Part shown: in pieces, positions 1 to 64,000 of the stretch
How the letters are laid out: each line of letters starts with the position of its first letter
Position numbering within the stretch: the stretch's first letter is position 1
Source: Neovahlkampfia damariscottae
Lineage: Eukaryota; Heterolobosea; Selenaionea; Neovahlkampfiida; Neovahlkampfiidae
DNA length: 64,000 nucleotides
Assembly (NCBI GenBank): GCA_016618085.1
Contig: JABLTG010000077.1
Coordinates: forward strand, 25,872 to 89,871
Reading direction: 5' to 3'
The notes under the pieces: generated by a model
The model's database searches: none
Seen by the model: only the letters and a program-made list of their open reading frames with translations
Told to the model about the DNA's origin: nothing
Program-made: the position numbers and the translations under genes

Positions 1-1490
1 GTTGTTTTTCTTGTTGTTTTTCTTTGCTTTGTTTGATGACTGAAAATTTGTATTTTTTTTTTTCTCCTTTTTTTTGATCTTCAGGTTCTGTTAGAATCTT
101 TAAAGCTCTTTGGTATCTTTGTAAATCATCTTGATCCATTTGAGTTTCCCAGTCGCTCATTTTTAATGAATGAAAATTTGAAATTAAAGTTTCAATTGAA
201 TCATCAGTTCCAAGTTCATTTTTTTCATCTGATTTATCTGAATTTAAAGATTTCATAACTTTTAAATTTTCAATTTTTTTATTTAAATGAGCAACATCTT
301 CTTTTAATTCAACCAATAGATTTTTATAATATTTTGTGGTCTTAAATTCTTTCTTTTAAAAAATGGAAATTTAATTTTTTTTTTTTTTTACGCTTATTTC
401 TTCTTGCATAGAAGAACTAAATTTTGAATAAATAACTGAACTAAGAAATGCAATTGTAAAATTTTGAAAACCTTCACGAATTTCTTGTTCTGTTTTTCCT
501 TTTTTGATATTATCCATAACAGTTTCGATAAAAGTTGATTCTGGTGATTCAAGTTTAATTTCCTTTTCATAAAGTACTTTTTTCTTTGCTACACTTCCAC
601 AGAATTCATACCATTCACCCATTTTTGATTCAAACAATAAATTAGTTGAACCACAAATACAACCTTTTACTTTCAAAGGTTCAATATCTGTTAATGGTAC
701 ATAAGGAGCCATACAAGATGAAAACTCTTTTAATGGTTGAGCAATCATAGGTGACGCAAAACACCTGTTTAAAATTAATTCTTTTTGAAAAACTTACAAA
801 TTAGAGACTTCTGTAGCAGCTGAACTGACAAAAAGTAATCTTTTTTCTAAAACAAGTGCTCTCCAAATAATCATTGTATCTTTTCCAAATGTATTGATAA
901 GATCTATTAAACTGGCTCCAGGGAATTCGTCTTGTTTTACTTTTGAAACTGAATAAGAAACATCTTGACCAAATATATTAAAGGTATTATCTTTTTCTTT
1001 TCTTTCTGAAAGAACTTTATAAAGTTCTTCTACGATTGGTATTGGTTCTTTTTTATTAACTAAAATTCTAAAAATTGGTTGAATTTTTTTTTTTTTTTTT
1101 TTACTCATTTAAAGCTAATTTTATAATATTTTCATAAAATATAAAATAAGGTTTGCGAGAGAAAATAATGATTGATTTTTGTACTGCCCCTCTTTTTGCG
1201 TTTGGGTCTGAGACTTGTTGGAAAATTACAATTCCATAAAGAGTTTCTCCTTTATGATTAATAAAAGCAAATGTTTTTTCAAATGGTTTTAAATGAGAAC
1301 CTTAAGTGAAAAAAAGAATTATTTTTTTTTTGAAGTTTTTACCGTCTGGAAAAGCAATGTCATGAAGTTTTCTTTTGTCAAATTCTTCTTGTATGTCTAA
1401 GTCTTTTGGTACAATAGCACTTATTGTGTTGCCTTGTGTGAGATGAAACTCAGCCAGGCAAACACAATAAATCGGATTTGGGTTTGACAT
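1..1490 (-). CDS. DENN-domain protein (DENND11/LCHN-like), 3' end beyond window
   Basis: Five exons, complement of 1-352, 392-764, 798-1067, 1105-1300 and 1343-1490, with introns of 33-42 nt. All junctions keep frame. The start ATG at 1490 lies just downstream of an inverted CCAATCA box at 1519-1525. The N-terminal uDENN part has the AEFHLTQGN and AFPDGSH signatures. It is followed by a NAKRGAVQKSII stretch typical of DENN proteins, then the core helix ALVLEKRLLFV, and a YVPLTDIEPL segment that best resembles the DENND11/LCHN group. Such proteins are Rab guanine-nucleotide exchange factors or regulators at membranes. The last exon is hydrophilic and Lys/Gln rich and is still open at base 1. 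The DENN call is firm; the subfamily is inferred from remembered pattern. Confidence 0.7.
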
Positions 1491-1615
1491 GAGGATTTGA
1501 CAAGTTGGCAATGTTAGACCAATCAAAAATTAGTTGTTTTTAAAATTTTATTTTTTTTTTTGTTTTTAAAATTTTTTTTGGTCACAAAAGTAAAAATAAG
1601 AATTAAAATTTTTTT

Positions 1616-3668
1616 TTATTTTTTTTTGTTGACAGCTCTTAAACCGAAAGTCCCGATGAGAACAGCAATTGAACCAAGAGTAGCTAATGCACCAAAAGCT
1701 TGGAAAATTGATAATTGTACCCAATAAGCAACAATAACTAACAACATTAATAAAATGCAAACTTGTAAAATGAAATTTTGAATAAACCCAAATCCTGAAG
1801 GACATCCAGTTAAATTTGGTCCAGCAAATAACAACTAAAAATAAAAAAAAACAAAAACAACTTACTGAGAAAACAAAGAATAAGAGTGGAACAAAAACAG
1901 CAATTGTAACAACTCTACTGACTAAAACATTTGGTCTTTTTGCAGCAGGTCTAAAAATGTGAGTAATTTCAGGTTTTGGTGAATAGTTATAATCTTTTTT
2001 TGATTGTTTATGAGTAATATCTAAAGTAACTGTTCCAACTTTCCATAAAAGTGGGTTTTTGACAACTTCATCAGCTACAACAATTTCAACATCATAATCA
2101 CCTCTTCTATTTCCAAAAACTTTTTCAACAGCTTTGAGAATTTCCTTTTTGAAAATTTAAAAAAAATTAAAAAAAAAACTAACAATTTCAATTCTATATT
2201 CATGGTTTACACGACGAATAACAAAAGATCTTTCACGTTGTGTTTTTAAATGAATTAAACGAAGAAAAACTTGATGTGGTTGAAATTCTTTGCTATTTGG
2301 TCCAACAACATGAAAAGCGACACCTAATGAGTTATAAATTCCAACTTTAATTTTTTGTTCTAATTTTCCTGGATATTTGACTCTATAATTGGAAGTATCA
2401 ACAATACTTCTTGTTCTTTGATTCAATTGAGTGATAAAAAATCTAAAATCTTCAATTTCAATTTCTGTATCAAATTTAATTTTTCTAATAACAGTAACTG
2501 ATTGTAAACTTTCTGTTTTTTTTGTTGGATTAAAAGTAAATTCTAAATTTATAACTCCTGATTCAAATGATTTTTTATGTTTTTCGTAACTCCATTCATA
2601 ATTTGTACCAGTGCTTTGTAATTCAACGTCTTCTACAATATTTTCATCTTCATCAGCTGAATTTGAAACTCTTTGAAGTAAAATCTTTCCATTTAATTGT
2701 TTTCCAAAATAATCACTAATATCAATAGATACTTTATGATTTGTTTTATCAACGTTCAAAGCGGAAAAATAAACTGGAACTTTAATGTTATTGGTTACAA
2801 TTGAACTAAATGCTTCGAAAAAATTGTAAAGATCTTCAATTGATTTAACTTCAGAACGATGAGATAATACTTTATCTTTCATTAAATTGATATCTTTTTT
2901 TGTAATTTTTGATTTAAGAGGAATGATTGAAGCAATTCTATTTATACCACTTAAGACTGATGCTTTTGTAGCAAGACTTGTTTTCTTTTCAAATAAACTG
3001 ACTAAAACCTATTTAGATTTAAAAATTAAAAAAAAAAAAGTTACCATGTTTACTTTTGAAGCAACTTTAGCCATATTTGAAATAATATTTGAATCAACTG
3101 AATTTTGAAAAAGAAGAAGTGAATGTAAAGTTGTAAGTGCATTATAAGCAAAACCAGTTTCTTCTAAACAAGATTCTGATTTTTGACAAAATAGACCAGT
3201 ATCTGAGTTATACTTTTTCATCAAAATATTGAACATTTGGTTCAAAATTTGTTTATCTTTTGGAAGACTTGAAAATTTTTTTCTTAAAAGAAAAATACTT
3301 CTTGCTGTAAAAAATAAATCTTTTGATGATGTTTTTGATAAATTATTCAAAATTTTTCCTTCAAGTGCTTTTAAGTTTGTTTTATCACAACCAAGACCTG
3401 CAATTGAAGCAGACATGTGATAAAGTGTTTTTGGGTCAAAAACTTTTGTTTTAATTAAAGGACAAAGTTCTTCTTTTGAAATTCCATATTTACCAATTTT
3501 TTCACCAAGTTTTAAAAGTGAAGCTACTGAATAATGAACGTCTTGTTTTGTTTCTTTTTTGTTTTGTAATATTTTATGAAAATTGTCAACTTCTGTTTTT
3601 GTAAGTGGTAATTCACTGGCAAAACAAAATGAAATAAATAATAAAATGAAAAAGACCACTTGTTTCAT
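1616..3668 (-). CDS. RPN2: Oligosaccharyltransferase subunit ribophorin II (Swp1/RPN2)
   Basis: Four exons (3045-3668, 2184-3008, 1866-2144, 1616-1834) give a 648-residue protein, close to the usual family length of about 630. It starts with a signal peptide (MKQVVFFILLFISFCFA). A helical luminal region follows, then beta-rich domains including the family's PHQVFLRLIHLKTQRE stretch. A C-terminal block has three or four membrane helices, with AYWVQLSIFQAFGALATLG matching the conserved ribophorin II membrane region. The protein is a non-catalytic subunit of the ER complex that transfers N-glycans to nascent proteins. Introns are 36, 39 and 31 nt. The ATG at 3668 is chosen because the signal peptide begins there; an upstream in-frame extension lacks one. 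It is divergent with CAP. Confidence 0.9.
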
Positions 3669-3797
3669 CTTTTGTTTTGGTTTGAAAAAATAAACAACTT
3701 CGATTGGTTCAAAAAAAACCAATAATTTATGATAAATTTTTATTTAAATTATTATTTATTTGAAAAATATTTGAGAGATATTTTTCAAAGATGAAAA

Positions 3798-3804
3798 TGA
3801 TTGG
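3798..3804. promoter_or_regulatory. CCAATCA box between RPN2 and CAP
   Basis: TGATTGG on the plus strand (CCAATCA on minus) lies in the 206-bp divergent interval, with a second ATTGG near 3831-3836, about 40 nt before the CAP start. It matches the box found before most genes of the window. Confidence 0.45.
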
Positions 3805-3874
3805 TCAACTTCAACATAAATCAAGCATTTTCATTGGATTATAATATAAAACAAAAAACAAAAACTTTATCAGA

Positions 3875-5278
3875 ATGAGCACACAAAAACTTGAAGAATT
3901 AATCAACCGTTTAGAATCTGTAACAGCTAAATTAGAAAAAAAAGCTGGAGGAAAATCATCCGCAAGTGAAGAATCAACTGAAGCAGACAGTGAAGCAGTT
4001 TCAGCTTATGATGAATTTGTTTCCGCATATTTTGCTCCATTTATTGCATCAGTCAAATCACTCGGTGGGGATGCTTCTGCAGGAGCAGATATGTTCCAAA
4101 AATCATTTGATGAACTTAGAAAATTAATTGTAATGGGATCCAAATGCAAAAAACCAAAAGATTTAACACCACTTTTCAAACCACTCATTGATTCTGTAAA
4201 AGTATTACAAGATCATAGAAACACAAAAAGAGGTACTGATTCATTCAACCACCTTTCCGCTCTCAGTGAAGGTATTCCAATGGTTTACTTTGTTGGAAGT
4301 CAAACTGCTAAAGCAACTGTTGAAGAAGGTTTAAATTCAGCTGAATTTTATACAAACAAAATCTTAGTTCAATATAAGAACTCAGGAGATTCAGGAAAAC
4401 CACATGTTGAAATGGTTAAAAAATACAAAGAAATGGCAAAAGAATTAGCTGCATATGTCAAAGAACATCAAACAACTGGTCTTGCATTTAACCCACAAGG
4501 AAAAGATACTTCACAATATTCAGCTTCAGGTTCAGCTCCAAAATCATCAGGAGGTCCACCACCAGGACCATCAATGGCTCCACCACCTGCTCAACCATCA
4601 CAACCAAGTACACAAAAACCTGGTTTCAGTCCTGGTGATTTATTTAACGAAATCAACGCTCTTGGAAATAAATCAGGTGGTTTAGGTCTTAGACATGTTG
4701 AAAAACATGAAAAAACAAAAAACAGAAAAGAAGAAGAGAAAGTATCAGTTGTTCCAGTTAAAAAAGCTCCAGCTAAAAAAAAATCAAGAATTACAGGAAC
4801 AGCAAAAATCGAATGTGTATCCGATAAATGGACAGTTGAAAACCAAGAAGGAAATACAGGAATTGAAATTAATATTGAATCTGTCAAACAAGCTGTTTAC
4901 ATTACAAAAGTTGATAACTCTTTAATCACAATTAAAGGAAAATTCAATTCAGTTTTTATGGATAACTGTCATAAATCAGTTTTAGTTTTTGATACTGTTG
5001 TAGCTGCTTGTGAATTAGTTAACTGTCAATCTGCTAAAATTCATGTTAATGGAACTATTCCAACAATTATGGTTGATAAAACAGATGGTCTTAATATTTT
5101 CCTTAATGAATCAACACTTGATACAACTTTAATTACTTCAAAATCATCAGAAATGAATGTATCAATCCCAATTGGAAATGATGACTTTAAAGAATATCCA
5201 GTTCCAGAACAATACGTTACAGTTTACGATAAAGCAAACAAAAAATTAGATACTCAAGTAAACTCACATATGGGTTAA
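3875..5278 (+). CDS. CAP: Adenylyl cyclase-associated protein CAP/Srv2 (actin-monomer recycling)
   Basis: A single uninterrupted exon of 467 residues with the complete CAP layout. Residues 1-40 are the N-terminal oligomerisation helix. Residues 43-200 are the helical folded domain (YDEFVSAYFAPFIASVKSLGG). Residues 226-250 are the proline-rich segment (GGPPPGPSMAPPPAQPS). Residues 255-285 are the WH2-like actin-binding segment (LFNEINALGNKSGGLGLRHV). Residues 305-467 are the C-terminal beta-helix CARP domain. CAP displaces cofilin and exchanges nucleotide on actin monomers in the cytosol. The gene has no intron, and its codons are visibly richer in C-ending forms (aac, ttc, atc) than its neighbours', which usually signals high expression. 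Confidence 0.95.
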   Translation: MSTQKLEELINRLESVTAKLEKKAGGKSSASEESTEADSEAVSAYDEFVSAYFAPFIASVKSLGGDASAGADMFQKSFDELRKLIVMGSKCKKPKDLTPLFKPLIDSVKVLQDHRNTKRGTDSFNHLSALSEGIPMVYFVGSQTAKATVEEGLNSAEFYTNKILVQYKNSGDSGKPHVEMVKKYKEMAKELAAYVKEHQTTGLAFNPQGKDTSQYSASGSAPKSSGGPPPGPSMAPPPAQPSQPSTQKPGFSPGDLFNEINALGNKSGGLGLRHVEKHEKTKNRKEEEKVSVVPVKKAPAKKKSRITGTAKIECVSDKWTVENQEGNTGIEINIESVKQAVYITKVDNSLITIKGKFNSVFMDNCHKSVLVFDTVVAACELVNCQSAKIHVNGTIPTIMVDKTDGLNIFLNESTLDTTLITSKSSEMNVSIPIGNDDFKEYPVPEQYVTVYDKANKKLDTQVNSHMG

Positions 5279-5355
5279 ATTTAGTTAATCATTCAAAATA
5301 AAGTTCGTTTTAAAAAAAATTCATTTTTTTTCTTTAAAAATTTGAAAAAAATTAT

Positions 5356-5360
5356 CCAAT
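5356..5360 (+). promoter_or_regulatory. CCAAT box of RAD51C
   Basis: TCCAATAAAA lies 28 nt before the RAD51C ATG in the 109-bp gap after CAP. It has the same orientation and spacing class as the other CCAAT boxes of the window. Confidence 0.5.
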
Positions 5361-5387
5361 AAAAAACTCAACAAAAAAAACTTCGTT

Positions 5388-6564
5388 ATGATGGAAGAAG
5401 AGAATTACTTTGATGTTGAGGCACTGCCATTTTCTAAAACTGTTATTAGAAAACTTCAAGAGAATGGATTCAAATTTTTAAATGATTTTGAAGGCCTACA
5501 AACATCTGAATTAGCGAAAGGTAAAATGAAAAAATAAAATAAAATTGATTTATGGAAAGAAGCTCAAATATCACTTAAAGAATCAGCTGAAATTTTAAAA
5601 TATATCAATGGAGAATCAAAATTATTAGGAGATTCAGTTACAAGAGCAATAGATTTAATGGCATCTTCAAACAAACCTTTTATTTCAACATACTGTAATA
5701 AAATGAATGAAATGTTAGGAGGAGGTGTACAAACAGGTTGTTTAACTGAATTTTGTAAATTTTGAATTTTTAATTTAACTCTCCATTTAAAGGTGGAGCT
5801 CCTGGTAAAAAAAAAAATAAAATTTAAATAAAAAAAGGTCTTGGGAAAACACAAATAGCCATGCAATTATGTTTAACTGTTCAAATACCAAAAAAAGGAT
5901 TTAATGGACTTGAAGGAAAAGCAATTTATATTGGTATTTATTTTTGAATATTTTAACTTTTTCAGATACAGAAGGATCTTTTTCAAAAGAAAGAATTGAT
6001 CAAATGTCAAAATCTTTATTATCTGATTTAAAATTAACAAAAGAAAAAGATAGATTAGAAGCCATTGAAAAAATAACACCAGATGATTTTACAAAGAATA
6101 TTTATTATTATCGAATTCATAATTTAACAGAACAACTTGCAATTGTTAATGTTTTAGAAAGTTTTTTAATTCAAAATCCAGATATTAAATTAATTGTATT
6201 TGATTCAGTTGCATTTCATTTTCGAATGGGATTTGAAAATTATTCAAAGAGATCAAATTTATTACAAGGATTTGCAAGGAATTTATCAGCAATTGCATCT
6301 GAATTTGATATTGCAGTTGTTATTATGAATCAAGTAACTACTAAAATTGAAAAAGATAAATCTGAATTTATTCCTGCTTTAGGTGGTAGTTGGACACATA
6401 CATGCACACATCGTGTATTTCTTTTTCATGAAAATAAAACAAGAAAAGCAAAATTGTACAAAAGTAATTCAAATAAAGAAAGTGTAATTGAATATGAAAT
6501 CAATTATGATGGAGTTCGTTCTATAAATCCAAATAAAAGAAATAGACAAGAAGAAGAAGAATAA
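5388..6564 (+). CDS. RAD51C: RAD51 paralogue RAD51C (homologous recombination)
   Basis: Five exons (5388-5520, 5560-5754, 5793-5804, 5838-5933, 5966-6564) give 344 residues. Spliced sequence rebuilds the Walker A loop CGAPGLGKTQ, which is split by introns around a 12-nt exon. Downstream are QIPKKGFNGLEGKAIYIDTEG, the Walker B-type LIVFDSVAFHFR, and NQVTTKIEKDKSEFIPALGGSW. The last two follow the RAD51C pattern rather than RAD51 or DMC1. The C-terminus NKRNRQEEEE mirrors the basic-acidic RAD51C tail. The protein acts in the nucleus in RAD51 paralogue complexes that load RAD51 and process crossover intermediates. Two adjacent ATGs occur at 5388 and 5391; either could be used. Introns are 32-39 nt. 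Confidence 0.92.
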
Positions 6565-6645
6565 ATATATTTTTTTTATAAATTCGAGTATTTATTTACA
6601 GACTTTAGCAAAATTGTTTTGATTTGTTATTTTTTTTTAAATGGA

Positions 6646-8145
6646 TTATTCTTCCATTAAATTTTTCATTTTGATTAAATCGTCTTCACAATCTCCATCA
6701 TAAAAGAGAAAATTTTTTTTCATTTTATCTTTTTGAATTAATTTTAAATCTGATAAAATGATTTGTTTTGTTTCGGTTAATTGATATTTGTTTTGCATAA
6801 AAATATTGTAAACTTTTGCAAAATCAATGGTTCTATCGTCCATTTGAATTGAACAAAATTTTTTTAAATTTTCAACATCTTCATCATTTGTCATTGATGG
6901 TTCCCAAATTTGTTCACCTGATTTTTCTTCATCTTCTTTTGGTACATTTTTTGGTCTTGGTCTTAAATCAGGAATTGTAATTTTACAATAAACAATTTCT
7001 TCTTTTGGAGGTGTTGATGATCTTGTTGATCTTCTTTTTTTGTTTGGTGAAGCATCATCATTTCTTGTTCTTTTTCTTCTATAAGCATTTTCTTGTTCTT
7101 CTTCAAGCCCTTGTAAATTATCAGATGAACTTGTTTTTCTTTTTTCTCTTCTTGGTTTAATGGATGATAAATTTCTTGTTGGTGAACTTTGTGATTTTTT
7201 CTTTGTTACAGTTTTTGTATAAGAAGTAACTTTTTCTCCAATATATTGAACTATTTCTCCGTCTAAACATTTTTTTTCTTCTTGATTTAATTTTCCGTAA
7301 CTTGGAGCAAAATTTTTTAAACATAAAGTTTCATATAAATCTGAAGTTCTTAAATGTTTATCCCAAATATGTCTTTTTGCTTTCCAAATATCTTTTTCTT
7401 GTTGTAAATAATCACATCCTTTCCATGTACAACATAAGTTCTTTTTTTCAATGACAGTTGCTTTTGGTAATTCTTCTTCTTCTTCTTTTTCTTCAACTTG
7501 TACTTGTTCTTTTTTTTCTTCAACTTTTTCTTCTTCTTGTACTTTTTGTTGTTGTTTAATTGGTTGAAGAACAACTGGTTTTGTTTCTTTTGGTGTTGAT
7601 GTTTTTGTTTGAGCTTTTGATGAATTTTGTCTTGAAGAAGCTATTTTTGAAGTTTCTAAGTTTTGGTCTTTTAAGTATTTAAAAATTGAAACTTTAACTT
7701 TTTCTCTATCAGTTTGTGAAAGTTGTTCATAAATTGGAGCAACACAGTTTGTTGTGACGTTTTCTAAAGGTTCATTGTATTCAGCAGTTCTTCTTAAATG
7801 TTTATCCCATACATGTCTTTTTGCTTTGAAAACATCAGACCTTCCTTTTTGTTGGTAATTACATCCTTCAAAAGTACAACACCAACCAAAGTTTGTTTCT
7901 TGTTGTAGATGAGGTGTTTCAGCAGCAAGGGGTTTTAGTAATGGTAGCTTGTAACTTGGTCTTTGGAAATGAGCTGGTAAATTGGAAAAACTTTCAATCG
8001 GAGGTAAAGGGATAATTCTTTGGGCTGTTTGTGTTTCGTTTTTTTTATCCCTTGCTGTTGATAAATTGAAGAGTTGTGATGGGTTGAGTACCGTTTTGAA
8101 AAAGTCGTTGGATTGTTCACAGTGTGGTCTTGGGGCAATTTGCAT
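6646..8145 (-). CDS. Nuclear-type protein with two C2H2-like zinc fingers
   Basis: One exon of 499 residues. Two copies of an unusual module occur, at about residues 89-155 and 237-310. Each begins with a finger of the form C-x4-C-(~15)-H-x4-H whose second half reads KAKRH(V/I)WDKHLR. It is followed by a short helical block (APxYxxLxxxxK). Between and after the modules lie Ser/Lys/Glu-rich, probably disordered stretches with basic clusters (RRKRTRND, NKKRRSTRSS) that look like nuclear localisation signals. The C-terminal ~90 residues are better conserved-looking and helical. A DNA- or RNA-binding nuclear role is inferred; I do not recognise the family. The start at 8145 has a CCAATCA box 43 nt upstream. 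Confidence 0.65.
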   Translation of the reverse strand: MQIAPRPHCEQSNDFFKTVLNPSQLFNLSTARDKKNETQTAQRIIPLPPIESFSNLPAHFQRPSYKLPLLKPLAAETPHLQQETNFGWCCTFEGCNYQQKGRSDVFKAKRHVWDKHLRRTAEYNEPLENVTTNCVAPIYEQLSQTDREKVKVSIFKYLKDQNLETSKIASSRQNSSKAQTKTSTPKETKPVVLQPIKQQQKVQEEEKVEEKKEQVQVEEKEEEEELPKATVIEKKNLCCTWKGCDYLQQEKDIWKAKRHIWDKHLRTSDLYETLCLKNFAPSYGKLNQEEKKCLDGEIVQYIGEKVTSYTKTVTKKKSQSSPTRNLSSIKPRREKRKTSSSDNLQGLEEEQENAYRRKRTRNDDASPNKKRRSTRSSTPPKEEIVYCKITIPDLRPRPKNVPKEDEEKSGEQIWEPSMTNDEDVENLKKFCSIQMDDRTIDFAKVYNIFMQNKYQLTETKQIILSDLKLIQKDKMKKNFLFYDGDCEDDLIKMKNLMEE

Positions 8146-8188
8146 GTGTACTACGTTTGTTTTTTTTCGTTTTTCTCAAAATGTCAAG

Positions 8189-8195
8189 TGATTGG
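8189..8195 (-). promoter_or_regulatory. CCAATCA box of the two-finger zinc protein gene
   Basis: CGACCAATCAC on the minus strand, 43 nt before the ATG at 8145, in gene orientation. Confidence 0.5.
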
Positions 8196-8718
8196 TCGTC
8201 TCTATTTGAAACAAAATTGATACCTCCGATCCAATCAGATTGTTTAAAATTCAGAATATCCGGTTGAGGCTTAATTCTTCTAAATCTCGAGGTGAAAGTG
8301 ATTTATTTCGAAAAAAACCATCAAAACAAGTTGTGGGAAAATTATTTTTTTTGGAATTCAGTTGGAAGCTTCTATTGAAAAATCACCCTTTTTTGTCGTT
8401 TTTGCCACAAATTAGGAAAGTATTCTCCTATTGGACATTTCACATTTACAAATTTGGAGAAGTGTTCCCAATACGGCAATGTGATACACAAAACAGTAAA
8501 TTCAAATCACCAAAAACGCAAAAAAACAGGCCAAATTAATCCAAATTTTCTAAATTAGAGAAACTCCATACCTAAAAATGGTAGGGAAAATGTTCTTTTC
8601 GTAAAAAATCAACGTTCAACAAAAATTGACGAGATCAAGTAAAATAACTATCCCAAAACGATTCCCACTTTCGAACAAAAAAATGAACAATAAATTACAA
8701 TAAAATCATTATTTACAA
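8196..8718. other. Intergenic stretch without a recognisable gene
   Basis: About 520 bp between the zinc-finger gene promoter and the end of the ankyrin-lipase gene. A 99-codon open stretch on the plus strand has no ATG and no homology I can see. A lone CCAATCA occurs at 8231-8237 without a convincing gene behind it. I see no RNA gene or repeat. Confidence 0.4.
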
Positions 8719-10204
8719 TTATAAATTTTTGTAGTTTTTCCAAAAGTCCATTGTTGATATCTTGTCATTTATTCTTTGAATTGAATGAGAAGTATATTGA
8801 TTATAAGCAAAAACAGCAACATTTTTAATCCAAGTCAACATAGTTAAATAAACATTTGATTCTTCTTCAAAAATGGACTTTTCAACTTTTTCATTTTTTT
8901 CAACTTGCACATGAGCTCCTTTTTCAACAAAAATACAATCATGACTAATATGTGATATTTCAGCAAATAATTTCATCATTTTAATATCTTCATCACCATA
9001 GAATGAAAATCCATTGATATAGTTTGCTGGTCCAAAATAACATTTTGAATTTTTATATAGACGATTCATCAAGAACTCTTTTTCATCAACTTCATATTTT
9101 GCTTTGGAACAAACACTTTCAATCATATGTCTATTTGGTGGGTTATCGAATGTAATTGATTTATGACCATCAAAAAATGAACAGAATTGTGAATGAGCAC
9201 CACCCAATGAATGACCTGAATGACAAATTTCTTTGACATTATTCTTATAGTTTTTGATTAATTCTTCATGTAATATACAACATTCTTCCATTGAAATATC
9301 ATTGGAGGTTAAATATTTTTGACTTGTTTCTGAAAGAATTTCAAATAATTTTTCAGCACTCTTTTGTTTCTCTCCTGTTAATAATTGAATAACATAATCA
9401 GAAAATAAACAACTATAATATTGTGCTATAGGCATTTCACCTTTTAAAATACCTGTAAATAATTGAATATCTGTTTGAATATTGTTTGCATTCAATTTTG
9501 TTCCTCTATGAACAATAGCCAAAGTTTTTGTAATTTCATCAAAATAAGCGGCTCCATAATAATTTAGAATCACATCTTCCTTTTTATGATCCACATGAAT
9601 TAATAATTTCCAACTTAATGGAGGAATATGAGAATGAATATCATAGACATCCTCACTTAAAAATCCAACTGAAATATCTCTATAAGTATCATAATTATTT
9701 TCTTCATTTAATTTCCCAAGAAATTTTAATGCTTTTTCTTGCTTTTGGATAATAGGATAATCATGAACAGTGTATCCTCTTGAATCTTTCAAGTCTTGAT
9801 TAGAGCCTGATAATTTCAACAAGTGATATGTTTTTATATTGTTATTTGAAAGGGCTATATGCGAAGCTGTTTGTTTTCCATTGAGACCGTAAAAATAAGA
9901 ATCACTTGTTTGAGTATTCAAGAATTCTAAACTTTTTTTGTTGTCAAGAATCTCTTTTAAAATTAAATCTAATTTTCTTTTAAAAGTTGTTATTTTTTAC
10001 TATTTCCATAATATGAAATAAAGTGAAGACCGTTCCATCCATTTGAACGATAACTTTTTTTTTTTACGAATTTTTTTTTTACCTCTTATTAACAGCAGAG
10101 AAAGATGCTCCTTTCTTCAATAGTTCTTTAATAGATTCTAAATTTTGATTGATACATGCCTTTAAAAGTTCTTCATCAAAATTTTCCGAACTTGAACTTG
10201 ACAT
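8719..10204 (-). CDS. Ankyrin-repeat protein with class 3 lipase domain
   Basis: Three exons (10083-10204, 10001-10053, 8719-9968; introns 29 and 32 nt) give 474 residues. The first ~100 residues form two to three ankyrin repeats (ELLKACINQNLESIKELLKKG, SNGWNGLHFISYYGN, GKQTASHIALSNNNIKTYHL). The remainder is an alpha/beta-hydrolase of the lipase class 3 type: the strand TLAIVHRGTK is followed by the nucleophile elbow GHSLGGA (catalytic Ser). There is no signal peptide, so it is probably an intracellular lipase or esterase tethered through ankyrin contacts. The start ATG is chosen because it opens the ankyrin region. An ATTGG lies about 35 nt upstream (10239-10243). Substrate unknown. Confidence 0.8.
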
Positions 10205-10264
10205 CAGTTTCAACGTCTTTTTTGAAAATATAAATTTAATTGGCTAAATAATTCAAGTAAGTTT

Positions 10265-11055
10265 TTATTTGTAATAAACATCTGGCGTATCAGGTTCTGC
10301 TAAATTATTTTCAAAACTTTCTCTTGGAAAATATGCATCACTTTCGTGTTGATGATTATTTTCTTCATCTTCTTCGTCGTCTTCATTCTCTTCACCTGGA
10401 TTTTCGACATTTATTTTATCTAAGACTTGATCTTCAAACATTCTATCAATTTTCAATTCATTTTTTTGTTTTTCATATTCAGCTTTTTCATCATATCTTC
10501 TTAATTTTAATTTAATAAATCTCATTAAATTAAAAACAGTAGCTCCTGTAAAAAACAATCCAAAAAGTAACGGAAGTTCCCAATGTAATTCAGCGAAGAA
10601 AGAATCCCAAAATGATATCCAAGCATCTTTGTAAGATTAATTTTTTTTTTTCTTGACAAACTTTTTGTGATGAAAGTGGAAAGAGTCATATAATAATTAA
10701 TGACAGCTGGTTTACTTCCTTTATTTAAAACAACTACATATGACGTTGAAGTCACAGCAATAGGATTTAAATTATAACTCTTTACGTTCAAACTTGTAAA
10801 AGCAGAAACATAGTCAAATGTTTTTCCAGCAGCATATAATAATTCAAAATCAACAAATTGTTGATTTGTCATGAAATAAACATCAACATTTTCATCAGAT
10901 TTCAAGTTAAAACTGAAGATTTTTGATTCTTGTCCAACTTTGACTGTAATTTGATGCTCAAAGAAGGCAAATGGTTTTATAGTTTTTATAAATTGAGAAC
11001 TTCCAATTTGTACTAAAAGCAAAAATATTAAAATTAACGACGACAACGTCTTCAT
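10265..11055 (-). CDS. Type I membrane protein with acidic tail, function unknown
   Basis: Two exons (10662-11055 and 10265-10626, intron 35 nt with a GTTTGT donor) give 251 residues. A signal peptide (MKTLSSLILIFLLLVQIGSS) leads into a luminal beta-rich domain of about 120 residues. One hydrophobic helix follows (ELPLLFGLFFTGATVFNLM), then a basic stop-transfer patch and a highly acidic Glu/Asp/Asn tail of about 70 residues. The shape suggests a secretory-pathway or surface receptor-like protein. I do not recognise the luminal fold. It lies head to tail with the protease gene upstream, 48 bp apart; a CCAAT-type box sits near 11079-11083. Confidence 0.7.
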
Positions 11056-11103
11056 GTTTGAAAAACTTCGGCAAATTGACCAATGAAAATGAATTAGAAA
11101 ATT

Positions 11104-12063
11104 TTATTCTTTTATTGCTTGCCTCCAAATTCTTGATATTTCATGATCAAATGATGGAGAGTAGATATCTCCTTTTCTTTTGGTATACTATAGAAGGTAA
11201 AAAATAAATTATTTCTTACAGAGTTTACACCAAATACACCTTTCCCTCTTCTACTTTGGCCATACCAAGGTCCACCCGAACAACCAGGTGTCAATGCAGA
11301 AGATATGCCCCTTGTTGGTGGTTTTTTTTGATTGTCAAAATCTATGAAATTTTAGAAACAAATTTTCAAACATTGAATCGTCGCAAGTGAATGAACCATT
11401 TTCTCTCCACCCCAATTTTTGACAGGATAACCAATGGCATTTACTCCTGCTGTATAAATAAAGAATCCTAGAGATCCAGCTACTTGTGAAATTGATTTTC
11501 CATCTTTTTTTTCAACTACAGCAAAAGCTACATCTCTTGCAGCATCATTTCTTCCTCTCCACCTATCATGAACAAAACCTTTAAGTGCTGCCCATTTTCC
11601 TAATGGTGCTTCACCATCTCTATAACGAGGAACAAAAATCCAATTTTTATGCCAAGACCCATAATATACCATACAATGGCCAGCTGTAATAACAACGTTA
11701 TTTTGTAAAGAAGATGCACTACATACGTATGTTCTTCCCCTGAAAAAGAAAAATACCTTTCCTGATTCTTTATAAGGAGTTTGATTTAATTTATCTTCTG
11801 GAACATATTTTGTATTGGGATTTGAATCCATATCAATTTCCTGAGCTAATTTACCATCCCAATGTCCAGTTTCATTTACTGATAATAAACCAAAAGGCTA
11901 AAAAGTTAACAATAAAAAAATAAGACACTTTTGCATTTTTCATTCTTTCTGTTGTCCAGAAATCTAGTGTTTTTTGAATTTCTGACTTTTCATAAACATG
12001 TACATATGTTGAAGCTTCTATTTGAAAGATGAAAAAAATCACGAGCAACACGACCAACTTCAT
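11104..12063 (-). CDS. Secreted trypsin-fold serine protease (V8/glutamyl-type)
   Basis: Four exons (11929-12063, 11372-11897, 11220-11341, 11104-11187; introns 31, 30 and 32 nt) give 288 residues. A signal peptide (MKLVVLLVIFFIFQIEAS) is followed by a short propeptide-like region. The trypsin-fold triad is present: His in TAGHC, Asp in ARDVAFAVVE, and Ser in PGCSGGPWY. The C-terminal block ends SPSFDHEISRIWRQA, typical of the bacterial-like V8 group. The splice choice in exon 4 removes an in-frame extension and restores the family's NSY junction. A secreted digestive or virulence-independent peptidase is inferred. The group is mostly bacterial, so horizontal origin is possible, although the gene has three host-type introns. 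Confidence 0.87.
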
Positions 12064-12084
12064 CCTTTTTGACAGGAACAATAA

Positions 12085-12091
12085 TGATTGG
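12085..12091 (-). promoter_or_regulatory. CCAATCA box of the serine protease gene
   Basis: CCACCAATCATT on the minus strand, 21 nt upstream of the ATG at 12063. Confidence 0.5.
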
Positions 12092-12139
12092 TGGATTTTT
12101 GATCGCTACTTTTAACCACATTTCCCAAGAAATTAATTT

Positions 12140-13123
12140 TTACTCTATTAATTGGTTGGTTATTTTATTTCTCATTTCTAAAATTTGTGTTTTTTCTCCT
12201 TCAGAAAAAGAACAAAAAAATTTTTGAATTTTTTCTTCATCAACTTCCACCTTTTTGTCCAACAATTTTAAATCTTTACGGTTGAAAAAGAGTTGATAGA
12301 TATCATTATTATAATTAAAGATTAGAGGAATTTCATTTTCATATTTTTTATATGGAGGAAAATGAACAACTCTTTCTTTTCCATTTGTCAAGTTAATCAC
12401 AGTTCCCTGAAAATTTTTGACTTCAATTTTTTCATTCTTCGGGAGAAATATATTCAAAGGAGTGTTTGGTATTTGAATTATTGACAAATTTGAATCTAAA
12501 AAGCATAACAATTTTTTCAAATAATCATTCAAAATATCAAGATGCTCTAATGAATCCTTTGATCGATAAATGAATAATTTTAAATTTTTAAAATATAAAG
12601 ATACTTCTGATTTTGTAAAAATTTCATGTCCTTCAACTAAAGCTAAAGTTTGACCAAGTTGATAAGCCAATGATTTGCAATCTTCAATATCCAATAACTC
12701 TGTCATTTGATTAAAATCTATTTTCATTAAAATTGAAATATAACTTTCTAAATTTAATGATTTTAGAGCTTTTTTTATTTCTGGTCTCCATTTACTTCTT
12801 GAAACTCTTGTCAAAATACTACGAAGAGAACGAACAACTTTGAGAGCAACAATTCTTTCTACTTTTTGTTTTATTGGATTTTCTTTGAAAAAAGGTTGTT
12901 TATGAAGTGAAAAAGTTGTTAGCAATGAGTTATTTAATTCATCAGGAGTTCCTTTAAATGAATCTGAAACAACACCATTTTTTAAAACCAGTATGTTCCT
13001 GTTTTCTTCTTTTTGTGAACAAAATTTGACCATTTCAGTATATCCTGGTAATATTTCAAATATATAGACAACATCATAATCAGTGGAGTCTTCTGAACCA
13101 TGAACAATGTATTTCTCTTCCAT
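12140..13123 (-). CDS. Nucleotidyltransferase-fold protein, unknown role
   Basis: One exon of 327 residues. The first 20 residues carry a compact NTase signature, VHGSEDSTDYDVVYIFE: a GS pair followed by an Asp-x-Asp, as in polymerase-beta-type nucleotidyltransferases. The next ~300 residues are helical, with a Lys/Arg-rich segment (VERIVALKVVRSLRSILTRVSRSKWRPEIKKALKS) and no recognised domain. Proteins of this look occur in phages, bacteria and giant viruses, but I cannot assign a substrate. It is divergent with the next gene; the two ATGs are only 48 bp apart. A role in nucleotide addition to RNA, protein or a small molecule is inference. Confidence 0.5.
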   Translation of the reverse strand: MEEKYIVHGSEDSTDYDVVYIFEILPGYTEMVKFCSQKEENRNILVLKNGVVSDSFKGTPDELNNSLLTTFSLHKQPFFKENPIKQKVERIVALKVVRSLRSILTRVSRSKWRPEIKKALKSLNLESYISILMKIDFNQMTELLDIEDCKSLAYQLGQTLALVEGHEIFTKSEVSLYFKNLKLFIYRSKDSLEHLDILNDYLKKLLCFLDSNLSIIQIPNTPLNIFLPKNEKIEVKNFQGTVINLTNGKERVVHFPPYKKYENEIPLIFNYNNDIYQLFFNRKDLKLLDKKVEVDEEKIQKFFCSFSEGEKTQILEMRNKITNQLIE

Positions 13124-13171
13124 ACTTGTGCAGATTTAATTTTAGAATCGTTGAACCAGTCAGATTGTGGC

Positions 13172-14605
13172 ATGAGTTTCATTGTTGGTCTTGTTGTGGA
13201 TTCACTTTTTGCAGATTTTTACAAACTGTGTAGTTCCGCAGAAATTGAAAGGATAACTGAAGAAACAAATGAGAAAGAAAAAAGAATTCATCCAAAGTAT
13301 TACAAGGAAATGATGAACAACAAAACACTGAAAACGTTTCAACAATACTATATTTATCTCAAGAAAGAAATGAGTTTAATGAATTTTATCCTTTTATTTG
13401 ATCCATATAAGAGTTTATCCCACCAACAAAAAATTTTTTTTTCATCAATTTATGTAAAAAAATGTGGATTTCAAACTCAATTACAACATAAAGTCAGGTT
13501 TAATTTTGAATTTGATGATGCTGCAACATTTGAGAACGATGTTTGTTTGAAGTTAATTTCCATTCAATTTGTTCGTGGTTGGCATTGCCTTACCAAAACA
13601 AAGTATAAAATTATATTGAATGAAAAAGTCGATTTAGATGTAGAATGTAGATTCAAAGGTTATCAAGATGTTGATTATGAATTTTCAATTGATCCAAATG
13701 AGTTAAACAGTTGTCCAATCATAGAAATACATCAATTATTTAAATTGTATTATTCCAAAGAAGAATTACCTCAAATTTTGAAATACATTGATTTGAATTC
13801 AAATGTTAGAATCAAAAAAGCAATATTCATGGAAAATTTAAAATTAAAATCCTTTGAATTTGAAGGGGATTTAAAATTTAACATTCAAAAACTATCATAC
13901 ACTTTAATTTCAGGAAATCAGAAATATTTTAAACTTTTATCGAATGAATTTGGATCAGAATATACAATAAAAACCATTAAAGAAATAAAAAACAAGAATT
14001 CAATGAAGAAGCTTATATCATATTCACAATCTCAATATGATAATTCCCAATTAATTCAATTGAAGTATAATTCAATAATTCCTGATTATTTATTACAATA
14101 TCCATCTCAAATAGTTCATAAAACAATTTATGATGAGAATTTCAATATTATGTCACAGGATTTTCATTCGTTGACCATTTTCTTTCCACATTGTAAATTG
14201 TCAATTGGATGTTTTTTTGGTGATGAAATGAAGATTTCATGTTTTGGGTACATGTGTACTTTTAAAATAGATTCCCTAAATCATAAAAAATCATTTGGAT
14301 GGCTTGATTTTCCAAGATTATTGGAACATTTTTCAATGAAAGTTGAAAGTAAATTGAATCATTGGTCAAAGCAAAAAATCTCAAATTTAAAATGTATTCT
14401 CAAACTTGAAAGTGGATTTTTAGAATTCCAAGGAATAATACAAATCAATATTCCAGTTATTTTTAGAATTCCTTTCCACGACAGAGAAAATCTAGAAATA
14501 TTCGTGATGAATCATTTCAATTCCATTATTGAAAATAATAAGAATGTGAACAGAAAATTTTCGACTGAAAATCAGAATCTTGATATTCATTTCAACTTCA
14601 ATTGA
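13172..14605 (+). CDS. Unrecognised protein, 477 residues
   Basis: A single open frame with balanced composition, no signal peptide and no membrane helix. The frame is open upstream to 13100, but that ATG would lie inside the neighbouring minus-strand gene, so the ATG at 13172 is preferred. The sequence alternates helical (residues 15-75) and beta-rich parts (after residue 100; many short strands with aromatic residues). It may be a tandem of beta-sandwich domains. I find no motif that points to a function. It shares a 48-bp intergenic promoter with the NTase-fold gene, so the two may be co-regulated. Confidence 0.55.
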   Translation: MSFIVGLVVDSLFADFYKLCSSAEIERITEETNEKEKRIHPKYYKEMMNNKTLKTFQQYYIYLKKEMSLMNFILLFDPYKSLSHQQKIFFSSIYVKKCGFQTQLQHKVRFNFEFDDAATFENDVCLKLISIQFVRGWHCLTKTKYKIILNEKVDLDVECRFKGYQDVDYEFSIDPNELNSCPIIEIHQLFKLYYSKEELPQILKYIDLNSNVRIKKAIFMENLKLKSFEFEGDLKFNIQKLSYTLISGNQKYFKLLSNEFGSEYTIKTIKEIKNKNSMKKLISYSQSQYDNSQLIQLKYNSIIPDYLLQYPSQIVHKTIYDENFNIMSQDFHSLTIFFPHCKLSIGCFFGDEMKISCFGYMCTFKIDSLNHKKSFGWLDFPRLLEHFSMKVESKLNHWSKQKISNLKCILKLESGFLEFQGIIQINIPVIFRIPFHDRENLEIFVMNHFNSIIENNKNVNRKFSTENQNLDIHFNFN

Positions 14606-14716
14606 ATATTTATAAAAATCAATTTGATTGAGAAAGAACAATTTTAATCAAGTAAAATAAAAATGCCATAATTCAATCTCTTTGACCAATTTTTTCCTTT
14701 AAAATCCAACTTTTAA

Positions 14717-16963
14717 TTAAATCCTTTCCATTTGAAATTTAATATTTTCAAAGGTTGAAATCATTTTTTCATTTGGTTTTTCCATCATTTTCAAGAAAAG
14801 AGGTTTCAACTCCTCCCATTCTTTTGGTTTTGAATTTTCCAATTCAAATTTTGTATCATCAAATAAATACAGATCTTCCAAAAAACCACAATATTTCATG
14901 AAACTAATCAAATAATCTATTTGAAATTGAATATTGATTTCAGATAAAATAGTTCTCAAATAGAACAAACAATATATGTCTTGGTCTTTAAAGAATCTTA
15001 AAATTTTGAACAGAAAATAGACAATCTCTTTTTCTAATGATTCTCGATTGAACAAAATCATCAATAATAGTTTTGATACTTTGAACTGCTTTGACAAAGT
15101 TAAGGAATGAATCCAATCAATTTCTTCAATTTCTTTGTTTTTTTTTGGATTTAACTTTCTCTGGATTAAATTCCATTTTAAGAAGGTGTCTGACAGCCAA
15201 TCTAATTTTTCTTCATCAAATTTCTCGAACTCGTTGAAATATTTCATGTATTCACCATTGAATTTTATTTCTTCCTTGATCATTCTTTCAAGAATTTTCT
15301 GTTTGAAATTTGTTTCTTCAATGTTTTCTTTTAGTATTTGGTAGTTTTCTTTTGATAAATGATTGAACGATTGAAAGAAACCAAAAATTAAAAATTCAAA
15401 AACAGATTCCTCCCAAAAAATCTGATTTTTGTTTTCTAGTTTTGATAATACTTTTTCTGATGTCGGGAATTTCATCAACAAATCAATGGAAATTTTTGAT
15501 TTTTTTCTACCAATCAAAAACGGCATGTTCTTATGGATAATATCTCTTTTTAATTTGATTTCGTATGAGTCTTTTAAAAGGATATTCGTATTTTCCATTG
15601 TAAATATTTCAAAATTTTCAATAAATTTCTTTTCAAAATATTGAAAAGAAAATACATCAGAATGGAAGAAGTTCAGATTCTCTTCAATCAATAAATTTAA
15701 TTTTTTAATTTCCTTATTGGAACCAAATAAAAAATTCTTAAATATTTTGATCAATTTTTTGATTGAAAAAATAGTTTCCAATGTTTCAAAAATTCCATTT
15801 TTGTAATAGGTTTTTTCAATTGGAAAAATGATATTTTTTGGTTTGAAAAGTTTAAATAATTTTTGAATTTCTTCATAAATATCAAGATTTTCATTTTGAC
15901 TCAATTTTTGAAGTAAAATATCTTCAATTGAAATATTTTTCATCTTATCAATTTTTGATGTTTTTTGTGCAGTCAAAATTTTGATGATCTGTTTTTGTTC
16001 AATTTTTGATAGATATTCGTTTAAATTCGGATCAAATAACCATAGAAATATCAAAAATTCTTCCTCTTTTCTGATTTGAACTGTTCTCAAAATTGTAGTT
16101 TTTTTCAAGAAATTAGTGGAATTATGAATATCCACTGAAATTAAAGACAAAATATTTTTGAATTCAAAAATTGTCTTTTTAATCTTCCCATTTAATTCCT
16201 GAAATTGTTCCACTTTTAATTTTAATTTTTCATTTTCAATCATTTTCCAATTTAACTCAACAAACTTTTTCAAATTCCATATTTTTGATTCAATAAATGT
16301 CACAAACGAATTTAAATCAAAAAGTAATTTTTTTGATTCTGATTCTGATTCCATTTTTCTTATAGTTTTGATGATTAATTCTTTATAAATCTCTCTTTTG
16401 ATTTGTTTTAATTTTTTTAAAATAAAACGCATCAAATTTTTTTTCCAAGCTTCATTAAAATGATACATCAGCTTTGTATAATATTTTTCTAATTTCAAAA
16501 TTCTCTTAAATTCTTTTGATTTTTTTAAAATTAATATTCGTTCTTTGGATGCTTCATTATTTTCAAAATTTGAATTAAAATGAAAATCTCTTAAAATTAA
16601 TTCATCAATAATGTTTAAATTTTCTTCTGAATCAATTTTCTTGAACAGAACATTTTCAAAAAAATAATTTGGAATTATCAAAAAATCAGTTAAAAATTTT
16701 TTCGGAATCTGTTCAAATTCTTTCTCCTTCAGATAATTTATTATTCTATTAAAATGGTACAAATATTTGAAGTAAGTTAGAGATAATTCCATTTCTGTCG
16801 TTCCTGAAAGTAATAAGTTTCTGAGGAGAGAAGATTGCAAAGTGAATGTTTGACGGATTAAATTCATTGAGATCTTTTCTGAACAATCATCAATTAAATT
16901 AAATCTTCCTTCAAATAAAAAATCATCCTCTTCTTTTTTGTTTGGTTCATGCTTGGAATTCAT
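14717..16963 (-). CDS. Large helical protein, unrecognised (748 residues)
   Basis: One exon. The product is almost entirely predicted helix, rich in Lys, Glu, Leu, Phe and Asn, with heptad-like stretches around residues 165-275 and no membrane segment. Such composition is common for scaffold, cytoskeleton or tethering proteins; a divergent gamma-tubulin-complex or tethering factor was considered but no signature is visible. The ATG at 16963 sits directly on the CCAAT motif (GTCCAATG) that also serves the divergent lipase gene. The next in-frame Met is residue 33, so the true start may be slightly downstream. Confidence 0.5.
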   Translation of the reverse strand: MNSKHEPNKKEEDDFLFEGRFNLIDDCSEKISMNLIRQTFTLQSSLLRNLLLSGTTEMELSLTYFKYLYHFNRIINYLKEKEFEQIPKKFLTDFLIIPNYFFENVLFKKIDSEENLNIIDELILRDFHFNSNFENNEASKERILILKKSKEFKRILKLEKYYTKLMYHFNEAWKKNLMRFILKKLKQIKREIYKELIIKTIRKMESESESKKLLFDLNSFVTFIESKIWNLKKFVELNWKMIENEKLKLKVEQFQELNGKIKKTIFEFKNILSLISVDIHNSTNFLKKTTILRTVQIRKEEEFLIFLWLFDPNLNEYLSKIEQKQIIKILTAQKTSKIDKMKNISIEDILLQKLSQNENLDIYEEIQKLFKLFKPKNIIFPIEKTYYKNGIFETLETIFSIKKLIKIFKNFLFGSNKEIKKLNLLIEENLNFFHSDVFSFQYFEKKFIENFEIFTMENTNILLKDSYEIKLKRDIIHKNMPFLIGRKKSKISIDLLMKFPTSEKVLSKLENKNQIFWEESVFEFLIFGFFQSFNHLSKENYQILKENIEETNFKQKILERMIKEEIKFNGEYMKYFNEFEKFDEEKLDWLSDTFLKWNLIQRKLNPKKNKEIEEIDWIHSLTLSKQFKVSKLLLMILFNRESLEKEIVYFLFKILRFFKDQDIYCLFYLRTILSEINIQFQIDYLISFMKYCGFLEDLYLFDDTKFELENSKPKEWEELKPLFLKMMEKPNEKMISTFENIKFQMERI

Positions 16964-16987
16964 TGGACGAAAAAAACAAACAGAAGA
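16964..16987. promoter_or_regulatory. 24-bp divergent promoter
   Basis: The complete space between the ATG of the large helical protein (minus) and the lipase ATG (plus). It contains one ATTGG/CCAAT motif overlapping the minus-strand start, followed by a purine-rich tract. No other regulatory element fits. Confidence 0.45.
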
Positions 16988-18202
16988 ATGGATAAAAAAT
17001 TAATCCAAAGTCATCACATTGACTTTCGAAGAATATTTCATTCAAATTATAATGAGATACAAATTGCACAAGAAACTCATGAAGAAACCAATTTTTCTGT
17101 TGCCATGGAAATCTATGAAATAATAGAAAACATGGCATCAAAATGGAGTCCAATTGAAATAATTTTATTGAATTATTACATAAGTAATTCAAAAAAAATT
17201 GTTAAAAATTAGGAAATGAAATCAAAAAAAAAGATCAATCGAAAGAAGAAGAATTTAACAAAAAAAAAAATATTTCTTTTGAAATATTTTCCAGATTTAA
17301 TTATTACACAAAATTCTCAAAGATAGCGTTCCAAGAACCTTTTGATTTCAAAAAATTTGAAGAATGTAACATTGAAGTTATTGTCAGAGAAACAAAACCA
17401 CAAAAATTCCGACCAGCTTTTTTGTTGTGTTATGACAAATCAGTGAAAAAATTATTGTTACTTTTGAGAGGAACAAAGAATTTACACGATGTTTATACTG
17501 ATATCAATTTTAACAAAACAACTTTTCAAGTTTCAAATTCCTATTTATTAATATTTTTGATAGAATGGATTTTGTCATTTTGGATTATATGAATCAGCCA
17601 AATGGTTTGAAATTAATTTAAAAAGTCATATTTTAAACTTTTTGAAACATCATGTCGATTTCAATTTTGAGATTTGTGGACATTCATTGGGTGCTGGAGT
17701 GGCTTCAATTTTGTCCATCCTTTGGAAGCCAGAAATTGACAATTTAAAATGTTTTTGTTTTGCTTGTCCCTGCACACTCTCTTATGAATTATCAATATCC
17801 TGTTCTGATTTTGTCTTTAATTTGATAAATTCAAATGATTTCGCTAGTCGATTGTCTGATATTTCAATAGAAAAAATTAGACAGAAAATTCTATTTACAA
17901 AATTTGAACAATATTCATTTTTACAGAAAGGGGTTCAAATTTACAAGAATATCTATCAAATAGATGATTTTAAAAATACAGAACGTGAAATAGTTTTGTA
18001 TCCAAGTGGGAAAATTTATTCGATGAAAAAAATAGCAGAAGAAGTTTTCATTTATGAAGATGATCAGAAGAACTTTGATTCTTTGATCATAAGTAAAACA
18101 TCTATTGAAGATCATAGATTTTACAATTACGAAAATAATTTGAAATTGTACAACCAAAAAATATCACAACCAAAAAAAAAACAAATAGAATTTTTGCAAT
18201 GA
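16988..18202 (+). CDS. Class 3 lipase-like alpha/beta-hydrolase
   Basis: Three exons (16988-17183, 17213-17529, 17564-18202; introns 29 and 34 nt) give 383 residues. Spliced sequence shows the family order: an N-terminal helical part, the strand KLLLLLRGTKNLHDVYTDI, the conserved FCHFGLYESAKWF segment (created only by splicing), and the catalytic elbow CGHSLGAGVAS with Ser nucleophile. A candidate Asp (NSNDFASRLS) and a C-terminal His complete the triad. Plant and animal relatives (diacylglycerol lipase group) hydrolyse acylglycerols. No signal peptide, so likely cytosolic or membrane-associated. The second lipase in 10 kb, but only distantly similar to the ankyrin-lipase. Confidence 0.82.
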
Positions 18203-18255
18203 GTCAAACAAAAAAAATGCTCATTTTCCAACTCAGAATGCAGAGCTAGAATGAT

Positions 18256-18300
18256 ATTTCAAGAACTGACTCGACTGTTCAGTTCTCAATTCTTTGAAAT
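18256..18300. other. Imperfect hairpin between convergent genes
   Basis: A perfect 8-bp stem, AGAACTGA (18262-18269) with TCAGTTCT (18279-18286), encloses a 9-nt loop. Flanking arms ATTTCAA (18256-18262) and TTGAAAT (18294-18300) can extend it past an asymmetric bulge. It lies in the 141-bp gap between two gene 3' ends. It could be a 3'-processing or terminator structure, or chance. Confidence 0.35.
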
Positions 18301-18343
18301 CAAAAATAAGACATAAAAACATGAAATATTAAAAATTAGAAAT

Positions 18344-19360
18344 TTATTTGAATTTTTCAATAGTTTTTTGTAATTCTTGTAAATTTGCTCCTTCCACAAA
18401 ATGTACTTTTTTTCCATCTTTCATGAATAAAAAACTTGGCATTGCTCTAATACCAGCTTGTTGCGATGTTCTTTGAAGTTCATCAACATTGACTTTTAAA
18501 AAGATTACATTTTTATATTGTGTTGAAAATTGTTTGAAATAAGGAGCAACTTGTTTACAAGGTCCGCACCAATCAGCATAAAAATCAACAACGATTAATT
18601 TTCCTGGATTTCCATTCATCAATTTAATATATTCTTCATCTGTATTTACTTTAATATAATTATTGCTTTCAGAGTTTTTTTTCTTTGCAACTTCTAATTG
18701 TTTTTGCAAAGATTCATTCAACGAATCAATTTGAAGTCCTTTTTCAAAAGCTTTGATTGCTTCTCCGAAATTACTTAATCCCATTAATGCATTTCCTAAT
18801 CTTAAATATCCTTTGACCCATTTAGGTTTCTTTTTGACCACTTCAAGAGCATCTAATTGAGCTTCTGAATAATTTTGAATTTGACAATAAACAGCACTTC
18901 TATTACTATAAAAAACATGACTCATGATTTTATAATTCAAAGCGTCAGTATACAAATCAATAGCTTCCCAAAATTTTTTTTCTGTCAAAGCATTGGTTGC
19001 TGATTTTTTTAATTGTATTACTTTTGTAATGTCTGATGCTAATTTAGATATTTTATCATTTGAAGAATCGATTTTTAATCCTTCTTCCAAAGTTTCTTTT
19101 GCTTTTTCTAAATCTTCCATTTCTATGAGAGTGTTTGCTTTTCTTAAGTATCCTTTGATGAAATTAGGATCTATTTTTACACAAGTCTCCGAATCTTTTA
19201 AAGCTTCAGTGAGTTTATTCATGGTTAAATAAGCAGCGGACCTGTTAGAGTACAAAATGTGATTTTGAGGTTCTTCATTTATTCCTTTTGTGAAATATTC
19301 AATAGCAAGTTCATAGTTTCCTTTTTGTAATTCAATGTTTCCTAAGTTTTTATAATCCAT
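18344..19360 (-). CDS. TPR co-chaperone with C-terminal thioredoxin domain
   Basis: One exon of 338 residues from the ATG at 19360. Residues 1-110 hold three tetratricopeptide repeats (LGNIELQKGNYELAIEYFTK...). Residues 115-225 hold a second set of two to three (YSNRSAVYCQIQNYSEAQ...). Both sets resemble STI1/Hop-type TPR clamps that bind Hsp70/Hsp90 tails. Residues 240-338 are a thioredoxin domain with the canonical active site WCGPC (Cys265 and Cys268) and the cis-proline region RAMPSFLFMKDG. The domain order matches TTL/TDX-like proteins that couple chaperone binding to disulfide reduction in the cytosol. Active-site residues are intact. Confidence 0.9.
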   Translation of the reverse strand: MDYKNLGNIELQKGNYELAIEYFTKGINEEPQNHILYSNRSAAYLTMNKLTEALKDSETCVKIDPNFIKGYLRKANTLIEMEDLEKAKETLEEGLKIDSSNDKISKLASDITKVIQLKKSATNALTEKKFWEAIDLYTDALNYKIMSHVFYSNRSAVYCQIQNYSEAQLDALEVVKKKPKWVKGYLRLGNALMGLSNFGEAIKAFEKGLQIDSLNESLQKQLEVAKKKNSESNNYIKVNTDEEYIKLMNGNPGKLIVVDFYADWCGPCKQVAPYFKQFSTQYKNVIFLKVNVDELQRTSQQAGIRAMPSFLFMKDGKKVHFVEGANLQELQKTIEKFK

Positions 19361-19523
19361 TTTGTTTGATGTTTGTGCTCCAAATTTGCTTTTTTTATAA
19401 ACATTTTTGTCCAATCGGAACAGTTCGGAATTAATTTTGATAATTCAGGTGAAAATAGTTTTTCTCTGGTGAGGTTCGAACAGAAAAAATTAACAATACT
19501 GTAAAACACCCTGAAGACAAGTG

Positions 19524-19766
19524 TTGGACACTCCATCCTGCTTTCTTAAGACTCAAAGAGATAATAATAAAAATTACTCTCACTTGGTTTCTAGTAAAAA
19601 TAACCTTGTTCCTACTCCAACTGTCTCCGTAGTAGATTCTTACGCTTCTGAGATCTATGTATCACCAGAATTTTCTCAAGAACTAGATCTATCTGACCTC
19701 AGTAAAACGGTAAAATATGCTCCAGACTTTGATAACCAAGTTTACAAAGTTGAACTTGGTGATGGG
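19524..19766 (+). pseudogene. Orphan coding-like fragment next to a repeat
   Basis: About 80 codons stay open with no ATG at the left and run straight into the dispersed repeat at the right. Base composition is clearly less AT-rich than neighbouring intergenic DNA, and codon use looks protein-like (SEIYVSPEFSQELDLSDLS). I do not recognise it; it may be the remnant of a mobile-element or host gene cut by the repeat. Confidence 0.3.
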
Positions 19767-20085
19767 AGTAGTAGATGCAGAAAGTCCGGGTGGGAATTTA
19801 ACTTTTTTTAATTTTCACCCCAAGGAAATGAAAAAAGGTCATTTTCGCGGATTTTTTATTTTTTTTGACCAAATCCCCCGAGACACCCAGAGCCATTTTC
19901 ATGCCCTCACAGACCTCAAATCGGCGGTTTTTTGACATTTTAAATTTTTATTTACCTTCTTTCTTTTTGTTATCCATAATTTCATTGCTTGGTTGCTCTT
20001 TTATTGGTCCAGTGATATTGGGATTTTGTTGGTCCAATTTTATGGACAACAAAAAATACGAGTTCAAACTTCATTTTGGAGATTA
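19767..20085 (+). repeat. Dispersed repeat, copy A
   Basis: About 310 bp that recur in the same orientation at 61481-61812. Both begin AGTAGTAGATGCAGAA, share a block with GTCCGGGTGG, CACCCC and TTTTCGCGGATTTTT, and continue to a TACGAGTT motif. They diverge gradually with small indels. The copies are GC-richer than the flanks and neither carries a long open frame. Near the right end, copy A has TGGTCCAATTTTATGGACAAC, a CCAAT box just before an ATG, so the repeat may carry a promoter. Confidence 0.75.
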
Positions 20086-20324
20086 ATCTTCGAATTGAGA
20101 AATAAAAAGAATTATTTTGAAATTTATCAACCAGAATTTAATTTGAACATTGAATGTAAAGATAAATTTAAATACAATTGAAGAATTGGATGAAGTGATT
20201 GATAAAATTATTCAAAAGAATGAATTTTATTCAATTAAATTCTTTGAAAGGATTTTTTCCAAGTTTAATGTAACCAGACACAAAGTCATAAATTTTGGAC
20301 AACTTTTGAAATCTGTCATCTTTT
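20086..20324 (+). other. Possible decayed gene 3' of the repeat
   Basis: After an ATG at 20042 inside the repeat, open stretches (NYFEIYQPEFNLNI, then IIQKNEFYSIKFFERIFSKF) continue in different frames to 20338. No single intron restores one frame from the ATG. It could be a small pseudogene that used the repeat-borne promoter; weak evidence. Confidence 0.25.
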
Positions 20325-21159
20325 TCATTCATCTCTAAATCTAGGAATGGTGATTGAATCAAGTTCCATGAAAATGTCAAGGGGATAAACAAAGTATTCT
20401 TTTAAGTCACGACAACCAAAAGCATCTGCGAGAAATTTAATTTCAAAATGTAACTCTTCTTCGTTTAGCGTTTCATGTTGATTACATTTTTTTAGCCATT
20501 TTGGGGGTAAATCTATATTACTTTTGCTTAATACTGTCTTCAATAAATAACATTTATGCATAAACAGTGTTTGAAAATCAACTTTTTTGAAAGATGTTTT
20601 CACATAACAGAAGATATAGGTTACATAAATACCTGCAGCCATTGCATTCAATTCTTCCATAAATCTGTCTTTATCTCTTGATTCCACCAACGATTGAATA
20701 TTTCCGCTGATATTTTTGTAATGTTCAATTACTTCGTATTGAATACGAACTTTTTGTTTCAACAGCTCTGTCTCATCATGGTATTTTTTATTTTTTATTT
20801 TTTTTTCTGCTTTGTTTAACTCATTTTCAGGAATATTGATATCTGAAAGCAATTTTTTAATTTTTTTGAATTCTTGATCCATGATATTTTTTTCCATTTG
20901 AAAATTTGGTGCGCGTCCATAAATACAATTTCTACATTCCAAAAGTGCATTATACTTTTTTTTAAGCCCTTTATTCAGTTTTGTATAGCACAGAACTTTA
21001 ACTAATAATGAAAAATCCCAATAGTTCGGTGATTTTTGTTAAGACAACTCTTCGTCTTTTGTGAGATTCAGTCCACTTAAATTGATCTGAATCTTTTTCA
21101 TTGAAATTGTCCCAAGTGGTAGTTTCTTCTTCATTTAGTATTTGAAAATTAAAATTCAT
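20325..21159 (-). CDS. Unrecognised 266-residue protein
   Basis: Two exons (21003-21159 and 20325-20968, intron 34 nt). The second exon alone lacks a usable ATG. Splicing joins it to a first exon beginning at 21159, directly behind the bidirectional promoter shared with ELP6, and the frame is kept exactly. The product is mainly helical, with a Lys/Glu-rich centre and a C-terminal part rich in Phe and Tyr. There are four Cys around residues 60-180, not in a finger arrangement. No family recognised; cytosolic by lack of signal or membrane segment. Confidence 0.6.
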
Positions 21160-21180
21160 CCAATCAAAAATACAATTCCA
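21160..21180. promoter_or_regulatory. 21-bp bidirectional promoter
   Basis: All that separates the two divergent start codons. It contains CCAATCA at its left end and a second CCAAT half-site at its right end (ATTCCAATG, overlapping the ELP6 ATG). Confidence 0.55.
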
Positions 21181-21954
21181 ATGACCACCTTCAAAGAACT
21201 AAACACAGCACTTGGATGGAGCGATGACCATACTCCTGACAATTCATTTATACTCATCCGAGATAATTTAAAAAGTGATGGTAATTTTTTAATCCACCAT
21301 TTCATAAACTCATTCCTTTCAAAAAAACAAAAAGTTAGTTTGACATCATTCAACCATAATTTCCTACACTATCAAACAATACAATTAAAACTTGTACATC
21401 AAAAAAAAAATTAAAAAACTTTTTAGTTGATGAGTTTGAAGAATGAAAATTTCAAATTTTTGAATTGTCTTCCTTTGTTTCTAATGGACACTTTTGATGA
21501 AGAATTTGAATCAACATCTTACTCATATTCAACACCTTTCTCAGTGGGCAATGAAAAACCGAATTGTATTAAAGAATTCAAAAAAAAAGAAAACGAAACC
21601 ATTTTTGAAACTATTTTCAATGAAATAAAAGAAAAAGAAACACCAGATTTAATTATTTTAGATCATATCAATCCGTTACTTTTATTTGATAAAAAAGGTG
21701 TTTTTGAACTTATTTCAGCTTTAAAAACACTTAACAAGACTTTAGTAATTTTAGTTCATGATGACATTGAAAAAGAAAAAGATTTTTACAATTACATTGA
21801 ATATTTAAGTGATTTAGTTTTCAAAGTCGAAGGTTTACCTTCTGGTTATTCAAAAGATGTTCATGGTTCTGTGAAATTCAATGATAAAGTTTTACACTTT
21901 AAGAATTTTGAACAAAATGTGAAATTATTTGCACCTGGTTTTGGAGAGAAATAA
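21181..21954 (+). CDS. ELP6: Elongator complex subunit 6
   Basis: Two exons (21181-21393, 21427-21954; intron 33 nt) give 246 residues, typical for ELP6. It has the degenerate RecA-like fold of the family without a Walker A: DGNFLIHHFINSFL near residue 38, the strand PDLIILDHINPLLLF, LVILVHDD, and the diagnostic VEGLPSGYSKDVHG toward the C-terminus. With ELP4 and ELP5 it builds the hexameric ring of Elongator that helps modify wobble uridines of tRNA. It is divergent with the unrecognised 266-residue gene over only 21 bp. Confidence 0.88.
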
Positions 21955-21964
21955 AAAAACTTTT

Positions 21965-22713
21965 TTAATTAAAGTTAGTTAAGATTGATGGGTCTTGTTT
22001 AAATCCTGTCAAGAATTCTTTTAATGTTAATTGACGATCACCGTCTTTGTCAGCCATTTCAAACATTTTGTTGATACGGTCAGAGATAAGTAATTGACAT
22101 TCATCTGAGTCTGTATTGGTGAATCCAGCTGCTTTGTACATTAATGTAAAGGCATTTCTATAAAAAATTAATTTTTTTTTTTTCTACTTCAATTCATCTT
22201 CAGTAACAAAACCATTTTCATCAGAATCATACATTCCAAACATAACTTTTCAAAAATGGTAAGTATATGGTATGATTATCATTTACGTTTTATCAATTCT
22301 TCAATATCAACAACATCACTTGAAGGCATCATGATACTTTGGTAAATCAGAAACTCTTTGAATTCAATAGTACCTATAAAAATTGTTTTTAACTGGTGAA
22401 TGAATTCTTACCACTTTTATCTTTGTCCATGACTGAAAATAAATACTCAACAGCTGCATCTGTTGGGGCTTTTGGTAAAGCAAGAGATGCAAATTTGGCA
22501 AACTGTTCTTTGTTAACATCTCCTTCTGGGTATAGTTCATGCCATTGAGCATAGTATTTCTTAATGTCTGAATTGGAGACTTGAAAGGGTCAGAATTGAT
22601 ATTTTCTTCTTCTTACGAGATTGTTTTGTTAGACTTTGGAGTTCTTTCAATTGTGATTTTTCAATTGTAGTTTTTCCTTCAGTACTTTGAGTTTGTTCTT
22701 CTTCATTACCCAT
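21965..22713 (-). CDS. Neuronal-calcium-sensor-type EF-hand protein, copy 1
   Basis: Five exons (22617-22713, 22412-22567, 22287-22373, 22188-22245, 21965-22157; introns 30-49 nt) give 196 residues. The N-terminus MGNEEE has the Gly2 needed for myristoylation. Canonical Ca2+ loops are DKDKSGTIEFKE, DSDENGFVTEDE and DKDGDRQLTLKE; the first EF-hand is degenerate, as usual for the NCS/frequenin group. The ending DPSILTNF is also NCS-like. Such sensors bind membranes and regulate kinases or channels on Ca2+ rise. It lies head to tail with a clear paralogue (copy 2), and the first intron position is conserved between them. Confidence 0.88.
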
Positions 22714-22751
22714 TTTCCCTTTTGTTGTGATTTTTGGTAATGGATAAACTT

Positions 22752-22758
22752 TGATTGG
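22752..22758 (-). promoter_or_regulatory. CCAATCA box of NCS copy 1
   Basis: GACCAATCAAAG on the minus strand, 38 nt before the ATG at 22713. Confidence 0.5.
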
Positions 22759-22818
22759 TCAATGTCTCCAATGACACTTGACAGATTTGATTTAAAAAGT
22801 TTGAATTGTTTTTATTAT

Positions 22819-23537
22819 TTAGAACATAACTAATAATGAAGGATCTTTTTTGCATGCTTTAAGAATTTCTTCTTTTGTTAATTGACCATCCCCATTTTCA
22901 TCTGCAACACTGAGTAAATTTTCAATGCGTTGATTTATTGTTTTTTTAATTGAAGGGTCTTGAATATCAAGGTTTTTAGCTTTGAACATATTTGTCAAAC
23001 TATCTCTCATTTCATCTTCTGTTACATAACCATCACCATCCTGTAATAGAAAATTAAAATTTTTGTTTTCCATACTTCATCGTACATGTTGAAAGCCATA
23101 TTGATTAGTTCTTCAGGATCGAAACTTTTTCTACTTGGTGCTGTTATACTTTGGAAAATTAAAAATTCTTTGAAAGTAATTGTTCCATCTTTGTTTTGAT
23201 CCTTTAAAAATAAAATGTTAGTATAAAGGTAAAGGTCAAATAACAAACCATAGCTCTGAATAAATAGTCAATGTCGGCATCTTGTGGAGCTTCAGGCATA
23301 GCAAGTGAGGCAAATTTTTTAAAACCATCTTTTGTCATTTCACCATCTGGAAAGAGTTCAAACCAAAATTTGTGATAATTTTTAATGTCTTCGTTGGTGA
23401 CTTTTTTGTAAAATTTTTTTGTTTTTTTTACGTTTATTTTTAGTTGTTCCTTGAAGGTCTTTCATTTGACTTTTTGAAATTCCACCTTTTTAATTATTAA
23501 AGTTTTTAGGTTGGGTATTACTTTTATCTTGTCCCAT
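22819..23537 (-). CDS. Neuronal-calcium-sensor-type EF-hand protein, copy 2
   Basis: Five exons (23522-23537, 23432-23485, 23249-23400, 23076-23201, 22819-23040; introns 31-47 nt) give 189 residues. The first exon codes for only five residues plus one base (MGQDK), and the first intron removes an in-frame stop. Gly2 again allows N-myristoylation. Three good Ca2+ loops are seen (DQNKDGTITFKE, DEDGDGYVTEDE, DENGDGQLTKEE) and the ending DPSLLVMF. Paralogue of the preceding gene, with conserved intron position after residue ~24 and diverged later introns, so the duplication is not recent. Confidence 0.87.
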
Positions 23538-23576
23538 CTTGACAGTTTTTTGTGTTTGATTTTGTGAAAGAATTCT

Positions 23577-23598
23577 ATTGGTTAATTCATCTTATTGG
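23577..23598. promoter_or_regulatory. Shared divergent promoter with two CCAAT motifs
   Basis: Two ATTGG motifs (23577-23581 and 23594-23598) in the 64 bp between NCS copy 2 and LAS1. The first is 40 nt before the NCS start, the second just before the LAS1 ATG. Confidence 0.45.
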
Positions 23599-23601
23599 TT
23601 T

Positions 23602-24765
23602 ATGAAGAGAATAACAACGGACAACAAAAAAAATTTAAAAAAACAAAAAATTGAACAATTTGAATATATATCAGAAAAAAAACATGAAAAACTCAAAAAA
23701 TTTGAAAAAAAATACCAAAATTACAAATTCAAAAATACACAAACACAAACAACACCTTTTTACAATTGGATTGAGTGGAAATTTGTTAATAAAATGTTAT
23801 TTTCAGAATCAATTGATGACATAATTTCAGGAATTGATAGACTTTCAATTTGGAAATTAAGAGAAGGTATTTTAATTCATCCATTAGAAACAACTTTGGA
23901 TTTTTTCATTTTGAAGTATAAATCAAATCAAAGTTCAAAAAGAGAATTAAATTTAGCTTATGGTTTAGCTATTGTCAGAATGGTTGATGGGTTTAAACAA
24001 AGTTTAGAAGATGATCGTTTTTATAATTCTGTACATTTAGTTATGGAAGGTTTTGAGTTGCCTTTGGTATTAGTTAATATTAGACATAGTTCAACACATG
24101 CTCAATTGGAAAATTTACAATACTTACAGTATGCAGGTGATATTGCAATTCAATGGTTGAAAGAGAGGTTTTGGAAAATTCAAGCTGATATTTTACAATT
24201 TTTTGAATTGAAAGTTTTGAAATCAATTGAAACTAATTCTCTATCAATTTTTTTAAGACATTCTTTGTCATATGTGGTTGACATATTGGTTGAAAATATA
24301 ATCATCAAGGCTTCAATGAGGTTCAAATGAATTTTTTTAACACGAATTTCTAGTCAAGCAGAACAATTAGTTTTGAACTTAAAATCAAATATTAACATTT
24401 TACCTGTTTTAATTGAAAAAATATACATCTTAATATTGTCAAATTCAACTCAAGAAAAAGAAAAAGAAAATTTAAAAAATTGGTTCACACAATTACTGCA
24501 TTATAGCAACGAAAAAAATTTAAAAATTTCAGAATTTGTAATAGAAGAAATATTAGATGAGTAAGTATTTTAAATCAATTTTAAACTCCAAAAAGACATA
24601 TTGATTTGCTGCCAGAGGAGCCAGATCCACTTTTTCTTTCTGATGGTTTTTCAAGTGAAAGATTATATCCACAGAACTTATTATTAGATCAAAAGGAATG
24701 TTTAAGTAATATAAAATATGATAATTTATTCATTTTTAGATCAAATTTTTGAAGATAATGAGTAG
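23602..24765 (+). CDS. LAS1: LAS1-like pre-rRNA endonuclease
   Basis: Four exons (23602-24320, 24354-24560, 24596-24699, 24740-24765; introns 33-40 nt) give 351 residues. The N-terminal HEPN-type domain has the LAS1 pattern: IEWKFVNKMLF..IDRLSIWKLRE, HPLETTLDFF, LAYGLAIVRMVDG, and the catalytic motif NIRHSSTHAQLENL, followed by AIQWLKERFW. The RHxxTH residues carry out metal-independent cleavage of the ITS2 spacer in pre-60S particles, in complex with Grc3/NOL9. The C-terminal acidic part (LPEEPDPLFLSDGFS) resembles the segment by which LAS1 contacts its partner. The final exon codes only for eight residues and the TAG stop. Confidence 0.85.
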
Positions 24766-24770
24766 ATCCT

Positions 24771-26492
24771 TTATAAAAGTAGATCAATTTTATGTTTGGC
24801 TGAAGGTCCAAATGAAATAAATAGTATTGGTTTTTTCAATTTTTGTTGAATTTTGATGATGAATTGAATGATATTTCTCAAAAATTTTTCATTAATATTT
24901 TCAAAATTTTTCTGGAAATACTCTTCAATCTTATTTTTCAATTTCAAATCTTGTTGGGATAATTTATTCAATTCTAGTTGTTCAAGAGTGGAATAAATAG
25001 GTTCTGAGGTTTGTAATAGTTTAAATAACTTAATTTCTTTGTAAAAATCTTCAAAATTCCCCTTGTTTAATTTTGTCAAAAAAATGAAATCATCTTCTTC
25101 ATAAAACTCAGATTTGGTATTTTTCAAGAAGACCATATTTTCTTCGATTTTTTGAATTTTATATTTTAAACATATGACAAAATCATATGTATTTTCATGG
25201 AATCCATTTACTATCTGATCAATACAAGTCAATGAAATGGTATTGGAATTATAGATTTGAGATCCAAAATTTGATGCAACAAAATCAAATGGTCCAATTC
25301 TGAAATCACCTTGCCAACTTGAGTATTTATTATGTTGTTCTTCAATAACCTTTTTCCAAGTTTCATTTTCTGTAATCAAAGGTCCATGTCCGTGTCTTGA
25401 TGAATAACATCTCAATGCGCCAATGGAAATCATTTTAAAATCCTTCTTCACTTTCTTCATGATCTCAATAGCAGGTTCATCATTGCAAATATTTTTAGTG
25501 ATATGTGGATAAACACCATAAATTCTATCCAACAAAGCACCCTGTGAACCTTCAAAAATTACATCAAAGTTTTGTGTCAATTCTTCTTTGATTATTTCAA
25601 TTCCATCAACAAATTTATCTTTCAATTGATTCTTAAACCCTAAAAAATCTTTGAAAATTGAATCTACTGTATGATTCATAATAAAATTTATGAACAAATC
25701 ATGTGCGTTTTGATAAGATTCTTGATTGAATTTAATTTGATTTTTCATCAATTTTAAGAAATTCTCGTCATAGATTTTATCAAATTCTTGGTTTTTATAA
25801 TTTTTCAGAATCTTTCTCACAATGTCCATTTTATCAGTATACATTTGTTGAATCTTTGAAAATAGCACATTTTCATCATTCAAATCTTTAATTTGTAAAT
25901 TATTAATCTTTTGTTTTTTTCCTTTGTCCTTTGAATAACATATTTCACCTTGAGGAAAGTTTAAAGGATTTGAATAATAAGAATCATCAACACAATCACC
26001 GACTCCCATCCCAGTAGTTCCATATCTCACATTTCTCAACATTTCAAAAATTCTATTCACCAATTGATTCAATGGTGTTATTAGGTAACATTCTTTATCA
26101 ATTAATAAATTATCAAAAATATCTGGAACTATGTTATCTTTCAAATAATTTCCCTCTCCAATTAATGAATATGGAAAAATAAACATATATTTGCTCAATA
26201 AAGTTTTTGTTCCTTTAACCAATGAACCAGCTCCAAATTGACCAAAACAATGATGAATTCCATCATTTGTTATCACATTATGCATTGCTTGAGGACCTCC
26301 ATATCTTTTTATTTTTGATTTTTTTTTTCTTTTACCTCACTGAAAGTGTTAATATTTATTATTTTTTTTACCAACAAGCCTGGAATTTGTTTTGTTTGTC
26401 AAATAATCTACTGTAGTTCCTTTACCTTCATCACCATAGAATAAACCGTTTATAATGTAAACTGTCGGTTTTTGTTCTGTTTGTGTGGACAT
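24771..26492 (-). CDS. Divergent adenylosuccinate synthetase-like protein
   Basis: Three exons: 26372-26492, a 4-nt exon at 26336-26339, and 24771-26304 (introns 32 and 31 nt), giving 552 residues. The P-loop GLFYGDEGKGTTVDYLT matches PurA exactly (G-D-E-G-K-G). The spliced VVRYGGPQAMHNVITNDG corresponds to the PurA VVR...GG.NA.H segment. Later FEGSQGALLD matches the family's FEGAQG..LD. PurA joins IMP and aspartate in AMP synthesis. This is about 120 residues longer than standard PurA, with different central and C-terminal parts, so it belongs to a divergent subgroup whose substrate may differ (for example viral-type PurZ-like reactions are known in the superfamily). Confidence 0.75.
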
Positions 26493-26510
26493 TTAACACT
26501 TTTTAATTAT

Positions 26511-26517
26511 CCAATCA
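26511..26517 (+). promoter_or_regulatory. Single CCAATCA box between divergent genes
   Basis: The only CCAATCA in the 50-bp interval between the PurA-like gene (ATG 26492, minus) and the poly(A)-polymerase-like gene (ATG 26543, plus). It lies about 18 nt and 25 nt from the two starts. Confidence 0.5.
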
Positions 26518-26542
26518 ATTTAGTTTCTCAAATTTGGAGTTG

Positions 26543-27557
26543 ATGTCAACAAAAACAAATTTTGAGAAGGAAAAATTGGAAAAAGAATTTGAAGAAGTTT
26601 TAAATTATATCAGTTCAGTTTCAGACTATCCAAAAATTGCTGAATTCAAAAACAAAATAGAAAAAATAATTCAAACACAATTCCCAGATGCAAAATGTTT
26701 TTTACATGGATCAAATGCATCAAAACTTTCACTAAAGAATAGTGATGTTGACTTGTGTGTCCAAGTTAAAAACATTTCATGGTTAGAATTTTCACAAGTG
26801 ATGATTAATATTTTCGAATACAATAAATTTAAAAGCATTAAGAATATTGAGGCAAAAACCAATTTAATCAAGTTTCATGATCCTTTTGAAAAATTGGATT
26901 GTGATTTAGCCTTTGACACAAATTTTTGTGTGAAAAAAGCAGAATTGATCAACAATTACATTAAACAACATAAAATTGTAAAAGAATTGATACTACTGGT
27001 GAAATATTTTGCAAAGAAGAGGAATATACATCAATCTATTGAATATTATCCAAATTCTTTATGTTACTCAATGATGTGTTTGTACTTTCTTCAAATGAAA
27101 AGGATTATACCAGTTTTCAATCATAAAATACAAAACAATGAAGTAGAATATGAATTTGATGTAAAACATGAGTTGAAGGGAGATTTTTTAATATCTGATT
27201 TGTTTATTGAATTTTTTGAATTTTATGCATTCAAAGTTGATTTTGAAAAATATTGTGTCAGTGTCAGAGAAGGAAGTCTCATTTTTAAGCAAGATACAGA
27301 AATTTCGAAAACCAATACACCAAAGAGTTCGAATTCGATTTTATTTACTTTTGTTTTTTTTGATAGTTTTTTGTGTTGAAGATCCAATGATTTTGAAAGA
27401 AAATTGTTGTAGAACTGTCACCAATCATACTTTAAGATATCTTAGATCCGAATTCAATAGATGTCAGGATTTATTAAAAAAAGGGAAATCATTTGAATTT
27501 GTTTGCAAAATAGGAAAGGTAAAAAATGACAGAGAAAAATGGAAAGTTGATAAATAA
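26543..27557 (+). CDS. Non-canonical poly(A)/poly(U) polymerase (TRF4/Cid1-like)
   Basis: Two exons (26543-27326, 27367-27557; intron 40 nt) give 324 residues. The catalytic NTase core is complete: FLHGSNASKLSLKNSDVDLC (Gly56, Ser57, Asp68, Asp70) and the third carboxylate in FEKLDCDLAF. The PAP-associated part follows with KELILLVKYFAKKRNI, the SLCYSMMCLYFLQ helix, and a spliced VEDP motif that contacts the nucleotide base. It adds nucleotides to RNA 3' ends, marking RNAs for decay or stabilisation. No RNA-binding accessory domain, so a partner probably gives specificity. Shorter than most family members but intact. Confidence 0.87.
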
Positions 27558-27627
27558 TGAACTATGTCTCCAAATAAAAAAAAATGAATTCAGGACTATT
27601 TGAAATAAAAACAAAGTTTCAATTTGA

Positions 27628-27634
27628 CCAATCA
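27628..27634 (+). promoter_or_regulatory. CCAATCA box of the F-box/ankyrin gene
   Basis: TTTGACCAATCAGATAC, 19 nt before the ATG at 27654. Confidence 0.5.
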
Positions 27635-27653
27635 GATACTTTTATTTACCGCA

Positions 27654-29170
27654 ATGTTGGATTCACTACCTGCAGAGGTGGTTGAGGCAATTCTTTCAGT
27701 TATTCCTCCATACCCATACCACTTTACTCTTCGTTTAGTTTCGAAAAATATCAAGAATATTGTTGAAAATTATGTGAATCCACAGTTTTGTTTTTCACAC
27801 ATTTTTTCGCCACCTGAAGAAGAATTTCAACAAATTTTGGATTTATACAAAAATAAAAAGAATTTAGAATTGGTAGAGTTGGTGAGCCTTCCTGCTGACT
27901 TAAATATGGAACAAGAAGAGTTTGTACAAATTTTGTCAATGTTTCCAAATTGTAAAAAGTTGATAATTCCTTTTTATAGACACAATATTGATAATTTAAT
28001 TGAAAATCTTGAACTTTTTGTGGATTTAAAGGTAGAACATCTTTCTTTTATTGGAGCTTATGACTGTGAAGTAAAGAAATACAAAAAAGTATCAAGTTTA
28101 AGAAAATCATTTCCACAATTAAAAACTGTCGAAGTAACCTTCAACAACAAAGGTATAAATAGTATGAGACATCAATTTTTTCAGTATAAAAGATTGAGAA
28201 GTTTAAACATGAATGAAGCAATATATTTGATTGAATCTGGAATAAATGTAAATATGCCAATATCGGAATTAACACGCGATGAATTAACATTTACATTGAT
28301 GGATTTAGCTTGTGGTAGATGGGATCCAGGTGATATATCTGTAGTTAGTAAAATTATTTTTTGTAACTCAATCATCAAGAATTGATGGTAGAAATTGGAG
28401 GTGATATTGACAAAAGCTTGAGACCAAGTACATGGTCAAAATTAATTGAAAGATGTGCAGAAAATGAATTTAATGAAGATGATATATTATTGTATCTTTG
28501 TGGATTCATGAGAAAATTGAACAAACCAATTTGGACTGAAATGACATTCCCTGAAATCCTTCATGCAATTCAGTGTATTTCTGGTGATTTTTATTTCTTA
28601 AAAACCAGTATTTATGAAAGAAAATATGAAGGATTAGTCGAAGTAATGGATTATCTTGTCAAAAATGACTTAATTATTTTTGATTTTAATGAAATGTTTC
28701 ATCATGCTTTGCATTCTGAGGAACTTTTTCAATTTTTCAAAAAACAAAAAGTAAATTTGAACAAGAATTGTTCAGAAAATTTATTTCATTCACTCTCAAA
28801 CAAGTACAATCATGCTATTGAAGCGTTATTGAAAACAGATTTTGATGTCAATTTTATTGATGAGAAATCTCAAACATTACTCCATGCAGCGATAAAATCA
28901 AATTTATTTGATGAAGCAGAACTGTTGATTGATATGAATCCAAAAGTAATAAACCACCAAAATCATAAAAAACAAACTATTCTTCATTTATTATGTCAAG
29001 GAAAAATGAGTGAAAAAAAACAAGATATTTTCAAAAAAATCAAAGATAAAATTGATATCAATTTACAAAACGAATCCAATAAAAAAGCATGTGAATGTAT
29101 TCAAAAAAGATATACTGAGGATTATCCAAATTGGATATTTTCAAAAAAGAGAGAAAGAGAAACAAAATAA
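27654..29170 (+). CDS. F-box-like protein with C-terminal ankyrin repeats
   Basis: Two exons (27654-28329 and 28380-29170) joined by a 50-nt intron with a GTGATA donor; 488 residues. Without the intron a stop separates two open frames, and the splice restores one. Residues 2-45 read as an F-box (LDSLPAEVVEAILSVIPPYP..LRLVSKNIKNIV). Residues 60-200 have irregular leucine-rich spacing. Residues 360-450 form about two ankyrin repeats (SQTLLHAAIKSNLFDEAELLI, KKQTILHLLCQGK). It is plausibly an SCF ubiquitin-ligase adaptor that presents partners bound by the ankyrin part. The unusual donor leaves some doubt about the join. Confidence 0.65.
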
Positions 29171-29179
29171 ATGTCAATT

Positions 29180-30241
29180 TTACAAATTTGATTCTTCATG
29201 TAGTATCAAATACTCTCTTGTACTAAATCCAAATTTCAAAACATCAAATTCATGTAATTCATAATATCGACTGTCATCTAATTTTTCGTCATTCAAAAAT
29301 GTTCCATTGGTTGATTTCAAATCAATAACATAAGGTTTAACTTTTTTCTTTTTTTTTCCATCAACTTCTCTGAAACATAATACAGCATGTTGTTTTGAAC
29401 AACTCTCATGATCAATTGGAATATCAGCAATTCCTCTATCTTTTCCAAATAAGAAATTTGTTTGTTTATAAATTTTATAGGGTTCTCCAATTTGTTTGTC
29501 TTTTTTAAAGACATGTAATCTCCAATTTTTTGTTGGTAATTTTAATTCTGGAGGTTCAAACCATTTCAAATCTTTTCCATTCAATGTGTTTGTTCCTTTG
29601 TACAATTTTCCAGAAGGTTGATAATTTGGTTCATCTTTAACTGTAATTGGTTCATCTTCTTGTTGTTTTTCTTCTTCTGTTTGTGTCTTGTTGCTTGTGT
29701 GTTCAATTTTATTTTGATTTTTTTTTTGTTGTTTTAATTTTTCTTGTTCTCTTTCTTCTTCCAATTTTTTTCTTTTTTTTTCTAATTCTTCTTTTCTTTT
29801 TTCTTCTCTTTCCTGTTTTTGTAATTTAAATAGTACATCTTGTTTTTCTCTTTCAAGTTGATTTTCCAAAAGTCTTTCTGAATAAGTTTTTTTATCTTTT
29901 TTATCAGGTGATAATTCTCTTTTTCTCCATCGAGATGTATATGAGTTTTCTCTGTCTGCAATTGTTTTGACTCTAAAATCATCAAAAACATCTTTTGGAT
30001 TTTCATTTTCAATGATTTTGGCTGATTCATTTAAGTATTGTTCTGGTGCAGAATATTGTTGAGCCATTTTTCTCCAATTTGATGTTTGGTCATAAGTAGT
30101 TTCTTCATCTTCATCACTTTCATATTTTCTTTTTTTTTTCTTTTGAGTAATAACTTTCTCTTCTTTGTAAAAAGGTTCCTCATAAGATTTTAATTTCTCT
30201 CTTTCCTTTCTAGCTCTTTTTATTTCATCATCAACGTTCAT
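29180..30241 (-). CDS. FHA-domain splicing-type protein (SNIP1/DDL-like) with SF3B1-like N-terminal motif
   Basis: One exon of 353 residues. The C-terminal ~95 residues are a forkhead-associated domain of the SNIP1/DAWDLE group: NWRLHVFKKDK, FLFGKDRGIADIPIDHESCSKQHA, DLKSTNGTFLNDEK, preceded by the family's PNYQPSGKLYKGTN. FHA domains bind phosphothreonine; SNIP1 belongs to the RES/spliceosome-associated proteins. The N-terminal third contains KTIADRENSYTSRWRKRELSPD...TYSERL, which closely follows the IADRE..Y....R....SPER....TY motif of the splicing factor SF3B1 N-terminus. The middle is a long Lys/Glu coiled coil. Divergent with CSN4 over 89 bp. Confidence 0.8.
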   Translation of the reverse strand: MNVDDEIKRARKEREKLKSYEEPFYKEEKVITQKKKKRKYESDEDEETTYDQTSNWRKMAQQYSAPEQYLNESAKIIENENPKDVFDDFRVKTIADRENSYTSRWRKRELSPDKKDKKTYSERLLENQLEREKQDVLFKLQKQEREEKRKEELEKKRKKLEEEREQEKLKQQKKNQNKIEHTSNKTQTEEEKQQEDEPITVKDEPNYQPSGKLYKGTNTLNGKDLKWFEPPELKLPTKNWRLHVFKKDKQIGEPYKIYKQTNFLFGKDRGIADIPIDHESCSKQHAVLCFREVDGKKKKKVKPYVIDLKSTNGTFLNDEKLDDSRYYELHEFDVLKFGFSTREYLILHEESNL

Positions 30242-30267
30242 TGTTGGTTGAATAATCAAACAAAACG

Positions 30268-30299
30268 ATTGGATCAATAAAATAACCCAATTTAATTGG
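30268..30299. promoter_or_regulatory. Divergent promoter with clustered CCAAT motifs
   Basis: Between the FHA gene (ATG 30241) and CSN4 (ATG 30331): ATTGG at 30268-30272 and 30295-30299, CCAAT at 30287-30291. The last two form a small palindrome, CCAATTTAATTGG. Confidence 0.45.
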
Positions 30300-30330
30300 T
30301 TAACCTCATCTAAAAAAAAATTTCCTAAAG

Positions 30331-31563
30331 ATGTCTTCATTGTCCCAAATCTCTTCAATTTCAGATTCAAAAGAAAGAATAGTTGCATATTCAAAATATA
30401 TACAAAATGTTTTTGCTAACAATAATGAAAGTGGGGCTTTAGAGTTTTTAAAACACGGTAAAAAAGAAAAAAAGAATTAAAAAGAATAGTTCTGGAAAGT
30501 GATATACCACCTATTGTCAGTAGAAGTTGTTTATTTGAATATTCCAATGGTTTGAAAAAACTTGACCTTGAAATAAAAAAAAAACTTGCGGAAAAATCAT
30601 TATCGTTATTGGAACCAAGACAAACATCTTTTGATGAACAAATTTCAGAAATCAAAGTTATAGTAGCTGATATTTATGAAGAAGAAGCAGATTATTTAGA
30701 AGCAGCTAAAATGTTGGCATCCATTTCCATGGAAGGATCAGTACCAAAAAGTGACGCTGAAAAATTATCACATTTTCTTCATATCGCACAATTATATTTA
30801 GGAGTTGAAAAACCTGAATATGCTGAAAGTTATGTAACTAAATCAGCTCAACTTGTTGATGATGTTGATGACACAAATTTAAAAATGAAATACAAGTATT
30901 GTTTTGCACAAATTCAAGATTCAAACAAACAATTTTTAAAAGCATCAAGACTTTATTATGATTTAAGTCATAGATTAGTTGAATCAGAACAACAAGGTTC
31001 ATTAAAATCATCAATGATTTGTGCTATTTTATCTAAAGCAGGACCACAAAGATCAAGAATGTTATCAACTTTATTTTCAGATGAACGTTGCTCGGAAATT
31101 GATATTTTTTCAATTATGGAAAAAATGTTTCTTGGACGTATTTTGAAAACTGAAGAAGTTAAAATTATTGAAAAACAACTTCAAGGACATCAAAATTCTT
31201 ATGTTGATGATGATACAACAGTCCTTCAAAAAGCTGTTATGGAACATAATTTACTCTCTGCCTCAAATGTTTATAAAAATATTACTTTTGAAGAATTAGG
31301 GAAATTATTAGGAATTTCTGCTCATAAAGCTGAACAAATGGCTTCAAAGATGATTTTAGAAGATAGAATGAAAGGTAAAATTGATCAAATTGATGGAATT
31401 ATTCAATTTGAAGATGGTAAAATATTTAATTGAATTTTTATTTATATTGTTTTTAGATGATCAAAATTTATTACTTTGGGATAAGAAAATTGAAAAACTT
31501 TGTAGATCTGTCAGTACTTTATCTGAAAAAATTCAAAAAGATCATCCTCAAATTACTCTTTAA
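30331..31563 (+). CDS. CSN4: COP9 signalosome subunit 4
   Basis: Three exons (30331-30457, 30490-31416, 31457-31563; introns 32 and 40 nt) give 386 residues, close to the usual ~400. Helical repeats lead to a PCI domain with the diagnostic [38 protein letters not shown], and [14 protein letters not shown]. The first splice uses the distal of two AGs because only that keeps the frame ([10 protein letters not shown]). CSN4 is a scaffold subunit of the COP9 signalosome, which removes NEDD8 from cullins and so controls SCF ubiquitin ligases; F-box genes such as the one 1.2 kb away would act in the same pathway. Confidence 0.93.
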
Positions 31564-31650
31564 TTAAAAATTATTTTGTTCTCTTGGTTGATTGGTTATC
31601 TCTTTGTGAGGATGAAACAAAAGAAAATTCTGAAATCTCAAATTGATAAT

Positions 31651-34600
31651 TTATTCAATATTTATTTTCAAAATTTTGTAAATTTTCAATTTCAATTCAT
31701 CCATTTTTACAGGTTTATGAATTACATCTTCAATATCAACAACTTCTTTAATTCTTTTCGCTTCAGTTTCAAAATTTGCAGTTACAATCAAAATTGGTAT
31801 TCCTTTAGTTTTTTTGTTTTCTTTGATTTCTTTGGAGGCAGCAATACCATCTTTAATGGGCATATTTACATCCATCAAAATCAATTGATAATCTTCTTTG
31901 ACTGATAAGTCAACACCTTCTTGACCATTCACTGCAATGGTTATGTCACAATTTGGTATAATTTTTTTCAATAATTTTGCTAATACTAATTGATTCATTT
32001 TGTTATCTTCAACAATCAAGAATTTGAAGTTTCCATTGCAACCATTCAGAATCGTCTTTAATTTTTCAGAAGTAAGTGGTTTTTGAATAGTCAAATATTT
32101 CTTAAATTTTTGAATTGGATTTGATGTAAGAATACAAAACTTAAATTTTGATTGATCAAATAATTCAATTTTATCGGCGAATTTCATTGAAACGAAAATA
32201 ATTTGAACTTCATTTTCATTTTCTTTTAAAATTTCAAAAGTTTCTTCAGTTGAATTAGAAATCAAAACTCTATTGTATATTTCAGAAAATATATTAGATT
32301 CAGATGGTTCACTTTTATCTTCAAATAAAACAATGGTTGATTTGATTTTTTCCTCATTTTCAGTAGTAGTTGATGAAAAGATTTTTGATATTTTTTGAAT
32401 AAATTTTGTAATTTTTAAAGGTTTGAATAAAAATTCGGTTGAAACTTTGATGATATTATTTGAATCTAAAAGGGAAATAATTTTGGCTTCTTCGGATTTC
32501 AATTGGTCTAATTCTTTCAAATTTGGTTCGTCAATAATGATCAAAGATGTTTCCTTTAAATTTTCAGTTGTTTTAATTTTCAATTCATTTAAAATTTGAC
32601 AAATAATATCTTTCAACAACGAATCATTGGTTTTTAAAAGACAAGTTTTTCCATCAAAAACTTGAAAATATTTTGAATGAAAAAATTGAACTTTGATCGG
32701 TATTTTGATATAAAATTGTGAATTTGCAAAAACAAATTTTCCATTCAAATCGTTAATAATATTCTTCGCAATTAACAAATCAACTTCCTTTGTCGAATTC
32801 AAATCAATTCCATCTTCGAATATAAAATTTAAACTCAAATATTTTTCTTCAGTGATATCAATTTCAAAGTTCGTTTTCAAAAAATTGTTTGAAATAAATG
32901 AAAATAGATGGAAAATGATTTGATAAATCAAATCAACATCAACTACAATTTTCACATCTTTTAATAGCAATTGGATGTTCAACACTTTAATCAAAACAAA
33001 TTTGGAAATTAAAAACTTTTCAATTTCCTGTATAAAATTAACAAAATAAATCAATTTTTCATTCAATTTTTTTGATATTTGATATTCACACATTTTCAGA
33101 ATATTATTGAATATTAAATTCAAATGTTCAGATGAATCTAAAGCGGATTCAATTATTGAATTAAATTGATACAAATTTTCATTAGTTTCATGTTTCAAAT
33201 ATTGTAACATTCCCATTACTCCATTTAATGGGGTTCTTATTGAATGAGTAAACTCAAATATCAATTGGTTGATAGATTTCAATTCAGTGATATTGTATTT
33301 ATTTGATAGAATGACTTTTTTCCCTGAACATGGATCTAATATCTTAAAGTATTCATCTTTAAAATATAAACCTTCTTTTTCCATTTTAAGAACTAAATTC
33401 TCTTCGACAATCTTTTCACCGATTTTAGTTTGTGGAAGATTCTTTTGAATTTTTTTAGAAATTTCTTCAGGGATTAAATTTTTATCACCAAAAAGAGAAT
33501 ATTCTAAATCATTTCTAAATAATATTTTTTTTGCGTTTTCGTCATAAATTGAAATCAAATTCTTCATGTAAATTTTGGAACAATAAAGTAATCTTGTATC
33601 TTGTTCATTTAATTCTGAATTGAATGGAATTTGAAAAAATATCAAAGTACTTGGTTTGAATTCTTCCTTATTTAAAAAAATTGGAGCGCAACATAATTGA
33701 ACAGTTCTTGGTTTTCCATTTGGAAATATTAAATATTCATCTTGAAAGATATTCGAAGTTCTTTGAATGTAGTTCAAAATTCTTTTAAAATAAGGAACAT
33801 TTTGACTTGAAGTTTGTGCCATATCGATCAATGTTAATTCTTCAACTGATTTTTTTGACCAGACATTTAGACCTGCTGTATTTCCCCATAGTAATCTCAG
33901 TTCATTGGTATTTTCTTCAAGATGAACCACATTCACAGGATGAGGAAAGAAATTGAATATTTCTAAATGTCCTTCTAATTCCATATTATTCATATTCGAA
34001 TCTAAAGCCCATTCGGGAAGTGGAACATCCTTTCTTTCTGTTTTCGAAATATCTTCCTCTTCGTCATCCAAAAAGTGTGCATATTTGATAAATACTCTGT
34101 TTAAGTCTGAAAGAACAATAGGTTTAAGAATAAAGTCATCAACTTTTGCATTGATCAATTCATGAATTCCTGGGTTATGACCGGATACTAAAATGATTGG
34201 AATATCAGATTTTTTCTCTTTGATTTTCTTTGCCACATCTAAACCTGATAATTCATTCATGTAATAATCAGTGAATATTATTGATTTATCTTCATATTTT
34301 TCAAGTAATTTCTCTCCATTACTGACAAATTCTAAATCAAAATTTCCAAATTTTTTCGTAAACTTTGAAAAGATTTTTTGATTGAACTTGTTGTCTTCTG
34401 CAAAAATGATTTTTTTCTGAGATGAATTAAAATAGTTAACATTCCATTTTTTAAACAAACAAGTCAAAACTTCAATTGAAAAATCTGAAATTACATCATC
34501 AAATCCATACATCAATGTTTCTTTGATTGCTTTTTTGGTGAACACTTTTGCAAAGCAAATAATTTTACAATTTTTCTTTTGAATTCTAATTTCTTCAATC

Positions 34601-36750
34601 AAATCAAAATAATCCTTGTAATGAATTACATCAATGAAAACAAATTTTGCAGAAAAGTTTTTTGAGAAGAGTAATTGGTGATTATCGTATAATTCAATTT
34701 CTCCAAAATCTTTGAAATTTTCAAGATTTAGATCTTTAGTATTCTTTGATATCCAAGCAAAAACATCATGATCTTCATCAATATGTGAAATAGTTACATC
34801 TTCATCCAATAATTTTCTTTTGATATAATTTGAAAATGAAAATGGTTTGATTGGCTTCACAATATAATCAAATTTTTTCAGTTTTTCAGAAACATTTTTT
34901 TGAAAAGTCATCAAAAAAATTGTTTTTTTTGGATCTAATTTTGAACTTATTTGATCAAAATTATCCAATGGTATTTCATTCCAAATGATAATATCAAATA
35001 ATTTAAAATTTAAATTTGAAATTGAATTCAAATTTGAAACTACAACTGAATTTGAAATTCTGTCTAAAATGTCTTTCAGATACTCAGACTCATAATGTAA
35101 ATTTTCATCAATGATTAAAATCTTTTTGTCTAATTTTTTTTCTTTTTCTTTTGGTGATTGTAAATCATACTCAATTGGAATTGTAAATGAAAATTCAGAT
35201 CCTTCATTTTCGATTGATGTGACTTCTATTTTTCCGTTCATTTTATTGACCAATTTTTTGGCAATGGATAAACCTAAACCAGTACCGATTTTAGAATCAG
35301 ATTTTGTTATTTGTTTAAAAGGAGTAAATAGTGTGTCCAATTTCTCCTTTGGAATACCTACACCATTATCTTTTATTGAAAAAATCAAATCTGTTCCTTC
35401 AATTTTCAAATTTACTTCAACCTTTCCCATATTTGTGAATTTAATAGCATTTGATAATAAATTGGATAATATTTGATGAATTCTCTTTTTATCAATTTTC
35501 ATTTTGTTTTTTAAATTCATGTCATGCATTGGGTATCTTGTATACACTTCAATATTTTTTTGATAAACAATTGTTGAAAAAGATTCAACAACTTGATCAA
35601 TTAATAAGAACAATTCTTCAATCTCAATCGAATTAGGATTAATTGTGAACTCACCTGATTGTAATTTTGAAAAATCAAGAATATCATTCAACAAAGACAA
35701 AGAAACATTTTTTGAATTTTCAGCAATATCCAATAATTTCTTAGTTTCTCTCGTGTTATTATTCAAATTAAGTAACTCTAATGATCCACTTATACCTGTC
35801 AAAGCAACTCTTAAATCATGAAATACGTTCAAAAGACCTGAAGAAATTGTTGCTATATTTGTAACGTCATTTTCAATCACCAAAATTGATTTTCCTCCAT
35901 TATGTGGATCACGAATCAACAGTACTTCAACTTGTAAAATGATAGTTTTCTTTTGATATTTTGTCTGTGTTTCTTTTTCAAATATTTTTGTTCCAAAAAT
36001 TTTTGTTGAATTGACAGAATTGAAAATTTTTTTCACTTCGCTTTCACTGAAACCATGTTTTTTTATTTCGACATATTTCTCTTGAACTGGTGAGCTTGGT
36101 TCAACTTCTTCATCTTCCATTTCTCTAAATCTAGATTGTGAATTATTATTTCTCATTAATATTTCGCCATTCAAATCGTAAAGTGAAATAAAATGATTAA
36201 TGTATGATTTAGTGCAATTTAAAAAGTAACTATCTTCCTTATTCAAATTTAAATCAATTTTTGAGTAAATTGAAAAAACACATGTTTCATCAACACCTTT
36301 CATTTTTATAGGTTTTGCTTGTGAGTGTAAATAGACAGGTTGTTTTGATGAATATGAAAAAAAAGTTTCTGAGTATCTTTTTTTTGAACCTGTACAACCT
36401 CTTTTTGTTGCCTTCAAATTTTCCATTAACTGGTCAAGTGAGTCATCAACTCCTATGTTTGACAGCTGTGAAGCTTCAGTTTTTCCATAAATATCTAAAA
36501 CTACTTTGTTTGCCCAGTAAACTTTCCAAGTTTTTTCTTCTTCATTTATAGTCCAAACTGATGCTCCATATGGTGTATCTTCATAATTTTTTAAATCTTC
36601 TTCTTTTAAAATTCCTTTTGGCAATTTAAATTCTTGGTATTGTGGTAAGTTGAAAGTTGAAATTTCTGTTTTTTCTTTTTTTTCTTTTTTTTTGAAGAAT
36701 AGAAGAAAGAGCAGAATAATATTTAGCAGCAGAGAAAAGACCAACAACAT
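31651..36750 (-). CDS. Double hybrid histidine kinase with four receiver-like domains
   Basis: One exon of 1,699 residues from the ATG at 36750. An N-terminal membrane helix (2-20) is followed by a PAS-like domain (60-110). The first kinase has phospho-acceptor His in FHDLRVALTG (~311) and an intact ATPase with N-box SNLLSNAIKFTN, G1 DNGVGIP and G2 GTGLGLSIAKK. A degenerate receiver (~543-640) and a good receiver follow (FAEDN, phospho-Asp in FTDYYM ~828, Lys in LKP). A second PAS (~930-980) and second His box EFTHSIRTPLNG (~1169) come next, but their ATPase domain lacks the N and G boxes. A degenerate receiver and a perfect terminal receiver (IVEDN, LMDVNMP Asp ~1627, HKP) end the protein. 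It should sense a signal and relay phosphate to a phosphotransfer protein. Confidence 0.93.
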   Translation of the reverse strand: MLLVFSLLLNIILLFLLFFKKKEKKEKTEISTFNLPQYQEFKLPKGILKEEDLKNYEDTPYGASVWTINEEEKTWKVYWANKVVLDIYGKTEASQLSNIGVDDSLDQLMENLKATKRGCTGSKKRYSETFFSYSSKQPVYLHSQAKPIKMKGVDETCVFSIYSKIDLNLNKEDSYFLNCTKSYINHFISLYDLNGEILMRNNNSQSRFREMEDEEVEPSSPVQEKYVEIKKHGFSESEVKKIFNSVNSTKIFGTKIFEKETQTKYQKKTIILQVEVLLIRDPHNGGKSILVIENDVTNIATISSGLLNVFHDLRVALTGISGSLELLNLNNNTRETKKLLDIAENSKNVSLSLLNDILDFSKLQSGEFTINPNSIEIEELFLLIDQVVESFSTIVYQKNIEVYTRYPMHDMNLKNKMKIDKKRIHQILSNLLSNAIKFTNMGKVEVNLKIEGTDLIFSIKDNGVGIPKEKLDTLFTPFKQITKSDSKIGTGLGLSIAKKLVNKMNGKIEVTSIENEGSEFSFTIPIEYDLQSPKEKEKKLDKKILIIDENLHYESEYLKDILDRISNSVVVSNLNSISNLNFKLFDIIIWNEIPLDNFDQISSKLDPKKTIFLMTFQKNVSEKLKKFDYIVKPIKPFSFSNYIKRKLLDEDVTISHIDEDHDVFAWISKNTKDLNLENFKDFGEIELYDNHQLLFSKNFSAKFVFIDVIHYKDYFDLIEEIRIQKKNCKIICFAKVFTKKAIKETLMYGFDDVISDFSIEVLTCLFKKWNVNYFNSSQKKIIFAEDNKFNQKIFSKFTKKFGNFDLEFVSNGEKLLEKYEDKSIIFTDYYMNELSGLDVAKKIKEKKSDIPIILVSGHNPGIHELINAKVDDFILKPIVLSDLNRVFIKYAHFLDDEEEDISKTERKDVPLPEWALDSNMNNMELEGHLEIFNFFPHPVNVVHLEENTNELRLLWGNTAGLNVWSKKSVEELTLIDMAQTSSQNVPYFKRILNYIQRTSNIFQDEYLIFPNGKPRTVQLCCAPIFLNKEEFKPSTLIFFQIPFNSELNEQDTRLLYCSKIYMKNLISIYDENAKKILFRNDLEYSLFGDKNLIPEEISKKIQKNLPQTKIGEKIVEENLVLKMEKEGLYFKDEYFKILDPCSGKKVILSNKYNITELKSINQLIFEFTHSIRTPLNGVMGMLQYLKHETNENLYQFNSIIESALDSSEHLNLIFNNILKMCEYQISKKLNEKLIYFVNFIQEIEKFLISKFVLIKVLNIQLLLKDVKIVVDVDLIYQIIFHLFSFISNNFLKTNFEIDITEEKYLSLNFIFEDGIDLNSTKEVDLLIAKNIINDLNGKFVFANSQFYIKIPIKVQFFHSKYFQVFDGKTCLLKTNDSLLKDIICQILNELKIKTTENLKETSLIIIDEPNLKELDQLKSEEAKIISLLDSNNIIKVSTEFLFKPLKITKFIQKISKIFSSTTTENEEKIKSTIVLFEDKSEPSESNIFSEIYNRVLISNSTEETFEILKENENEVQIIFVSMKFADKIELFDQSKFKFCILTSNPIQKFKKYLTIQKPLTSEKLKTILNGCNGNFKFLIVEDNKMNQLVLAKLLKKIIPNCDITIAVNGQEGVDLSVKEDYQLILMDVNMPIKDGIAASKEIKENKKTKGIPILIVTANFETEAKRIKEVVDIEDVIHKPVKMDELKLKIYKILKINIE

Positions 36751-36766
36751 AAAAAAAAACAAACTG

Positions 36767-36773
36767 TGATTGG
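36767..36773 (-). promoter_or_regulatory. CCAATCA box of the histidine kinase gene
   Basis: GCAACCAATCACAG on the minus strand, 16 nt before the ATG at 36750. Confidence 0.5.
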
Positions 36774-36840
36774 TTGCAATTTAATTAACTTCAAATCTGA
36801 TGGTTGATTGAAAAAATGGAAAGATTTAGGATAAATTTGT

Positions 36841-37023
36841 ATGATCTTGGAATATTCAGACATTTGGAGTGTGATTATTAGTTTTGTTGATATAAATACA
36901 TCAAAACATTTCAATAAATTATATTCTCAAATTAACTTTAATCTTTTGATGACTTCCCATTTTCCAAAAATTATAAACATCGCTTCCACATTCACTTTAT
37001 CATCAACAGAATTAGAAAAATGA
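36841..37023 (+). CDS. Possible 60-residue F-box-like small protein
   Basis: A short ATG-to-TGA frame in the 420-bp divergent gap between the histidine kinase and IMMP2L. The first 25 residues (EYSDIWSVIISFVDINTSKHF) are reminiscent of an F-box helix pair. No CCAATCA box in the right place and no visible exon extension. It may be a real micro-protein, a decayed gene or chance. Confidence 0.25.
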   Translation: MILEYSDIWSVIISFVDINTSKHFNKLYSQINFNLLMTSHFPKIINIASTFTLSSTELEK

Positions 37024-37152
37024 TTCATTTAATCACTCACACTTCAATTCTCTTTCTTTATTTTTAATTTTGGTGAACTTTTGTTCTTCTGTTTTCTCTT
37101 TTTTTTCTTTGTTCCCTTTTCATTCTGTGTCTTTTTTTAAATTGTTGTTTAG

Positions 37153-37159
37153 CCAATCA
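37153..37159 (+). promoter_or_regulatory. CCAATCA box of IMMP2L
   Basis: AGCCAATCAGC, 13 nt before the ATG at 37173, the closest spacing seen. Confidence 0.5.
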
Positions 37160-37172
37160 GCTAATTGCTGTT

Positions 37173-37686
37173 ATGAAAAGAACAATTTTGAAAAACAGTT
37201 TTACTTTTTTATCCATTTACTGCACAGCATGGTACTTCACCGACAATTTTTTTTCATTTGGAGTTGTTCATGGAAGAAGGTTTGTCTTGTTTTTTTATTA
37301 AGTCTTCAGCATGCAACCAACCTTTAACTTTGATTCAACCAATACTCTTATAATCACTGATAAAATCACCAAAAGGTTTCGTAGAGGTGATATTATAACT
37401 TTTATTTCACCAACTGATGAAAATTCATACGCCGTTAAAAGAATTACAGCAACAGAAGGAGAAATTGTAAAAAATTCAAAGGACGAGTATGTTGTAATTC
37501 CAAAAGGTCACATTTGGGTTGAAGGTGATAATAGATTGGTTTCATTAGATTCAAATTCATATGGTCCTGTAAGTGGTTCATTTTCTAAAATTTAAGATTT
37601 CTTTAGGATTAGTTCATTCACGTGTTTTATACTCAATTTATCCGAAAGTTCAAAAGTTTATTAGATACAATACAAAAGAATTTTAA
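37173..37686 (+). CDS. IMMP2L: Mitochondrial inner-membrane peptidase subunit 2
   Basis: Three exons (37173-37279, 37310-37575, 37607-37686; introns 30 and 31 nt) give 150 residues, close to IMP2/IMMP2L. Splicing creates the catalytic serine box GRSMQPTFN (Ser36). The general-base lysine is in YAVKRITATEGE, and the S26 family signature GHIWVEGDN...SLDSNSYGPVS is followed by GLVHSRVLYSIYP after the second intron. A short N-terminal hydrophobic segment anchors it. The enzyme cleaves sorting signals of proteins delivered to the intermembrane space, which implies a mitochondrion or related organelle with an inner membrane. All catalytic residues intact. Confidence 0.9.
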
Positions 37687-38164
37687 ACCTTTCATTCAAA
37701 GTAATTTCAAGAATTTTTCAAAAAAATACAAAATAAAATTACCACAACATCATTGTTTGAATTTTCAAGGATTTTCGAAAAACATCATTAAGGCAGTAAT
37801 CCATTTTGAAGTTTTGAAACCAATTTTTGAATATAACTTTTGTGCTGAAATGTTTGACGTCATAACATGCAAAGTTATGAATTTAATTTTCCAAAATAAA
37901 GATGATTTAATTACATTTTCAATCATATATCCTTCTGAATTCTTTTTTTACCAAGACTTTCTTGTTGTGAAAAAATACGATATAAAATATAACATGCAGG
38001 TTTGAAAAAACAATCACCTATTTCTTGGCACAACTTTGCAAAATGTATTTTTCTTATTCATTGAATTTCTAAAAGTATCTTCAGTGTATGGTTCTGTAAA
38101 ACAGTCTTTTTCAATCATCAGTATATCTTTCAAATTCTGTTCTTAAATCATCAACTAGTTCTAT
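37687..38164. other. Gap with no secure gene
   Basis: A plus-strand frame stays open from the end of IMMP2L to 38005 (about 100 codons, Phe/Lys/Ile rich), but it has no ATG before 37848 and no homology I recognise. The rest is AT-rich without motifs. It may hold a decayed gene. Confidence 0.35.
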
Positions 38165-38689
38165 TTATGTTTTAGAAAATTGTCCTTTTTCGAATTTGCT
38201 TTTAAATTCTATTTTTTTTTTATTTTCTGTGATGATTGTTTCATTGGAAATTGAAATTCTTGGATTCAATTCATCATAAATAATTGGAATGAAAGGACAT
38301 TGTTTTCGATTTTTTATGGGTATTTTTGCTTTTAAAAAAGCATGTTGTTTGATCTGAATATCTTTTTGATGACAAATTTCACATAAATCATAATTTAAAC
38401 AATTGACGCATAAAAACCTATTTCCAATTCCAATTGCGCATTCACAACCAAATGATTGATATATGTGTTAAATTTGTATCATTTTGTTTTGAAAACATTT
38501 CATAAGGCACACATTTTTCTAAAGAATTAACACCAATTGGATTTCGTTTTTTCATCCCCTTTGACCTTCAATTTCGCCAATTTTATCTTTGTATCGAATT
38601 CCAATAATTTGTTGAAAACAACCATCACAAACACATAAATGTCGTCCGGGCACTAAACCAATCAAAAACTTGGAATCTCCAACAGTCAT
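38165..38689 (-). pseudogene. ZZ-type zinc-finger gene remnant (frameshifted)
   Basis: Read on the minus strand, one segment gives PGRHLCVCDGCFQQIIGIRYK, the first half of a ZZ finger. About 150 nt further, in another frame, a second one gives FGCECAIGIGNRFLC followed by CVNCLNYDLCEICH and a HAFLKAKIPIKN tail. A stop lies between, and no AG in the interval allows an intron of the sizes used here, so at least one frame break is needed. ZZ domains bind N-degrons or histone tails. Its 5' end overlaps the start codon of the giant receptor gene, which suggests truncation. Confidence 0.5.
38658..38664 (+). promoter_or_regulatory. CCAATCA box of the giant membrane protein gene
   Basis: TAAACCAATCAAAAAC, 23 nt before the ATG at 38688. 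Confidence 0.5.
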
Positions 38690-41600
38690 GAAGAGAATAC
38701 TATTGACACTAACTTTAATAATAATTAGCCAAGTACTTTCAATTCCAGTTGATGATGCCAATTGTCCACCTCCTCAAAGTGTTGGTGATTGTGATTGGAA
38801 CTTTCAAGAAACGGACTGGAATTATGACCGTGAAACTATTTATACTGGTAAAACATTTTTATTTTTGTTTTTATTCCTCTAGGATGTTATGATCCTTCAA
38901 ATCCTGAGTACCAATTAGGAGGAAGAAACGGTTCTCCCATGGACAACTCAGTTTTTGATGGTTTACAATTTAGTTACTTACCAAAAACTGGAGATGGAGA
39001 GTTTATTACAAATTATGATTCTGATGGTGGAGGTCAAGGTCCATTGACTTATTTTGGTCCAATGGTTTTTTTTTTTTTTTTTTTAACAACCACAAGGTGA
39101 GAGAAACAATAACTGCAGGCTCAAGAACTGCCATGTTCGCCTATCCTTATGATTATTCTGATGAACACTATAGTGCTTTCTTCTATAGAAACACTGCTGA
39201 CACTGCTATTAGTAGAACAGGAGTCACAAAACGTGATAGAATGTTTGACAATGATTATTTTCCATATACCAAGTTTTTTATTTTTTTATTCATTTTAATT
39301 TTTAGACTTAAAAGAGTTGGAAATACTATCACCGCTTATGTTTCCGATGATATGATATTCTGGTCAGAATACAGTTCACATACATTTACAAATTTACCAA
39401 CAGTAAAGATTTCAATGATTTAACAACTTATAGACATTATATTGGGGTTTGGCGTATAATTCTAGATCTACTGGAGGTTTTTTTTCCACTAAATCAGTGA
39501 AGTTTAAACCTTTGATTTTTTCTGGATTTTCAGAATGCTCAAGCACACAACAATGCTCTTATACTGCAAGAAAATCAAATTGTGTCAACAAAGGTAATTA
39601 ATTTTTGATGATTAAATATTAATTTTAGATGTTTTCCAAACATGTGGAAGCAATCAATGGGGAAAAAGGATACTTTCAAATACACTCACAAATCAGATTG
39701 GAGGTTTTTTACCAACAATAACCATCAGTAGCACCCAACTGTCACTTCGAACAAAACTACAAAATGATTTTACAATTAATCGTGATGATGATACATTTTT
39801 ATTTGCTTTTAAAGAGGCATCTGGGGATGGGTCAATATCTGCTCTTGTTGATAGCTTTGTTGGAACTGCAAGTGACAACACCTACGCAGGAGTTGTTATT
39901 AGGGCAAATTTGGAAAATTTTGATGGGGGAGGAACAAATATTGTCATGTGTAATGTTCCAAGAAAAGGAAGCAGAGTTCAAATGAAATGGAGGCCAGAGA
40001 CTGGACAAGGATTATTTTCATCATTCACAGATGATGGTGTTAGTGGTAATACTGATTACTCTGGCTCTACAAAATATACTGTTCAAATTATAAAAAATGG
40101 TGATTCTATTACTTGTAGACATAAGAATTCAGCAGACCCAACTTGGATCACAGTTTCAACTAAAAATGTTCCAATGTCAAGTTCTTTTTACGTTGGAGTT
40201 GCTTTAAATTCAGACTCCCAAACACCTCAAGCTGTATTGAAGGATATTTCAATTGAAGGATTTAGTGGATTCTGTTCAAATCATGGAAATTGTACAACTG
40301 TTGGAGGTCAACTTGATAAATGTGCTTGTGATGATGGATGGACTGGTGACCAATGTCAATATCCAATTTGCTTCGGAATTGCAGCTACAGAACCTTCTGT
40401 TTGTTCTTCACATGGAAATTGCACACAACCTGATACATGCGTTTGTTCTTCTGGATGGACTGGTTCAAAATGTGAAATTCCAATATGCTATGGATATAAT
40501 GCCACTGATAGTAGAGTTTGTTTTGGTAGAGGGAATTGTACTTATCCAGATACATGTGCGTGTCCAGTTGAATATCACACAGATTGTGGAAAATCATATT
40601 TGTACGACTTTTTTGTTGAACTTTGTAATACTTCCATTTCTTGCAATTTGAATAGCACAGCATGGAGAATATGTACAATTGAATATGCTCATTGCTATTG
40701 TGACCCAATAAATAGTTTGATAAATAATGAAAATACAGAAATTACTTGTGATGATTCAAAAAGAATTAAAAGTATCAAAATCAATAATGGAGGATTGAAA
40801 GGGAACCTACCTTCTTTAACAAATTTGACTTCAATGGAATATTTGGATTTATCACAAAATCAAGTTCAATCAAATAATTTTTTGAATTTGATTCTTCCTT
40901 CAACTCTGAAATATTTCAATTTTAGCAAAAATGGACTCAACAACATTGGAGAATATTACGATATTATCAAATCTTATTTCAATAGTTTTAATCAAATTGT
41001 CTCAGAAGAAAATGGAGAATGTGGAGTTTATCCAGAAACTTGGTTGTCAAATTCGTTTTTGGTTTCATTGAATAATCACCTTCCTTCATTTTGGTGCTCA
41101 AATTTAAATAGCAAATATTGCCATAAATTACAATTGATTCCAAAATTGACAATTCTGCCTCATGAAACAAAAATTATTGCCAATTATTCAACAACAGTTT
41201 CAGGAAACTGCCAAAATTATTATTTTTCAAAACCTGAATTACTTTGTGAATCAACCAATGGTACTGCTTTGAAAAGATCTACTAGTATTTTTGGTAAAAA
41301 TGCACCACAACTACAGTTTGTTGAATGCACAAGAAATGATTTATTATCTGATATTGATCAAAAAATTAGATTAATTTGGAATTACAATTCAACTCTACAA
41401 GAAATAATTTCTACTGATATTGAAATTGTCAATCTACCATATGTTAATCTTTTGAAATTTGATCGACATTTGTTCTTTTCAAATGGTTCAGGAGGAACAT
41501 TGGATGTCTCTTTGATGTATGATCAAAATTTAACAAGATACAAAAAATCACTTGCTGATGTTCTTCAATGCAAAATTGAAAATTATTTTAAAGATGTCGT

Positions 41601-44600
41601 ACATCAATCAAATGATGACTTTACCATTGTTTGTTCTATAAATTTGAATGTTCCAAATACTGGTACAAAATCAATTATTTTGTATGAGAACGAAAAACTT
41701 CATGCAATCTCGAATACCCCCTATTCATTTTGGATTATTGATTTAAAAGTTACACCGGTTAATATTTATGCCAAGAATGGTATTGCATTATCAGACACAG
41801 ATGGAAATTTATTACCTGGTTTAAAAGGATATACTTATCAATTGAATAATACACAATTCAATTTAAAATATACCTGTGTAGCACCTTCAGGTTCAATACA
41901 AAGTTGTATCCAAGAAACACAAGGAAATTATTTGAAAGATTTGAAAATAATTCCCTTGGAATTTAGTGACGGAAATGTTTCAATTCATACAGTTGATACG
42001 TTGTTTTACAGAAAGAACAGAATTGATTTATTTGTTCCACAGGCAATTCCAATCGGAGAAGTTAGTGATGTGTTAATTACTTTCAATTCTTCAACTTTTG
42101 AAACTGATTTAGTGAATATTCAATATTTTTGTGTATTTGAATCAAAGAACGTGACTGCAACTGTGATGAACGTAACAACAATTAGATGCAATTCTGTTGG
42201 TCATTCTGTAAAAAAATATTCAAAAATAGATGTTGCTTTTGAATATGGACACCATGCAGGAGTTATCAATAGTGTGGATAATTTTTACTTCATTGGTGAA
42301 AATATGATTTATCCTTCCACATCGATTACAAATTCACCTGGATTCTTAAGGTTTAATTTTTCATTTTTGGATGAATTGAAACCAAGTCTTCAAGATTCTG
42401 TTGAGTGTCAGTTTGATGATGGAACTATTTTCAATGCCAAACCAATTTCAACTTATGAATATGAATGCGATTTTGCTTCAACAACAACAAAAAATTTAAC
42501 TTTTTGGTACAAAAATTATGTCGGAAAAAGAACAAAATTATCTTCAAATTTTATTTCGTTATATTTTATGAGTAAGAACTGATTCTGAATCAAACTTAAC
42601 CTTTTTTACAGATTTCACCCTTTCTTATGATTCTACAAGTAAACAATTTGGAAATACTATGATCAAGTATAATTCAACATTAATGTTTGAAGATGAACCT
42701 GTTCCAGAGACAATCAAAGAGAATATATTTTGTTCATTCGACAACAAAACAGGTGATACTTATCATTTAGGATCAAGAAAATATTTGTGTACCGTTGTAT
42801 CAGATATTGCTGGTTTCAAGAAGATTTCAATGAAATTGAATCAAATCAATCCATTCAAAGTTCAAAATATTCATAATACATTTTCCAAAAAATTTGATAT
42901 CAGTTTCAACAATTCAATTGCAGTTATTAAAAAAATTGAATGGATCAAAGATACTACAACACTTATTACTGAAGGGAAACTCAAAAATGATTGCAGTGAT
43001 ATTGTTGTCACGTTTAATGAAATTGAAATAGGAAGGAGAGTTGAAAATTGCAATTCAGTGAATACAAAAGTTACATTTTTAACTCAAGATATCACAAAAG
43101 GAGTTGTCAATGCTTATTCTTTGTTTCTTGGAAATCCAATTGCGATCGGAAATGACTCATTTGTGGATGGAGGAGAACTTATTCAACTTTTCAGCTATTT
43201 GGAAGTAAATGATGTCATTTCAATCAGTAAGAATACTTTAGAATTTGGATTATTTAAAAAGTTCTCTGTTTTGAATGTTCAACCATATTTTGTTGTTGGA
43301 AGATCTTCCAACGTTACAATACAATCAAATTATGAAGTCATTAATTTTAATAATAATATTGACTTCTATGTTGAACATTCTACATTAAATTATTCGGCAA
43401 AATTAAATGGAAATACTTTTTTTGCCACACTAAATTCAGTCTCTCAAGCAAAACTGAACCTCAAAATATTGGTAATTTACAAACCAACAGGAGAAAGAGT
43501 TGATGGTTCAATTGACACTTTTGAATTCTTCTTTATGGATCCAATCAATATGAAATATTTGTATCCATTTGTCGAAGGATTTACTTTTTCAAACAAAAAT
43601 ACACGTGTCATTTTGAACACAAATGAGAATTTATTGACGGATAAAGGACTTCTTTGTCAGTATTGCTTAAATACAGACACTCAGTATTTTGAAGCAAAAT
43701 TCGTTGGAGGAAATACCAAAATAGTTGATTGCAACATTACTGCAGCTGGTTTATTGAAGACATCAGAATTGGTCCATATTTCCTTATACATGAATCAATC
43801 GTTGGATACATACATAAAATTATCATCTCATAATCTCACTTTGGTTTATATGAAAGAACCAATTTCAATCAACTTAAACCCTGTTATTAACAAATATCTT
43901 TTTGGACAAAATTTTGATTTAGAATTTACAGATCCACTCTCATTAGATTTAAAACTAAGTTATTCGAATTTCAAAGTTAAAGCAACAGTGGAAAATTCAT
44001 TAAATTCAAATTTTATTTCATGTCAAAATGGTATATCAAAACCACAATGTGTCATTGATAATTTGACTGTAGACAAAACTCCTTCAAAAATAGATTTTCA
44101 AATGCAATTCAACTCGACATTCTTTTCAGAGAACATCAACTTGAAAATGACATCACATTATTTTAGAGAAAATATCACATTCCTCACTGAATTTCCTTTT
44201 ATCGCAAATTCAAAGAATTCATCTTTGAAAATCAATTTCAATGTATCTCAAAATCTTCATCAAAATTACAGTTACTATTGCAGAGTATTTGGTGTGGATT
44301 ATGAAATTATCCGTGATTCAGTTGAATACAGTTCATTTTCATGTAGTTTTTTGACTAAAAATGAATTGTATGCGAATATATCATTGTACATTAATGGTTC
44401 TTCAATTATTGGTATGGATGGTATAATTTCAAATGAAGATTCGATGATTGAATTGACACAACTCAAATTACAAGTCGGTTATTCTCGGGATGTTGATAAT
44501 TCTTCACATACCATTTCAAGATCAATTGATTCTTCTCCTATTTTTCTAAATCAAAAATATAGAAATTTGCAATACAGAATTGTCTCAAATGACGGAATTT

Positions 44601-47600
44601 CATACATTTATGGCTGTAAAGTACTTGAATCAGGATCCATAGAATGTGTAAAAAATTCATTGTTCAACCCAACATTTGATATAAATCTCATTTATTTTGA
44701 GTTGGAATACAAAACTGAAAACACTGGTTTGTGGAAAAAATTAATTGATGTGAATAGAGGCTTGGTGTCTTATGAAAAACATGTTATTGTTTCTATATCG
44801 CCAGTTGCTGCATTAGTTCATTCAAGTTTAAATGTCACCATCAATTTTGGATCAAGCACTTTAAATTTAGACACCTTCTTGTCCAATCATCTGGAGTTAC
44901 ATTGTTCAGATCAAAGAAACTTGTTCAATGGATTAAAAAAATCTACCACGAGTTTTTTGTGTGATATTCAATATGAAAATTCGAATTTGATTCAAATTGA
45001 TGTGTCATTTACAGTTCCTAAATTTGATATTGGATTAAACGTATCTTTATCAACCAATACTTATCCATTTTACTTTTTGACTCAATCAGAAATAAATTTG
45101 AAATCAGAATCCGATAGAAGATTGTTTGTTTCAGATGAATTCGCAACATTTAATATAAACACCACTAATTTCATTCCATCAAGTGCATTAGAATTCATCA
45201 AAGGAAAATTCAATGAATCATCAGGTTTCGTCGGAGCAACAAATTTAGTCTATTCTAATGGAAATGACTATACGTTTTATTTTAATGCATCACTACAAAA
45301 AGGAGGTCTGTATCCATTATCACTTTGGTATGATGATGGAAATTATAAGTTTCAATTGTCCAATAATACTATTGATGTTGTGTTTATCAAAATTGCAAAA
45401 ATTCTTGGTTCATCACCAACTGTTGCAATAGTGAATCAAACATCAGTTCTGAACATACAAACATCTTTTGATACCAGTTTTGATTATGGCAATAATACAT
45501 CTTTCATTTGTAAATATGGTCCGTCTGGTGCTCCTTTTGGAAATTTCACAAAAGCTACTGTCGGATTTCTCAAAGGAACTTTTGATTGTAATGTAATTTC
45601 AGATAGCATTGGAACATATTATATCAGCGTTTGGATAGTTGCAGTTGGGGTGGAAAAGAAAATAACGGATGAAAATCTTGCGTTTAGAATTGTTACAACA
45701 AACTATTTATCACCAAGTTATGGAATAGCTGCTGGAAATGAAAATACAACAATGAACACATATTATGGAATACCAACAAATATTACATTCAATCAAACAT
45801 CTTTGGAAAAATATGTCTTTATTTGTACTTCAGTTTCATTTCAATTGAATTGTGTAACTCCGACAATAAGCACCAGTGACTTGATTCCTTACTCATCTTA
45901 TCAATTGAAGTTCACACAAACATCTGTAAAATTTTCAATCAAATGGGTTGTGTATGAAAAAAGGAATATTTCAGATTTCTATCCTAAAGTTGTTTCAGCT
46001 TTTACTTCAAGTTTCAACTTGTCAATCCATTTGAAAGAAACAAAATTAATACAAGAAGGTTCATTCTATCTCGTGATTGATCCAAAAAAAAGTGAAGAAT
46101 TAAGGAGTGATTTAGGACAACTAAAGAATGAATTAAATTCCACAGTATTAATTTCAAAATCATTGACTGCTGGATCACATTTTTTGGAATTGTTTTACTT
46201 TAATTCTGAGTTAGTAGAATTCAAATCAATGATTCCAATTTCTTCAAAAGAAGTTTTAACTGTTCTCAAGAGATCAACAATATCTTTTGCTTCAAATTCT
46301 GAAAATGTCCTTTATTTGAATGAATTTAAGAATATCACAATATCTCTTGATAACGATGTTAATATGTTGAGTTATCATTTACCGAAGGTAAAATGCAAAA
46401 TTGGAGATGTATTTGTGGACACGTATTTTGATGCTTCAAAACCAACTCAATACAGCTGTACTGCATTTTCTTCAACAAAAAAGATCGATTTCTTTTCTTT
46501 ATGGTATAAAAATGAAGATGCTGTTGATGGAGAAATATTAATTTCAAGCACCAAACTACCAATCTTATTTATTGAAAATTTTAATATCACTTCAGTATCA
46601 CCATTTGCTTCAGTAGAAGAAAATACAACAATTTCCATTGATTCAACATTTACGGACATTTATGGTTCACATGCAACTTACTCCTGTGAATTTAATGGAA
46701 AATCGTATCCTGCCAACTATGTGAATTCAAAATTTCAATGTTCTTTGTCAAAAGATACTTCGAATTCATATTTCGATCATGTGAAACTCAATATCACTTC
46801 ACCGATAACAAAGCACTCAGTTGTTATCTCTAAAAATAAAGAAGAGAATTCAAGGTTTTATTTTTTAAGTAAAACTAAAATGAATTCAATACATCCATTT
46901 CTGAAAACACACAACTCTGTTGGAAAAAAATTGGATACCACTATTCAATTATCTTTGAAAGAGAATCTTATTTTAGAAAGAGGACTGGTTTGTAATTTTG
47001 GTGACGCTTTGTTTTCTGTGGCTACTTATTTCAATGGAAACAAAAATGTTTTAGAGTGTGAAATATCAAAACAAAATTTGGGTTCTGTTGATATTTTAGA
47101 TATTACACTTTGGATTAATACCACGAAAACACTATTTCAATTGTCATCAAATAATGAAACATATCTTTTTATCAAGGAACCTATGTTGTGGAAAGATTTG
47201 CAGAATTCTTTTGACTCCAGATTCAATCCTTCAATTAATTTTGAAAAAGAATTGCCAGATACTTTTGAATACCAACTTCAATTAAGTTATCCAAAACAAA
47301 ATGTGGTTTCAAATGTATCTTGTGATTTTAGTGGGGTTCCAATCTGTCAACCAAACTTTACCGAATTAGCTATGATCAACACAATTCCAGCAAACATCAG
47401 TTTCAAAATGTATGTCACTCACAAATTTACAAAAATTGTCTCATCTTTCGACTTGGAAAATTTGGCTTACTTTAGAGATATTGCAATTCAACATTTGAAA
47501 CCTTTTATTGTGAATTCTTTCACGACAAAATATTCTCCTGTGAGAATAATAGCAAATATTTTTGAAAATGAATTGAATTCTTTGGAGTACTCTTACAAAT

Positions 47601-50600
47601 GCAACATATCCAATCATAACGAATACCGCTTATTTGATTCAAAATTTGATGTTTCTTCAACTGAGTATCAACCGATATTACCTGAAAAATCACATTTCGC
47701 TTGTGATTTTATATCATTTGGAGATGCTGATACAGATTACTATGTTACCCTTGTACTTGCAATTGGAAATAAAAACTATGAACTCACATCAGTACCTGCA
47801 GTTATACATTCAATTTCTTCATTGGAGTTGTTAACCACATCTGGTGTTTCAACAGGGAACTATAATATTTCAGTAAATTTGAATTTCAAAAATCCAACAA
47901 ATATTTATTCAAGCTACAATCACACAATTTCAGTGAAAAACAATGAAAACTATGTTAATTTGGGTACATGCGAAATGATTAAAACTTTCTTACATTGCTA
48001 TGTGAATTCAATTGTGAACTTATTTTCTACTTGGAAAGACTCCAGGAAACTACGTTTGATCATGTTCACAGATAATTCAAAATCAATTGAATTAAATCCA
48101 TATTTCACATTTTATCCAGAGATTAAGATTATTAAGGTATCACCATCAACATACGCCCCAACAAATGCAATTGGAGATTTTGAATTCTTTCTTACATCAT
48201 TTGAATTTTTTGAAAAAATATCTATAAAATATGTGATGAATAACTTGGAAATAGAACATAATTGCACGTTAATTTCGTTAAAAATTTTGAAATGTGGTGT
48301 TCCTTCATTCAAAACAATTGGAGTGGCTTCAATATTTCTGTCTTTAACTTCTGGTCAATATCAAAAATTAAATGGCAACATTACAATATATTCTCCATCC
48401 ACGTTTTCGTTTCAAAATGCATTGCCTAATTTATTGTCATTTGTTGATAAGAATACACTTTTCATTGCTGGAACAAATTTTATCAACACAAATTATATCA
48501 AAATCAAAATTTATGATGGTTTGATTAATCTTGTTGTTGATGGTGTTTTTGTGAATTCTACTCATCTCAAAACTTCAGTTGATTCATTATTTTATTATGA
48601 TGGTATTTATCCAAGAACTTTGAATGCTGATGTTTCATTTGATGGAGGTTTACAATACTTAACCAATTCTATTTCATTAAAGATTGACAATTGGAATGAA
48701 GTAGAAATTTCACCAAATCTGATTGCATTGAACGAAATATCAAAAGGAATTACCATCAAACATTTTCCTAAAGAAATATATTATAATTCCAGTGATTACA
48801 TTCTTGAATATTTCCTATGGATGAATCAAACGAACTTCCTCAAAATGAATTGTTTTAATGAAGGAAATTTGATTTGTAACTTGACTAAAATCCCAAAAAT
48901 CATTGGACATTATGAATTCAAAGTTATTTTAGTGGATAAAATAGGAACTTGGAATCAAGTAAATATATTTTCGAGTAACAAAATGTACATATATCCAATA
49001 TTATCAATTGAATTGGTTGAACCAAAAATGCTTGTACTGGGGACTGAAAATCCTATTAAATTTAAAGGAAATTTTACAAGTTCCTTATTCAAAACTGCAA
49101 TTTTCAGATTCATTTGGAACTCAGATACAGTTTTACTTTCATCTTTTGATAACACAACAACATTGGTTTTGGCAGAATTAACAGAAAATGAATTATCTGT
49201 ATCATTACCAAAAAGGTCTGGATTGAAAAATGTCGAAGTTACATTTAATGGAATTAACTTTCATCCTTTAAATCAATTTGATTCAATTATCAAGAATTAT
49301 CAATTAAACTATGTCATCAACACAAACACAAAAGATAATTATTTTTTGACTTTCGAATCAAGTCCAGGAAAAATTGAAGGAGTGGATTTTCCTGCTGGAA
49401 ATAATACAAAGTTAATTTTACGCTTTGACACAAATAACATATTAGATATTACCACATTATCCAATTTAGAATATGTATCTGACAAAGAAATGAACTTCAG
49501 ATTCCCATCATTCACTGAAATAACAGCACCATATCAATTAAGGTATCCACTTGAATTGCAGGTTGGACTTTCATTCAATGGAGGTTATGATTTTAGATAT
49601 TCATCAGTTGTTTATTTAAATACTTATCGCCAATCAACCTTCACTGGAATTTCTCCACAAATTGTTCCACAGGATACTGACATTGATGTTTCAATTTTTG
49701 GAATCAATTTACATTTCTTTGATCGTTGTGTATTTTATGCTCCAGGATTTGTTTCTCCTGGAAAAGAAATCCATATTTCAAACAAAACTATTGCTACAGA
49801 GAAAAATTCCACCATTTGTTCAATTCCTGCAAGTAAAACTAAAGGATATTCAATTTTGATAATCTCAATTTTGAATCCACAAAGCAATTTGAATGAAAAA
49901 GGATTTGAACTTTCTTTTTATGAAATTCCAAAGTTTGTTAATTTTATTCCAAATTCAGGAGTGAGTTCAGGAGGTTTTCCAATTACAATAACTGGAGTGA
50001 ATGTTTCAAAAGTTATCGATAATCCTTATTGCAAGTTTGGAAATATATTATGTGAAAAAAGATGCACATATTCTCAAGGATCAATTAATTGCATCACACA
50101 ATCACATCCTGCAGCAAAAGTGAATGTTGAAATTAGTTATAATGGTGAACATTGGCACGGTGTTCAAAATTCAAACATTACGAAATTTGAGTTCACCCCT
50201 TGTTTGGCTGGATATTCATCAAATTCTTATAGAGAAGGTTGTAGTTTATGTCCACCAGGAACATACAAACAGATTGGAGGATTATTTGACTGTATTCCTT
50301 GTGAAGAAGATCATTTTACTTCATTTTCTGGATCAATTCAATGCGAAAAATGTCCTGCTAATACTACAACTGATGGGATTAAAGGTTCATCATCTCATAC
50401 AGCATGTGTTTGTAATATAGGTTTCTATGTCAATCCTACTAAAGATTCAACTTCGGGAGCCTTTGGAAAATGTATTGAATGTCCTACAGGAGCTGAATGT
50501 AACTCAAAAAATATGACTATACCTCTTGCAAAGTATGGATATTGGAGATCAGCAGACAATCATCAACTCTTTTATTCTTGCCTCCCAGAGAGATCATGTG

Positions 50601-52738
50601 GTGGATATGGAGCTGAAAATTGTACAATTGGATATAGTGGTCCAAGATGTGGGTTTTGTTCATTGAATTATTATAGATTTAGAAGAAACTGCAATAAATG
50701 TGAAGAAGGAGCTTGGATTCGACTTGTTGGTATTCTTGCAGGAATGGCAGTAATCACTGGAATATTATTTTTATTGTCATCAACAAAAGTACATCATATT
50801 GCATCAATTGCTATTGCTTTTTCATTTTGGCAAGTGTTATCCATGTTTGCAAGATTTGATATTCAATGGCCAAGTTTGATTGGTGGTTCATTAACCGCAT
50901 CCTCAACATTCAATTTCAACACTGATTTCTTGAGTCCAAATTGCATTTTCCCAGATATGAACTATGTTTCTTTGTGGACTCTTCAAATGATGATGCCAAT
51001 TGGATTTTTTATTTGCTTTGCAATTTTATATTCAATTTTGCTTTTTAGATCATTTGTTGCAGCGGTCATAGGAGGTACCTTAAGACGTGTGTTCAAATTG
51101 AATATCAAATATTTGGGTCCTCTCAAAGATTTTGATCTAACGGAACCAGTTGATGAGGAAGAAGTCGAAGAAGAGAAATCTAAAGAAAAAAAAATCATTG
51201 AATTCATCAAGAAATCATTGCTAAAACTGAGATTTCTTCTTTCTGAAATTGGAAGGAAAGTTATTAATCTATTCATTTGGTGGTTCACAGAAAAATCATC
51301 GTTCAGGGAAATGATCAAAATATTCAATAGAATTATCAATGCAATATTTGCTTTTATCAGTTTTTCATTTATTTTTATTATGACCACAGCTTCGGAAGTA
51401 TTTGTTTGTAGATGGCAGCCAAACGGAAAATTCACTTTGAACAATTCACCAGATATTTTTTGCTATGAAGGAATATGGTTATATATGTTTCCATTGACAA
51501 TGTTATGGTATCTGATTTTCGGAGGTGGATCATTAATTTATTTTATTACAATTTATTTTAAATTCAAAGAATGGTCAAAAAGCACCAATTTCAATGAACG
51601 AAACAAATTTATGTTATCTAGATTTCGTAAAAGATATTACTTTTGGGAAGCAGTTATTACCATGAGAAAAACAATTTTATCTGTTCTGTACATCTTTTTA
51701 GAACCAATGTTGGTTATCATTTCTGGTATTTTATTGCTATTTATTGGATTCTTATTACACACAAACTTTGTTCCGTTTAAAAGAAAATTCCACAATGTGA
51801 TGGATTATTTTGTTATTTTAACAACTTTAATGTGCTTATTTTTCGGATTACTATTTTTTGTTGATAGATTTCCGAATCAAGAAACCAAGGTTTTCGCTGA
51901 ATATCTTGCATTTTTTGTTCTTATTGGTAGCACAATCATAGTAGTCTCTATGATACTATGGGATGCAAGGACAAGAAGAAAACATGATGCAAAAAAAAAT
52001 TTAGACCTAAAGAGGCATAAAATTAGAGATAAAGAACGTGATAACCTCAGATTAAAAGTATTATTCGATTTGCATCAATTTGGAAAAGGAGATTTTCATC
52101 AACATGATAACATGTTTGGAAATTTTGAGGTACCTTGGGACACAGATTTTCAATATAAACCTGTTTCTTTTCAAACTGATTCAGAATCAGAAGAAGACAA
52201 TTATACGAACATGAATGAAATATTTGGTGATTTACTCTCCAGAAGAAGACTTGAAAAAAATCTTTTTTCGCTTAAAAAGAAAACTTACAAAGCTTCCATG
52301 ATAATTATCAAAAAAATTAAAAAGAAAGATAAATCAAATATTGATAAACATATTAATGAAATGAATACCTATGATTCAACGATTTGGGATCAAAAAGATT
52401 TAGATAGAATTCAGAATTTTGAAAAAAATGTTGGAAGGGAAATGATCAACATAGTGTCTAATACTAAAACAGGTTCACGAGTTAAATCACTATTACACCC
52501 AGAAGAAATGAGTTCACGTCAGAGAGATATTATCAATGATTCTAGATCATCTGTGAGACATGTTAAATCAAAGAAATTGACAGTGAAAAAATCAATGGTT
52601 GAAGACGCAGCGACAATGGTCGAATTGAAAAATGCATCCACTGATGAAAAAAGAAATTCTTCAAAAGATGAAAACAGAAGAAAATCAAAACAAAAAATCC
52701 CTTCAACAGATTTGGATATTGAAGTAGTCAAAAAATAA
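38688..52738 (+). CDS. Giant multi-domain surface membrane protein (4,614 residues)
   Basis: Seven exons (38688-38847, 38883-39064, 39097-39272, 39306-39402, 39434-39593, 39629-42571, 42612-52738; introns 31-40 nt) splice in perfect frame. A signal peptide (MKRILLTLTLIIISQVLS) is followed by two concanavalin-like beta-sandwiches (~60-250, ~260-470). Three EGF-like modules (~472-583; CSNHGNC, CSSHGNC, CFGRGNC) come next, then a short leucine-rich stretch (~643-700). About 3,000 residues of Asn-rich, N-glycosylatable Ig/TIG-like repeats follow, ending with clear IPT/TIG domains. A cysteine-rich GCC2/GCC3-like block (~3770-3940; SLCPPGTYKQIGG) precedes about seven to eight membrane helices (~3945-4355). 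The cytosolic tail of ~260 residues is basic and Ser-rich. It looks like an adhesion-type receptor for prey, substrate or kin recognition. Confidence 0.88.
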
Positions 52739-52773
52739 ACATTTTTAATTCGTTTCTCGTATCCACAATTGGA

Positions 52774-52778
52774 CCAAT
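52774..52778 (+). promoter_or_regulatory. CCAAT box of the GT2 gene
   Basis: TTGGACCAATAAAATTC, 23 nt before the ATG at 52802, in the 63-bp gap after the giant gene. Confidence 0.45.
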
Positions 52779-52801
52779 AAAATTCTGATCGGAACATTGA
52801 A

Positions 52802-55177
52802 ATGTTGAAGAAAAGAGGAAAAATTTTTTTTGTTGGTTTTGTGATATTAAATTTATTTGTAACTGTAATACTGTACTTTTTCATTTCGAGAAAAACTTCA
52901 AATTCTGAACAACAGAAAAAAATCAATTTTCTAATAGTACCACAAAAACAAGAAATTTTGAAAAGAAAGACAGATTTTAAACGGCATAATACTAAAAATC
53001 CATTGATATCTGTTGTGATACCAACCTATAATTCAATGAAATATTTACCAAAAGCTATTTCAAGTGTTTTAAAACAAACTTATAAAAATTTTGAATTAAT
53101 CATTGTTAATGACTGTAGTACTGATAATACAAAGGAATTTTTGAAGAAATATTCAAATCATCCAAAAATCAAAATCATCAATAACAAAAAAAATAAGAAA
53201 TTACCTCGCAGTTTGAACACAGGATTTAAAATTGCAAAAGGTGAATATTTCACCTGGGTTTCTTCAGATAATTTTTGTACAAAAAATTTTTTATCAGAAA
53301 TGTTAAAAGTATTAAAAGAGTATAAAGACTCAAAATTTGTTTATTCCGATTATTATCTGGTGAATGAAAAAAATAAAATTATGAAAGATTATCATTCAGG
53401 AGCTGCAGTGCATGATGGAATTTTTGATGGAGGTGGTGCAAGATATAGTTTTAGAAAAAGTTTAATTGAAAATGGAGGAGTTGCTGCTTTTTTATATCAT
53501 AAATCTGTTCTACCAATCATTGGAAAATATGATGGTGAGTTAGTAGGAACAGAAGATTGGGATTATTGGATTAGAATATCAGAAGTTAATCCAATGATGG
53601 GATATTCACCGAAACCATTAATGTATTATCGAATACATAAAGAAAGTATGACCTATCGAATGAAAAATACAGTCAAAGAAAGAGAAACAAAAATGATTGA
53701 AAAACGATTAATGAATCATGGAAAAATTTTTTCTTTGAATATTTTATTTCCTGCTTTGAGATTTTGTGTTGAAAAACAGAATTCATTTGTTGTTTCTTTG
53801 ATGCAATTTGCACAAGAATTAGTTTTGGGACGATATACAAAGAAAATCGGTTTGAAATATCAAAAACTTGCTTTAAAATCAAATAAAAATCAGAGAATGA
53901 AATTAATATCGAATATTAATATTGCAATGATGTTTGCAGTCAATGGTGATTTAAAAAAAGCCAAAGAGATTGTGAAGCAAATAAAGAATTCTGGTGATGA
54001 TTATCAAAAATGGAATCACAAATTGGACTTTATTGAATATTATGAATTGGTTTTAAAATCAAAAAGAAAATCAAAAATTAAATTTTGTGAATTAGATGCA
54101 AATGAAGAATTATTCAAAAAAGATAAACCATTGCAATTGGCTTATGATCAAAAAAAATCAGTTCAACATCATCCAAGAAAAATGGGAATGTTTTTACCAC
54201 GAAATATATTGGGTTTAGTTGCAGCGAAGAAAATCGATTTGGAGTTAATGTTTGATTATTATCAGTTTTTTGATGAGATATTGTTGTTTGCATCTTCAGA
54301 AATGAATCAAATTCAATCAGAAAATATTCTCAATTTTGATGATTCTTATCAATTAGAAGATTTATTTAACCAAGAAAAACCAAATTTGATTTTTATTTAT
54401 GGAGGAAATAGTTCATATTGTGAACAAATTTCGAATCAAAAGAAACAGTTTCAAGTTTTAACATTTATTGAAAGTGATTCAGTGACAAAAGAATGTGCAA
54501 AAAGATCAAATTTCTTCATCACAAAATTTGATAAATATGCAAAGAATTTGATGAAAAATCACAAAGTTTCACCAGATTCTATTTTTACTTTGCCAAATCC
54601 TGATACATTTTCACTCGTTTCTGATACTCACAAACAAGAATTTAACTCCTATTCCGTTGCTTTTATTTTATTTCCAAAAAAACAATATGTCATCAAAGAG
54701 TTCATTAGAATTGTAAAAGAATATCAAATGCGTCCAATTTTTGTTCAGATTCCACAAATATTCTCAGATTTGCAACTATCCAATTTACAGAAACAGATTT
54801 CAGAAATTGAGAATTTTGACTTCATCAAATTGACAGAAAGTTCATCTGTTAAATCAGTATTTAAAAATATTCCTTTAATATATTTGGACCATTTGAATGA
54901 CTCAAATGATTTGAATATTTTGTTATCTCAAATTATGGCAATGAAAAGATCAATTATTGTTGGGAAAGACAGTGCTCCTTTGAGATTTAAAATTGAAGAT
55001 GAAATTACTGGAATTTTAATAGAAGATGTAAAGTTCTTATTGGATGGTTTCAAGAGAGCTGAGAAATTTAAACCAAATATAATGAGAAATCTAAAGACTT
55101 TTTCAAATATATTTCAAGATTCATCATTGAATTTGCACATGATCTTCAGAATAATTGATTCAAAAAGTCGAAATTAA
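52802..55177 (+). CDS. Type II membrane glycosyltransferase, family 2-like
   Basis: One exon of 791 residues. A short cytosolic basic end and one membrane helix (IFFVGFVILNLFVTVILYFF, ~9-28) place the rest in the Golgi lumen. Residues 70-290 are a GT-A fold of family GT2: LISVVIPTYNSMKYLPKAI, LIIVNDCSTDNT, the divalent-metal site in FTWVSSDNF, and the acidic base region GTEDWDYWIRI. Residues ~300-400 are TPR-like helices. The C-terminal half (430-791) has alternating strands and helices suggestive of a second, GT-B-like or unknown domain (NLIFIYGGN, SIFTLPNPD). Donor and acceptor sugars cannot be predicted; its neighbour is a heavily N-glycosylatable receptor. Confidence 0.8.
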   Translation: MLKKRGKIFFVGFVILNLFVTVILYFFISRKTSNSEQQKKINFLIVPQKQEILKRKTDFKRHNTKNPLISVVIPTYNSMKYLPKAISSVLKQTYKNFELIIVNDCSTDNTKEFLKKYSNHPKIKIINNKKNKKLPRSLNTGFKIAKGEYFTWVSSDNFCTKNFLSEMLKVLKEYKDSKFVYSDYYLVNEKNKIMKDYHSGAAVHDGIFDGGGARYSFRKSLIENGGVAAFLYHKSVLPIIGKYDGELVGTEDWDYWIRISEVNPMMGYSPKPLMYYRIHKESMTYRMKNTVKERETKMIEKRLMNHGKIFSLNILFPALRFCVEKQNSFVVSLMQFAQELVLGRYTKKIGLKYQKLALKSNKNQRMKLISNINIAMMFAVNGDLKKAKEIVKQIKNSGDDYQKWNHKLDFIEYYELVLKSKRKSKIKFCELDANEELFKKDKPLQLAYDQKKSVQHHPRKMGMFLPRNILGLVAAKKIDLELMFDYYQFFDEILLFASSEMNQIQSENILNFDDSYQLEDLFNQEKPNLIFIYGGNSSYCEQISNQKKQFQVLTFIESDSVTKECAKRSNFFITKFDKYAKNLMKNHKVSPDSIFTLPNPDTFSLVSDTHKQEFNSYSVAFILFPKKQYVIKEFIRIVKEYQMRPIFVQIPQIFSDLQLSNLQKQISEIENFDFIKLTESSSVKSVFKNIPLIYLDHLNDSNDLNILLSQIMAMKRSIIVGKDSAPLRFKIEDEITGILIEDVKFLLDGFKRAEKFKPNIMRNLKTFSNIFQDSSLNLHMIFRIIDSKSRN

Positions 55178-55195
55178 AAGAAAGTAAACTGTATT

Positions 55196-56794
55196 TCATT
55201 TTGGTTCAAAGTCCCATACCGAAATATTGGCATCATATGATCCACTAACAATTTTTCCATCTGGTAACCTTAGTATTGATTTCACATAATTTGAATGTTG
55301 TAATGTTGATATACACTCTCCAGTTTTTATATTCCATATTTTGATTGTTCCATCTTCACTTCCACTTGCCAGTAGCTCATCATTCAATAATTCCAAATCT
55401 CGAACATAATCTTCATGACCTGATAAACTCCTCAAGCATTCAGATTTCTCAATATTCCATATTTTTATTGACTTATCTGATGAACCTGAAATACAGATAT
55501 TTTTGGAATGTTTTACAATTTTGTTCACTGATTGGTCGTGAGCCACAATCGTTTTAATCAATTCCATGGATTCTAAATTCCAAAATTTTATGCACCCATC
55601 TTCTGATGCACTCATCAAAATAGTATCAGAGAATAAAATTAAATCCCAAATCCAACCTTCATGTCCTTTCAATCTGTGATAGATTTTTTGATCCTTAAAA
55701 ATACCTATAGAATGATCTGAAAAACCTGCAGCTATAAAATTCAGTCTTGGTATTTCTAAGAGACTTAGAACATTACCAGATTCTGGGTTGATTGTTGAAA
55801 CACATTTCCCATCTTTCCACTCTAAGATTGTGTTATCACGTGAACCAGATAATAAATTTCCATTGCTCAGTTGAATTAACGATAAAACTGAATTACGATG
55901 ATTGCTTAGAGTCTCCTTACATTTTCCAGTTTCGAAATCCCAAATTTTAATTGTCTTGTCCCGCGATCCAGATGCCAAATTGCCATTTGACAACTTAATA
56001 ACTTTCCAAATATAACCAGAATGTCCTTGAATTCTCATAGGATTATCTTTAATAGGTTTTGAATAATCCAAAATTCTTGATTCCAATGAATAAATTGGAC
56101 CTTTCATTTTTTCTTCTTTGATAGGTTTTTGGTCATCCATTTGATACATAATATCACTTCTCAGAATATACTTTTCTCCAGATTTAAGATTTGCTCCTTC
56201 ATGCCATAAAGAATGTTCAAAAACAATTAAAGATCCTCTGATTGGTTTAACAGAACATATTATTTTTGCTTCATGACCAGGAGTTTCCAAAAAATTTGTA
56301 AAACCACCTTCAAAGTCATCATTTAAATACAACATAAAAGTTAGTTTTGATTGAATTTCATTGCTTCTCCAAAATTCTCCATCTTGATGGTATCTAAAGA
56401 ATTGATTTGGCAAATATTTACAAGATCTAAATCTTTCATTTAATCCATATAAATTCCATTTAGTTGAATCATTTTCAGAAGATGACACTATTAAGTGATT
56501 TTTCCAATGAATGTTTTGCGGTATATATTTTTCAACTCTTTTGAATAATTTTTCTGATAGTTTTGTGTTGTCAATAACTTGTCTTAAATTATTTCTATAA
56601 GTTGGTGGGTAATAAGGATCACTGGATTTGTACCCAGTCTTTTCTGAGAATTTTATCAAATTTGCTGTTTCTTCTGTTGTCAAGACATTTTTTAGGATGA
56701 AACAAATTTTGTCAGGTATTTTACAATCTTCTATTTTAATATTTGAAGAATCAAAATCAAAATTGATACACTGATCAATACTTCCGTCACCCAT
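55196..56794 (-). CDS. 2OG-Fe(II) prolyl-hydroxylase-like domain fused to WD40 propeller
   Basis: One exon of 532 residues from the ATG at 56794, with a CCAATCA box 22 nt upstream. Residues 25-225 form a 2-oxoglutarate/iron dioxygenase. The metal triad is His136 and Asp138 (FRYHQDGEFW) and distal His198 (SLWHEGA), with the 2OG-binding Arg (ILRSD, ~212). Residues 255-532 hold seven WD40 repeats (GHSGYIWKVIKLSNGNLASGSRDKTIKIWD and similar), enough for one closed propeller. No signal peptide, so cytosolic or nuclear. It probably hydroxylates a protein recruited by the propeller; the fusion is unusual to me, substrates unknown. Confidence 0.88.
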   Translation of the reverse strand: MGDGSIDQCINFDFDSSNIKIEDCKIPDKICFILKNVLTTEETANLIKFSEKTGYKSSDPYYPPTYRNNLRQVIDNTKLSEKLFKRVEKYIPQNIHWKNHLIVSSSENDSTKWNLYGLNERFRSCKYLPNQFFRYHQDGEFWRSNEIQSKLTFMLYLNDDFEGGFTNFLETPGHEAKIICSVKPIRGSLIVFEHSLWHEGANLKSGEKYILRSDIMYQMDDQKPIKEEKMKGPIYSLESRILDYSKPIKDNPMRIQGHSGYIWKVIKLSNGNLASGSRDKTIKIWDFETGKCKETLSNHRNSVLSLIQLSNGNLLSGSRDNTILEWKDGKCVSTINPESGNVLSLLEIPRLNFIAAGFSDHSIGIFKDQKIYHRLKGHEGWIWDLILFSDTILMSASEDGCIKFWNLESMELIKTIVAHDQSVNKIVKHSKNICISGSSDKSIKIWNIEKSECLRSLSGHEDYVRDLELLNDELLASGSEDGTIKIWNIKTGECISTLQHSNYVKSILRLPDGKIVSGSYDANISVWDFEPK

Positions 56795-56816
56795 GTTTTG
56801 CTTGTAAAAATATTGA

Positions 56817-56823
56817 TGATTGG
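56817..56823 (-). promoter_or_regulatory. CCAATCA box of the hydroxylase-WD40 gene
   Basis: TTTGACCAATCATC on the minus strand, 22 nt before the ATG at 56794. Confidence 0.5.
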
Positions 56824-56852
56824 TCAAAATAATCTAAAAATAAACTCAACAT

Positions 56853-58023
56853 TTATTGGAGTAAAAAATTTTCGAATAACCACGCATCAAAATCATCATG
56901 TTTTTCTTTAAACAAATGTTTTCTATTTTTTAAAGGATTCCAATCTGTATAAACACCCACAAGATCACCTAAATAAGGATTACAGATTTCCAAAATTTCT
57001 TCAAAATCAACTTCATCAGGTTCAATGACTCCTTCAGAAGGGTTTCTAATTGCCAAAATCATTCCAGCAACAACTGTTATAGTGACTTGTAAACTAGTTG
57101 CTGTATTGTATGGTATAAGTTTCTTAACTTGTTCGGTATCAAGTTTTGAACCATACCAATATGCATTTTTTTTATGACCCATAATTAATACTCCAAGAGT
57201 ATCTTCTCCTGAAATTGTGTCTGTGATATCATAAATTCTCTTTTCTTTTGGTTCATCAAATTCATTGCCAATTCAATACAAGACAAAACAGCATCAATAC
57301 AAGGGTGATATGCATAGTGAACTGTTAGTCTATAAACCACTTTTTCATTTTCTCTTAAAGTAAAATAATCAGAAATTGAAATTGCCTCAGCATGAGTGAT
57401 CAAAAATGCAATTTGAGATTCAAATCTTGCAACCCATGTCTGACTCGAGTATTCATCCCTGGTTTTTCTAAATAAATCACTGATTGATTACCAAAATCAT
57501 GATGATGACCTTCCTTTGGAAGATTCTTTTCATGAGTTCCCCATCCTAATTCTGAGATAAATCTATCCACTGACCATGTATTTACAAACTCACCTAATTT
57601 TTTGGTATGTTTACTTTCTTGAATATCTCTTTCTGCTACATGAATAATTTTGATATTTAAATTCTTCGAAAGAGTTGACAATTCTTTTTGAGTTTTTGGT
57701 TTGTTGACTTCTGATCCTAAAATGTCTTTAGCAATATTCATAATTCCTTGCTTTGTCAAATGTGAAATTAACCCTGGATTGTCTCCATCTGTCATAAGAC
57801 AAGTTGATTTTCCTTGACCTTTTAATTCTAAGAAACTGTCTCTTAACCAATAATTTGATCTTTGTGAAGTAGTTTTTCCTTTGCTGGTATATCCACCTGC
57901 CCAGTATTCCGTGGATGTGTCAGTGTATAAAATTTCGTTTTTAAGACAATATTTTGCGATAGCTTTGCTTGAAATATCAACTGACAAATTCACAATGAAA
58001 TCACCTAATTCTTCAATTTTCAT
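56853..58023 (-). pseudogene. Homospermidine synthase, 5'-truncated and twice frameshifted
   Basis: Conserved stretches of bacterial-type homospermidine synthase appear in order on the minus strand: NLSVDISS, HVAERDIQESK, FVNTWSVDRFISELGWGTHE, KPGMNTRVR, LITHAEAISISDYFTL, HYAYHPCIDAVLS, TLGVLIMGHKKNAYWYGSKL, YLGDLVGVYTDWNPLKNRKHLF. Two one-base deletions are required, near 57445 (after MNTRV) and near 57270 (after NLM). Roughly the first 95-100 residues, with the NAD-binding Rossmann motif, are absent; the readable part begins 110 bp from the terminal repeat of the adjacent mobile element. The enzyme makes homospermidine from putrescine with NAD. It is bacterial, and also known from a chlorovirus, so the gene was probably acquired horizontally and is now dead. 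Confidence 0.82.
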
Positions 58024-58131
58024 TATTTACAACTCTTGTCATTTTCATTTCTTTTTTCTTTCTTTCAATCATTTTCCTGTGTTAAATTTTTTTTTCATTG
58101 TTAAAGGTAGAAGTGACGAAGTGGAATCACC

Positions 58132-58335
58132 TCCAAACGGTAAAATGGAATCACCAACACTTTTCAAATTTTATTTTCAACCAAACTCACACCAAGTAAC
58201 ACTGATATACTAACTAAACGCCTGTAGAAGTTTTTCGTTCAAAATCCTCAGAACTTCTGAAAAATTAGCGATTTTTTAATTTGACACTCACAATGGTTCA
58301 TTTCAGATAATATTTTAAAGACTAAGTCCTGATAT
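58132..58335 (+). repeat. Left terminal inverted repeat
   Basis: Matches the reverse complement of 60983-61186 with only a handful of mismatches over about 200 bp, from TCCAAAC to CCTGATAT. Contains the blocks CTGATATACTAACTAAACGCCTG and AATGGTTCATTTCAGATAATATT. Confidence 0.85.
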
Positions 58336-58814
58336 TTCCAGAACTTGCAAAAAATAGTGATTTCTATTTTTGTCAACCTGTTACCTTCCAGAATAATAGT
58401 TTATTTTATATTGTAATGTATTGTGTAAATTCTGATATATTTACTAAACATCTGGATGGGCTATTACTTTCAAATCCTTAGAATCTTAAAAAAAATACGA
58501 TTTTTATATTTTTATGATGTTTTCTTAATTTTATAGTGACCTCAGAACTAATATTCTAAAAAATTTAAATTAAAACATTTATTCTTTCTTTTTTTTTTTG
58601 ATTATATATTGTTTTGTGTGCTGAATAAATCAAATTTTATAATCTAACTAGTATAGTTACTGAATTCAAAGATAATGAAAACGAATACCCTTCAAAATGT
58701 CGTGGAATTCCTTCATCAAAGAAATAAACAATTGAATTTTATGAAAAGCCTCTTTTTTTCATTTCTACAAATGAAAGCATTGTCCAATCACATTCTCTGT
58801 ATTTTTGTCGTTTG
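58336..58814. other. Subterminal region left of the NTase gene
   Basis: No gene. Around 58430-58515 a decayed version of the repeat unit seen on the right is visible (CTGATATATTTACTAAACATCTGG, then TCAAATCCTTAGAATCTTAAAAAA). The last 20 bp contain a CCAATCA box at 58794-58800, 14 nt before the gene's ATG. Confidence 0.45.
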
Positions 58815-60547
58815 ATGGAAACAAGTGATGACTACCTCAGCTTTGATTTCGTGGCTGAAGCATTAAATTTGATACCTGATAAGATATATGCTATTTATCA
58901 ATTTGGAAGTCGTGTTTATGAATCAAATTCAAAAAATTCCGATTATGATTTATTTGTGGTCTACGGTGAAAAATATCTTGATTTAGTGATTGAGAATCAA
59001 AAATTCAACATTGGAGCACATTTGAACGATATAAAAACTTTCAAAAAATTTATGAAAACTCATAACGCATGTATTGTTCAAGTACTTTTTTTACCAGAGA
59101 AATTCATTCTTTTTGAAAACAAAGAAATGAAAACTTTCAGAAAGAATTTCATGATTTCTATGAAGAAATTGGAAAGAGGATTCTTAAGAGTTGAAAGTAT
59201 TTGCATCTTGAAATCAAAAAGAGAATTCAACACAGACAAGAAAAAATCATTGAAGAATTTAGTTCATGGCATCAGATTTTTGCTTTTCGGAATTCAAATT
59301 GCAAAAACAGGTAAAATATATGATTTTACTGTTGGGAATAAATATCATAAATTTATGATGTCTTTGGAATTTGATAATTGGGATGAGTATTATAAGAAGT
59401 TTGAACAACATTATTTGCAATTTCATCAAGAATTTTCCGACTTCGTTTTTGAAGATAAATCAAGTGTCTATGAAAAATATTCAAAAAAATCAACTGAAAA
59501 ATTACAATTGATTCATTTTTTGAAGGAAAATAATTTGCAGTTGTTAACAAAATATTTTTCGATTCAACTTGAATTTTTGAGTAATGGATTGATCTCATTC
59601 CTCATTGATCCTATATTTTCAAATATGACATGTTTAATAAATCAAGAATGTCAGTCTACAGTCATTTTAAACAAGGTTTTCAATTTTGATTTATTAATTT
59701 GCAGAATTTTGAATTAGTTGGAAAATCATTCAATTTTGAAACAATCAAGGAAAATTTGAAATTAAAGTATATGACAAAACGGAATATGGAGGAATATTTG
59801 GTGTTTTATAATCAAAATGAAATTCAAATATACCCTGAAAATGTTAAATTTTCGAAATTATTTCATGATTCAAAATTTGAAAAAATGGTTCAACCAAAAA
59901 AATCATATACATTTAATATTGATAAAAATGATACTATTAATATTATAAGTATCATTGACAATCAAACTGTATCATCTGAGGCAATCCCAGAAGTATTTTC
60001 ATCCAAAGGTATTTACTCCAATTGTCAATCCATGGAAAATGTCAAAAAAGAAATGAAAAATTATGATCCAATAATCAATGGATATATCCTTGTTGATGAA
60101 GATTTCAAGTTTTACCACCTTGAATATCCTATTCAAGTATTTTCAAGGAAGATTGATTATGATTTAGGTTACACTGATTCCAATGTTGAATCCATTCTAG
60201 AAATCATCAGATTTCATGTTAATTTTGATGAAATATTGAAATTTTTTGAAAATACTGACGTATTTGAAATGGTTGAAATTATGGTGAAAATTTACATAGA
60301 AAAATGTAAAGAAGTAAATTGTGAATTTGATAAAATAAAACACTTGCCCACTCCGAAAGATTTTTCAGCAATGGCTTCAAAAACAAAGATAAAAATTGAA
60401 TTAATGGCATTATACAATTGGAATCACAAAAATTTGCAGGAATATTGGGAAGTTATTCCGATACAAAAATTGAAATCATATTTCAAAAAAAGAATGAAAA
60501 ATATTGCAATAAAACCAAGAAAATTAACAACAATTGAAAGATTTTAA
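58815..60547 (+). CDS. Nucleotidyltransferase-domain protein carried by the TIR element
   Basis: Two exons (58815-59675, 59705-60547; intron 29 nt) give 567 residues. The N-terminus has the NTase signature: FGSRVYESNSKNSDYDLFVV with Gly31, Ser32, Asp43 and Asp45, followed by a helical region (to ~285). The second exon codes a Lys/Glu/Ile-rich alpha/beta region of unknown fold (NGYILVDEDFKFYHLEYP, then LPTPKDFSAMASKTKIKIELMALYNW) that is somewhat reminiscent of RNA-ligase-like enzymes, without a convincing catalytic lysine motif. It has a host-type intron and a CCAATCA promoter, so it is adapted to this genome. A role in nucleic-acid end modification or in defence/counter-defence is inference only. 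Confidence 0.6.
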
Positions 60548-60574
60548 GTAAATTTTAACAGTTCTTGTTTTTTA

Positions 60575-60943
60575 GGAAGTGAACACTTTACATTTGTTGA
60601 TGTTACTGATTTCTGTCATCCACTGAGCTCCATTTTTGAACAGGAACATTCTTATTTAAATGAAGAATTGAAAACACCTGAAACAACAGAAATCACTCAA
60701 GTAAGATTATTATTCTCATTAACATTAGAAGCAAAAAAATCCTTCACGCACTTCTTCCACAATAATAAAAAAAAGAAAAAAAAAAAAACAATGAAGAAGC
60801 ACCACTCCTTGAAGAAAAACAATCAGAAAAATAGCAAAAATAAATATTTTAATTTACTTTTTAAAATATTATCTGAAATGAACCATTGTGAGAGACGAAT
60901 TAAAAAATCGCTAATAAAAATCCTAATTTTTCGCAAGTTTTGA
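60575..60943 (+). pseudogene. Decayed 3' extension of the NTase gene
   Basis: Directly after the NTase stop, a GT..AG-like 28-nt segment is followed by about 120 open codons beginning GSEHFTFVDVTDFCHPLSSI, then a Lys tract, then running into the subterminal repeat. The reading phase does not match exon 2 and the stop precedes the donor, so it cannot be read as a third exon as it stands. Probably a former exon after an indel. Confidence 0.4.
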
Positions 60944-61115
60944 GGATTTGAAAAAAATAACTTCTACAGATGTTTAGTCAGTATATCAGGATTTACTCTT
61001 TATAATATTATCTGAAATGAACCATTGTGAGTGTCAAATTAAAAAATCGCTAATTTTTCAGAAGTTCTGAGGATTTTGAACGAAAAACTTCTACAGGCGT
61101 TTAGTTAGTATATCA
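60866..61115 (+). repeat. Tandem ~125-bp subterminal repeat, two units
   Basis: Units at ~60866-60990 and ~61000-61115 share ATTATCTGAAATGAACCATTGTGAG, AATTAAAAAATCGCTAA, TTCTACAG(A/G)(T/C)GTTTAGT and AGTATATCAG in the same order. The second unit forms part of the right terminal repeat. Confidence 0.75.
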
Positions 61116-61186
61116 GTGTTACTTGGTGTGAGTTTGGTTGAAAATAAAATTTGAAAAGTGTTGGTGATTCCATTTTACTGTTTGGA
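60983..61186 (-). repeat. Right terminal inverted repeat
   Basis: Inverted partner of 58132-58335; nearly identical across about 200 bp. Confidence 0.85.
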
Positions 61187-61480
61187 ATGTTGGTCATTTT
61201 GAACCAATCAAAAAAATGTTGGTCATTCCAGAAAAATTCGAAATTAAGCCATACTTAACAAAAAGAAAAAGAAAACCAGAAGAAGTCAACAAAAAGAGAA
61301 AAAGAAATAAAGAAAAAATGGGAAATGATGTAAGGGTTAGATTTTGAAAGGGGGAAATGTATAGAATAACTTGTATTCATACCATTATTTGAAAAAAAAA
61401 CAAACTTCGAGTCGTTTATGTTGAAACACCATAATCAAGTAAATTCCATCAAATGGTCAATTGGGTTCAAATACTCTAAT
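61187..61480. other. Gap between TIR element and dispersed repeat
   Basis: No gene. A purine-rich tract (about 61258-61330, AAAAAGAAAAAG-type) and scattered TTGGTCATT motifs; two copies of GTTGGTCATT sit just outside the right arm. Confidence 0.4.
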
Positions 61481-61812
61481 AGTAGTAGATGCAGAAGGTC
61501 CGGGTGGCGATTTAACTTTTTTTAATTTTCACCCCCCAAGGAAATGAAAAAAGGCCATTTTCGCGGATTTTTCATTTTTTTTGACCAAATCCCCCCTAGT
61601 CTTCAGACAACATTTCGTGCCATCTCACGCCTCAACTCGGCAGTTTTTTGTCATTTGAAAATTTTAGTTACCTTCTTACTTTTTGTTATCCATAATTTTT
61701 CATTTTGCTTCTGTTAATTTGTTGGTCCATTATATTGCTTTTTAGTTGGTATAAAATTATGGGTAATAAAAACTACGAGTTTGTAAATCCATAATTTTGG
61801 AAGATTTGAATC
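61481..61812 (+). repeat. Dispersed repeat, copy B
   Basis: Same family and orientation as 19767-20085; begins AGTAGTAGATGCAGAAGGTCCGGGTGG and ends after ACTACGAGTTTG. It carries an ATG (ATGGGTAATAAAAACTACGAG) matching the ATG of copy A, but the frame stops after eleven codons. Confidence 0.75.
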
Positions 61813-61871
61813 CTTTATTTTGGAAGTTTGGTGCATCATCTTTTTTTTGTTAAAATTTTTTTTCCAGCTTG

Positions 61872-62140
61872 TTATACAAAGTTTTTTAAGTGTTGTAAAC
61901 TTGTCAAATTTTGAACCGACGATATATTAATATCTTCAAGAAGTGGATTATTTTCTATAATTTCATTTAAAATATTGGTCTTTTCTTGAAACCATGAGAT
62001 ACATCTATTTTCTTTAAATTTTTAAATTTTGTTATGAATTCAAGAGAAGTTGGACTTTCGTGAACATCATCCAAATCTTCATATGATTCAATTTCAGGAT
62101 ACAAATTATAAAGTTCTTCAACTTTGTTAATTGTTTGCAT
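61872..62140 (-). CDS. Small leucine-rich-repeat protein (76 residues)
   Basis: Two exons (61993-62140, 61872-61954; intron 38 nt) in perfect frame. The product has about two LRR units (SLEFITKFKNLKKIDVS, LLEDINISSVQNLTSLQHL). A CCAATCA box lies 19 nt before the ATG. It is very short for an LRR protein, so it may be a fragment of a larger LRR/F-box gene that kept or acquired a promoter. The stop of the next gene is only 42 bp upstream, so genes here are densely packed on the minus strand. Confidence 0.5.
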
Positions 62141-62159
62141 CACGGCAAGAAAATGCAAA

Positions 62160-62166
62160 TGATTGG
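62160..62166 (-). promoter_or_regulatory. CCAATCA box of the small LRR gene
   Basis: CCTCCAATCATTTGC on the minus strand, 19 nt before the ATG at 62140. Confidence 0.45.
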
Positions 62167-62182
62167 AGGAAAACTTTATTTT

Positions 62183-63187
62183 TTATTTTCTAAATTCAAG
62201 TTCTTTATAAAATTTTTCATTGAAAGTTTTTGAGATTCCATTTGAATTGTATTTTATGTCTTCAAACTTTTCTACTGTGACAAACACTCCTTTTGAAAAT
62301 TCTATTGAAAGTGTTAATTCTTTTGATGATAACTTTTTATAAAAGTCATCATCAATATCAATTACTGAGAAATGAGAATACAAACCATCTGTTTCAATTT
62401 CAAAATGCTGATCCTTGTTTTCCAAATTGAAATCTTTTAAATTTTTGTCAATTTCGTCTTTTAAACATTTTCCAGTTTCTTCCCACATCTCTTGTTTCAG
62501 TGTTTCGAAAGCACTTTGAAATTTAGGTTTTCCTCCGAGGCATGCGTAAAATGGTTCATTTTTGGATGCTTTGAATTTGGAAAATTGATTTTTCCAATTT
62601 GAATCTGTGGATTTTAATCTTTTTTCCAAATCTTCTGAAAATCCAAAGCATTTGTCATCACTTTTTTCCATTCCAGCAAGGTAATCAATTTCATTGTCAT
62701 TGAACAAAGAATTATTTTCATAAGTTTTTATGAACTTGTTCAATTGTTGTTTTGTTTTGTTTTTCATGAAATGTCCTAACTTTTTTTTGAAATTACAAAA
62801 TTCAGCGGTGGATTTATTTTGAACAAAATAATAATATTTTTGTTGGTGACGAAGCAAAGCATAAAACCCAGAATAGAATTTCATGTTTGGGTTGTCTTTT
62901 TTAAGGTTTTTGATTGATACCTTTATCTTTTTATTTTCTTTTTTAATAATAATCTCGCACGAATAGATATTCTTTTCCAATATTTCTTTACTGTTTTTTT
63001 CGGTATTAATAGGGCCGTGGTAATATGAAATATTTTTTTCTTCAGTGATTGATCCCAGAAAAAAACCTGGGTTTATCATTTGGTCAATGTAAACTACGAT
63101 TAAGGCGTTAAAAAGGTAATTATTACCAAAGCCTTTTTTATTCTCCGTGGTAATATTGTTTTCTTTTGTTGTTTCCAAATCTGACAT
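62183..63187 (-). CDS. Nudix-hydrolase-like protein
   Basis: One exon of 334 residues. Near residue 220 lies a Nudix box, GGKPKFQSAFETLKQEMWEETG: spacing fits G-x5-E-x7-R-E-x-x-E-E-x-G, but the first Glu and the Arg are both Gln. The metal-binding E..EE core is kept. Around it the length and order (strand before the box, acidic C-terminal strands) suit a Nudix fold; the first ~200 residues are not recognised. Nudix enzymes hydrolyse nucleotide diphosphate linkages, and several large DNA viruses use them as mRNA decapping enzymes. A CCAATCA box lies 31 nt upstream, inside the end of the preceding small ORF. Activity is uncertain because of the two substitutions. Confidence 0.6.
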   Translation of the reverse strand: MSDLETTKENNITTENKKGFGNNYLFNALIVVYIDQMINPGFFLGSITEEKNISYYHGPINTEKNSKEILEKNIYSCEIIIKKENKKIKVSIKNLKKDNPNMKFYSGFYALLRHQQKYYYFVQNKSTAEFCNFKKKLGHFMKNKTKQQLNKFIKTYENNSLFNDNEIDYLAGMEKSDDKCFGFSEDLEKRLKSTDSNWKNQFSKFKASKNEPFYACLGGKPKFQSAFETLKQEMWEETGKCLKDEIDKNLKDFNLENKDQHFEIETDGLYSHFSVIDIDDDFYKKLSSKELTLSIEFSKGVFVTVEKFEDIKYNSNGISKTFNEKFYKELEFRK

Positions 63188-63205
63188 GGAGTTAACTTTA
63201 TTTGT

Positions 63206-63460
63206 TCAGGTTGTTGAATGATTGGCTAAAAATTCCAAATTTTTTGAAACTTCATCTTTCATTTTTATTTGATGTTCAGAAGTAGTTTTTTTTATTTCCT
63301 CATGCATTTGGGAAGGAGATAGCTCAACGTTGGAGCCACAGCAACAAGATTTTTCTATTCTTTTGGTAAATTCAATAACTCCAGTAACCAGTGGCCCAAT
63401 TAATGATGTAATTAAACCTGCTGAAGTTATTACAATTAATATTGTTAGTTCTACTGTCAT
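63206..63460 (-). CDS. Small membrane protein, probably viral
   Basis: 84 residues: one N-terminal membrane helix (LTILIVITSAGLITSLIGPLV), a basic patch with a Cys cluster (RIEKSCCCGSN), and a helical hydrophilic tail. Small proteins of this shape are common beside the packaging ATPase in virophage, Polinton-like and large DNA virus genomes, but the sequence itself is not recognised. It follows the ATPase by 15 bp on the same strand and has no CCAATCA box; its upstream is a pure AT stretch. Confidence 0.5.
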   Translation of the reverse strand: MTVELTILIVITSAGLITSLIGPLVTGVIEFTKRIEKSCCCGSNVELSPSQMHEEIKKTTSEHQIKMKDEVSKNLEFLANHSTT

Positions 63461-63475
63461 ATATAATGATTTTAA

Positions 63476-64000
63476 TTAATATTTAATTTTAATTGATTTG
63501 TATTTTTCTGGCACTCTTCCAATGTGATATTTTTGGTCATCTTCTAATACTTCTACAATAATAAAATTATAGTTTTGAGTATTATCAATTATGAATTTTT
63601 TAACTTCTTTAATTGATTTTTCATTCATAAAATTATCTTGAATTGATTTAAATGTATTTTCTTTTGTTTGTTTAAAAGTAATAAAATATGTTGCGCGTTC
63701 TCTTATTGTTGTTGGTATTTTATGTATGTATTGAGTTGTAAATATTAATGTAAAATTTGGATGTCTATATGTTGATGTCAATCTACTCATTATTTTGCTT
63801 TGAAAGTTAATGGAACCAATACAATCATCAAAAATGATAAATGCAGGTTCTGCTTTTTTATTTTTCTTTTGTTGTGCAATTTGAATATTATAAAACTTAA
63901 TCAATGTGTTTTCATTATATCTTGAATGGACAAACTCATTGGGTAAAAAATCATATGCTCCTGTAAATTTTGTTGGACAAAATACAAGACCATATTTAAC
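63476..64000 (-). CDS. A32-like DNA-packaging ATPase, N-terminus beyond window
   Basis: The frame is open to the right edge, so only the C-terminal ~174 residues are present. It shows VFCPTKFTGAYDFLPNEFVH (the segment after Walker A), the Walker B EPAFIIFDDCIGS with paired acidic residues, and LIFTTQYIHKIPTTIRERA, the conserved Thr-Gln sensor region of FtsK/HerA-type A32 ATPases. These enzymes pump viral DNA into capsids and are hallmarks of nucleocytoplasmic large DNA viruses, virophages and Polinton/Maverick elements. No stop or intron disturbs the visible part. Walker A should lie just right of the window. Confidence 0.85.
   Translation of the reverse strand, partial: VKYGLVFCPTKFTGAYDFLPNEFVHSRYNENTLIKFYNIQIAQQKKNKKAEPAFIIFDDCIGSINFQSKIMSRLTSTYRHPNFTLIFTTQYIHKIPTTIRERATYFITFKQTKENTFKSIQDNFMNEKSIKEVKKFIIDNTQNYNFIIVEVLEDDQKYHIGRVPEKYKSIKIKY

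Follow-up and report, generated by a model that had tools for sequence, protein, structure and literature searches.

Results

An element end at the edge of the contig

What is a gene for viral DNA packaging doing at the end of a contig that carries host genes, and does it belong to an integrated virus? The question was raised by a 64,000-nucleotide stretch of Neovahlkampfia damariscottae DNA (the window), which comprises bases 25872-89871 of the 89,871-base contig C282 in a genome of 20.4 Mb and 307 contigs. Genome size, genes split by introns and eukaryotic protein domains suggest a eukaryotic host that is probably single-celled. Host genes (CAP, FHA and WD40) lie to the left on the same contig. 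A first-pass annotation had placed part of an endogenous DNA virus or virus-like element at 62183..64000. An element is indeed present, but it begins at 61481 and is longer than was proposed (Table 1). Its endogenous, virus-like nature is borne out by relatives with capsid, integrase and replicase-like genes and terminal inverted repeats (TIRs), perfect 6-bp duplications being found at two of four TIR pairs. Since the right edge of the window is the end of contig C282, no extension to the right is possible. Base composition does not set the element apart, with a GC content of 27% at 62-64 kb against a range of 24 to 32% over the 2-kb bins of the window. The evidence given below indicates that the right edge of the window is very probably the left end of an integrated Tlr1-type Polinton-like virus (PLV), one of a multi-copy family. 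Tlr1-type PLVs are a kind already known, of which this family is a new member.

Table 1 Features of the element end in window coordinates
Feature	Position	Strand	Basis or remark
Putative left copy of 6-bp target-site duplication	61475..61480	.	Position only: six bases preceding the TIR
TIR, left element end, begins 5'-AGTAGTAG	61481..61829	+	Abrupt similarity start common to copies
57-aa ORF, possible passenger gene or first exon	61967..62140	-	Between TIR and Nudix-like gene
CCAATCA box of 57-aa ORF	62160-62166		
Nudix-like passenger gene, 334 aa	62183..63187	-	ORF; degenerate Nudix box
Small membrane protein, 84 aa	63206..63460	-	ORF; ATG 15 bp past ATPase stop
CCAATCA box	63219..63225	-	Begins 38 bp ahead of Nudix-like ATG
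A32-type genome-packaging ATPase, C-terminal 174 codons, truncated by contig end	63476..64000	-	Pox_A32

Terminal inverted repeats and target-site duplications

The last 9 kb of the window were compared with 20 fetched loci, which revealed two main blocks of similarity, one covering the ATPase and most of the membrane protein gene (63255-64000) and the other running from 61481 to at most 61829; nothing between them matched at any of the 20 loci. The second block is the TIR, the inner edge of which is uncertain within 300-350 bp. A genome-wide search with this TIR gave 69 candidates and 40 scored matches, the latter spread over at least 37 contigs. In the C47 copy, TIRs of 294 and 296 bp, 92.6% identical and inverted at the two ends, enclose 13,338 bp, and TGGACG lies immediately outside each of them as a perfect 6-bp duplication. 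A second perfect duplication, TTGACT, flanks a TIR pair on C268, and five of six flanking bases match at a pair on C258. The C280 pair, which encloses rve integrase, replicase and capsid genes, has no matching target duplication, and this copy could therefore be composite. In cryptophyte PLVs, a 6-bp duplication is given as typical for rve integrases in the accessible part of PMC12220804.

At C258:33896-34763, two facing TIR copies lie within 0.87 kb and resemble a miniature non-autonomous element. At C268:23645-32120, 8.5 kb lie between the inverted TIR copies with the perfect duplication, and searches with five core genes found no match inside; in the 2.5 kb that were read, a 208-aa ORF is accompanied by a gene with weak, below-cut-off similarity to TPR/Sel1. 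This stretch is possibly a passenger-only element.

The packaging ATPase

The ATPase fragment in the window matches Pox_A32 in Pfam (E 1.3e-10), and all of its 174 codons are open up to the edge. Both the Walker B motif (FIIFDDC) and the sensor stretch (TLIFTTQY) are present, in agreement with the first-pass identification of an A32-like ATPase. Walker A and about 40 N-terminal residues fall past the contig end; in relatives, Walker A reads APPxSGKTYLIKY. A profile of 16 relatives found the STIV B204 genome-packaging ATPase as its best match (E 9.2e-9), compared with E 0.33 for a HerA chain. A HerA or other cellular origin of the gene is ruled out by this comparison. This was one part of the result that would have refuted the annotation; the other, a neighbouring ~20 kb with host genes only, concerns DNA past the contig end.

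Searching the genome with the ATPase gave 32 matches on at least 26 contigs. In addition, a public metagenome contains an ATPase (P0015) with 96% identity to the C211 one. Relative to three of its four closest copies (the fourth, a partial one, was left out), the window ATPase shows dS of 0.15-0.30 and dN of 0.015-0.025, giving dN/dS of 0.08-0.10; across all 45 pairs of ten copies, dN/dS ranges from 0.08 to 0.47. These low ratios indicate that the lineages that gave rise to these copies were selected for a working ATPase; the ATPase copies show purifying selection.

Core genes in related copies

Within the window, the element is represented only by a single TIR, the truncated ATPase, the membrane protein and passenger genes, and the remaining gene content was read from other copies. 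The gene order shared by C158 and C47 is a DUF5767 protein, a 190-aa protein, a 105-aa protein on the other strand, a protein that looks fibre-like by eye, a 241-aa protein, a 404-aa protein, the ATPase and the membrane protein; the other fetched copies show parts of this order. In C158, the first of these proteins matches DUF5767 at E 3.6e-6, and the 241-aa protein, a candidate minor capsid (penton) protein, matches DUF5901 at E 6.8e-8 (both Pfam). At C31:54654-60640, the ATPase/membrane protein block runs in the opposite orientation to the capsid genes and TIR, which suggests an internal inversion or an assembly error.

Metagenomes contain 14 relatives of the 404-aa protein, whose gene directly precedes that of the ATPase, at 34-63% identity; one of them carries PF16903, the capsid N-terminal domain. 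P0001, the nearest of these at 63% identity to the C211 404-aa protein, was modelled with AlphaFold using 11 of the 14 relatives (pLDDT 76, pTM 0.76). The model matches capsid proteins of PBCV-1 and an iridovirus (SGIV), with a best E of 2.5e-18, and also viral major capsid proteins; among its named structural matches, those to NCLDV capsid proteins rank above those to virophages. As judged from this model, the 404-aa protein is a double-jelly-roll major capsid protein. Capsid and integrase genes were among those that the first-pass annotation had proposed to look for beyond the window, and both occur in relatives within the same genome. The capsid gene has 33 matches, and rve integrases are found at 37 places, 33 of them above the cut-off. 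One rve integrase lies between the C280 TIRs (E 5.5e-8); in C86, a weaker rve ORF below the cut-off (E 9.2e-4) adjoins the 241-aa gene; and no rve ORF was present in the examined pieces of the C47 copy, which has broken frames.

The C47 element contains the capsid gene, the ATPase and a large ORF that matches Viral_helicase1 (E 4.2e-9) and endonuclease VII/HNH (E 6.6e-7). This helicase-HNH ORF has 55 matches in the genome; in 11 of them the frame is open over at least 1,000 aa, the longest protein reaching 1,357 aa. The C280 counterpart of the ORF is 94% identical and occupies a single open frame of 1,347 aa. Polymerase-like motifs A and C (DFTKAY and KTDC, by pattern) lie in the upstream 840 aa of this frame, together with a stretch read by eye as vOTU-like. 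Motif C, as KTDC, is without its first Asp. The polymerase part had no match in Pfam or PDB and reached only E 0.04 to a family of unknown function in PHROGs. Of the two other genes named for follow-up, DNA polymerase B has a possible counterpart in the helicase fusion with its polymerase-like motifs; as for the protease, none of the C47 and C158 ORFs tested was identified by Pfam as being of Ulp1 type.

The genome also contains stand-alone protein-primed polymerase (pPolB) genes at nine places, eight of them above the cut-off. Two have open frames (595 and 611 aa), and motif C is NTDG in the two checked. For five of the nine, an rve match is found no more than 8 kb away. These genes form a second family, with loci on C188, C268, C199 and C227; the one on C199 is about 9 kb from a capsid/ATPase remnant of the window element's family. 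The C47 copy has no PF03175 match, the stand-alone genes being on other contigs. No similarity was detectable between the fusion palm and the stand-alone pPolB genes, in a weak test with one and two sequences.

Many copies are fragmentary or contain stops, and open capsid, ATPase and helicase frames are present in other copies. The contig map took 30 of the 33 capsid matches and 33 of the 55 helicase matches, leaving out secondary fragments and those on C144, C77 and C241, so its contig counts are lower bounds. In IMG/VR, the capsid and ATPase alignments gave 65 and 87 pattern matches, among which no relative was confirmed. Pox_VLTF3, a marker of endogenous giant viruses, had no match, but as this was also the case in control genomes the result carries no information, and PADLOC returned two weak matches for six ORFs.

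Passenger genes near the TIRs

As the first-pass annotation had described, a small membrane protein is encoded on the same strand immediately after the ATPase. It has a single strongly hydrophobic N-terminal stretch, and its start is homologous in the C47, C211, C158 and C86 copies. DNA similarity to other copies ends at 63255, within this gene, as if passengers had been swapped by recombination near this point.

The next gene had been described as Nudix-like. Its product does contain a degenerate Nudix motif, GGKPKFQSAFETLKQEMWEETG, whereas the intact Nudix box has the consensus GX5EX7REUXEEXGU; the identity is nevertheless weak, with no significant match in Pfam, NCBIfam or PDB (best PDB match a MutT protein, E 1). 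PHROGs gave a weak match to a family of unknown function (E 0.0074), a search of 5.8 billion proteins gave nothing at E 0.01, and a single-sequence structural model was unusable (pLDDT 34). In the genome, its only relatives are on C50 (76%, with five stops in the main match, near a TIR) and C125 (43%, open, with a further changed box and RRP7 as best Pfam match, below cut-off). A Nudix-like product of this ORF is therefore plausible but weakly indicated. At the same end, the C211 copy carries a true NUDIX protein (E 6.2e-10), which shows no clear relationship to the window protein (E 0.099). The word Nudix did not occur in the PLV literature found for it, as far as the accessible parts of those texts go, which is not proof of its absence from print.

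In C47, an LRAT-domain protein (E 2.5e-6) is encoded between the membrane protein gene and the TIR, and a SAM-domain gene (E 1.4e-4) and a 272-aa gene with no clear match lie at the other end. Which genes lie on the stretches from the capsid module to the TIRs varies from copy to copy, and we regard them as exchangeable passengers.

Two classes of upstream motif

The heptamer CCAATCA occurs 34 times in the window, compared with 16.0 +/- 4.1 in shuffles, none of 100 of which reached 34. Host ORFs of 250 aa or longer from the window and the fetched loci numbered 54, with first ATGs rather than mapped starts taken as starts; CCAATCA lies at most 60 bp before 12 of them and its reverse complement before five. 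The shorter CCAAT, in either orientation, is found within this distance before 26 of the 54. Over the adjoining 60 bp the figure is 12 of 54, and of random 60-mers 20% contain it. CCAATCA is likely a host promoter element. All seven passengers have a CCAAT box, the C125 gene being counted although only putatively element-borne, and four have the exact CCAATCA or its complement; seven of seven is above the random rate and, with so few genes, not clearly different from the host rate of about one half. The passenger set was chosen by place and not blind to sequence, and the 57-aa window ORF is a candidate gene only. For the ATPase-membrane protein pair, the first-pass annotation had noted the lack of a CCAATCA box; none precedes the membrane protein gene, and the ATPase start lies past the window edge.

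The core genes have a different motif. TATA is found at most 15 bp from the ATG in 35 of 46 core ORFs, compared with two of 54 host ORFs and none of the seven passengers. The 46 comprise every family ORF with an ATG and 60 bp upstream, including the window membrane protein gene; three more were cut by the locus end. In a hand-picked set of core genes, the motif is present in 29 of 32. CCAAT in either orientation precedes none of the 32 and four of the 46. When the 11 ORFs that miss TATA were sorted afterwards by eye, eight proved to be fragments or frames with an internal first ATG, and all four CCAAT cases were among these eight. The core genes, being related copies within eight families, are not independent observations; TATA is present in at least half of the hand-picked members of each family. 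Part of the contrast is due to composition, because the 15 bp before the ATG are 91% A+T in core genes compared with 74% in host ORFs; shuffled core 15-mers contained TATA in 13.1 of 32 on average and in no more than 24, compared with the 29 observed. The contrast between core and host ORFs is still large in the full 46-ORF set. The same motif within 15 bp of the ATG is found at the fusion replicase and at all three stand-alone pPolB genes shown, two of which have identical upstream stretches. These motifs suggest that passengers may follow host transcription and that core virus genes may not.

Discussion

Maverick/Polinton elements resemble the window family in their 6-bp target duplications, rve integrase, packaging ATPase and double-jelly-roll capsid protein. 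Maverick TIRs end in 5'-AG, as do those of the window family. In contrast to Mavericks, the C47 and C280 pieces have a helicase fusion instead of a stand-alone pPolB, and no Ulp1-type protease was recognised.

Closer counterparts are Tlr1 of Tetrahymena and the Tlr1-type PLVs, for which the accessible portions of the sources describe an rve integrase, a packaging ATPase and capsid proteins (PMC11071308; PMC4642659) as well as a large protein with a C-terminal superfamily-1 helicase, a polymerase motif C without the first Asp, as in Tlr1-like helicases, and a C-terminal homing endonuclease (PMC11071308), all as in the window family. The nuclease differs, being of HNH type here and GIY-YIG in Tlr1 itself, according to the part of PMC12721341 at hand. 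The passengers also differ, and the palm of the window family is recognised by motifs only, so that the two are likened by description and not by direct sequence comparison. Mavirus and the endogenous mavirus-like elements of Cafeteria, in the portion of PMC8547959 used here, share many integrated copies with TIRs and virus-type motifs upstream of virus genes; in contrast, the window family has TATA at the start codon instead of the TCTA of type 4 elements, a fusion replicase and passengers with host-type boxes. A PLV of Oxyrrhis, as partially described in PMC12721341, is likewise endogenous and has a superfamily-1 helicase-pPolB fusion, but its helicase is N-terminal and not C-terminal, and the described part lists a tyrosine recombinase without rve, whereas rve is present in C280.

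Other explanations of the element have to be weighed against a Tlr1-type PLV. We consider it unlikely that the element is instead a canonical Maverick/Polinton or a mavirus-like virophage with a stand-alone protein-primed polymerase. An rve integrase with 6-bp target duplications is common to Mavericks, and the genome does contain stand-alone pPolB genes, including the one near the C199 remnant; however, the helicase-HNH ORF is found in C47, a copy delimited by TIRs and a perfect target duplication, and the named matches of the capsid model put NCLDVs before virophages. Less credible still is a misassembly that joined free virus or contaminant DNA to a host contig with no integration. Several contigs, including that of the window, end inside elements, as such an artefact might produce, but the 40 TIR matches place element ends on at least 37 contigs, and the two perfect duplications are of different flanking sequences.

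Whatever the state of the family, the window copy itself could be a dead, decaying fragment with no activity, which we regard as a serious possibility but not the better bet. The fragmentary or interrupted state of many copies, the divergence of about 7% between the C47 TIRs and the departure of the window membrane protein gene from other copies past 63255 all point in this direction. Against it, all 174 ATPase codons of the window copy are open with dN/dS of about 0.1 relative to near copies, and other copies retain open capsid, ATPase and helicase frames. The first-pass annotation had read the open frame as a sign of recent integration or a still functional provirus, which goes beyond the evidence for a copy that is not visible whole.

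For a Tlr1-type PLV of this composition, a cycle can be proposed. The rve integrase would insert linear DNA with a 6-bp stagger, and the large fusion protein, with its polymerase-like palm, superfamily-1 helicase and HNH nuclease, would copy the genome from the terminal repeats, presumably by protein-primed replication. Particles, if formed, would have a shell of double-jelly-roll capsid proteins, into which the A32-type ATPase would pump the DNA, perhaps together with the small membrane protein. Activity of any copy and the role of passengers are likewise suppositions from gene content. The findings add a Tlr1-type PLV family that is present in many copies in a small and AT-rich eukaryotic genome, together with the ends of the element and its insertion signature.

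The upstream motifs allow a more tentative suggestion, which we hold to be possible though not probable, that the element has two regimes of expression. TIR-side passengers would use the host CCAAT promoter and be expressed in the integrated state, where they might serve the host or guard the provirus, whereas virion and replication genes would have a TATA-at-ATG promoter that the host normally does not use and would wait until a different polymerase or factor is supplied, for instance by a giant virus. Host-type genes would be shuttled by non-autonomous copies that share these TIRs, such as the 8.5-kb C268 element with its TPR gene. A helper virus as the trigger of core genes is a conjecture by analogy with mavirus, as partially described in PMC8547959. 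A literature search for PLV promoter motifs in combination with host genes, latency and virophages found nothing, which does not prove absence from print; the arrangement of passengers and promoters would, if confirmed, be the new part. If the promoter split holds, sequence alone would distinguish the genes of the integrated state from those of particle production in an endogenous virus, and the role of a provirus for its host would become testable by ordinary RNA sequencing.

Other features of the window lie in its host part. Its saccharopine dehydrogenase gene is split across several frames, a single ORF at 55196-56827 joins an N-terminal half that looks oxygenase-like by eye to WD40 repeats, and 42659-52738 is one uninterrupted open frame of 3,359 aa.
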